A model generated the notes under the pieces. The model ran no database searches and was not told where the DNA came from. It worked only from the letters and a program-made list of their open reading frames with translations. The position numbers and the translations under genes were made by a program. Positions 1-36,047 of a stretch of DNA of 36,047 nt are shown in pieces. Numbering within the stretch: position 1 is the first letter of the stretch; each line of letters starts with the position of its first letter. Source of the DNA: Planctomycetota bacterium (GTDB taxonomy: Bacteria; Planctomycetota; UBA8742; UBA2392); assembly GCA_020425515.1 (NCBI GenBank), contig JAGQRI010000101.1, forward strand, positions 1-36,047. The letters run 5' to 3'.

Positions 1-801
1 TTTCCCTGCCCGGTCAAAGAGCAGGTCAAACCCGGCCGCATGCTGCGGCTGCTGTACGCTCGCGAGCGCGCCAACGAAACCGTCAATCGCGCCCGCAAGA
101 GCAACCCGGAAGTAGACCCGGCCGACGTGAAGGTCGAGCTCACGATCAAAGGCGAAGACCGCACGGGCCAGTTGAAGATCACTACGGCGGCGGACATCCA
201 GCGCCAGTACGCGGAGCTTGAAGAACTCGCCCACCACTGCAAGGACTGCCGCGCGCGGATCGAGCCGCAGTCGTTCGGCTGTCGTGGGCGGATCGAGTTC
301 CCGATCAGCTTGAAGGCCGAAGCCCTGATGATGGCCCGCGTGCGCGCCAGCCACGGCGATCCCACGGCCGGCATGCTGTGTAACTATTTCGAGAGCAACG
401 GCATCACCGGCAACCGCACAGCGGAGATGCGCAAGCTGCCCGGCGTGTTCTTCGAGGGCGACAAGCCGCTGGTACGCAGGTTGGAAGACGGCCGCCGCAT
501 CAGCAGCAACCAGGTGTTCGAACTGTTCTTCCTGACCGAGAATATCACCAGCAAGCACGCAAGGTTCCTGCTGGGGATGTTCGACCTGTACGCGCGTGAG
601 TTGCCGCTGGACAAGCCGCTGCACTCACTGCCGAACCTGTTCGTGATCGAACGCGAAGAGCTTGGCACACCGGTTTCGCGTGTAGGGCTGCACCTGGCGG
701 GCAGCAAGGACGACGACCGCAGCACCCGCCAGCTCCAGAACTTCATGGGCGGGCTGTTGTTTGCAACCGAGTACGAGTGCGACCTCTGGGTCAAGGTCTA
801 G
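1..801 (+). CDS. Hypothetical protein, 5' end outside the window
   Basis: The reading frame is open from the first base, so the gene probably begins upstream; the first internal ATG is at 40 and would give 253 residues. I do not recognise the family. The visible part holds a cysteine cluster (HHCKDC, then a third Cys 11 residues later in FGCRGRIEF), which could bind a metal, followed by a mixed alpha/beta region without clear motifs. There is no signal peptide or membrane segment in the visible part. It ends convergently with the MORN-repeat gene, and the two stop regions overlap by four bases. Codon use looks like that of the neighbours, so I regard it as a real gene of unknown function. Confidence 0.75.
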   Translation, partial: FPCPVKEQVKPGRMLRLLYARERANETVNRARKSNPEVDPADVKVELTIKGEDRTGQLKITTAADIQRQYAELEELAHHCKDCRARIEPQSFGCRGRIEFPISLKAEALMMARVRASHGDPTAGMLCNYFESNGITGNRTAEMRKLPGVFFEGDKPLVRRLEDGRRISSNQVFELFFLTENITSKHARFLLGMFDLYARELPLDKPLHSLPNLFVIEREELGTPVSRVGLHLAGSKDDDRSTRQLQNFMGGLLFATEYECDLWVKV

Positions 802-1727
802 CGCAGGCGGACGCCGCACCGCTCAGACCCCTCGTCCTTTAACTCGCGCAGTTTCTCTTTGGGATACTGCGTTTCCCGCAGCGTCCCGTCTTCGTTGTAG
901 TAGTTCCAGGCGCCGTCCGCACAGCCGGCTGCGTAGTTCCCTTCGCACTGAATCACACCGCTCGCGAAGTAGCCGCGAAACGACCCGTCCATGACGCCCC
1001 TGCTCCAGGTTACCTCGGACACCAACTGTCCGGTCTGGCTCCAGGTGCTCCAGAGACCGTCCTGCCGCCCGTCAACGTAGGGTCCGCTCTGCTGAATCGT
1101 GCCGTCGGCGAACCAGCAATAGTGCATGCCCTCGCGCTGACCGTTCAGCCATGCCGTTTCGTCAATACGCCGTCCTTCGTGGCTGTATTCAGTCCAGATG
1201 CCGTCCTTGAGGCGCCTCGCGACGTACCCGGGCGGCACGCGCCTGGGATCGAAGTCGGTTTCTTCTGTGAACGCCTCGCGTTCGCGTTCTTCGCACTCGA
1301 CTTCTTCGATGCACTTCTCGAGCGCCTCGATGTCCTTGTCGGTTTCTTGCGGCTTCTCCAGCTTGATCACAAACCGGCCGGCGGCACGTACGACCAATTG
1401 GCCGTCAATCCTCTTGAAGCTCACGATGTCGCCGTCCTTGTAGTAGTCGACGTCCGCATCGACGACGACTTCCGGCCTGGGCTCGGTGCATTGGCAGTGC
1501 GTCGGGATTTCCGTCGGGTCCAGCGGGCTGGATTGAGTGGCGTCATCGGGCAGGATGACTTCCAGCGGCGTGTTCGCGTCCGGGCCGCCGAGATCGCCTT
1601 GCTCAATGGGCGCGCAGGGCTTCATGGCGTGCACGCTTTCCGGGTCGAATTTCAGGACGGTCCAGGCGCCGGCGAGCGTCAGCGCGGTGCAGCCGAGAAG
1701 GCCGGCGAGCTTGGGGACGGATTTCAT
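798..1727 (-). CDS. Exported or membrane-anchored MORN-repeat protein
   Basis: This 309-residue protein starts with a short basic N-terminus and a hydrophobic stretch at about residues 5-22, a signal peptide or anchor. A charged middle part (about 90-160) contains a Glu-rich helix (EALEKCIEEVECEEREREA). From about residue 168 come repeated units of the MORN_2 / YwqK type (LKDGIWTEYSHEGRRID, LNGQREGMHYCWFADGT, VDGRQDGLWSTWSQTGQLV, AAGCADGAWNYYNEDGTLR). Such repeats form beta-hairpin arrays, and their role in bacteria is mostly unknown. It lies 54 bases after the propeller gene on the same strand and is probably co-transcribed with it. Start chosen at the ATG preceded by a GAGGG/GGAGA-like ribosome site. 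Confidence 0.8.
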   Translation of the reverse strand: MKSVPKLAGLLGCTALTLAGAWTVLKFDPESVHAMKPCAPIEQGDLGGPDANTPLEVILPDDATQSSPLDPTEIPTHCQCTEPRPEVVVDADVDYYKDGDIVSFKRIDGQLVVRAAGRFVIKLEKPQETDKDIEALEKCIEEVECEEREREAFTEETDFDPRRVPPGYVARRLKDGIWTEYSHEGRRIDETAWLNGQREGMHYCWFADGTIQQSGPYVDGRQDGLWSTWSQTGQLVSEVTWSRGVMDGSFRGYFASGVIQCEGNYAAGCADGAWNYYNEDGTLRETQYPKEKLRELKDEGSERCGVRLR

Positions 1728-1781
1728 CTCAGGTTCTCCTTCGCCCTCTGAGATGCAGCCACCCCTTGCCGGGTTCCAGAA

Positions 1782-3905
1782 TTATTCGTCCGTTTGCAGT
1801 TGCAGCTCAACCAGCCTGGCGCCGGCAATCAGCCGCAGCGAACCTTCGCCGGATGCGCACAGCGCCGTCACGTCGTCGCCCGCCCGCAGCAGCTCTCGCC
1901 CGGTGGAAACTTCGTACAGCACCATTTCTCCCGCCTCGAGTGAAACCAGCACGCTGCCGCCGAACAGCAACGCGATCTGCTTGGGTGCAACCGTCGTGCG
2001 TACCGTAGCCACGCTGTCGCTGCGCAATTGGTGAACGACGATCGTCGGACCGTAGGCAATGGCCAGGTGCTCGCCTAGGGCGTCCAGCGCCATCAGGTTC
2101 GGCTCGACTTCCGCGCGCCCGGCAACCGGCTGCGGGTCGGAAACCAGGTCGCAGACGAAGATGTCGCCTCCGAGGCGCAGCGCGGCAACGTCGGCTTCCG
2201 TTGCGAGCACGACCGGGTCAGGCGCGCGCCCCCCGCCTTGAAGCAGAAACTCCCGCACCGAACTCGCGTCGACGTGCTTCAGTTTCTGTGGCTGCGCGTA
2301 CAACAGAACGCTGCCGTCGCTGAAAGCGCCGATCAGTGTGCCGTCTTCGCGGCTGAGTGAGCCGTTGGGCAGGTGCAGGTCGCCGCCTTCAATCCACGCC
2401 GGCCCCTGCGGCGCCAGCGCGACGTTCAGGACATGGCCCAGCCCCCGTACCTCAGCGTTCTGCAGGACATACAGCGTCGCGCCGGGCGCACGCAGGATGA
2501 AGCCATGTGCGCGAGGCTCGGCCACAAACTGCGGGGGCAGCAGGTGCTGCGGCTCGCCGAGCAGGCGGAAGCTCTCCTCGGTACGGACGCTGACTTCACC
2601 CTTCCGGTTTCCGAACACCCAGCCTTGCGGGTGGCGCTCCACAAAGCTGAGCGTGTAGCCCCCGAGCAACTTTGATTCGCGGGTGCTGAAGTTCATGCTC
2701 ACGATGCGTCCGGAACGACCGATCCAAACCGGCGTGTCGTCGCTCAGGAAACACAGGTCCTGCGTCTCCTCATCGGGCATCTCGTGTCGGCAGGTCACTA
2801 CGTGCGGCGTGTCTTCGACCTTGATCGACAGCAACTCCAGCGAGCGCCCGTTCAACAGCGCCACCAATGCAGCGCCGGCGCCCCACTTCAATGCACAGTA
2901 CTCAGGAGCGGCTTCCAGCGGATGCAGCAGCCCGGTCTTTCCGTCCTTGCCGACCTTGTAGATGCCGGACGGCGTGATCACGACCGGTGAGTCACCAGCC
3001 AGGCATGCCGCCAGCACATTGGGGGCCTCGAGGTCGAGGGGCACGCGCTCGCTGAGCCAGTTCCCGTCCGTCATCCGGGTACGCCGGATCAACCCGCGGC
3101 GGCCACAGGCTTCATAGACCACGGACAGGCCGGCGTCGGCATCCACGCTGCGGACCTCATCCAGCACCGGGTCGTAGTCGTCCGGCCGCTCGCCCACTTC
3201 CACTACGCGCCCCGCGCTGGCGTAGTACGAGAGTCCCCCGGCAGACAGGTACCAGGCGCTGCCATCGCGGTTCAGCAACAGGCGCGGGCGGGCATCGTCG
3301 GGCAGACGCGCGACGCCATCCAGGGTCTCCGTGCGAAGCAGTTGCCCGCCGGCGGCGTCGTAGGTTTCGATCAGCATGAACTCGCCCGTATCGCGCAACA
3401 CCGCCATATGGGAACGATCCAGGCTCATCGCACCGCACAACACAGGGGAATCGGCATGCTCGCTGCCGTTGAAGCGCACCGCCTGGTCCTGCGTCAGCCG
3501 TGAAAGCAGCGGCGCCCAAGCCGGTGGGCCCAGACGCTGCGCTTCCTCAAGCAGTGCGCGCGCACGGGCCAACTGGCCGTCGCGAACTTCATGCATTGCC
3601 AGCCGGCACTTCTCAAGTGCGAGCGCCCGCCGGGTATCCCCAAGTTCGCCGGCCACATTCTGGAGTTCGCGCTCGATGCGGTCGGACGACTTCTCGGCTG
3701 CCTTGGCCATGGCGTCGGCGTTGACGGCCTGGTTCTGGGCATCCTTTTTCTCACCCTGCATGCGGCGGTACGCGCTCAGCCCCAGCGCGAACAGGCACAC
3801 CAGCACGATCGCAAACGCGCCGAAGACCACGCGCTGCAACCGCATGCGCGCGATCAACTGAACTTCCGGCGAGGGTCCATCGCGACTTTGGTCGAATTCC
3901 GCCAT
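1782..3905 (-). CDS. Membrane-anchored beta-propeller-like protein
   Basis: A 707-residue protein with a cytoplasmic N-terminus of about 27 residues, one transmembrane segment at about 28-47 (VVFGAFAIVLVCLFALGLSAY), a likely coiled coil at about 50-95, a short TPR-like helical pair (ARALLEEAQRLGPPAWAPLL) and then some 560 residues of repeating beta-strand segments that look like one or two degenerate propellers. Membrane-anchored coiled coil plus propeller resembles the C-terminal half of planctomycete WD40 Ser/Thr kinases, but no kinase domain is present. Function is unknown; an extracytoplasmic sensor or scaffold is inferred from layout only. It is divergent from the DAHP synthase gene and upstream of the MORN gene. 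Confidence 0.75.
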   Translation of the reverse strand: MAEFDQSRDGPSPEVQLIARMRLQRVVFGAFAIVLVCLFALGLSAYRRMQGEKKDAQNQAVNADAMAKAAEKSSDRIERELQNVAGELGDTRRALALEKCRLAMHEVRDGQLARARALLEEAQRLGPPAWAPLLSRLTQDQAVRFNGSEHADSPVLCGAMSLDRSHMAVLRDTGEFMLIETYDAAGGQLLRTETLDGVARLPDDARPRLLLNRDGSAWYLSAGGLSYYASAGRVVEVGERPDDYDPVLDEVRSVDADAGLSVVYEACGRRGLIRRTRMTDGNWLSERVPLDLEAPNVLAACLAGDSPVVITPSGIYKVGKDGKTGLLHPLEAAPEYCALKWGAGAALVALLNGRSLELLSIKVEDTPHVVTCRHEMPDEETQDLCFLSDDTPVWIGRSGRIVSMNFSTRESKLLGGYTLSFVERHPQGWVFGNRKGEVSVRTEESFRLLGEPQHLLPPQFVAEPRAHGFILRAPGATLYVLQNAEVRGLGHVLNVALAPQGPAWIEGGDLHLPNGSLSREDGTLIGAFSDGSVLLYAQPQKLKHVDASSVREFLLQGGGRAPDPVVLATEADVAALRLGGDIFVCDLVSDPQPVAGRAEVEPNLMALDALGEHLAIAYGPTIVVHQLRSDSVATVRTTVAPKQIALLFGGSVLVSLEAGEMVLYEVSTGRELLRAGDDVTALCASGEGSLRLIAGARLVELQLQTDE

Positions 3906-3996
3906 GCCTTCTTTGTACTTTTCCTTTAGCGTTCGCGCCGTACCATGCCCGGGCGGGGAGTTACGGCAATGCCGTCATACCGGAGTATAGGCAGCC

Positions 3997-5013
3997 ATGC
4001 TCATCCTTATGAAGTCAAACGCGAGTGCCGAACAGCTCGAGGCCGTCGCTTCGCGTGTCCGTGAACTCGGACTGACCCCGCACCCACTTCAAAGCAGCAG
4101 CCGTAGTGTCGTCGGCGTGACCGGCGAGCGCAACGGGCTCGACCCGGCCGTGTTCAGCGCCCTTGCCGGCGTCAGCAAGGTCGTGCGCCTCAGCGTACCG
4201 TTCAAGCTGGCCGCGCGTGAGTTTCACGAAGACGACACCGTGGTGGACGTCAACGGCGTGACGATCGGGGCCGGGCAGAAGCTTTGCGTCATGGCCGGGC
4301 CGTGCAGCTTCGAAAGCGAAGAGCAGGTGCTGACCATCGCCCGCACGGTCAAGCAGGCCGGCGCCACGGTCATGCGCGGCGGGCTGTTCAAGCCGCGCAC
4401 CAGCCCGTTCAGCTTCCAGGGGTTGCATGAAGACGGCGTGCGCATCATGCAGCGCGCCCGCGAGGAAACCGGGTTGCGCTTCGTGACCGAGGCACTGGAC
4501 GAGCGCTCGCTTGAGCTGGTGATCGAGCACGCCGACATGATCCAGATCGGCGCCCGCAACATGCAGAACTTCACGCTGCTGAAGAAGGCCGGCCAGTCAA
4601 AAAAACCGGTGCTGCTGAAACGCGGCATGAGCGCGACGCTCGAGGAATGGCTGACCGCGGCCGACTACGTGCTCAGCGAAGGCAACCCGCAGGTAGTGCT
4701 GTGCGAGCGCGGCATACGGACGTTTGCGACCCACACGCGCAATACGCTCGACCTGAGCGTCGTGCCGGCGGTGAAAGAGCTCTCGCACTTGCCGATCATC
4801 GTCGACCCCAGCCACGGCACCGGCTATCGCAACTACGTCCCGCCGATGGCACTGGCAGCGGTCGCGGCCGGCGCGGACGGCATCATGGTCGAGGTCCACA
4901 ACGATCCCGCCCAGGCCAAATCCGACGGCGCGCAGAGCCTGTTCATCGAGCAGTTCCAGCAGATGATGAAGCAGATCCCCGCAGTAGCCGAAGCCGTCGG
5001 CCGAACCCTATAG
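3997..5013 (+). CDS. aroF: 3-deoxy-7-phosphoheptulonate (DAHP) synthase, class I-beta
   Basis: Catalyses the first shikimate-pathway step: phosphoenolpyruvate plus erythrose 4-phosphate to DAHP. The 338 residues begin with an ACT-like/ferredoxin-like regulatory domain (about 1-75, [17 protein letters not shown]), as in the Thermotoga-type enzyme, followed by the TIM barrel. Diagnostic motifs are [49 protein letters not shown] and [12 protein letters not shown], containing the PEP- and metal-binding residues of the family. Length is normal. The N-terminal domain suggests feedback control by an aromatic amino acid or related ligand (inference from the family). The symbol is given by family; some databases use aroG or aroA for this type. 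Confidence 0.95.
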
Positions 5014-5048
5014 GGGCGACGCACGCGTCACCCGCGAGGCACCACTCC

Positions 5049-5264
5049 ATGTCCCACTTCATCGTCACATTCGACTACGACATGAAAAAGGAAGTGATGG
5101 ACGCCCTGCGCGAAGTTGCCGGCGTGGCCGTGACCGGCATGCCACAGCGCAATGGCACCATCACCGTCAAGACCGTCACCCGCAACCTCGACGCCGAGAC
5201 CGCGGCCGTCCACGCCATGGAAGACATCTTCGGCGTGCTGGACGTAAAGTTCATCGAAAAGTAG
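5049..5264 (+). CDS. Small ferredoxin-fold-like protein, 71 residues
   Basis: I do not recognise this family with certainty. The predicted order strand-helix-strand-strand-helix-strand (MSHFIVTFDYD, KKEVMDALREVAG, VAVTGM, GTITVKTVT, DAETAAVHAMEDIFGV, LDVKFIEK) is that of a small ferredoxin-like or NapD/ACT-like fold. The ATG at 5049 is chosen because the frame upstream lies in the 3' part of aroF and has no coding character; a GAGG sits 9 bases ahead. It follows aroF by 35 bases on the same strand and is probably co-transcribed. No catalytic motif is visible. Whether it acts with DAHP synthase is unknown. Confidence 0.65.
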   Translation: MSHFIVTFDYDMKKEVMDALREVAGVAVTGMPQRNGTITVKTVTRNLDAETAAVHAMEDIFGVLDVKFIEK

Positions 5265-5284
5265 GCACACTCAGATTCGGCAGT

Positions 5285-5365
5285 TCTCTGCGTGCTCCGT
5301 GCTCTCTGTGCGAGACCGCAGTTGCAGTTCTTGGCGTCTTAGCGCCTTGGCGTGAGACCGGTTTT
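5285..5365. repeat. Two degenerate low-complexity repeat units
   Basis: Two related units lie in the gap before the amidohydrolase gene: one at 5285-5317 built from CTCTGCGTGCTCCGTG and CTCTGTGCGAGACC, the other at 5328-5359 built from CTTGGCGTCTTAGCGCC and TTGGCGTGAGACC. Both end in GCG(TG)AGACC. Similar CTCTGCGTC / CTTGGCGTC strings occur between genes in many environmental bacteria; this is general knowledge, not a search result. Function unknown. Confidence 0.6.
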
Positions 5366-5395
5366 GCTAGACTTGTCCGACTCGAGGAGATGTCC

Positions 5396-6556
5396 ATGTC
5401 AACCGATCTGTTGAACGCCGCCAAAGAGATGCAGGAATGGCTCACCACCCAGCGCCGTACGCTGCACATGGTGCCGGAACTCAGCCTGCACGAATTCAAG
5501 ACTTCCGAGCACTGCGCCCAGCAACTCACTGAGCTCGGCCTCAAAGTCACCAGGCTCTGGGGCGAAGGTTTCATCGCCGACCTCGATGCCCCAAACGGCA
5601 AGGGCCGCGTCGCACTGCGCGCCGACATGGACGCCCTGCCCATCACCGAACTCAACGACATCCCCTACCGTTCCACCCACGACGGCGTCGCCCACATGTG
5701 CGGCCACGACACCCACATGACCATCGCCATGGGCACGGCCAAATTGCTCAGCGCGCGGAAGGACAAACTCACCCGCAGCGTGCGCTTCATCTTCCAGCCG
5801 AGTGAAGAGCTGCCTCCCGGCGGCGCGCTCGGGCTGATCGAGAAGGGTTGTCTCGAGGCAGTGGACGAAGTCTACGGGCTTCATAACAACCCGCAGATGG
5901 AAACCGGAACGGTCGCCACGGCCGTCGGCGCTATCACCGCGGCCGCGGACATCTTCGAGATCGCGCTCGTCGGTCGCGGCGGGCACGCATCACGCCCCCA
6001 CGAAGCGCTGGACCCGATCCCGGCGACGGCCGAGCTGGTGGGAATGCTGCAGACTCTGGTGTCGCGCCGCACGCAGCCAGGCAAGCCGGCCGTGGTCAGC
6101 GTCACGAAGTTCAGCGCGGGCACGACGCACAACATCATCCCCGACCGCGCCGAGTTGATGGGCACCGTGCGCACCTACGAGGAAAGCGTGCGCGCCCGCA
6201 TCATCGAGGAGATGGAACGTATGACCGCGGCCGTCGCGCAGGCGCACGGGTTGAAGCACGAGTTCAAGTACACGCGCGGCTACGACAGCATCGTCAACCA
6301 CGAAAGCGGCGTGCAGGCCGTGGCAGAGGCGGCAAGCGAGGTAGTCGGCAAAGGCAACGTGAACACAAACTTTGAGCCGCAAACCTGGGGCGAAGACTTC
6401 GCCTACTACCTCCAGCACAAGCCGGGCGCGTTCTTCCTGCTTGGCAGCGGCAACAGCAGCAAAGGCATCACCGAGCCCCTCCACTCCGCCAGGTTCAACG
6501 TAGACGAATCCTGCCTCCCGCTGGGGGTCGCAGTCATGGCACGGCTGGCATTGTAA
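5396..6556 (+). CDS. M20 family amidohydrolase (hippurate / N-acyl-amino-acid hydrolase type)
   Basis: A 386-residue metal-dependent amidohydrolase of the M20D group, which removes acyl or indole-acyl groups from amino acids. Visible family motifs: HMVPELSLHEFKT near the N-terminus, RADMDALPI, HMCGHDTHMT (metal-binding Cys-Gly-His-Asp), QPSEELPPGGA (catalytic Glu pair), RGGHASRPHEALDPI in the lid domain and the C-terminal metal-binding His in LHSARFNVDE. No signal peptide, so cytoplasmic. I start at ATG 5396 because GAGGA at 5384-5388 is seven bases ahead; the in-frame ATG at 5390 would leave only one base of spacing. Natural substrate cannot be told from sequence. Confidence 0.92.
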   Translation: MSTDLLNAAKEMQEWLTTQRRTLHMVPELSLHEFKTSEHCAQQLTELGLKVTRLWGEGFIADLDAPNGKGRVALRADMDALPITELNDIPYRSTHDGVAHMCGHDTHMTIAMGTAKLLSARKDKLTRSVRFIFQPSEELPPGGALGLIEKGCLEAVDEVYGLHNNPQMETGTVATAVGAITAAADIFEIALVGRGGHASRPHEALDPIPATAELVGMLQTLVSRRTQPGKPAVVSVTKFSAGTTHNIIPDRAELMGTVRTYEESVRARIIEEMERMTAAVAQAHGLKHEFKYTRGYDSIVNHESGVQAVAEAASEVVGKGNVNTNFEPQTWGEDFAYYLQHKPGAFFLLGSGNSSKGITEPLHSARFNVDESCLPLGVAVMARLAL

Positions 6557-6589
6557 GTCGCGCTTGTCGCCGCCGGGGCCGCAAACAGC

Positions 6590-6595
6590 TATCCT
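6590..6595 (+). promoter_or_regulatory. Candidate -10 hexamer for a leaderless transcript
   Basis: TATCCT ends six bases before the ATG at 6602, so a typical start site seven bases downstream would be the A of the start codon. There is no Shine-Dalgarno sequence. The -35 is poor (TTGTCG at 6564-6569 is too far away). Confidence 0.35.
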
Positions 6596-6601
6596 GCCGG
6601 C

Positions 6602-7252
6602 ATGGAGAACGCAGCTCCCAATCCACTGCTGGATCGCATCCGAACCAAGAAGCTGTTCTGGATCGCGACCGGCGCAACCGTTGTCGCCGACATCACCATC
6701 AAGGCGATTGCTTCATACCTGCTGAAGCCGGCAGGATGGCAACCGGGTGACCCGAACCCGCACTACTCATTCGTCGACGGGTTCCTGCACTGGACCTGGG
6801 CTCTCGGCTCCATCGCTCCCGAAGGCGCAACGCTGGCAGAGAAAGCCCCGCCGCTCGTGTATGCAGCGTTGTTCTGGGGTGTCATCCTGTACTTTGTCGC
6901 GCTTACCCCCAAGCCACGCCACTTCCTGACGCTGTTCGGCGGCGGACTGGCGTTCGGCGGGATCGCCGGGAACCTGATCGACATGCTGATCTTTGGCGGT
7001 GTCCGCAACTTCATGGAACTGGGTTTCGACAGCCCGTTGTATTCGGCGGGGGCAAGTGACGCGAACCCGATGTTCTCGCAGCGCCCATTGTTCAGCTCGG
7101 CCGCCGTTGCACTGTGGCTGGGATTGGCCCTTCTGATCATCGGCGGGGTCATCGATGCACGGCGCAGCCGGTCGGCTAAGGTCACCCCACCACCGCCCCT
7201 ATCACCACCACCGAATCCGCGGCAGCCCTATGGGCATCAGGACGGCCGCTGA
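6602..7252 (+). CDS. LspA-like membrane protein without the catalytic aspartates
   Basis: A 216-residue protein with four hydrophobic segments (about 18-40, 86-101, 110-134, 163-182) and the layout of lipoprotein signal peptidase (signal peptidase II). Recognisable LspA features are D30-x3-K34 in the first helix and the GGIAGNLID motif at about 119-127. Family LspA enzymes carry one catalytic Asp in a V-x-D-F motif and the other in F-N-x-A-D; here these read VRNFM (Asn at 136) and FSSAA (Ala at 168), so both are replaced. The C-terminus is a Pro-rich tail. I infer a pseudo-enzyme or a protein with a changed role. It has no ribosome site; a -10-like hexamer lies just before the ATG. Confidence 0.72.
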   Translation: MENAAPNPLLDRIRTKKLFWIATGATVVADITIKAIASYLLKPAGWQPGDPNPHYSFVDGFLHWTWALGSIAPEGATLAEKAPPLVYAALFWGVILYFVALTPKPRHFLTLFGGGLAFGGIAGNLIDMLIFGGVRNFMELGFDSPLYSAGASDANPMFSQRPLFSSAAVALWLGLALLIIGGVIDARRSRSAKVTPPPPLSPPPNPRQPYGHQDGR

Positions 7253-7289
7253 CTAAGACGACCCGGTTCTTCCGACGGCCTCAAACACC

Positions 7290-7317
7290 TTGCCCTATCC
7301 ATTCGGCCCGCCATGAT
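7290..7317 (+). promoter_or_regulatory. Candidate sigma-70 promoter
   Basis: TTGCCC at 7290-7295 and CATGAT at 7312-7317 with a 16-base spacer, upstream of the secreted protein gene at 7345. Each box matches the consensus at four of six positions. Confidence 0.35.
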
Positions 7318-7344
7318 GCGGCCCGGTACGTACGTGGGGATGCC

Positions 7345-8997
7345 ATGAAGTTCTTGTCTGCCTGTCTTGCTGTGCTGGTGCTGTCGTCAATCGTTGTCGC
7401 GCAGGACAACCCCGCGCCCACACCCGACAAGCCGGAAATCCCGGCCAACGTCCTGCACGAAACCTTCGACAAACCGCCCGAGAAACCGGCCTGGGTGCTG
7501 CACAAACATGGCGACGGCGCCGAGCCCTCGGTCGACGACGGCAAGCTGAAACTGCTCAACGGCAAAGACGGCGAAAACAACTCCTGCGCCTGGCCGCGGA
7601 CTGTTGAGGGCGACTATCGACACGTCAAGGCCGAGCTGGTTTTCACGATCATGCCCGAGGCACGCGGGCTGAGCTTCATGCTGCTTCACACGTCACACTT
7701 CGCGCGCAACGGCGCGGCCTTCTACCTGTACAAGGCCAAGGGCTTCCCCGGCGACCCGAAGCCGAGCGAGCCGCAATGGGACGAGCCGAACCTCTGGGGC
7801 AGCTTTGCCGTCGCGTTGGACACAAACGATCCACCGAGCGACGACCCCTTCGACGCCAACGGCAACGTACACAAGCGCGAACAGCGTGAAGTCAGCCTGC
7901 ACTTTGACGGGCGCGAAATCGCCAACGCGTTCTGCGAGCCGGACTTCGTCTCCGGCGAAGCGGCCGTGTTGACGGTGCAAATCGATTTCGTGACGGGCGG
8001 CGCCGAAGTAACGGTTGGCGTAGGCGGCCAGGCGATCTACGACCGCTACTTCATCCCGAACATGCTGCCGTACGAATCTCGCGCGGCGGTCGGCGCCCGC
8101 GGCGATGAGCGGGCCGAGTGCAACATCGACAGCCTGAACGTCACTTGGGAGCAGCCGGCGAAGGAATCTCCCGCGCCGGTCACCGTGCAGACCTTCAAGA
8201 GCGGCTGGACGCATGGTGAAAACCGCCGCGAGTTCGACCTGCTGCCCGCAAGCTTCGACGCCGAGCGCGTGATCATGACGTTGCGCCTGCGCCCGATGGT
8301 CGAGCGCGACGAATGGGACCGCCTCGGCCATGTCTGGCTGTACGACGACAAGACCCGCCTGGAACTCGCCCGCATCCTGACGCCGTTCGAGCTATGGGGC
8401 GCGACCTACGAGTACGTCTGCGACGTCAGCGACTTCCGCAACTACCTTGTCGGGCGGCGCGAACTGCACGTGGACCTTGGCACCAACGTCGGCAAGGGCT
8501 TCGTATTCGACCTCGAGTTCACCTGCTACCGCAAGCCGGCCGACGTCGATCCGCTGCCGAAGGTGATCGGCATTCAGAACCTGTGGAACGGCGTCGCGCA
8601 CTTCAAGGATGCCGATTCGCTTGCGAAGGTGTTCGGCGAGCGCAAGGTGCAGGTGCCGGAAGGTACGAAGTCGGCCAAGGTGCGCATCTGCGTGACCGGC
8701 CACGGCACTCTCGAATTCACACCGCTCAACCGTACGCTGACGGTCGCCGGCAAGAAGTTCGAGAACAAACTGTGGACGCAGGATAACTACCTGAACCCCT
8801 GGCGCCCGCAGTTTGGCACCTGGAAGTACGACCGCGCCGGCTGGGGCCCGGGAAGTTTCGGGCGCGTCTGGGAAGTTGACGTGTCAAGTCTGGCGAAGGC
8901 AGGCGAAGAGTTGTCGCTGAACTACGAGTCAGAAAAATTCGAAACCAAGGAGTGGGCCGACCACTGCATCGAAAGCCAGATCGTGTTTTACGGATAG
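7345..8997 (+). CDS. Secreted protein with PNGase F-like C-terminal region
   Basis: A 550-residue exported protein with signal peptide at 1-19 (cleavage near VVAQD). Residues about 36-268 look like a lectin/laminin-G-type beta-sandwich. Residues about 280-395 and 405-550 resemble the two jelly-roll domains of peptide-N-glycosidase F: a WDR motif at 324-326 (the family's catalytic Asp lies in this kind of motif), LARILTPFELWG, DVSDF, then TGHGTLEF at 451-458, LWTQDNYLNPWRPQFGTW and KYDRAGWGPG at 494-503. PNGase F cleaves N-glycans from glycoproteins. Whether this homologue is active on N-glycans is not shown; binding or hydrolysis of external glycans is inferred. An ATG with GGGGA six bases ahead was chosen as start. 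Confidence 0.75.
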   Translation: MKFLSACLAVLVLSSIVVAQDNPAPTPDKPEIPANVLHETFDKPPEKPAWVLHKHGDGAEPSVDDGKLKLLNGKDGENNSCAWPRTVEGDYRHVKAELVFTIMPEARGLSFMLLHTSHFARNGAAFYLYKAKGFPGDPKPSEPQWDEPNLWGSFAVALDTNDPPSDDPFDANGNVHKREQREVSLHFDGREIANAFCEPDFVSGEAAVLTVQIDFVTGGAEVTVGVGGQAIYDRYFIPNMLPYESRAAVGARGDERAECNIDSLNVTWEQPAKESPAPVTVQTFKSGWTHGENRREFDLLPASFDAERVIMTLRLRPMVERDEWDRLGHVWLYDDKTRLELARILTPFELWGATYEYVCDVSDFRNYLVGRRELHVDLGTNVGKGFVFDLEFTCYRKPADVDPLPKVIGIQNLWNGVAHFKDADSLAKVFGERKVQVPEGTKSAKVRICVTGHGTLEFTPLNRTLTVAGKKFENKLWTQDNYLNPWRPQFGTWKYDRAGWGPGSFGRVWEVDVSSLAKAGEELSLNYESEKFETKEWADHCIESQIVFYG

Positions 8998-9045
8998 GGT
9001 GACTTCCTGCGGCGGAAACCGAGGGTCGCATCTAAACTAGGCCCC

Positions 9046-9588
9046 ATGCCGGATCCCGAAGACCGCCTGATTATCTGGACCAATCACCCAATCGGTGTCG
9101 GCGGCGCCGCAGAAGGCAGCCGTTTCATAGTTCTGCTTGAAGAACCATGGGACGAGGTAGTTCGCACCGAACCGATACAACAACGCAGCTTTCGCTATGA
9201 GGCTGTCGAGATGCAAAAAGACTGGTACTTCCGGCGGCTGGTCTTTGACGGCGACTACAACATTCACGCCGAATCCGAATGGCTTGAGCCGTCCGAGAAC
9301 AGCACCAAGTGGCTGAATGCCGGTTTGGCTTGGAGCAAGAACCCTCCGAACCTGGTGAAGAACGAAACAATCGGCTACGACGGTCGCCGGTTTGGCGTTA
9401 TCTGCGGGCAGATTGGCGAAAAGCCGGATTACTTCGTGAGCCTGTGGGGCAGCGGATGGAAGGATGTTTTCTCACTTGGAGAGCTACAAATCCGCCAGGA
9501 TCCGTCGCGGCACAAGAACCTGCAGGCACATCTCTGGTGCGCAGAGCTATGGCGCAGCCTGGGCAGAGATTTCAACCGCGTAGCGTAG
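9046..9588 (+). CDS. Hypothetical Trp-rich protein
   Basis: A 180-residue protein I do not recognise. It has no signal peptide and no membrane segment, and is unusually rich in tryptophan (ten residues, many followed by a charged or small residue, as in TKWLN, LAWSK, SLWGSGWKD, HLWCAELWRS). Base composition is less GC-rich than in neighbouring genes, and synonymous codons look less biased, so recent transfer is possible. No Shine-Dalgarno is visible; TAAACT at 9033-9038 lies seven bases before the ATG and could be a -10 box of a leaderless message. It converges with the AlkP-family gene downstream. Confidence 0.65.
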   Translation: MPDPEDRLIIWTNHPIGVGGAAEGSRFIVLLEEPWDEVVRTEPIQQRSFRYEAVEMQKDWYFRRLVFDGDYNIHAESEWLEPSENSTKWLNAGLAWSKNPPNLVKNETIGYDGRRFGVICGQIGEKPDYFVSLWGSGWKDVFSLGELQIRQDPSRHKNLQAHLWCAELWRSLGRDFNRVA

Positions 9589-9591
9589 TCT

Positions 9592-9615
9592 TGCCGTCGG
9601 TACTAGCTGACGGCA
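9592..9615 (+). repeat. Hairpin after the Trp-rich gene
   Basis: TGCCGTC at 9592-9598 and GACGGCA at 9609-9615 are perfect seven-base arms around a ten-base loop, directly after the stop at 9588. No T-run follows, so it is at best a weak terminator. Confidence 0.4.
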
Positions 9616-9687
9616 TCGGGCAGTGCCGAGAGCGACATTGTGGCCGCACTCATCAAGCGAGTGTCACTGGTGCCAATGCCCACGGTT

Positions 9688-9703
9688 CCCCCCCCGGGGG
9701 GGG
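9688..9703. repeat. C8G8 palindrome
   Basis: Eight C followed directly by eight G, immediately beyond the stop codon of the minus-strand AlkP-family gene, in a convergent intergenic region. It is a perfect 16-base palindrome of two homopolymers. It may be a transcription barrier or a slippage-prone site; its length may also be affected by sequencing error. Confidence 0.8.
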
Positions 9704-9704
9704 A

Positions 9705-11114
9705 CTACGCGAGATTCAGCGCCGTTCCCTGCATGTCGGCGGGGATGTCCTTGCCGAAGTAGTTGATCATGGTGGGCGCGAAGTCCATCAGGCTGAACGG
9801 TTCGAGTTCGCCCTTCGCCGGCACGCCGCCGCCGGACATGGCGAAGCAGCCGTGCCAGTTGTGGTTGGCGTCGTCGGGGCCGGTGTCGTTTTCGAACACG
9901 TGCAGGGGCGCATCCGCGTCGGGGCTGATGCTGCCGATGCTGCGCCAGCCGAGGTCGCCGAAGATCACGATCAGATCAGGCGGAATGTTCTTGATGACCT
10001 TGTAGGTTTCGCCCGGCTTGTAGACGTGTGTCGTGAGCGCGTTGCCCTTGTCATCCGGGATGGCCTTCAGCTTGGCCGTGATTTCTTCAACCAGCGCAGG
10101 CAACTCGGCCTCCTCGACGATCCCTTCCGGCTCGCGCCCCTTCACGTTGAACATGATGCGCGAGTAGTACCCGCCCTCGCCCCACAGCTTCGTCTTCGAC
10201 CAATCCACCAGGCCTCGCTTGATCAGCTTGCCCATGCCGGTTGGCTCGCTCGGGCGTTCCTTCAGCGTCAGGTAGCCCTCGCGGATCAGCCAGTCGTTGA
10301 TGCGGATGCCGCCGTCCATGCCGCGCGCGCCGTGGTCAGACACTACTGCGATAGCTACTTCGGGGTCGTTCTCGTAGGGCGCTATCAACTCGCCCATCAA
10401 CTTGTCGCACAGGGCGTAGTAGTCGCGCATGGCGTTGTTGAGCGAGTGGTTCGCCTGGTAGTGCCGGTGGGTTTCGTCGGTGTAGCGCCACAGCAAGTGA
10501 ACAATACGGTCGGTGCCCATCTCGACCATCATGAAGAAATCCCACGGGCGCGTTTTCAGCAGGTGCGCTGCGAGTTCGAACCGCCTGTGCGCCATGTCTA
10601 TTAAATTCTGCAGGACCTCTTCTTTGCGGTCGCTACGGAAGTCTTCGACGTCGGGGATGTAGTCGCACACCTCGGCAATCTCATTCTTCAGTGTCGCCGG
10701 GTAGGTCCAGGTGCCTTCCGTATCCGGCAGCGGGAAGCCGCTCACCATGCAGCCTTTTAAAGGCTTCGGCGGCCAGGTCTGCGGCACGCCGAGCACGATG
10801 TTGTTCAGGCCGGCACGCGAGAGCACGTCCCAGACGCGGGGCTCGCGCACCATCTTCCCGTCGGCGAACATGAACGAGTCGTACGAGTAATCCTTACGGT
10901 TGCGAAAACCGTACATGCCGAGCGTGCCGGGGTCCTTGCCCGTAACCATGCACTGCCAGGCCGGGATGGTGATCGGCGGAATGGTCGAACGCATACGCGC
11001 AAAGACTCCGCGTTCGCGCAGTTTCGTCAGATTGGGCATATGGTCGGCCCAGCGCTCAAAAGCGTAGGAAGGCTCGAGGCAGTCAAGGCCGACAACGATC
11101 AGTTTCTTGGACAT
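9705..11114 (-). CDS. AlkP-superfamily phosphodiesterase/nucleotide pyrophosphatase-like hydrolase
   Basis: A 469-residue cytoplasmic metalloenzyme of the alkaline phosphatase superfamily (type I phosphodiesterase branch). Visible: first metal motif VVGLDCLEP, the nucleophile region PPITIPAWQCMVTG where Thr is the expected nucleophile, MVEMGTDRIVHLLWRY, the metal motif VVSDHGARGMDGG and the C-terminal HNWHGCFAMSG. Related bacterial and archaeal proteins are often annotated as alkaline phosphatase family or nucleotide pyrophosphatase; substrate is unknown. I use ATG 11114 (MSKKLIVVGLD) because an upstream in-frame GTG at 11138 adds eight residues with no similarity to the fold. Downstream is the C8G8 palindrome. 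Confidence 0.85.
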   Translation of the reverse strand: MSKKLIVVGLDCLEPSYAFERWADHMPNLTKLRERGVFARMRSTIPPITIPAWQCMVTGKDPGTLGMYGFRNRKDYSYDSFMFADGKMVREPRVWDVLSRAGLNNIVLGVPQTWPPKPLKGCMVSGFPLPDTEGTWTYPATLKNEIAEVCDYIPDVEDFRSDRKEEVLQNLIDMAHRRFELAAHLLKTRPWDFFMMVEMGTDRIVHLLWRYTDETHRHYQANHSLNNAMRDYYALCDKLMGELIAPYENDPEVAIAVVSDHGARGMDGGIRINDWLIREGYLTLKERPSEPTGMGKLIKRGLVDWSKTKLWGEGGYYSRIMFNVKGREPEGIVEEAELPALVEEITAKLKAIPDDKGNALTTHVYKPGETYKVIKNIPPDLIVIFGDLGWRSIGSISPDADAPLHVFENDTGPDDANHNWHGCFAMSGGGVPAKGELEPFSLMDFAPTMINYFGKDIPADMQGTALNLA

Positions 11115-11155
11115 GCCTGCAATACTTGCTTGCCGCACACGAAAGGCAAGCGTCA

Positions 11156-11177
11156 GCCCGGCATGCCAATGCCGGGC
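11156..11177. repeat. Perfect inverted repeat (hairpin) between genes
   Basis: GCCCGGCAT at 11156-11164 and ATGCCGGGC at 11169-11177 flank a four-base loop. It lies between the AlkP-family gene and the GspG-like gene upstream of it on the minus strand. A second, looser pairing joins GTCAGCCC at 11152-11159 and GGGCTGAC near 11265, so the whole gap can fold back. It may be a terminator or a dispersed repeat; no clean U-run follows on either strand. Confidence 0.55.
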
Positions 11178-11272
11178 CTTTGTGTGTGCGGGCGTGCAAC
11201 GCAGGGCGCGCGTGCCTTGCAGAGAACGGGCAACGTCACTTAGGCCCGGCCTTTGCAGGCGGGGCTGACGGG

Positions 11273-11689
11273 CTATTCGCCGACCAGGCCGGCTTGGTCG
11301 TAGACGATGTCGTTGTCGGGCAGCTCATCGCCGCCGACAGCCTGGCCTTTGCCCAGGCAGGTCAGGCGGAAGCCGGTGGCGGTGAGTTCATAGTCGTAGG
11401 ATTCGTTCGTGAACGGATCGCGCGGCACGCCGGATGTAAAATAGTCCCGTTCCAGGGCCTCCAGCCGTGCAGGGTATCTGCCGGCATGGTTTTTCGAATA
11501 CTCCAGCAGTGCCTTCTGGATCTCGCCCATTTCGGTTTGGGCTTTTGTCCACTTTGCCTTGTAGGGGTGATCGTTTAGCCACACGTAAATCGGGTCGCCG
11601 CATGCAAACATCAGAAACAGGCCCACCAGCACGGCAAGGAAACCCTGCCATCCGAAAATCGGGTACTGCTTGCTTCCGGTGCGCGCCAT
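11273..11689 (-). CDS. GspG-like (type II secretion pseudopilin C-domain) protein, copy 1
   Basis: A 138-residue protein with one transmembrane segment (about 14-32) followed by a domain like the globular part of GspG pseudopilins: a long helix (KWTKAQTEMGEIQKALLEYSKNH), GRYPARLEALERDY, DPFTNESYDYELTATGFRL and the acidic loop GGDELPDNDIVYD, which in GspG binds calcium. It lacks the prepilin peptidase motif (GFTLIE-type N-terminus), so it is probably not a processed pilin but a membrane-tethered relative. It is a paralogue of the next gene upstream at 11804-12217, with which it forms a tandem duplication separated by a shared hairpin repeat. Function unknown. Confidence 0.75.
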   Translation of the reverse strand: MARTGSKQYPIFGWQGFLAVLVGLFLMFACGDPIYVWLNDHPYKAKWTKAQTEMGEIQKALLEYSKNHAGRYPARLEALERDYFTSGVPRDPFTNESYDYELTATGFRLTCLGKGQAVGGDELPDNDIVYDQAGLVGE

Positions 11690-11701
11690 GGGTCACCGGG
11701 T

Positions 11702-11801
11702 TTGAAACGCCCGGGCGGCGTGGCGGGTTGGTGCATGGGTGTCCTGCCCTGAGCCCGGCGAAGCGGCCTCACCCATGTGTCGCGGGCTGTGCCCGCGACA
11801 C
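11702..11801. repeat. Hairpin repeat block A
   Basis: Shares about 75 bases of similar sequence with block B at 12232-12307, starting TTGAAACGC and running through GGGTTGGTG, CATGGGTGTCC and CACCCATG. It contains the arms CATGGGTG and CACCCATG, separated here by an extra insertion, and a perfect ten-base hairpin, GTGTCGCGGG at 11777-11786 with CCCGCGACAC at 11792-11801. The block lies between the two GspG-like paralogues. Confidence 0.75.
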
Positions 11802-11803
11802 TT

Positions 11804-12217
11804 TTAGTGCCGCAGGCCGTTTTGGTCGTAGACGATGTCGCGATTCGGTATTTCGTCGCCTCCCTCGGCTTGGTCGGCACCAAGGCTGATCAGGACGTAC
11901 CCGTTCTCTGTCTGCTCGTAGAGGTACTGTTGTTTCGAGTAGGGGTCCTTCAGGGCCGATTCTTCCAGGTAGCCGGGAACCAGTTCTTCGAGCCGTTCCG
12001 GATACTGGCCGCCATGTTCCCCGGCATATGTTGTCAACGCCGCATGCACTCTCTCAAGATACCCCTCGGTGGCGTGCCACTTTACGCCCGGCGGCATCGG
12101 TTGGAGCCAGACCCATACAATTCCGCCCGCACAGAAAGCCAGAAGCAAGCCAGGCACGATGAGGCAACCCCAGCGCCGGCGACGTGGTGTTTCATTTTTA
12201 GTTGTTGTTTGGGCCAT
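11804..12217 (-). CDS. GspG-like (type II secretion pseudopilin C-domain) protein, copy 2
   Basis: A 137-residue paralogue of the protein at 11273-11689. A basic N-terminus (RRRRW) is followed by a transmembrane segment (about 17-37), then the same helix-and-loop domain: HATEGYLERVHAALTTYAGE, GGQYPERLEELVPGYL, KDPYSKQQYLYEQTENGY and ISLGADQAEGGDEIPNRDIV. The last motif matches the calcium loop of GspG. As in copy 1, the prepilin leader is absent. The two copies end in nearly the same residues (DIVYDQ-x-GL), showing common descent. They may be anchored relatives of pseudopilins rather than secretion-pore parts; no other gsp gene is nearby. Confidence 0.77.
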   Translation of the reverse strand: MAQTTTKNETPRRRRWGCLIVPGLLLAFCAGGIVWVWLQPMPPGVKWHATEGYLERVHAALTTYAGEHGGQYPERLEELVPGYLEESALKDPYSKQQYLYEQTENGYVLISLGADQAEGGDEIPNRDIVYDQNGLRH

Positions 12218-12231
12218 CGCGTTTCACTGAT

Positions 12232-12351
12232 CTTGAAACGCGCAGGCGGCGGTGTGGGTTGGTGGCATGGGTGTCCTCACCCATGTGTCGCGGGTTGTGC
12301 CCGCGACTACCGGCGCGCGTAGCGCGCCGGACACGGACGGGGACGTCCGTG
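12232..12351. repeat. Hairpin repeat block B with four consecutive stem-loops
   Basis: After the part shared with block A there are four perfect stem-loops in a row: CATGGGTG/CACCCATG (12266-12285, loop TCCT), GTCGCGGG/CCCGCGAC (12287-12307), CGGCGCGC/GCGCGCCG (12311-12329, loop GTA) and CACGGACG/CGTCCGTG (12332-12351, loop GGGA). The block lies between the stop of the sulfatase-family gene and the start of GspG-like copy 2, both on the minus strand. It looks like a mosaic of dispersed palindromic units and may also act as a transcription terminator. Confidence 0.85.
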
Positions 12352-12356
12352 CCACT

Positions 12357-13850
12357 TTAGTCCTCTACGTACCCCAGCGCGGCCAAGTGGGCTTCGATCT
12401 TCTTTTCTTCTTCGGCTGCGTTGCCCTCGCTGGCGCTTCGGGCTCCTGTTGCCTGTTTGGCGAGGGCGTCGATTGCCAGCAGGTAGGCCTGCATCTTGAT
12501 GGTGGTGTCTTTCTCGCTGCCTTTGGCGTCGCGCAACTCGCCGGGGTCCTTCTTCAAGTAGAACAGACGGCGAGTTTTCATGCCGGCAAGGAACAGGTAA
12601 GGGTCAACATAGAGGGCTTTCAGCAACCCCAACACACCCTTCTTGAAATGATGGCCGTACAGTACGCCGAAGTTGCCCGGCCTTACTGCCAGCGTCAGCG
12701 CGCGCCCTAGTTCTTTAAAATACTTCTTCACGCGTTTGCCGAATTTGGGCGGTGTGTACTCGATGTACTTCCAGTCCTGGGTGCGGACGACGCGCGCGAT
12801 CTCTTCGCGGTGGAACGGGAACGGCACCTCCAGCACGACAGCTTCGTGCAGTTGCTTCACTTGCTCCTCGAACACCGGGCGCAGTGACTTGCCGCGGAAC
12901 TGCTTGACCGGTTCGAACCCGAGCACGTCCATCAGCGTCGGTGCTATGTCGATCAACTGCACGATGCTGTCAAACACCTTCCCCTGCGGCAGCACCTGGG
13001 GGCCGCGCATGATCAGGGGCACGCGCAGCTCCTGCTCCCAGGGAAATTTGCCGTGGCCGGCGATACCGTGCTCGAAGAACATTTCGCCGTGGTCGCCGCA
13101 GACGATCACGATGGTGTCGTCCAGCACGCCGCGTTCTTCCAGCGCCTTCAAAAACTCGCCCAGCTTCTCGTCCTGGTAGCGCAGGCTGCCGTCGTAGAGG
13201 TCTTCCAGTTGCCGCAAATCGCGCCGGTTGCGCACCCGGCTGAACGGCCGCCCGCGCCCGTCAACGGGACCGTTGTATTTCGGATCGGCCTCTTTGTTGT
13301 AGTCGTCCGGCTGGCGGTAAGGCTCGTGCGTGTCGATCGACCAGCACAGCATGAAGAATGGGTCGTATTCGTTTTCGCGTGCATCGAGCCAGCGCAGCGC
13401 CCTGACGTGCAGATCTTCGCTGAGCGGCAGGCAGTAGTCGTCGCCGCGCGAATCCTGGCCTCGGTCCCGGCAACGCTGAATTGTCTCTGGATCCTTGAAC
13501 GTGTCCTCAAACAGGTCAAAGCCGCGGTCGAACCCGCGCAGTTTCGAAACCTGGTATACGGCCGAGAAACCGACCGTCTCGTAACCCTGCGTCTTCAATA
13601 CTTCCGGCAGCCACGGCATGTCCGGGTTCAACGCATCGCGCATCTTGTGGATGCCGGTGCGCGAAGGGTGCTGCCCGCTGAAGATGCTCGCGCCGCTGGG
13701 CGCGGTCCAGCCGCTCTGCGCGTAGGCCGTGGTAAAGGCCACGCCCTCACTGCACATACGGTCGAGATTGGGCGTGCAATCGCGCGCATAACCGAGCGCG
13801 TGAATGCGGTCGGCCCGCAGGCAGTCCATCACGTAAAGGATCACGTTCAT
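12357..13850 (-). CDS. Sulfatase-family hydrolase with Thr in place of the formylglycine Cys/Ser
   Basis: A 497-residue AlkP-superfamily protein of the sulfatase branch. Motifs: VMDCLRADR (first metal site), TPNLDRMCSEGVAFTTAYAQ, the active-site segment WTAPSGASIFSGQHPSRTG, IDTHEPY, and VCGDHGEMFFEHG with GHGKFPWEQELRVP. True type I sulfatases have C/S-x-P-S/A-x-R, whose Cys or Ser becomes formylglycine; here T49 occupies that place. Enzymes with Thr at this position are typically phosphodiesterases or phosphoglycerol transferases, so annotation as a plain arylsulfatase would be doubtful. No signal peptide. A basic segment near 380-430 may contact membrane or phospholipid (inference). It diverges from cysC. 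Confidence 0.85.
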   Translation of the reverse strand: MNVILYVMDCLRADRIHALGYARDCTPNLDRMCSEGVAFTTAYAQSGWTAPSGASIFSGQHPSRTGIHKMRDALNPDMPWLPEVLKTQGYETVGFSAVYQVSKLRGFDRGFDLFEDTFKDPETIQRCRDRGQDSRGDDYCLPLSEDLHVRALRWLDARENEYDPFFMLCWSIDTHEPYRQPDDYNKEADPKYNGPVDGRGRPFSRVRNRRDLRQLEDLYDGSLRYQDEKLGEFLKALEERGVLDDTIVIVCGDHGEMFFEHGIAGHGKFPWEQELRVPLIMRGPQVLPQGKVFDSIVQLIDIAPTLMDVLGFEPVKQFRGKSLRPVFEEQVKQLHEAVVLEVPFPFHREEIARVVRTQDWKYIEYTPPKFGKRVKKYFKELGRALTLAVRPGNFGVLYGHHFKKGVLGLLKALYVDPYLFLAGMKTRRLFYLKKDPGELRDAKGSEKDTTIKMQAYLLAIDALAKQATGARSASEGNAAEEEKKIEAHLAALGYVED

Positions 13851-13894
13851 ATCAGCACTATGCCCAGCCCAGCGTAGACTTCACTAAGGTTTGG

Positions 13895-13920
13895 TAAAGC
13901 TATTGCGCTTGCGCGCCGCA
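13895..13920. promoter_or_regulatory. Inverted repeat in the cysC / sulfatase divergent gap
   Basis: ATTGCG and CGCAAT, separated by nine bases, lie in the 101-base gap between the two divergent starts. This would suit an operator, but the arms are short and no regulator is known. Confidence 0.25.
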
Positions 13921-13951
13921 ATCGTATTCCTGTGGCCCAAAAGGAGCAGGC

Positions 13952-14494
13952 ATGGCAGACCGAATCGGCTTCACCGTGTGGTTCACCGGGCTTTCCGGCG
14001 CGGGTAAATCAACTTTGGCGGAGGCGTTAAGCGAACGCCTGAAAGCAATCGAGGCCGCCCACGAGATCCTCGACGGCGACGTCGTCCGCACCAATCTTTC
14101 CAAGGGCCTTGGCTTCAGCAAGGAAGACCGCGACACCAACATCCGCCGCATCGGCTTCGTCGCGAACCTGCTGACCAGTCACGGCGTACCGGTGATTACC
14201 GCCGCCATCAGCCCCTACCGCGCCATCCGCGACGAAATACGCAAGCTGATCGGCGACGACAAGTTCGTCGAGGTGCACGTCCACGCGCCCGTGGAAGTGC
14301 TGATCGAGCGCGACACCAAGGGGCTGTACAAGAAGGCCATCGCCGGCGAGATCAAGGAATTCACGGGCATCAGCGACCCGTACGAAGAGCCGGAAGACCC
14401 GCACGTCAAGGTCCACACGCACGAACAGACGATCGAGGAATCACTGGACGAAATCTGGAAACACCTCGTCGAGCGCGGGCTCGTCAAAGAGTAA
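13952..14494 (+). CDS. cysC: Adenylylsulfate (APS) kinase
   Basis: Phosphorylates adenosine 5'-phosphosulfate to PAPS, the activated sulfate used for reduction or by sulfotransferases. The 180 residues include the P-loop GLSGAGKST at 13-21, the APS-binding [21 protein letters not shown]-type segment at about 41-61 with IRRIGFVA, and [11 protein letters not shown] holding the family's conserved Ser. Length is that of a stand-alone APS kinase. AAAAGGAGCAGGC precedes the ATG, a strong ribosome site. It is followed 69 bases later by sat on the same strand, so the pair turns sulfate into PAPS. Normal family member. Confidence 0.95.
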
Positions 14495-14563
14495 ATCGCT
14501 CGCGCATCACGACGCACAGGCTATAACCCTCACCGCACGGGCCGCGGACAACGGAGAAGAAAC

Positions 14564-15703
14564 ATGATTACGCCCCTGGGCGGGACCCTGCTGAACCGTG
14601 TGCTGGACGACGGTGCCGCAGCCGAGTTGAAAGCGGCCGCGAACGACCTTCCGGCCATCACCGTGAGCCCGGCCGAGGTCTGGGATCTGAAATTGATCGC
14701 CATCGGCGGCTATTCGCCGCTGCCCGGCTTTCTCAATGAACAGGACTACGCCAGCGTGATCGAACGCGGGCGGCTCACAGACGGCACGCCGTGGACGGTG
14801 CCGATCACGCTCAGCGTCGCGGACAAAGACGGCGTCAAAGACGGCGCGAAGCATGCTCTGAAGGACGAGGCCGGCAACCTGCTCGGCAGCATCCAGGTGC
14901 AGCAGGTGTTCGCACGCCGCTTCGAACACGAGGCCAAGGGCGTATTTCAGACCGACGACGAGGCCCACCCGGGCGTAGCACGCATCAAGGGCGCCGGGCA
15001 GTGGCTGGTTGCAGGCGAAGTCAGCGTACTGCCGGATGCGCTGCCGGCCGATGAGCAGGGCATGGAGTACCGCCCGGCCGCCATCCGCGCGGAAATCGAA
15101 AAGCGCGGCTGGAACAATGTAGTTGCTTTCCAGACCCGCAACCCGATCCACCGCGCGCACGAACACCTGATCCGCGTCGCCATGGAAACCGCCGACGGGC
15201 TGCTGATTCACCCGCTGGTCGGCGAGACCAAGGCCGGTGACATCCCCGCCGACGTGCGCACGGAATGCTACCGGACGCTGATCGACAAGTACTTCCCGGC
15301 CGACCGCGTTATCCTGGCGGCACTGCCGGCGCCGATGCGCTACGCCGGCCCGAAGGAAGCGATCCACCACGCGTTGATGCGCCGCAACTACGGCGCGAAC
15401 CAGTTCATCGTCGGGCGCGACCACGCGGGCGTCGGCGACTATTACGGCACCTACGACGCGCAGAAGATTTTCGAGACGTACGAGGATCTGGGCATCAAGA
15501 ACCTGAATTTCGAGCACTCGTTCTGGTGCAAAGGCGTGGGCGGCTACGCGACACAGAAAACCAGCCCCTTCGGCCCCGAGCAACGCGTCTTCGTCAGCGG
15601 CACCAGGCTGCGCGAAATGCTCGGCAACGGTGAGCACCCGCCGGTCGAAGTCGTCCGGCCCGAGATCGCCGACATCCTGATCGCGTACTACAAAACGCTT
15701 TAA
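14564..15703 (+). CDS. sat: Sulfate adenylyltransferase (ATP sulfurylase)
   Basis: Forms APS and pyrophosphate from ATP and sulfate. The 379 residues have the PUA-like N-terminal domain (ITPLGGTLLNRV), AIGGYSPLPGFL, and the catalytic domain with QTRNPIHRAHEHLIR at 190-204 (QxRN and HxxH active-site motifs) and VGRDHAGVGDYYGTYDAQ. It is the single-chain Sat type, not the CysD/CysN pair, and lacks a fused kinase domain; the kinase is the separate cysC just upstream. GGAGAAGAAAC precedes the ATG. A strong terminator hairpin follows at 15718, so cysC-sat form a two-gene unit. Confidence 0.95.
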   Translation: MITPLGGTLLNRVLDDGAAAELKAAANDLPAITVSPAEVWDLKLIAIGGYSPLPGFLNEQDYASVIERGRLTDGTPWTVPITLSVADKDGVKDGAKHALKDEAGNLLGSIQVQQVFARRFEHEAKGVFQTDDEAHPGVARIKGAGQWLVAGEVSVLPDALPADEQGMEYRPAAIRAEIEKRGWNNVVAFQTRNPIHRAHEHLIRVAMETADGLLIHPLVGETKAGDIPADVRTECYRTLIDKYFPADRVILAALPAPMRYAGPKEAIHHALMRRNYGANQFIVGRDHAGVGDYYGTYDAQKIFETYEDLGIKNLNFEHSFWCKGVGGYATQKTSPFGPEQRVFVSGTRLREMLGNGEHPPVEVVRPEIADILIAYYKTL

Positions 15704-15717
15704 GCCACGGAGTTCAA

Positions 15718-15769
15718 GGAGGGCCACGGAAACTGCCGTGGCCCTCCGTGACTCAGTTGTTTTCTTTTG
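15718..15769 (+). terminator. Rho-independent terminator after sat
   Basis: A perfect 12-base stem, GGAGGGCCACGG at 15718-15729 with CCGTGGCCCTCC at 15736-15747 and loop AAACTG, is followed nine bases later by a T-rich stretch ending TTGTTTTCTTTT. It closes the cysC-sat unit. Confidence 0.8.
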
Positions 15770-15794
15770 TCGTTCGCGGTGGTCTGATCGCGAC

Positions 15795-16694
15795 ATGGCA
15801 GCCGGATTCATCACTTACTGCAACGACCTTGTCGCGCGTGCGAAGCATGCGGGCTGGTCAGTTGTTTCCGAGAAGACGATCCCCTACGGACGGCAGTGGC
15901 AGATGACCGACCGGGCCGGGTTCAAGGCCGTGTTGAACGCCTACTCCGGCAAGAAGGGTTTTTCGTTTCACGTTGGCGGCAAAGACGCTGCGCAGTTGAA
16001 CGAAGCGCTGGGCGTGGCGGCGGCCGAATCCAATGGCACAGCCACGGCGGGTGACCCGTTTGGTCTTGGCCTCCCACGCGTCGGCGGTGACGAATCCGGC
16101 AAGGGCGACTTCTTTGGACCACTGGTAGTGGCCGCGTTTCACCTGGACGCCAACACCGAAAAGAAGCTGGCGAAGTCAGGCATCACTGACAGCAAGAAAC
16201 TCTCCGACGCGCAGATCGAAAAGCTGGCGGGGCTGCTCGACAAAACCGGGCGCGGACACGTCATGCGCCTGATGCCGCGCGAATACAATCCGGCCTACCG
16301 CAAGGTCGGCAACCTGAACGTGCTGCTGGCGCAGATGCACGGCAAGTGCGTGCAGGCGATCCTGAAAAAGCACGGCGCGCCGGGCGCGGTCCTGATCGAC
16401 GAGTTCGCCCGGGACGGCAAGGTTTTGCGAGAAGCCATCGCAGCACCCCAAGGCGTCAGGGTGGTCACCCGCACGAAGGCCGAAGCCGACCTGGCCGTCG
16501 CGGCCGCCAGCATCCTGGCCCGCGCCGAGTTCGTGCGTTCACTGAAGGAACTCGAACACGAATTTGGACAGAGCTTCCCGCCGGGCGCCGGCTCGCCGGT
16601 GCTGAAGGCGGGGCGCGAGTTCGTGAAGAGTTTCGGGCGTGAACAGCTTGCCCAAGTCGCCAAGCTGCACTTCAAGACCGTCGATTCGCTCTGA
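15795..16694 (+). CDS. rnhC: Ribonuclease HIII
   Basis: Cleaves the RNA strand of RNA-DNA hybrids, during replication and repair. The 299 residues have an N-terminal TBP-like substrate-binding domain (about 1-80, with GFKAVLNAYSGKKGFSFHVGG) and a catalytic RNase H2-like domain starting VGGDESGKGDFFGPLVVA at 97-114; D99 and E100 are the DE pair typical of this family, and GKGDFFGP distinguishes HIII from HII. SDSKKL-type and later Asp motifs (LIDEFA, TKAEADLAVAAASILAR) complete the site. I start at ATG 15795 because upstream in-frame ATG 15738 lies inside the sat terminator. Type HIII is found in Firmicutes, Chlamydiae and some other groups. Confidence 0.93.
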   Translation: MAAGFITYCNDLVARAKHAGWSVVSEKTIPYGRQWQMTDRAGFKAVLNAYSGKKGFSFHVGGKDAAQLNEALGVAAAESNGTATAGDPFGLGLPRVGGDESGKGDFFGPLVVAAFHLDANTEKKLAKSGITDSKKLSDAQIEKLAGLLDKTGRGHVMRLMPREYNPAYRKVGNLNVLLAQMHGKCVQAILKKHGAPGAVLIDEFARDGKVLREAIAAPQGVRVVTRTKAEADLAVAAASILARAEFVRSLKELEHEFGQSFPPGAGSPVLKAGREFVKSFGREQLAQVAKLHFKTVDSL

Positions 16695-16791
16695 TCCCAA
16701 ACTTTCCGCCGGCTGGCATTCTCCGTCGTAATTGCCATAATCACAACGGTTTAGGTCCTGCCCGCCGGGTCGTCTTTCTGCGCACTGCCGA

Positions 16792-16819
16792 TTGACACTG
16801 CCACCCGCCCCGCTACCAT
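16792..16819 (+). promoter_or_regulatory. Sigma-70-type promoter
   Basis: A perfect -35 box TTGACA at 16792-16797 and TACCAT at 16814-16819, with a 16-base spacer, precede the exported protein gene (start 16848). Confidence 0.6.
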
Positions 16820-16847
16820 TCCGCATTCGATTCTTGAGGGTCAGGTT

Positions 16848-17954
16848 TTGAAATTCGCAGTTCGCTTCGGTCTTCCCGCATGCATCCTGATCGCCGGCAT
16901 TGCCGCTGTGCTGGTCTACGCACAGCCCGGCCTCGACTCAGGTGACGCCGACAAGCCGTACAACTTCAAGCTGGATCCCGAAGTAACGGCCCAGGCAGCC
17001 GATACGACTGTGGAGCCCGCCTTCCACGGAATCGACGGCGACCACTTCGCCTACGAGGTCTACTTCAACGCGCTGCGCTCCGGCACCACCAGCGACGACG
17101 GCAAACCGGTCGACTCGTTCCGCCGCCAGGAAAACTGGGTTGACGTGCTTTCGCTGCGCGTCGATGAAGACCCGCTTGAAGGGCGCAAGGACCTCCAGAT
17201 GCGCCTGCAGTTTGAAACAATCGAATTCCTGCTCGACAACGGCAAGGCTCGCTACTCAGGCTACATGGGGCCAAACGGTCCGACGCGCAAAGCCAACTTC
17301 AAGGAAATCCTGCCGGACGGCACCCGCAACGACGTGCAGAACATTCCGGGCTGGGTCGGCGTAACCGCCGGCGCGGTAAACTCGGCCATGGTGGCGCAGT
17401 CGAACGACTATTCCGCCGCGGCCTGGTTCAGCGTAACGGATGCCGGCAAGCTCTACGACGAGGTCTACTACGCCGACTTCCGGGAAGCCAACCAGGCGAA
17501 CTACCCCGGCAAGTTCCAGGACCCGCTTCACGTCGCCCTCAGCATCCAGCCCGAGTTCCCGGCCGACGCCAAGCTCAAGATCGGCGAGACCTGCACCGTC
17601 CGTCGCCGCATGCCCGTTGGCCTCGTGCCCGGCGCGACCGTTGAGTACGACGTCACCTACAAGCTGGAAAAGCTGTACGGCACGGTCGAGAAGCCGACAG
17701 CCGCGCGTTTCAGCTTCAGCGCCAAGCCCGTCCAGGCCGAGCAGTCGGCGACCGTCGGGAAGCTGACCACAACGTTCACCGCGCCCGAGATCAAGGAAGG
17801 GCACCTGCTGCTCGACCTGGCCAAGGGCGTCGCCGCCTACGTGCGGTGGGAGTACAAACTTTCGGGGAAGATCAGCCAGGCTGACAGCAAGCTGGCGACC
17901 GACTTCGATGTGCAGGTAGATTTCACGGCTTCTCTGCGACACTTCAAAGAGTAG
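16848..17954 (+). CDS. Hypothetical exported protein (TTG start)
   Basis: A 368-residue protein I do not recognise. It has a signal peptide at about 1-25 (KFAVRFGLPACILIAGIAAVLVYAQ) and the rest is hydrophilic, beta-rich and without membrane segments, so periplasmic or secreted. The start is TTG at 16848, preceded by GAGGG and a good promoter; the signal peptide begins exactly there, which supports the choice. Segments such as YDVTYKLEKLYGTVEKPTAA and VAAYVRWEYKLSGKISQA resemble a lipocalin-like or beta-sandwich repeat but no family can be named. It is preceded by rnhC and followed by a hairpin and a possible leader element. Confidence 0.8.
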   Translation: MKFAVRFGLPACILIAGIAAVLVYAQPGLDSGDADKPYNFKLDPEVTAQAADTTVEPAFHGIDGDHFAYEVYFNALRSGTTSDDGKPVDSFRRQENWVDVLSLRVDEDPLEGRKDLQMRLQFETIEFLLDNGKARYSGYMGPNGPTRKANFKEILPDGTRNDVQNIPGWVGVTAGAVNSAMVAQSNDYSAAAWFSVTDAGKLYDEVYYADFREANQANYPGKFQDPLHVALSIQPEFPADAKLKIGETCTVRRRMPVGLVPGATVEYDVTYKLEKLYGTVEKPTAARFSFSAKPVQAEQSATVGKLTTTFTAPEIKEGHLLLDLAKGVAAYVRWEYKLSGKISQADSKLATDFDVQVDFTASLRHFKE

Positions 17955-17966
17955 CCGGACAGTTGC

Positions 17967-17982
17967 CGGCGCGTTTGCGCCG
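17967..17982 (+). terminator. Weak terminator hairpin
   Basis: CGGCGC and GCGCCG, perfect six-base arms with loop GTTT, lie 13 bases after the stop at 17954. They are followed by TCTTGATC, which has few Ts, so termination would be partial. Confidence 0.4.
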
Positions 17983-18003
17983 TCTTGATCAATACCGGAC
18001 ACG

Positions 18004-18093
18004 CTCCGGGAGCAAGGGCGGGATGTACCGCCCGAAAAGGCCCGGGATGGGCCGGAGGATCCAAGTCTGACGGGGGCCCCGCGGGCTTGCCTC
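18004..18093 (+). promoter_or_regulatory. Candidate structured leader before the DUF2344 gene
   Basis: A 90-base stretch immediately before the gene can form a three-way junction: closing stem CTCC (18004-18007) with GGAG (18054-18057), hairpin GGGCGG/CCGCCC (18016-18033, loop GATGTA), linker GAAAA, and hairpin GGCCC/GGGCC (18039-18053, loop GGGAT). An alternative long-range pairing joins GAGCAAG (18010-18016) with CTTG-C-CTC (18086-18093) and excludes the closing stem. Mutually exclusive folds ahead of a start codon fit a riboswitch or attenuator, but I match no known class. It could also be simple GC-rich folding. Confidence 0.35.
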
Positions 18094-18104
18094 AGATGGG
18101 ACCG

Positions 18105-18776
18105 ATGACCGCCAGCCGCTACCGCATGCGCTTTGAGAAGCGCGAGGCGCTGAGGTTCATCTCGCACCACGACCTGATGCGGGTGTTTGAACTGGCGCTG
18201 CGACGCAGCGGGCTGAAGGTCGCACATACGCAGGGTTTCAACCCTCACCCCAAGGTCTCATTTGCGCTGGCATTGCCGCTGGGCGTGGAAAGCCTCGACG
18301 AGATTGTCGATATCGACATCGAGCACGAAGGCGAACCGCCCGCACCCAACGACGTCGTGAGCCAACTCGCGGCGGTCATGCCGGAAGGTCTGCGGCTGCT
18401 TTCAGCCGAGATATCAGAGGGCAGGCCGCGAGTCACCGCGATCGAATACGAGTGCGAACTCCCGCCGGACTACGCAGAACTGACTGAGCTTCAAGCGAGG
18501 CTGGACGCATTCCTGTCCTCGTCGACGCACCCTTTCACGCGCGAGCGCGGCAAGGGCAAAGCGCCACGAAGCTTCGATGCACGCGCCCACACCGACGGCG
18601 CGAGGCTGGATGGACGGGTGCTGAAAATGCGCCTGCTGTTCGGCCCTGAGGGCGGCATGAAGCCCTCAGACCTGCTGCAGATTCTGCAACTCGATCCCAA
18701 CCGGCACCTCGTCACGAAGACGAAGACCATCCTTGCCGAGCTCCTGGACACAACGGACGCCGAGTCGTCCAACTGA
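18105..18776 (+). CDS. DUF2344 / TIGR03936-family protein (radical SAM-linked)
   Basis: A 223-residue protein of the family that is normally found fused to, or next to, a B12-type radical SAM protein (TIGR03960) and followed by RNase E/G. Family signature: RYRMRFEKREALRFISHHDLMRVFELALRRSGL then AHTQGFNPHPKVSFALALPLGVES. Biochemical role is unknown; RNA modification or maturation is suspected from gene order in many bacteria. Here RNase E/G starts ten bases downstream, which fits, but the radical SAM partner is not adjacent. Start is uncertain: ATG 18105 (MTASRYRMRF) is favoured; 18096 is possible. Confidence 0.88.
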   Translation: MTASRYRMRFEKREALRFISHHDLMRVFELALRRSGLKVAHTQGFNPHPKVSFALALPLGVESLDEIVDIDIEHEGEPPAPNDVVSQLAAVMPEGLRLLSAEISEGRPRVTAIEYECELPPDYAELTELQARLDAFLSSSTHPFTRERGKGKAPRSFDARAHTDGARLDGRVLKMRLLFGPEGGMKPSDLLQILQLDPNRHLVTKTKTILAELLDTTDAESSN

Positions 18777-18786
18777 TTGGAAGAGA

Positions 18787-21700
18787 ATGTCACGCAAGAT
18801 TTACATGAACGTCGCGGAAGGCGACGAATGCCGCATCGCGGTACTGGAAGACGGGAAGCTCTACGAGTTCTTCATCGACCGCCCCAGCCAGCTGAAACAC
18901 GTGGGGAACATTTACAAGGGAATCATCAACAACATCGAGCCCGGCATCCAGGCCGCGTTCGTGGACGTCGGGCTGGAGCGCAACGGCTTCCTGCACGTCA
19001 GCGACGTCAACTATGCCTACCAGAACAACAGCGACGTCAAGAAGCTGTACAGCAAGACCATCCGCATCAAGGAGGCCGTGCCTGAAAAGGACCTGCTGAC
19101 CGAACGGCACGACCAGGACGTCGAGGAAGTCGACGACTTCGTCGGCGACGGCAGCCAGCCCCACGAGGCCGCGCACGGTGCGGACGAAGCCGCGTTCCTG
19201 GAGAAGCTCGATGAGGAACATCCCGGCCACCAGGTAACCGAGTCGCCCCTCGCCGTGGAAACGGAAAGCAAGGAAGCAGCCCCGGCGCAGCCGTCCAATG
19301 AGACGAAGCAGGAGCAGGCAACGGAACCCAAACCGGAATCGGAGCGCAAACGACGCCGCCCGCGCCGCCGCCGCCGCAAGCCGGCCACCAGTGAAACGAA
19401 GCCGGAGACCCCCAACGCCGAGGCCAAGCCGGAGAGCGCGCCGGCGAAGAAAGAAGAAGCACCGGCAGAGCCAGCCAAATCGGATGCCAGGCCCGTGGAA
19501 GCCGAAAAGCCCGCGGCCGAGCCGGTAAAAGAAACGCCTCCGGAGAAAGCAGCCGAGGAAAAATCCGCTCCTGCCAAGCGCAAACGCCGCCGCACACCCA
19601 AGCTGCGGGGCGGCAAGCTGCCCAAGCGCGTGACGGACGAAGTCGAAAAGACGCCGGACGACGGCAAGGAAACCGCCGTCAAGCCGACACCGACCGAATC
19701 GAAGCCACCCGAGCCGAAGCCGGACGCCGGTGCAAACTCGAAAGACATCGACGGCCAGGGAGGCGGCGAGGGCCCCATCCCCGGTCCCAACTACCGCTAC
19801 CACCGCGGGCCGCAGCCGAAAATCCAGGCGCTGCTCAAGCGCGGGCAGGAAGTCGTCGTGCAGGTAACGAAAGCCAGCCAGGGCGGCAAAGGTCCCGGGC
19901 TGAGCACCTTCGTCAGCCTGCCGGGACGCTACATGGTGCTCACGCCCAACAGCGACCGCGGCGGCGTCAGCCGCAAGATCGAAGACGGCGGCGCCCGCAA
20001 CGAACTGCGCAAGATGCTCGACCGCCTGCCGGTACCCGAAGGCATGGGCGTCATCGTGCGCACAGCCGCGATCAACCGCAGCTTCGAAGACCTGCAACGA
20101 GACCTGAACTACCTGGTGCGCGTCTGGAGCGTCATCAGCGAACGCATTCACGATTCGGAGGCACCGGCCCTGTTGTACACGGACAGCGACCCGGCAATCC
20201 GTACCGTGCGAGATTACTTCACGGCCGATACGACCGAGATCGTGGTCGACGACAAGGATGTGTACGAGCGCGTGCTGGCATTCTTCGACCAGTTGATGCC
20301 AAGCTTCCGCGACCGCGTGAAGCTGTATGAAGGCGACGTGCCGCTGTTCTTCCACACAAGTCTGGAGAACCAGCTCGACCACATTTTCGACAAGAAGGTG
20401 AACCTGAAATCCGGCGGCTACCTGTTCGTCGAACAGACCGAGGCGCTGATCAGCATCGACGTCAACAGCGGCAAGTTCACGTCGGCCGGCGACGCCGAAA
20501 AGACGGCGTACCAGACCAACATGGAAGCGATCCCCGAGATCTGCCGCCAGCTCAGGCTGCGCGACCTCGGCGGCATCGTCTGCTGCGATCTCATTGACAT
20601 GTCAAGTGCCAAGCACCGCAGCGACGTCGAGCACGCCCTGCGCCGCGAACTGCGCCGTGACCGCGCCCGCACCAAGGTCGCGAAGATGTCGCCCTTCGGC
20701 GTCATCGAGCTGACCCGCCAGCGTGTGCGCCCGAGCATCAAGAACTACACCTACGTGAGCTGCCCCACCTGCGCCGGCTTCGGCATGGTGCGCAGCGCCG
20801 AAACCATGTGCCTTTCCCTGATCCGCCGCCTGAAGGTCGCGCTGATTGAGGAGCGCGTGACCGAGTTGGCCGTGCAGGTTCACCCCCACGTGCTGAGCCA
20901 CCTGCATTCCGAGTTCCGCGATGACATCGACGATCTCGAAGATACCACGGGCAAACGCATTGTCTTCGAGTACGCCAAGGACCTCGTGCTCGGGCAGGCC
21001 CGATTCTTCTACGTGAACGACCGCGGCGGACGGGTCCTGTACGACATGGACCAGCGCATCAACAGCTTCGTTTCCGGCAACGCCCCCAAGGCCAAGACCA
21101 ACGTACCGATGCCGTTGACTGCGAGCGGCGCCGCCAGCCCGGCCGTCGCGGAAGCCAGGAAGGAAGGCAAGTCGCGACGCCGCCGCAGGGGCGGCCGTCG
21201 CCAGCGCGAACGCGAACAGGAACGCCAGGCCCGCGAAGCCCGGATCAAGTCCGACGCCGAGAAGGCCGTTACGTTCGGCGACAAACTGCCGGCCCCGAAC
21301 GTCGAGGTGGTGAAGGAGAAGCCGAAAGAAGAGGGCAAGAGCCGTCGCCGTGGTCGCCGCGGCGGGCGCAAGGTACGCGAGCGCGAAGCCGCCAAGAGTG
21401 GCACAACGGACGCTCCGAAATCGGAATCACCGTCCAGCCGTCGCGAGAGCGGTAGGAGCCGAACAGCGTCGAGCGAGACGGCCAAACCGTCTCCTGCCGA
21501 GAAGAAGCCTGCGTCCGGCCGCAAGTCAGGCACGGCAACGAAAACCGCATCAAAGACGCCAACCAAGGCGAGCAGCACAAACACACCCGCAAAGAAACCG
21601 GCAAGCGGCAGGAAGGCTGCCGCTGCCACCAGGTCGGCCGCAAAGCCAAAGACGCCGGCCGGGAAAACCGCCGCCGCCAAGCCCACGGCGAAGAAGGGCG

Positions 21701-21951
21701 CCGGCACAAAGAAGGCCTCTTCGGCAAAGAAGACGGCAACCAAAACCGTGGCCAAGTCGGCAGCCAAGAAGACCACCAAGGCCGCACCGAAAAAGACGCC
21801 CGTGAAGAAGACGGCTGCGAAGAAGACACCGGCCAAGAAACCCGCCGCAAAAAAGACGCCGGTGAAGAAGGCGGCAGTGAAAAAGGCGACGGTAAAGAAA
21901 CCCGCTGCCAAGAAGCCGGCGGCAAAAAAGGCAACGACCAGGAAGAAGTAA
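18787..21951 (+). CDS. rne: Ribonuclease E/G with a large S1 insertion and H1-like tail
   Basis: Single-strand endoribonuclease for RNA decay and processing, 1054 residues. Start ATG 18787 with GGAAGAGA ahead. Residues 1-100 hold the first half of an S1 domain (VDVGLERNGFLHVSDV). A roughly 240-residue Pro/Glu/Lys/Arg-rich insert (about 103-340, with RKRRRPRRRRRKP) interrupts it before the second half (LLKRGQEVVVQVTKASQG, GRYMVLTP). Then come the catalytic domain with IDVNSGKF near 558 and CCDLID near 599 (magnesium-binding Asp pair), and the Zn-link CPTC at 659-662. From about 790 the tail is low complexity, ending in some 150 residues of AAKKTPAKK-type repeats as in histone H1, probably an RNA/DNA-binding region. 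rne versus rng cannot be decided by symbol alone. Confidence 0.92.
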   Translation: MSRKIYMNVAEGDECRIAVLEDGKLYEFFIDRPSQLKHVGNIYKGIINNIEPGIQAAFVDVGLERNGFLHVSDVNYAYQNNSDVKKLYSKTIRIKEAVPEKDLLTERHDQDVEEVDDFVGDGSQPHEAAHGADEAAFLEKLDEEHPGHQVTESPLAVETESKEAAPAQPSNETKQEQATEPKPESERKRRRPRRRRRKPATSETKPETPNAEAKPESAPAKKEEAPAEPAKSDARPVEAEKPAAEPVKETPPEKAAEEKSAPAKRKRRRTPKLRGGKLPKRVTDEVEKTPDDGKETAVKPTPTESKPPEPKPDAGANSKDIDGQGGGEGPIPGPNYRYHRGPQPKIQALLKRGQEVVVQVTKASQGGKGPGLSTFVSLPGRYMVLTPNSDRGGVSRKIEDGGARNELRKMLDRLPVPEGMGVIVRTAAINRSFEDLQRDLNYLVRVWSVISERIHDSEAPALLYTDSDPAIRTVRDYFTADTTEIVVDDKDVYERVLAFFDQLMPSFRDRVKLYEGDVPLFFHTSLENQLDHIFDKKVNLKSGGYLFVEQTEALISIDVNSGKFTSAGDAEKTAYQTNMEAIPEICRQLRLRDLGGIVCCDLIDMSSAKHRSDVEHALRRELRRDRARTKVAKMSPFGVIELTRQRVRPSIKNYTYVSCPTCAGFGMVRSAETMCLSLIRRLKVALIEERVTELAVQVHPHVLSHLHSEFRDDIDDLEDTTGKRIVFEYAKDLVLGQARFFYVNDRGGRVLYDMDQRINSFVSGNAPKAKTNVPMPLTASGAASPAVAEARKEGKSRRRRRGGRRQREREQERQAREARIKSDAEKAVTFGDKLPAPNVEVVKEKPKEEGKSRRRGRRGGRKVREREAAKSGTTDAPKSESPSSRRESGRSRTASSETAKPSPAEKKPASGRKSGTATKTASKTPTKASSTNTPAKKPASGRKAAAATRSAAKPKTPAGKTAAAKPTAKKGAGTKKASSAKKTATKTVAKSAAKKTTKAAPKKTPVKKTAAKKTPAKKPAAKKTPVKKAAVKKATVKKPAAKKPAAKKATTRKK

Positions 21952-21966
21952 CAATCCGCGAAGAGT

Positions 21967-21989
21967 GGCGTCGGAAAGCTCCCGACGCC
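21967..21989. terminator. Hairpin between convergent rne and MocR-type genes
   Basis: GGCGTCGG at 21967-21974 and CCGACGCC at 21982-21989 form a perfect eight-base stem with a seven-base loop, in the short gap between two convergent stops. No U-run follows on either strand, so function as a terminator is plausible but not certain. Confidence 0.45.
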
Positions 21990-22004
21990 CGGAGGACAAT
22001 GCCA

Positions 22005-23495
22005 CTACGGCGCCCAGGCCCTCGCGAGACGGTGTGCGGCTTCCTTCACCTTTTCCACGGGCAGCGCCGTGAAGCCGATCGTCAGCGTCTTCGGCGCTTT
22101 TGCGGGCTCGAAGTAGCAAACGCTCTGGTCGTACACACGCACGCCGGCTTCCAGCGCGCGATCGTGTGCCTGCGAAACGGCAAGGTGCGACGGCACGTTC
22201 AGCATGATCTTCATGCCGCCTGCAGGTACCGGGTCCGGCAGCACGCCCGGCATCTGCTCGCGAAATACATTGATGAACGCCTTGCGCTTTTCGGCGTACA
22301 GGGTGCGCATGCGGCGCAGGTGGCGCTCAAAGTGCCCTTCCGCGATGAACTGCGCCAGGGCTGCGCTTTCCAGCATCGGCGGCATGAAATCCACGTGCCA
22401 GCGCAGCCCGACCATCGCCTCGATGAACCACTCCGGCGCAACCACGTAGCCCACCCGCAGTGCCGGGTACATGACCTTGCTGAAGCTGCCCACATAGATC
22501 ACCACGCCCGCGCCGTCGATGCCCGCCAGTGCGCGCACCGGCCGGCCCTCGTAGCGGAATTCTGAATCGTAGTCGTCCTCGACGATCATGAATCCGTGCT
22601 CGGAAGCCATCTCGAGCAGTTCCATGCGCCGCGCCGTGCTGAGCGTCACTCCGGTTGGGTACTGGTGTGAAGGCGTCAGGTGCAGCAGCTTCGGTTTCAC
22701 GCCCTGCTCGAGCAATCGGGCCACGGCCGCGGTGTCCGCGCCCTCGGAATCGACGGGGATGCCGACCTGTTTCGCCTTCACCGCGCCGAAGATGCTGCGC
22801 GCGCCCAGGTAGGCAGGATCTTCCAGCATGACCGGGTCGCCCTCCGCCACGAGCAACGAAGCCGTAAACCACAATCCCTGCTGGCTGCCGGCGGTGATCA
22901 GCACGTTCTTGTAGTCGCAGTCGATGCCGCGCGCGCGACCGAGGTATGCGGCAATCTGCTCGCGCAGCTCCTGCAACCCGTAGGCGCTGCCGTAGTTCAT
23001 GCGGTCGCGGCGCGGTACCAGAAGCTGGTTGCCGACGATGCGCCGCCATTGCCGCAGTGGGAACGCGCTGATATCCGGGGCGCCGAGACGCAAGTCGATG
23101 TCCACGCCCGGCGGCGAAACCGGGTCCTCCGGCTGCAGCACGTGCGCGTACAACTCCGGCGGCAGGGGTGAGTTCGCGAACGCCACCCGGCGCAGCGTGC
23201 GCTGCCCGCGACGGGCCGAGCCCGCGTTGAAGTTTGCCTGCGGCAGCTCGCGCGCGACGTAGGTGCCGCTGCCGTGCTTTCCCTCAAGGAACCCTTCCGC
23301 AATCAGCTGCTCGTAGGCCTGTGCAACCGTGTTGCGGTTCACCTTGAGTTCCTTCGCCAGTGCGCGCGTGGAAGGCACGCGCTCACCACGGCGCAAGCGC
23401 CCGGCAAGGACGTCCGTTCGAATGGAATCCGCGATACGCTGGTACAGCGGCGCATCCGTCTTGGGAGTTTCGAGGTCAACCAGCAGGTCCGGCAT
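22005..23495 (-). CDS. MocR-family transcription regulator (GntR HTH + aminotransferase-like domain)
   Basis: A 496-residue PLP-dependent regulator. Residues 1-80 are a GntR winged helix (PLYQRIADSIRTDVLAGRL, GERVPSTRALAKELKVNRNT, AQAYEQLIAEGFLEGKHGSGTYV). Residues about 125-495 are a class I aminotransferase-type domain with GSQQGLWF, DPAYLGARSIF, LTPSHQYPTGVTLS, IVEDDYDSEFRY and YVGSFSKVMYPALRVGYV, whose Lys would bind PLP. Best-known relatives are GabR (GABA use), PdxR (vitamin B6 synthesis) and TauR; the target here is unknown. No pdxST or gabTD gene is next to it. Start ATG 23495 (MPDLLVDL) begins the HTH; the upstream extension lacks domain content. Confidence 0.92.
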   Translation of the reverse strand: MPDLLVDLETPKTDAPLYQRIADSIRTDVLAGRLRRGERVPSTRALAKELKVNRNTVAQAYEQLIAEGFLEGKHGSGTYVARELPQANFNAGSARRGQRTLRRVAFANSPLPPELYAHVLQPEDPVSPPGVDIDLRLGAPDISAFPLRQWRRIVGNQLLVPRRDRMNYGSAYGLQELREQIAAYLGRARGIDCDYKNVLITAGSQQGLWFTASLLVAEGDPVMLEDPAYLGARSIFGAVKAKQVGIPVDSEGADTAAVARLLEQGVKPKLLHLTPSHQYPTGVTLSTARRMELLEMASEHGFMIVEDDYDSEFRYEGRPVRALAGIDGAGVVIYVGSFSKVMYPALRVGYVVAPEWFIEAMVGLRWHVDFMPPMLESAALAQFIAEGHFERHLRRMRTLYAEKRKAFINVFREQMPGVLPDPVPAGGMKIMLNVPSHLAVSQAHDRALEAGVRVYDQSVCYFEPAKAPKTLTIGFTALPVEKVKEAAHRLARAWAP

Positions 23496-23658
23496 GGTGC
23501 AAATCCATATCCGCCGCCCGACCGACGTGGCGGCCGGGAGCAACGCCCAGGCATCGATGTAATGTGTCTCCCGGCACTAATAACGGGCGGACAGGCCAAT
23601 AGGACCACTCAAAGTCGAAAAACCTGGCCTGTCGACCATGCCACTTGTCCACTTACCC

Positions 23659-23687
23659 TTGGGTTGGTGTCCCCGCGTCGCTATCCT
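23659..23687 (+). promoter_or_regulatory. Sigma-70-type promoter
   Basis: TTGGGT at 23659-23664 and TATCCT at 23682-23687 with a 17-base spacer, 33 bases before the start at 23720 of the membrane-anchored protein. Confidence 0.45.
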
Positions 23688-23719
23688 TGAATCAAGACCA
23701 CACAACCTAAGGAGAGGCC

Positions 23720-24355
23720 ATGGGCGATCCGAAGAAAGGCAAGAAGGGCGGCGGCTCAAAAGCGGGTACGCTGTTGTTGCTGGTCCTTATCGCGGTAATC
23801 GGCGCGGGCGCCGTCGGCTGGTTCTACCCGGACACGCCGGTAATCGGCAGCCTGGTGCACAGCTTCTTCAAGAAGGGCGCCGAAGGCGTGGACAAGAGCG
23901 GCGTCTACAAGGTGACCGTCGCCAGGCTCGTACTCGACCCGCAGGAGTTCAAGGACGGCGAGAAGATCGACCTGCAGATCGTCGTGAAGAAGGTCAACGG
24001 CGAGAAGGAGGAGGTCATCTGGGACTCCGCCAAACTGGGCGACAATCTGCGCGAGGTCGGCAAACAGCCGGTCGCGGTCAACTGGCAGGAAACTCCGTTT
24101 GAGATCAGCTGGGATACCGGCGAACAGGTCGTTGTCGAGGTCTGGGACCGCAAGGGAATCAGCGATACGCTGGAAGCGCGCTTCACTTCCATCGCAGGCA
24201 GTAAGGAGTTCCCTCTCACCGAGACGAGAACGCTCACGCTGCTCGATGATAATGGCGAACCTCGCAAACCGAATGTCGGCGGCACCAACCAGATTACCTT
24301 CCAGGCCGAGCGCACGGGCGACCTGCCGAAAGCGGGCGCGGCCAACGCGGAATAA
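23720..24355 (+). CDS. Membrane-anchored hypothetical protein
   Basis: A 211-residue protein I do not recognise. Lys/Gly-rich N-terminus, then a single transmembrane segment at about 14-36 (AGTLLLLVLIAVIGAGAVGWFY), so most of it should face the periplasm. The rest looks like a beta-sandwich of the C2 kind (YKVTVARLVLDPQEFKDGEKIDLQIVV, EVWDRKGISDTLEARF), though calcium-site residues are not clear. AAGGAGAGGCC in front of the ATG is a strong ribosome site, and a good promoter and terminator frame it, so it is probably a single-gene unit. Confidence 0.8.
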   Translation: MGDPKKGKKGGGSKAGTLLLLVLIAVIGAGAVGWFYPDTPVIGSLVHSFFKKGAEGVDKSGVYKVTVARLVLDPQEFKDGEKIDLQIVVKKVNGEKEEVIWDSAKLGDNLREVGKQPVAVNWQETPFEISWDTGEQVVVEVWDRKGISDTLEARFTSIAGSKEFPLTETRTLTLLDDNGEPRKPNVGGTNQITFQAERTGDLPKAGAANAE

Positions 24356-24370
24356 ACGCGAATCCGACAA

Positions 24371-24409
24371 GGGGACGGGCGCTGGCGTGCCCGTCCCTTT
24401 GTTTGTTTG
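24371..24409 (+). terminator. Rho-independent terminator
   Basis: GGGACGGGC at 24372-24380 pairs with GCCCGTCCC at 24389-24397 around an eight-base loop and is followed by TTTGTTTGTTT. It ends the transcript of the membrane-anchored protein before kdsA. Confidence 0.85.
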
Positions 24410-24438
24410 ATGACCGCAAACCCGAGGAAAGAGCCCCC

Positions 24439-25311
<873 letters not shown>

Positions 25312-25372
25312 AACCGCAATCTGAGCCTCCGCAGATCCGCCGATGAATCGTGCGATTGTGCCTGCCGCGTGG

Positions 25373-25378
25373 TATGAT
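25373..25378 (+). promoter_or_regulatory. Extended -10 promoter element
   Basis: TGGTATGAT carries an extended -10 (TGnTATGAT) with five of six -10 bases matching. It lies 17 bases before the ATG at 25396. No good -35 box is seen, as is common for extended -10 promoters. Confidence 0.4.
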
Positions 25379-25395
25379 TGTCGGCGGAGGCAGTC

Positions 25396-26109
25396 ATGCG
25401 GACGTCGCGGCGTTATCTAGTGCTTTCGATGGTTTCGCTTCTGGTTGGTGTCGGTGCGGCGTTCCTGTCCGACCGCCACGACTGCCCTTCTCCCTGCCAG
25501 ACCCGAGCCGAGCGCATCGACAGGTTGTGCGAAAAGGCCATGCATTCGGCCATTGCCGGGGACTTCGACGAGGGCGAGCGTTACGCACGCGAACTCATCA
25601 GGCTGGACCCCTCCGAAGCCTACCATCAGGAAATGATGGCCTACGCGCTGCGCGGACAGAACGATCCGCGCGCTTCAATCACCTACTACGAGCGCGCCAT
25701 CCAGCTCGCGAAAACGCGCGAGCACGCCAACTCGCTGGTGCTCGCCGACAGCTACATCGGTCTTGCGGCAAACCTTCACTCGCTTGAGCGGGACGACGAG
25801 GCGCTGCAACAGGCCGACAAGGCCATCCAGATCGCCGACGCGCGCCGGCGCATCCGCGATCATGCGGCCGACTACTACCAGCTCGCGTGCGCCTATGCCG
25901 TGCGCTCGACCATCAGCGACGGCCCGCAGCAACTGCGCGACCGGGGCTCAGCCATCGCCAACCTGCAGTTCGCCGTCGAGAAGGGCTTCGACGGTTGGGA
26001 CCACATGGCCGGCGACCTCGACCTCAAGGCGCTGCACGACGATGCTGAATTCGAAGGGCTCTTCCCGGACGGGAATGTTCCCACGCCCGCCCTGCGGTAC
26101 GAACGCTAG
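25396..26109 (+). CDS. TPR-repeat protein with N-terminal signal anchor
   Basis: A 237-residue protein with a signal peptide or anchor at about 8-24 (YLVLSMVSLLVGVGAAFL) and then helical repeats of the tetratricopeptide type (AGDFDEGERYARELIRLDPS, PRASITYYERAIQLAKTRE, YIGLAANLHSLERDDEALQQADKAIQIA). The C-terminal part (YQLACAYAVRS, LQFAVEKGFDGWDHMAGDLDLKALHDDAEFEGLF) is a form common in planctomycete TPR proteins. It is probably a periplasmic protein-protein interaction scaffold. GGAGG at 25386-25390 five bases before ATG 25396 decides the start. It converges with the LmbE-type gene, with only six bases between them. Confidence 0.82.
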   Translation: MRTSRRYLVLSMVSLLVGVGAAFLSDRHDCPSPCQTRAERIDRLCEKAMHSAIAGDFDEGERYARELIRLDPSEAYHQEMMAYALRGQNDPRASITYYERAIQLAKTREHANSLVLADSYIGLAANLHSLERDDEALQQADKAIQIADARRRIRDHAADYYQLACAYAVRSTISDGPQQLRDRGSAIANLQFAVEKGFDGWDHMAGDLDLKALHDDAEFEGLFPDGNVPTPALRYER

Positions 26110-26115
26110 GCACTG

Positions 26116-26859
26116 CTAACGTATCAGGTGCTGGGCCGGGCCTTCACTCAACAACTTAATGGGATCGCCGACCACCGGCGCGTTTTCGAGCCGGTAAGCT
26201 TCCGCGTGCGCGCACCCGCATTTCAGCCCGAACATCGCGGTGATGCTCAGGAACTGGTCGATGAAGCCGGACTTGCTCATGCGGGTCACCGGCTTGCCGT
26301 TCTCTTCGACCTTGGTCTGGAACTGGCTTTTGTACGCGAGAATCGCCTGCTTCTTCTGCTCGATCACGTCGCTGATATCGACGTAGAAGCTGGGCTCGAA
26401 ATGCTTGCTGTAGCGCGAAATCACACGGCGCTGCACGCGATGCGGCGGCAACCCTGACTCGTAGCCGTTCAAAGCGGCAAAGTGCACGGCCTTGCGTACC
26501 AGGCGCGCGGCGGCTTCGTGATCGGGATGGTGGCAGTGCTCGTTCGGCGAAAGCACGATTCTCGGCTTCAGCCTTCGCAACAGGCCGACGAGTACCGCGA
26601 CGCTCTCGTCGTCGTCGTTGACGTGGCCGTCACGCAGGCCCGCGTACTCGACGACGCTGCAGCCCATGATCTTCGCGGACTCGGTCGCTTCTTCAACCCG
26701 CTGCTCTGGCGTGCCGTGCGTGCCCATCTCGCCGCGCGTCAGGTGCAGGACGCCCGTGCGGTAGCCCTGCTTCCCCGCGAGGCAGATCCAGCCGCCGGAT
26801 GTCATCTCAACGTCGTCGGGATGGGCGCCGATGGCAAGCAGGTCGAGTGGTTCGGTCAT
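26116..26859 (-). CDS. LmbE/PIG-L family N-acetylglucosamine deacetylase (BshB1-like)
   Basis: A 247-residue zinc-dependent deacetylase. The metal-binding motifs are AIGAHPDDVEMTSGG at the N-terminus and NEHCHHPDHEAAARLV in the middle (the distal HPDH). LTRGEMGTHGTPEQR, NGYESGLPPHRVQRRVISRYS, IEQKKQAILAYKSQF and KCGCAHAEAYRL resemble bacillithiol-type (BshB1) members, which deacetylate GlcNAc-malate. No bshA or bshC is in the window, so the substrate is only suggested by similarity. ATG 26859 is used because the family fold begins at once after it; the open frame upstream to 27033 is not conserved-looking. Confidence 0.88.
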   Translation of the reverse strand: MTEPLDLLAIGAHPDDVEMTSGGWICLAGKQGYRTGVLHLTRGEMGTHGTPEQRVEEATESAKIMGCSVVEYAGLRDGHVNDDDESVAVLVGLLRRLKPRIVLSPNEHCHHPDHEAAARLVRKAVHFAALNGYESGLPPHRVQRRVISRYSKHFEPSFYVDISDVIEQKKQAILAYKSQFQTKVEENGKPVTRMSKSGFIDQFLSITAMFGLKCGCAHAEAYRLENAPVVGDPIKLLSEGPAQHLIR

Positions 26860-26969
26860 GAGGCTTCTCGCAGGGTCGTTCCATGTATAACGAATCAGGG
26901 GTGGTTTGTATCGGGTACCCCCAGGCATATGGATCTGACCAACCAACACCAGCCTGCGGCCAATTCTTC

Positions 26970-27818
26970 CTACCACGCGAGCAAGGGCGCGAGGCGCTGC
27001 AGCGCTTGCGGTATCCGAGCACCGAACCAGCACAGGTCCTGGCCGTCACAGGGGCGCAGGCGGTTTTCCTTGACGGCCGGCATCTGCTCGAAGTTTTCGC
27101 GCCAGTAGTCGATGTCGGTATCCTTGAAGTGGTACGGCTCGTCGGGAAACAGCAGGATGTCCGGCTTGAGTGCCGCAACGTCCACAGGATCCATCGCGAA
27201 ATAGCGCTCGGTGGATTGCTCGAGCACGTGGTCACCGCCGAGTGTCCTGATCATGTCCCCGATGTAGGTGTCGAGCCCGGCGACCATCCACGGGTCGTGC
27301 CATACGAACGCGACGACGCGGGGGCGCACGTGATCGCGCGGGTTCACGCGGTGCGCGTTGTGTTCTTCCAGTTCGCGGACGCGCTCGGCCAGCGCAACAA
27401 CCTGCCTGGCGCCGGCGCGAACGATGGCATCGGCCGCGTCCTCAACCTCGAACAGGCGCCCGCATGTTGCAACGTAGGCCAGCCCCTCCTCAACGGTCGT
27501 CGGCTGCGCCACGTGAACGAGAACGCCCGCCTTGCGAAGGGCGTCGATGTCTTCGCGGCGGTTTTCCTCTTTGTTAGCCAGCACGAGTTGGGGCTTCAGC
27601 CCGACGATTTTCTCGACGTCCGGATCCTTGGTGCCACCGACCTTTTCGATCTTGCGCACTTCGGGGTCCGGCGAAACGCAATAGCGCGTGCGCCCGACCA
27701 GGGCGCCACCTTTGCCCAGCATGAACAGGGTCTCCGTCACGCTGGGAACCAGGCTGACCACGCGGGTCAGCGGTTGCGGCACGTCAAGCTCGCTAAAAGT
27801 CAGGTCGGTCAGCTTCAT
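26970..27818 (-). CDS. BtuF-like cobalamin/metal-chelate binding protein without signal peptide
   Basis: A 282-residue protein of the helical-backbone substrate-binding (class III, BtuF/FhuD) type: RVVSLVPSVTETLFMLGKGGALVGRTRYC, KVGGTKDPDVEKIVGLKPQLVLA, EENRREDIDALRKAGV, a long linker helix, then VWHDPWMVAGLDTYIGDMIRTLGG, DPVDVAALKPDILLFPDEPYHF. True periplasmic members need a signal peptide, but the sequence begins MKLTDLTFSELDVPQPLTRVV, with none. No permease or ATPase gene is next to it. Such stand-alone cytoplasmic members are known in many genomes; function here is not known. Confidence 0.85.
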   Translation of the reverse strand: MKLTDLTFSELDVPQPLTRVVSLVPSVTETLFMLGKGGALVGRTRYCVSPDPEVRKIEKVGGTKDPDVEKIVGLKPQLVLANKEENRREDIDALRKAGVLVHVAQPTTVEEGLAYVATCGRLFEVEDAADAIVRAGARQVVALAERVRELEEHNAHRVNPRDHVRPRVVAFVWHDPWMVAGLDTYIGDMIRTLGGDHVLEQSTERYFAMDPVDVAALKPDILLFPDEPYHFKDTDIDYWRENFEQMPAVKENRLRPCDGQDLCWFGARIPQALQRLAPLLAW

Positions 27819-27841
27819 GATTTGAGACTAGCGCTTGCCGG

Positions 27842-27877
27842 ATCAAATAAAAACCGGCCCGCAGCGCGGGCCGGTTT
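27842..27877 (-). terminator. Rho-independent terminator of the P-domain gene
   Basis: Arms AAACCGGCCCGC (27851-27862) and GCGGGCCGGTTT (27866-27877) form a 12-base stem with a three-base loop. On the minus strand it is followed by TTATTTG after the T-run of the stem, 16 bases past the stop at 27893. Confidence 0.85.
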
Positions 27878-27892
27878 ACGGACTTCTTTCTA

Positions 27893-29002
27893 CTAGCTCA
27901 CGCCGGACAACGTGAGGGTGATGTTATTGCCGCCGGCGACCGGGTTCGGCGCCCCTGCCAGGTCGTTGCTCAGCGAAGCCTTCTGACCGTTCTTCTCAGT
28001 GTCAACAACATACAGAGTCCAGGTGCCCGTTGAAATCTCGCCGTTCAGGTTCATCAACGGCCCGTTTGCCGTGTTGGGGAAAGTCAGGATGTTGGCTGCA
28101 TTGTAGGTGTCGAGCTTGTAACCGTTGCCAAAATCGTTCGACTGGTCGGCGGTGTCGGGGAACTGTGTCGCCGCCCAGTTCCCGGAGGGCGACACCAGCA
28201 GCGCCCACAGCTCGGTCGCAGGCTGAAGATTCGCGTTGTAGTAAATCGAGAGGCTGACGGTCGCCGATTCGACATAGAACGTGCTGGCAAAGGTGAAGTC
28301 GTTCGCAAGCATGCGCCCCGTTCCGAACCAGCCGATGTCGAACGGCATCCGCTGCCCGGCGGCTTCCGGGATGGATCCATAGTTGCCCGAGGCGAGGTTG
28401 AGGGTATCCGCTTCGCTGGGTGATCCGCCGACACCCGTGGGTTCGCCGCGGTTAATGTGCATGCTCGCGTTGCGGAACAGGCAGCGTCCGTCTGCATCGC
28501 CGACGTAGTCATAAATCTCGGCCTTCCAGCGTCCGGCGCTGTCCATGCCATCGAACTCATACTGGAAGTCGATTTCGAGGTTGGCGGCAAGGTCGTTCTG
28601 ATTGCCTGTATCGACTGTCTTCCATCCTGATTTCGTACCGTTCGGCGCTTCCACGCGGCACAACAACTCGGTGTCGGAAAGGAACAGATCGCCCGGCGGA
28701 GCCGTCAGGTACCAGTGCACGCGGACTTCCTCGACCGTCGCGCTGCCCATGTCGAACTCGACCGTAAGGTAGTCGTCCTCGTTCTGGGCGTGGTCACCCG
28801 CTTCGGGGACCTTGATCGAGCGCATCTCCTCAGGGAAGGTGCGGGTGTTGTAGTACGCCCGAAGCAGCGCATGCGAGGCCAGCGCCCGATCCGGCAATGG
28901 GCGTTCCTTGTCCTTGTCCTTGTCCCAAGGCGCCTGGCAGTCAGCCCCGAGAAGCACGAACACCGTCAACATCAGCAACAGGATCAAACGGTCCTTGTGC
29001 AT
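27893..29002 (-). CDS. Exported protein with proprotein-convertase P-domain-like region
   Basis: A 369-residue protein with a signal sequence (RLILLLMLTVFVLLGADC). Cys at residue 22 could be a lipid-attachment site, but Asp just before it is not the usual lipobox. After a charged linker (DKDKDKERPLPD), two beta-sandwich parts follow. The C-terminal one (about 240-369) shows WALLVSPSGNW, ANILTFPNTANGPLMNLNG and STGTWTLYVVDTEKNGQKASL, typical of the P domain found after subtilisin-like proteases. No protease domain is present, so it would be a stand-alone adhesin or lipoprotein. GCGGGGGAAACC precedes ATG 29002. Confidence 0.78.
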   Translation of the reverse strand: MHKDRLILLLMLTVFVLLGADCQAPWDKDKDKERPLPDRALASHALLRAYYNTRTFPEEMRSIKVPEAGDHAQNEDDYLTVEFDMGSATVEEVRVHWYLTAPPGDLFLSDTELLCRVEAPNGTKSGWKTVDTGNQNDLAANLEIDFQYEFDGMDSAGRWKAEIYDYVGDADGRCLFRNASMHINRGEPTGVGGSPSEADTLNLASGNYGSIPEAAGQRMPFDIGWFGTGRMLANDFTFASTFYVESATVSLSIYYNANLQPATELWALLVSPSGNWAATQFPDTADQSNDFGNGYKLDTYNAANILTFPNTANGPLMNLNGEISTGTWTLYVVDTEKNGQKASLSNDLAGAPNPVAGGNNITLTLSGVS

Positions 29003-29060
29003 GGTTTCCCCCGCTTCAGTGCAGCTAACAATCGTGTCTAATGAGATTTACAAACTTATC

Positions 29061-29442
29061 CGCGGAAGCCGCGCAGGTCAACACAACTCGGATGCCCGGA
29101 ACCAGCCGGCGTTAAATGCCGCGTGCCCCATTCCAGCTGCCGGTGACCCGGACCGACTGAACACACTGGTCGCTCACATACAGTGTGTCTTCGTCCAACC
29201 CTGGTCCCGACAACTGGAATGAGGCACGCCGTATGAGTGTCGGGGGCTGGGGGGCCTGCCTTGGGGCAGATGGTCGTTTCACGACTCCCCCGACTCTCAT
29301 TAGTTCTGGCTGCGCACTCCTTGCTCGGAACACCAGAACTATACCCCACGTAATGGAATTGGCAAATAGAATCGCTCGTTTTGGCGAGAATTTTCACGTG
29401 TAAGATACACTAATGCATCATAGTGTTCGATTATCTTACACG
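29061..29442 (-). ncRNA. Candidate structured non-coding RNA, unknown class
   Basis: The gap between the P-domain gene and nadC holds no credible gene but a chain of inverted repeats. From the minus-strand 5' end: P9, arms 29397-29407/29432-29442, with an inner stem 29408-29412/29421-29425; P7, 29302-29309/29333-29340; P4, 29233-29246/29287-29300 (13 of 14 paired), enclosing hairpins 29256-29269 and 29273-29285; P1, arms 29121-29143/29207-29229, with inner stem 29161-29168/29181-29188; and hairpin 29061-29073. P1 pairs along all 23 positions in the minus-strand transcript with three G-U pairs (29128/29222, 29137/29213, 29140/29210); on the plus strand these are C/A mismatches. This asymmetry is why I assign the minus strand. 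No features of RNase P RNA, tmRNA, SRP RNA or 6S RNA were seen. It could also be a 5' or 3' UTR of a neighbour. Confidence 0.5.
29341..29442. other. Low-GC segment with a long interrupted palindrome
   Basis: Only 40 of these 102 bases are G or C, against the GC-rich surroundings. It ends in an interrupted palindrome with arms CGTGTAAGATA and TATCTTACACG. Foreign origin, a mobile-element remnant or a regulatory DNA site are possible readings. Confidence 0.6.
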
Positions 29443-29459
29443 CCGTGCAATGTGACTGA

Positions 29460-30332
29460 TCAGCGCCGAACCTTCAGAGACACGTCCAGCGCGGGCGCGG
29501 AGTGGGTCAGGGCGCCCACGCTGATCCGCTCGACACCAGTCTCGGCGTAATCACGCGCAGTGTCTAATGTCACCCCGCCGGAGACTTCCAGCTGCGTTTT
29601 CTTTACAGCCTCGTCCCCCATGCCACGGAACTCGACCACGGCCCGGATGTCTTCAAGCGAAAATTCGTCCAGCATCACGACGTCGGCCTCGGCCTGGATT
29701 GCCGCCCTGGCTTCTTCGACGGTCTCGGCCTCGGCAGTCAGGCGCCGGTCCGGGTGCGCCTCGCGCAGGCGGGCGATGGCTTCGGTGAGGCTCAGACCGC
29801 TCAAATACAGGTGGTTCTCCTTGATCATCATCTCGTCGTAGAGGCCCATCCGGTGGTTCGCCCCGCCGCCGCAGCGCACGGCGTACTTTTCAAAGGCCCG
29901 CAGCCCGGGCGTCGTCTTGCGAGTGTCGAACACCATGGCACGCGTGCCCTCAATGGCGTCGGCAAAGCGCCCGGCCATGGTGGCGATACCGCTGAGGCGC
30001 TGGATCAGGTTCAAGGCCGTGCGCTCGCCGGCAACGAGCAAGGGCAGCTTGCAGGTTACGGACGCGGCGACGGTGCCTGCGCGCAGGCGGTCGCCGTCCA
30101 CGGCCTGGTATTCGACGGTTGCATCTTCATCGAGCTTACCAAAGACGATTTCGAGCCATTGCAGCCCGCAGATGACGCCGTCCTGCTTGATGCGCAGGTC
30201 GGCGGTGCCGGTCTTGTCGGGGTCGAGCAGCGTGCCGCCGGTCAGGTCGCCTTTGCCGAGATCTTCCTGCAGCGCGACAACGGCAAGCTGGTCCGCCAGC
30301 AGGGTAAGGATTTCATCCATGTAATGGCGCAT
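29460..30332 (-). CDS. nadC: Nicotinate-nucleotide pyrophosphorylase (carboxylating)
   Basis: Quinolinate phosphoribosyltransferase: makes nicotinate mononucleotide from quinolinate and PRPP in NAD synthesis. The 290 residues include EDLGKGDLTG near the N-terminus, GERTALNLIQRLSGIAT, DTRKTTPGLRAFEKYAVRCGGGANHRMGL-type PRPP/quinolinate-binding residues, MIKENHLYLSG, TAEAETVEEARAAIQAEADVVMLDEFS and LEVSGGVTLDTARDYAETGVERISVGALTHSAP. Length is normal. ATG 30332 (MRHYMDEI) is selected because GGGA lies seven bases ahead; ATG 30320 has no ribosome site. It is 77 bases after the transglutaminase gene on the same strand. nadA and nadB are not in the window. Confidence 0.95.
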   Translation of the reverse strand: MRHYMDEILTLLADQLAVVALQEDLGKGDLTGGTLLDPDKTGTADLRIKQDGVICGLQWLEIVFGKLDEDATVEYQAVDGDRLRAGTVAASVTCKLPLLVAGERTALNLIQRLSGIATMAGRFADAIEGTRAMVFDTRKTTPGLRAFEKYAVRCGGGANHRMGLYDEMMIKENHLYLSGLSLTEAIARLREAHPDRRLTAEAETVEEARAAIQAEADVVMLDEFSLEDIRAVVEFRGMGDEAVKKTQLEVSGGVTLDTARDYAETGVERISVGALTHSAPALDVSLKVRR

Positions 30333-30409
30333 GATCGGGTCCCGTGCCTGGTGCAAACACGGATATAGCCGTCTCCCGGCCTGTGCACCAGACGCGCGGG
30401 CCGCGAGCT

Positions 30410-32035
30410 TCAGTCGTCTTTGGAAGCTTCGTCCGGCTTGGGCTCGACGTACGGCTTCATGGCGTCGCTCCAATCCCACTTGGGCGCACCCTGGATGCGG
30501 AAGGCGGACCCGTCTGCCATGGTGTAGGCATCGATTCTCGGGCGAATGTCGTGCCGGATGCATCTCGATGAGCGACCGCCGCCGCGCGTTTCGCCCGGCT
30601 CGTCAATCTCGAACATCACGTAGCGCGCCGAGGTCCCCATCTCCTGCACGGTTGCGTCCACGGGGACCCACTTGCCCAGCCACACCTCGGCCCAGGCGTG
30701 ATAGCCGAAGATGCCCTTGCCGGTGCTTTCCATGTAGGCGTACACGAACCCGCCGATATTGCGCGCGGGCAAGCCGGCCGCGCGCGCCAGCGCCACGAAC
30801 AGCGCCGCGTGCTCGGTGCAGTCGCCCGTGCACTCGTCGTAGGCCTGCTTCGCGCTGGCCGAGCCCGTGCTGCCGCTGCCGTTCTTCAGCCGCTTGTCGG
30901 TGAAGCGCATGATGGCCTTGGCTACGCTGAGCGAGTCCTTCTTGCCTTTCGCCAGCTTCTCGGCGGCCTTGCACAGGTCGTTGTCATCGCTCTGGCACAT
31001 CGCCGTGGCGCCGAGGTACTTCTTCACATCGTCAGGGACTTTCTCAAGCGGATAGGCCGGCGCGTCGAAGTCGCGGGTCAGGCGCTGCGACTTCAGCCGC
31101 AGCGCGTATCCCTTGTCGTACTTGATGACGTCGTGGTAGGCGTTGGTGTCGGCTATGACGGGCACGCCGTCGCCGTCGTCGTGTTCGTACTCGAAGTGGA
31201 TCTGCATTTCCGTCAGCGACTTGTAGTCCTGCAGGCTGACGTTCGCGGCCATCGTGTTGCGCAAGCTTACGCGCTCGGGCTTGAACGGGTCCGGGATTTC
31301 TTTCACCCGCTCCAGGCTGTAGCCGCCCGCGCTTTCATACATCACGGGCAGGTCGTCCTCGCCGACGATCACCGTTCCCGCGCGGCCCGAATTGACGATC
31401 TTGATCTGCCAGCCATCATCGACCGTGTCGTCGCTGCGCTTGTGCTTCACCTTCGCGCTGACCGTCCAGGTCGATTCGTTCAGCGTGTGCCCGCCGCTGT
31501 CCAGACTCCAGAACTTCAACTCGTGCCCCGGCTTAAGCTGATTGGACTGCTTCAGCACGTGCCAGGCCTGCACGTCGTTGTAGACGTCCTTGTCGCCCAA
31601 TTCGACGGTGCTGACGAGCGGCTTGTTCTTGTCGACCGTCTCGGTGATCTTGATCTGCTTGTCGTCCCAGGCAGTTTCCGTACGGATGGTCTGGCCGCCG
31701 TTCTTCTCGACGTCCACGCTCCTGATAGTGCGCCAGTTGGTCTCGTACCAGGTGTCGGTTTCGGCTTCGGACTCGAAGGTCATACCGTCGAAGCTGCGCT
31801 TGATCTGCAGCCACATCTGCTCGTGCTCATGGATGACCTTGCGACCGTCCAGTTCTTCCGTGGTGTGCGTGCCCTTCAGCCAGCCGATCTTCGAGCCCAT
31901 GTAGTACATCAGGAAGCTGTACTCAACGACGTCCGTCGCCTGCTTCGGCTTCGCTTCGGTTTCCTGCGCGGCAGGTGCGTTGAACGCAAAGGCCAGCAGA
32001 ATCAGCAATGCAAATGGAATTCGCAGTCGGCTCAT
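30410..32035 (-). CDS. Exported transglutaminase-like protein
   Basis: A 541-residue protein with a signal peptide at 1-23 (RIPFALLILLAFAFNAPAAQ). The C-terminal third is a transglutaminase-like fold with the Cys-His-Asp triad visible at C406 (GDCTEHAALFVALARAAG), H446 (IFGYHAWAEVWLG) and D460 (WVPVDATVQE). The N-terminal part (about 30-340) is beta-rich, as in other secreted planctomycete and acidobacterial transglutaminase-like proteins. Bacterial members are usually thought to act as peptidases or crosslinkers; substrate unknown. GGAGACGACC precedes the ATG, and TACAAT at 32060-32065 on the minus strand is a likely -10. Confidence 0.87.
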   Translation of the reverse strand: MSRLRIPFALLILLAFAFNAPAAQETEAKPKQATDVVEYSFLMYYMGSKIGWLKGTHTTEELDGRKVIHEHEQMWLQIKRSFDGMTFESEAETDTWYETNWRTIRSVDVEKNGGQTIRTETAWDDKQIKITETVDKNKPLVSTVELGDKDVYNDVQAWHVLKQSNQLKPGHELKFWSLDSGGHTLNESTWTVSAKVKHKRSDDTVDDGWQIKIVNSGRAGTVIVGEDDLPVMYESAGGYSLERVKEIPDPFKPERVSLRNTMAANVSLQDYKSLTEMQIHFEYEHDDGDGVPVIADTNAYHDVIKYDKGYALRLKSQRLTRDFDAPAYPLEKVPDDVKKYLGATAMCQSDDNDLCKAAEKLAKGKKDSLSVAKAIMRFTDKRLKNGSGSTGSASAKQAYDECTGDCTEHAALFVALARAAGLPARNIGGFVYAYMESTGKGIFGYHAWAEVWLGKWVPVDATVQEMGTSARYVMFEIDEPGETRGGGRSSRCIRHDIRPRIDAYTMADGSAFRIQGAPKWDWSDAMKPYVEPKPDEASKDD

Positions 32036-32059
32036 GGTCGTCTCCGTTCAGCGCGGGGC

Positions 32060-32065
32060 ATTGTA
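32060..32065 (-). promoter_or_regulatory. Candidate -10 box of the transglutaminase gene
   Basis: TACAAT on the minus strand 25 bases before the start at 32035 matches five of six consensus positions. A matching -35 is not clear. It lies between the stop of the upstream gene and this start. Confidence 0.45.
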
Positions 32066-32100
32066 GCTTGAAATCAGAGAAGACGGCGAATCTGCCGGGG

Positions 32101-34206
32101 CTAGTCGCCCATGCGCAGGATGCCGTGGACGTGCAGGTGGTCCTCGGCGAACTCGGTCGTGAGCGCCAGGTCCTTGAAGTAGCGCAGCCCGTTCATGTCG
32201 CTCTGCAGCTTGGCCTGGTAGGCGGCGCCTTCGAGCTGGCATTTCTGCTGCCACGCTATCTTGCGCTGTTTGTAGCGCGCCTCGACTTCCGGGTTCGACA
32301 GGTTCTTCGTGTCGGACGGGTCCATGCCGAGTTCGCGCACGATTTCTTCCCGGACTTCGCGCGGGTCGCGCCCGTCGATCAGCGTGGGGTTGAACTTGTT
32401 GTCGCGCAGAACCTCAAACAACTCCGGGCTGGCGGCATAGTCGGCGAACTTGTCGAAGTTCAGGTAGATCGACGCGTTGCCGAGTTGCGAAAGACTGCGC
32501 CAGACGCTGCCCGGCGCCTCCACCAGCCCCTGCGCGTTCCCGGACTCGGCCCGCAAAGCAAACCCGAGCAGCCGCTCCGAGTTTGTCAGGATCAGCCAGT
32601 CCCCCACCAGCGCGCTGCGAATGCTGCGGTTCAGCCGGCGGATGAAGTTGTCCTCTTCGCGTGGATCGAGGAACCCGTAGATCGTCTTCCCTTCCAGGTT
32701 CAGCGTGACCACGCTGACGGCGCCCTGTTTGGGCGGCTCGCCGGGCTTGTTGCCGCGCCCGCGCTGGGCTTGCAGATACTCGTTCAGCAGGGACTGAGCG
32801 ATGGCCGGGTTCGCGCCCGGAGTACGGAAGGCGATCATAAACCCGGGCAAAGGCAGGTCCGTGCCGGAAAGCGGGATCGATGCGTCAGGCGCATAATCAC
32901 GCGGAACCGCCGCGAACACCAGTTCTTCGGCCGGGTCTTTCATCTGCTGCTTCACGCCCTGCGAGTTCATGGCGACCAGGAAGTCGCCCACCAGGCTCTC
33001 GCGCGCCTTCTGGTCGAAGACCTCGTTGAACAGCACATCCATTGGCTGGCGATAGCTGACCTGCATCAGCGTGTCCGGCGGCAGGATCTTCAACTGGCTC
33101 TGCTGTGCGGCAGGCTGGGCCCAGGTCTTTCGCAGGTAGGCGTACTCCTCGCTGTCGATGCGGTCCGGGTCGGCAAGCAGGTACTGGTCGAAACTGATCG
33201 CCGACGGCTCGGTGATGTCGAACCCGTAGAAGGCCGCCCGGAACGGACGCGTATCCATGTCCTGCTGCACGATGCGGTTCACCGGCCCGAAGATGTCGGG
33301 ATAGATCGAAACCACGCTGGTGGGCAGTTCGTTGAAGGCGTCCACCGGGCTGACTTCGCGCCCGTCCTCTTCCTTGAGCGGCAGGCGCTCGCGCAAACGA
33401 TCGAGGTTGAGCCAGATGCCCGCGGCGCTTTGTTCGCGCACGCCGGGCTCGACCAGGTCCAGAGTCTCCTTGTAGGTTTCGTCGTCGGCGATCCCGCCGC
33501 CGCCTTTGGCGTGATTCGCGATCACGCCGTTCATCAGGCGTTCGCTGTTGCTGATCGCCAGTACGTCGTCGAGCAGCGCGATCAGCGTGGTTCTTGGTGC
33601 GGGCTGGCCTGCCTCAGCGGGCGGGGTGATGTGCAGGATGCCGTGGCTGAACTCGACCTTCGGCTGGTCGGGATCATCCGGGAAAAAACCGGAAGCCAGG
33701 TCCAGGAACTGCCACTTGAAGCGCCCGTTGCGCGCCAGGCGCGTCAGCACGACCATGTCGGTTTCATCGGGGCCGGCGTCGGTGCAGATCACCAGCTTGT
33801 CGGCCAGCACATCCTTGAACAGCTCGATGCCGAGTTTGTCCGCGCTGGTGCGGGCGTCCGTGAGCGACTTCTCGTACTTTTCGTCGCGGAAGGTCTCCAA
33901 CGAGCCGCCGACGGATTCACCGACCGAATCCCGCCACAGGCTCGAACGCTCGAGTTGCGGCAGTGCGGGCTGCTGGATCATGTCATCAAGGAAGCGCTCG
34001 AGTTCACCCTTGCGGTTCGGCACGTCGTCGATGGTGATGACGGTTGAGACATCCGTGGGCGCCAGCGCCAGCAGGTCGCCTTCGTATTCACTGCCGGACT
34101 CCAGCCAGCGCGCACCGATAAACGCCGACACGGCAATCACGAAACAACCCACGCCGAGCCCGGACCACTTCGCAACGCGCTTCCAGTTATCCTTCAACCA
34201 GTTCAT
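32101..34206 (-). CDS. Large membrane-anchored protein, unknown function
   Basis: A 701-residue protein starting MNWLKDNWKRVAKWSGLG with a transmembrane segment at about 14-32 (GLGVGCFVIAVSAFIGARW), then a long extracytoplasmic region. Several stretches recur in related form (TDVSTVITIDDVP, DKLVICTDAG, TLIALLDDVLAISNSERLMNG and later SALVGDWLILTNSERLLGFAL), pointing to an internal duplication of a DUF3352-like unit; I cannot name the family securely. The C-terminus has a charged helical part. The start at 34206 is preferred over 34212: TACAAT lies seven bases before it, so the message may be leaderless. It diverges from the Nudix gene. Confidence 0.78.
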   Translation of the reverse strand: MNWLKDNWKRVAKWSGLGVGCFVIAVSAFIGARWLESGSEYEGDLLALAPTDVSTVITIDDVPNRKGELERFLDDMIQQPALPQLERSSLWRDSVGESVGGSLETFRDEKYEKSLTDARTSADKLGIELFKDVLADKLVICTDAGPDETDMVVLTRLARNGRFKWQFLDLASGFFPDDPDQPKVEFSHGILHITPPAEAGQPAPRTTLIALLDDVLAISNSERLMNGVIANHAKGGGGIADDETYKETLDLVEPGVREQSAAGIWLNLDRLRERLPLKEEDGREVSPVDAFNELPTSVVSIYPDIFGPVNRIVQQDMDTRPFRAAFYGFDITEPSAISFDQYLLADPDRIDSEEYAYLRKTWAQPAAQQSQLKILPPDTLMQVSYRQPMDVLFNEVFDQKARESLVGDFLVAMNSQGVKQQMKDPAEELVFAAVPRDYAPDASIPLSGTDLPLPGFMIAFRTPGANPAIAQSLLNEYLQAQRGRGNKPGEPPKQGAVSVVTLNLEGKTIYGFLDPREEDNFIRRLNRSIRSALVGDWLILTNSERLLGFALRAESGNAQGLVEAPGSVWRSLSQLGNASIYLNFDKFADYAASPELFEVLRDNKFNPTLIDGRDPREVREEIVRELGMDPSDTKNLSNPEVEARYKQRKIAWQQKCQLEGAAYQAKLQSDMNGLRYFKDLALTTEFAEDHLHVHGILRMGD

Positions 34207-34213
34207 CCACATT

Positions 34214-34219
34214 ATTGTA
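34214..34219 (-). promoter_or_regulatory. Candidate -10 box, leaderless
   Basis: TACAAT on the minus strand ends seven bases before ATG 34206, placing the likely transcription start at or next to the first codon. No Shine-Dalgarno is present. Confidence 0.35.
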
Positions 34220-34257
34220 CGAGTGAGCGGCGCCTTCGTTAGTGGGGATTCGCGGGC

Positions 34258-34263
34258 TATGCT
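34258..34263 (+). promoter_or_regulatory. Candidate -10 box, leaderless
   Basis: TATGCT ends six bases before ATG 34270 of the Nudix gene. TTCGTT at 34235-34240 sits 17 bases upstream as a poor -35. No Shine-Dalgarno is present between them and the ATG. Confidence 0.4.
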
Positions 34264-34269
34264 GCCGCA

Positions 34270-34671
34270 ATGCTTGAGCTGAATGTTTCGGTGGTGATCC
34301 TGTATGACGGGCCTTTGATGCTCGTGAACCGCCGCCCCGAGGGCAGCTACTTCGGCGGCTGGTGGGAATGGCCTGGCGGCAAGCAGCACGAGGGCGAGAG
34401 CGCGCTGGAGTGCGCCCTGCGCGAGTTGCGCGAAGAAATCGGCTTCGAGCCGCCAGAGCTGACCGAGTACGCACGGGAAACCGTGGAATACCCCGGGCGG
34501 CGAGTGCATTTAACGTTCTTCGTGGGGCGCCGGCCGCGCGGAGAGCCCCACCCCGGGGCGCTGGAGCACCGCTGGCTCGCACCGGCAGAAGTGCTGTCAC
34601 TGCGCTTTCTTGAGCCGAACCTGCCCGTGCTTCAGCGCCTGATTGGGCAGCCGCCGTTTGCCGCGGATTAG
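34270..34671 (+). CDS. Nudix hydrolase (MutT-like)
   Basis: A 133-residue pyrophosphohydrolase. The Nudix box is complete: GGKQHEGESALECALRELRE followed by EIGFE, matching GX5EX7REUXEEXGU with its magnesium-binding glutamates. WWEWPGGK before it and EHRWLAPAEVLSLRFLEPNLPVL near the end resemble MutT-type 8-oxo-dGTP hydrolases and the C-domain of MutY. Cytoplasmic nucleotide-pool sanitation is the likely role, but Nudix substrates are hard to tell from sequence. No ribosome site is visible; a -10-like hexamer lies six bases ahead of the ATG. Confidence 0.9.
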   Translation: MLELNVSVVILYDGPLMLVNRRPEGSYFGGWWEWPGGKQHEGESALECALRELREEIGFEPPELTEYARETVEYPGRRVHLTFFVGRRPRGEPHPGALEHRWLAPAEVLSLRFLEPNLPVLQRLIGQPPFAAD

Positions 34672-34682
34672 CGCCGTTTCGC

Positions 34683-34710
34683 TTGACACCAAAGCGGACC
34701 CGCCTATGCT
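34683..34710 (+). promoter_or_regulatory. Sigma-70-type promoter of the DksA/TraR gene
   Basis: A perfect TTGACA at 34683-34688 and TATGCT at 34705-34710 with a 16-base spacer. A hairpin (CCGCCG/CGGCGG, 34734-34749) follows in the leader before ATG 34770. Confidence 0.6.
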
Positions 34711-34769
34711 TTCGCGGCGTTTTTTCAGGGACCCGCCGCACGCGGCGGATAAAGAAAGTGAGCAGTCCG

Positions 34770-35684
34770 ATGGCCAAAAAGGCCACAGCCAAGAAGAGCG
34801 CTTCCAAGAAGTCGGCAAAGAAAGCGCCGGCCAAGAGCGCGAAAAAGAGTGCCAAAAAGAGCACCAAGAGCGCGTCGAAGAAGGCGACCGTAAAGAAATC
34901 GGCCACCAAGAAGGCGCAGGCCAAGTCTCCGGCGAAGAAATCTGCCTCGAAGAAGTCCAAGTCATCCAGCTCGGCGAAGAAGGCTGCGAAGAAACCCGCA
35001 AAGAAGTCGGCGTCAAAGTCCGCCAATAAGGCGTCCGCCAAGCCGGCAAAGAAAACCGCGAGCCGCAAGTCGGCCAGCAAGTCCGGAAGCAAGAAAAGCT
35101 CGTCCGGCGCCAAGAAGTCCGGTGTGGCGCGCTCCGCCAGCAAGGTCGCCGGCAAGGGCGTCCTGATCCGCCTGAAGCGCCCGGCCGGCGCGGCAGCACC
35201 CGCGCCCGAAGAACGCGTGAAGCTGCGTCACGTGAACGCAACCGAGAAGTCGAAGGGCGAAACGCCCATCACACTGCATCACCGCAAGCCGACCAAGAAG
35301 GAAGCCCAGGAGTTCCGCAAGCTTCTGATGGTCCGCCGCGCCCAGCTGCTCGGTGACGTCAACGGGCTCGAGGCCGAGGCGTTCAGCGACGAAACCCAGC
35401 ACGTGTCCTCGAACCACCTCGCGGACAGCTCGTTCGAGCAGTACGAGCAGGAATTCAACCTCTCGATGATCGAGAACGAAACCGAGGAGCTGAAGGAAAT
35501 CGCCCGCGCCATCGAGAAGATCGACCAGGGCACCTTCGGCGAATGCGAGGCCTGCGGCATCGACATCAGCATTGAGCGGCTGAAGGTCATGCCCTACACC
35601 CGCATCTGCATCCACTGCCGCAGCAAGTACGAAGAAGAAGGCGGCGGCGAGATTTACGGGGTTCACCCCGAACGCCGCATCTGA
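34770..35684 (+). CDS. DksA/TraR-type zinc-finger protein with histone H1-like N-terminus
   Basis: A 304-residue protein. About the first 130 residues consist almost only of Lys, Ala and Ser with some Pro and Thr (MAKKATAKKSASKKSAKKAP and similar repeats), like the tail of histone H1 or the bacterial Hc1/AlgP type. The C-terminal part (about 185-304) is of the DksA/TraR family: LLMVRRAQLLGDV, FEQYEQEFNLSMIENETEELKEIARAIEKIDQGTFGECEACG, with a C4 zinc site at C259, C262, C280 and C283. DksA-type proteins bind RNA polymerase; the basic domain would add DNA or RNA binding. Start ATG 34770 lies downstream of a good promoter; the frame upstream to 34683 overlaps that promoter. Confidence 0.9.
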   Translation: MAKKATAKKSASKKSAKKAPAKSAKKSAKKSTKSASKKATVKKSATKKAQAKSPAKKSASKKSKSSSSAKKAAKKPAKKSASKSANKASAKPAKKTASRKSASKSGSKKSSSGAKKSGVARSASKVAGKGVLIRLKRPAGAAAPAPEERVKLRHVNATEKSKGETPITLHHRKPTKKEAQEFRKLLMVRRAQLLGDVNGLEAEAFSDETQHVSSNHLADSSFEQYEQEFNLSMIENETEELKEIARAIEKIDQGTFGECEACGIDISIERLKVMPYTRICIHCRSKYEEEGGGEIYGVHPERRI

Positions 35685-35706
35685 TGCAGGCGACAATCGA
35701 CTGGGC

Positions 35707-35735
35707 GGCCGCCGGGGTTTCCCCGGCGGCCGTTT
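35707..35735 (+). terminator. Terminator of the DksA/TraR gene
   Basis: GGCCGCCGGGG at 35707-35717 pairs perfectly with CCCCGGCGGCC at 35721-35731 around loop TTT, followed by GTTT. It lies 22 bases after the stop at 35684. Confidence 0.8.
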
Positions 35736-35754
35736 CGCGTTCCGGCGTAATAGG

Positions 35755-35760
35755 TACAAT
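35755..35760 (+). promoter_or_regulatory. Candidate -10 box
   Basis: TACAAT lies just after the DksA terminator and before the last, partial gene. The -35 is weak. Confidence 0.35.
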
Positions 35761-35775
35761 GAAACTGCCGGGGCC

Positions 35776-36047
35776 TTGGGATGGACTTTGTTTACAGCAC
35801 GGGCAATCACTTCATTACTGGCGTTGGCCCTCGCAGCTCCGTTGTGCGCGCAGGGCTTTGACGCCGCAGCGTTCTTCGGCAACTCATTCCAGCCGGACAA
35901 AGAGCGCAAGAGCGCGGGCACCCTCGCGCACTCGCTGCGCGACACCATGCCCGACTGGATCGATCTCAGTAGCTCCGACAGCACCCGCGCGCGCAACAAG
36001 TTCAAGTTCACGAGCAGCGGTCTCGAATCCAGCCCCGGTGAAGGAGC
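35776..36047 (+). CDS. Exported protein, partial (3' end outside the window)
   Basis: The open frame runs to the window end. It begins with a clear signal peptide (LFTARAITSLLALALAAPLCAQ, cleavage near CAQG), followed by FDAAAFFGNSFQPDKERKSA and more hydrophilic sequence. There is no ATG at the right place; start codons in frame are TTG at 35776 and TTG at 35788. With GGGATGG just before it the second is possible; the first follows GGGG. I do not recognise the family. An ATG at 35781 is in another frame that stops after 26 codons. Confidence 0.6.
   Translation, partial: MGWTLFTARAITSLLALALAAPLCAQGFDAAAFFGNSFQPDKERKSAGTLAHSLRDTMPDWIDLSSSDSTRARNKFKFTSSGLESSPGEG

Follow-up and report, generated by a model that had tools for sequence, protein, structure and literature searches.

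A predicted stand-alone structured small RNA gene between nadC and a P-domain lipoprotein gene in one family of Planctomycetota

The closest described systems are bacterial small RNAs (sRNAs) which expose C-rich segments to their targets. The sRNA sX13 of Xanthomonas depends on C-rich loops together with G-rich motifs in mRNAs and is independent of Hfq (PMC3771888), and the C-rich regions of IsrR have been modelled on Shine-Dalgarno sites, likewise with no dependency on Hfq (PMC9410917). In a search of open-licence papers, neither a description of the RNA reported here nor a trans-acting sRNA in planctomycetes was found. The locus lies in a window of 36,047 nucleotides (the whole stretch of DNA that was analysed) from a MAG, assigned to the Planctomycetota as judged by its near relatives, and is situated in the 457-nt intergenic gap between nadC and a P-domain gene, both neighbours being located on the minus strand. 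With the C-rich-loop, Shine-Dalgarno-targeting sRNAs, which form a functional kind and not a sequence family, it shares a conserved single-stranded C-rich loop, present in 12 of 12 homologues. The region very probably represents a gene for a stand-alone structured small RNA, read from the minus strand and preceded by a sigma70-type promoter of its own. Its parts, as predicted from the sequence, and those of its surroundings are as follows.

29460..30563, minus strand: nadC, the upstream neighbour (QRPTase_C, 4.9e-57)
29370..29383, minus strand: conserved block CAAAACGAGCGATT directly 5' of the -35 box, a candidate activator or UP-element site (alignment)
29338..29365, minus strand: sRNA promoter TTGCCA-N16-TATAGT with conserved spacer CATTACGTGNGG (10/12 matches; comparison with relatives)
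29114..29331, minus strand: predicted sRNA, about 218 nt here, with both ends inferred (covariation, promoter, synteny, fold z=-8.7)
29233..29300, minus strand: hairpin I (5') with the C-rich loop and, in this genome, an extra two-hairpin insertion (folds in 12/12 homologues)
29249..29254, minus strand: CCCCCC run in the open part of hairpin I (C-rich in 12/12 homologues)
29116..29234, minus strand: long hairpin II, composed of a closing stem of 23+ bp, internal loops and an apical hairpin, its 3' arm running into the U-tract (compensatory changes, covariance model)
29168..29177, minus strand: invariant apical-loop sequence GUGAGCGACC (identical across homologues)
29114..29116, minus strand: U-tract after the 3' arm, UUU here, a predicted intrinsic terminator (homologue sequences)
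29053..29081, minus strand: separate P-domain gene promoter TTGACC-N17-TAAGTT (element upstream of the gene in relatives)
27893..29002, minus strand: P-domain lipoprotein gene (PF01483) with the G-rich ribosome-binding site (RBS) GCGGGGGAAACC (Pfam 1e-07; orthologue in 16/16 family genomes)

The minus strand of the entire gap folds with -193.8 kcal/mol (z=-6.6, a value equalled by none of the shuffles), the plus strand with z=-4.0 and the RNA proper (~29331-29114) with z=-8.7. All repeats named within the gap in a preliminary description are found. The largest of them, 29121-29143 with 29207-29229, was described correctly as pairing over 23 positions with exactly three imperfections, each C/A on the plus strand and thus U-G in a minus-strand transcript, and an ungapped inverted-repeat search lengthens this pairing to 28 nt at 82%. 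The three-way junction proposed for 29233-29300 does exist, as a 14-nt stem (93%) enclosing two 5-bp hairpins, but it is confined to this genome, its relatives having a simple hairpin. Similarly, the structured minus-strand RNA suggested for 29061-29442 holds as to structure and strand but not as to extent, which is ~29331-29114 instead of the whole gap. None of the hairpins at 29061, 29301-29340 and 29397-29442 is as a whole part of the mature RNA; the small 29061 palindrome falls within the spacer of the P-domain gene promoter and the 29301-29340 hairpin overlaps the -10 box of the RNA gene. Transcription would start at 29331, about 7 nt past the -10 box, and end at the U-tract. Across the family the small RNA would measure ~165-220 nt, ended by the base of the long hairpin followed by the U-tract.

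The interval from nadC to the sRNA promoter contains an inner hairpin flanked by a perfect 11-bp inverted repeat (CGTGTAAGATA/TATCTTACACG, arms 29397-29407 and 29432-29442). Most of genus g1 retains the elements TGTAAGATAATC and CTTACAC, and the inner arms vary and still pair, as judged by eye. As there is no U-run on either side, this repeat is not an ordinary terminator; it may be an operator or a 3' hairpin belonging to nadC.

With a covariance model built on the long hairpin, which scores 126.9 bits at 29116..29234, the RNA is detected in 12 of 16 genomes from a single uncultured Planctomycetota family, at one locus each; additional weaker opposite-strand matches are a palindromic echo. 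A thirteenth family genome, G007, contains a diverged form in which the loop is the same. A homologue search had been proposed in the preliminary description; DNA homologues are present just after nadC in all five same-genus genomes examined and in three of genus g2. Outside the family, covariance models R1 and R2 returned nothing credible in 294 phylum genomes (278 of them non-family) or in 20 class genomes; three weak out-of-family matches with E values of ~1e-3 to 5e-3 were rejected, as they cover no more than 49-77 nt and none contains the conserved loop. Evolution has kept the folded shape of the small RNA in at least 12 of the 16 related species, and within this sampling the RNA is restricted to one planctomycete family.

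In genus g6 (G010, G013, G015; L051, L053, L186) a different hairpin is observed at the RNA's place downstream of nadC. It carries the constant loop YUACCGUCAC, is positioned just before the P-domain promoter and could either stand in for the RNA or represent a second one. Both hairpins are present in G007.

Alignment of 12 sequences of the long hairpin reveals that 96.0% of the cells pair and that 15 of the 35 pairs show double (compensatory) changes, a value as high being reached by 0 of 500 shuffles. The covariation score is 0.423 compared to 0.213 +/- 0.016 in shuffles, and pairing falls to ~39% if the partner is shifted by one base. In an alignment of 10 sequences, 16 of 39 pairs of this hairpin exhibit changes on both sides. 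Selection for structure had been proposed on the basis of a single sequence, with arms changing without compensation as the observation that would speak against it; in the homologues the arms vary with compensation. The pairs comprise 363 Watson-Crick, 40 G-U and 3 A-C cells. Since A-C cells would correspond to G-U in a plus-strand transcript, the ratio of 40 to 3 identifies the minus strand as the transcript, in agreement with the conserved promoter in front and with the strand proposed originally.

Hairpin I forms in each of the 12 homologues, with z between -2.3 and -6.1. From genus to genus the stems vary in sequence yet remain complementary, as seen by eye in single folds, the alignment being poor there, and the open loop of the hairpin is C-rich and anti-Shine-Dalgarno-like (GCCCCCCU / CACCCCUCCUU / GCCCUCCCU) throughout. 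At the other end of the RNA, the U-tract following the 3' arm consists of U5 in G001, U6 in G011 and U7 in G005 and G012; it is weak (UUU) here and in several genomes and absent in G008, and terminator prediction on this stretch called none at the UUU tract.

The sRNA promoter, TTGCCA-16-TATAGT at 29365-29338, has 10/12 matches (mean of 0.2 in shuffles), and no other promoter-like site is present in the stretch. The sequence CATTACGTG.GGTAT.GTT is invariant in eight aligned genomes, with related versions in G007, G008, G009 and G012. In the block further upstream, CAAAA is invariant in the same 8-genome alignment and the remainder is largely conserved in genus g1. The unusual conservation of both the block upstream of the -35 box (CAAAACGNNCGATT, CAAAACG) and the spacer CATTACGTGNGG (29344-29359) points to a binding site for a regulator or to a special sigma factor, and suggests that the sRNA itself may be regulated. 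The promoter motif shows no enrichment over control elsewhere in the genome.

Whether the RNA is a UTR or stands alone had been left open. Its own promoter and the synteny strongly favour a stand-alone gene, as do the U-tract in several homologues and the separation of the RNA from the P-domain gene in G009. In G009 the RNA is still next to nadC, and the P-domain gene, equipped with a promoter of its own, is found on a different contig. In G008 the RNA and the P-domain gene are found side by side, with nadC on a different contig, and in G012 another gene is inserted between nadC and the RNA. It is improbable that the RNA acts in cis on the P-domain lipoprotein gene, as a riboswitch-like leader or as an attenuator with the long hairpin as expression platform. 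The RNA is positioned directly upstream of that gene in 11 of 12 genomes, the pair is kept together away from nadC in G008, and the long hairpin could act as a terminator, all of which would suit a leader. However, a TTGAC...TA element follows the RNA and precedes the P-domain gene in almost every one of the 16 genomes, also in G009 with no adjoining RNA and in genomes where the RNA is absent, and in G009 the RNA persists with no P-domain gene downstream, so that by sequence the leader reading was rejected. A mobile-element end, an attC-like site, a degraded coding sequence or a palindromic repeat acting as DNA can be set aside with near certainty: several palindromes do lie close together, but the RNA is single copy in its own genome, without the further copies expected of a transposon end or repeat, and the conserved promoter, the minus-strand wobbles and the compensatory changes all speak against a DNA element. 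Neither is a reading frame conserved, a 113-aa minus-strand ORF and a 104-aa plus-strand ORF having DNA-level similarity only, with frame switches within single genomes. Known RNA classes fit no better. The locus had been called unrecognised and an Rfam covariance-model search had been proposed; of 4227 families, none exceeds the gathering cut-off in the window, and at E 5 there is no match at the RNA in 11 homologous loci or at two g6 loci, only chance matches below cut-off. No tRNA or tmRNA is found in the window. 6S RNA (RF00013) gives no match at the locus even at E 10. Elsewhere in the genome a separate 6S candidate (G000:C244:6952-7148) scores 46.0 bits against a cut-off of 46.4, several relatives scoring above it, and the Rfam 6S model seems to be a poor fit for this lineage. 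A CsrA sponge of the CsrB/RsmZ type was rejected, as there are two main hairpins only, whose conserved loops are C-rich and GUGAGCGAC, respectively, without GGA.

As a stand-alone RNA, the transcript would work post-transcriptionally by base pairing without Hfq and probably tunes translation of other genes. Hairpin I would display its C-rich loop (CCCCCC, CCCCUCC or CCCUCCC), which would pair with G-rich ribosome-binding sites and block translation, the neighbouring P-domain lipoprotein mRNA being a likely but not the sole target. The long 3' hairpin would terminate and stabilise the RNA, and a protein is the most likely binding partner of the invariant GUGAGCGAC loop of this hairpin. This explanation as a whole, comprising the stand-alone sRNA, C-loop pairing and the protein-bound loop, we regard as evenly poised, and pairing by the C-rich loop, taken separately, is put forward tentatively, at slightly under even confidence. 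Tested precedents for C-rich loops that act on G-rich sites are provided by sX13 (PMC3771888) and IsrR (PMC9410917). Hfq was detected in 0 of 16 family genomes by a search which was positive in 5 of 14 controls. The P-domain RBS reads GGGGGA in most genomes, and the energy of the loop-to-RBS duplex places this gene within the best 6-38% of local genes (~20-36 kb per genome) in 11 genomes, with a Fisher p of ~0.013 which has to be read in view of related genomes and rough gene calls. The P-domain mRNA is therefore best described as a lead among possible targets. A C-rich loop would pair with many sites in a G+C-rich genome, which counts against specific targeting.

Within the RNA, conservation is highest in the apical loop of hairpin II and not in the C-rich loop. 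The loop sequence GUGAGCGACC is identical in 12 of 12 homologues and in the diverged G007, the stem sequence GUUGUCGG/CCGGCAGC is conserved beyond the needs of pairing, and this genome has no exact 11-base complement of the GUGAGCGAC loop outside the RNA itself, counts elsewhere resembling those of a control. Since the invariant part is a loop without such a complement elsewhere in the genome, what is conserved may be a function other than mRNA pairing. These observations, together with the undetected Hfq, would favour a stand-alone RNA acting by protein binding, as a sponge or 6S-like decoy, via the GUGAGCGAC loop and the conserved internal loops, with the C-rich hairpin only stabilising it. 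We consider this a real but minor possibility, as it leaves unexplained why the C-rich loop is kept while its stem changes; furthermore, 6S proper is encoded elsewhere in the genome, and a CsrB-type sponge is difficult to reconcile with conserved loops devoid of GGA and the lack of a multi-hairpin repeat. It is unlikely that a lineage-specific RNA docks an RNA-binding protein by its invariant GUGAGCGAC loop and rod-like hairpin and is guided to ribosome-binding sites by the C-rich hairpin; if so, Hfq-less planctomycetes would have a riboregulation system of their own. In any case, a conserved, independently transcribed sRNA with a constant loop would offer a handle on RNA-based regulation in such bacteria and on any protein replacing Hfq.

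In comparison with known systems, the predicted RNA is a new family within the structured bacterial sRNAs, absent from Rfam, for which the present alignment is good enough to build a covariance model. With 6S RNA (RF00013) it has in common the stand-alone gene, the closing stem, internal loop and apical hairpin as well as a similar overall size, but it does not match the 6S model. IsrR and other Firmicutes sRNAs with C-rich loops resemble it in their single-stranded C-rich regions, the proposed targets of which are likewise Shine-Dalgarno sequences, and in the intrinsic terminator, predicted here. IsrR, however, has several C-rich regions and acts in an A+T-rich genome where G-runs mark Shine-Dalgarno sites (PMC9410917), whereas the host genome here is G+C-rich, so that specificity would have to come from elsewhere. 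The likeness to sX13, compared by description, lies in the hairpins with C-rich apical loops, the proposed pairing to G-rich (4G) motifs near start codons and the own gene (PMC3771888). Contrary to sX13 with its three C-rich loops, the RNA described here, as known from its sequence, has a single one, combined with a ~110-nt hairpin bearing an invariant loop which is not C-rich.
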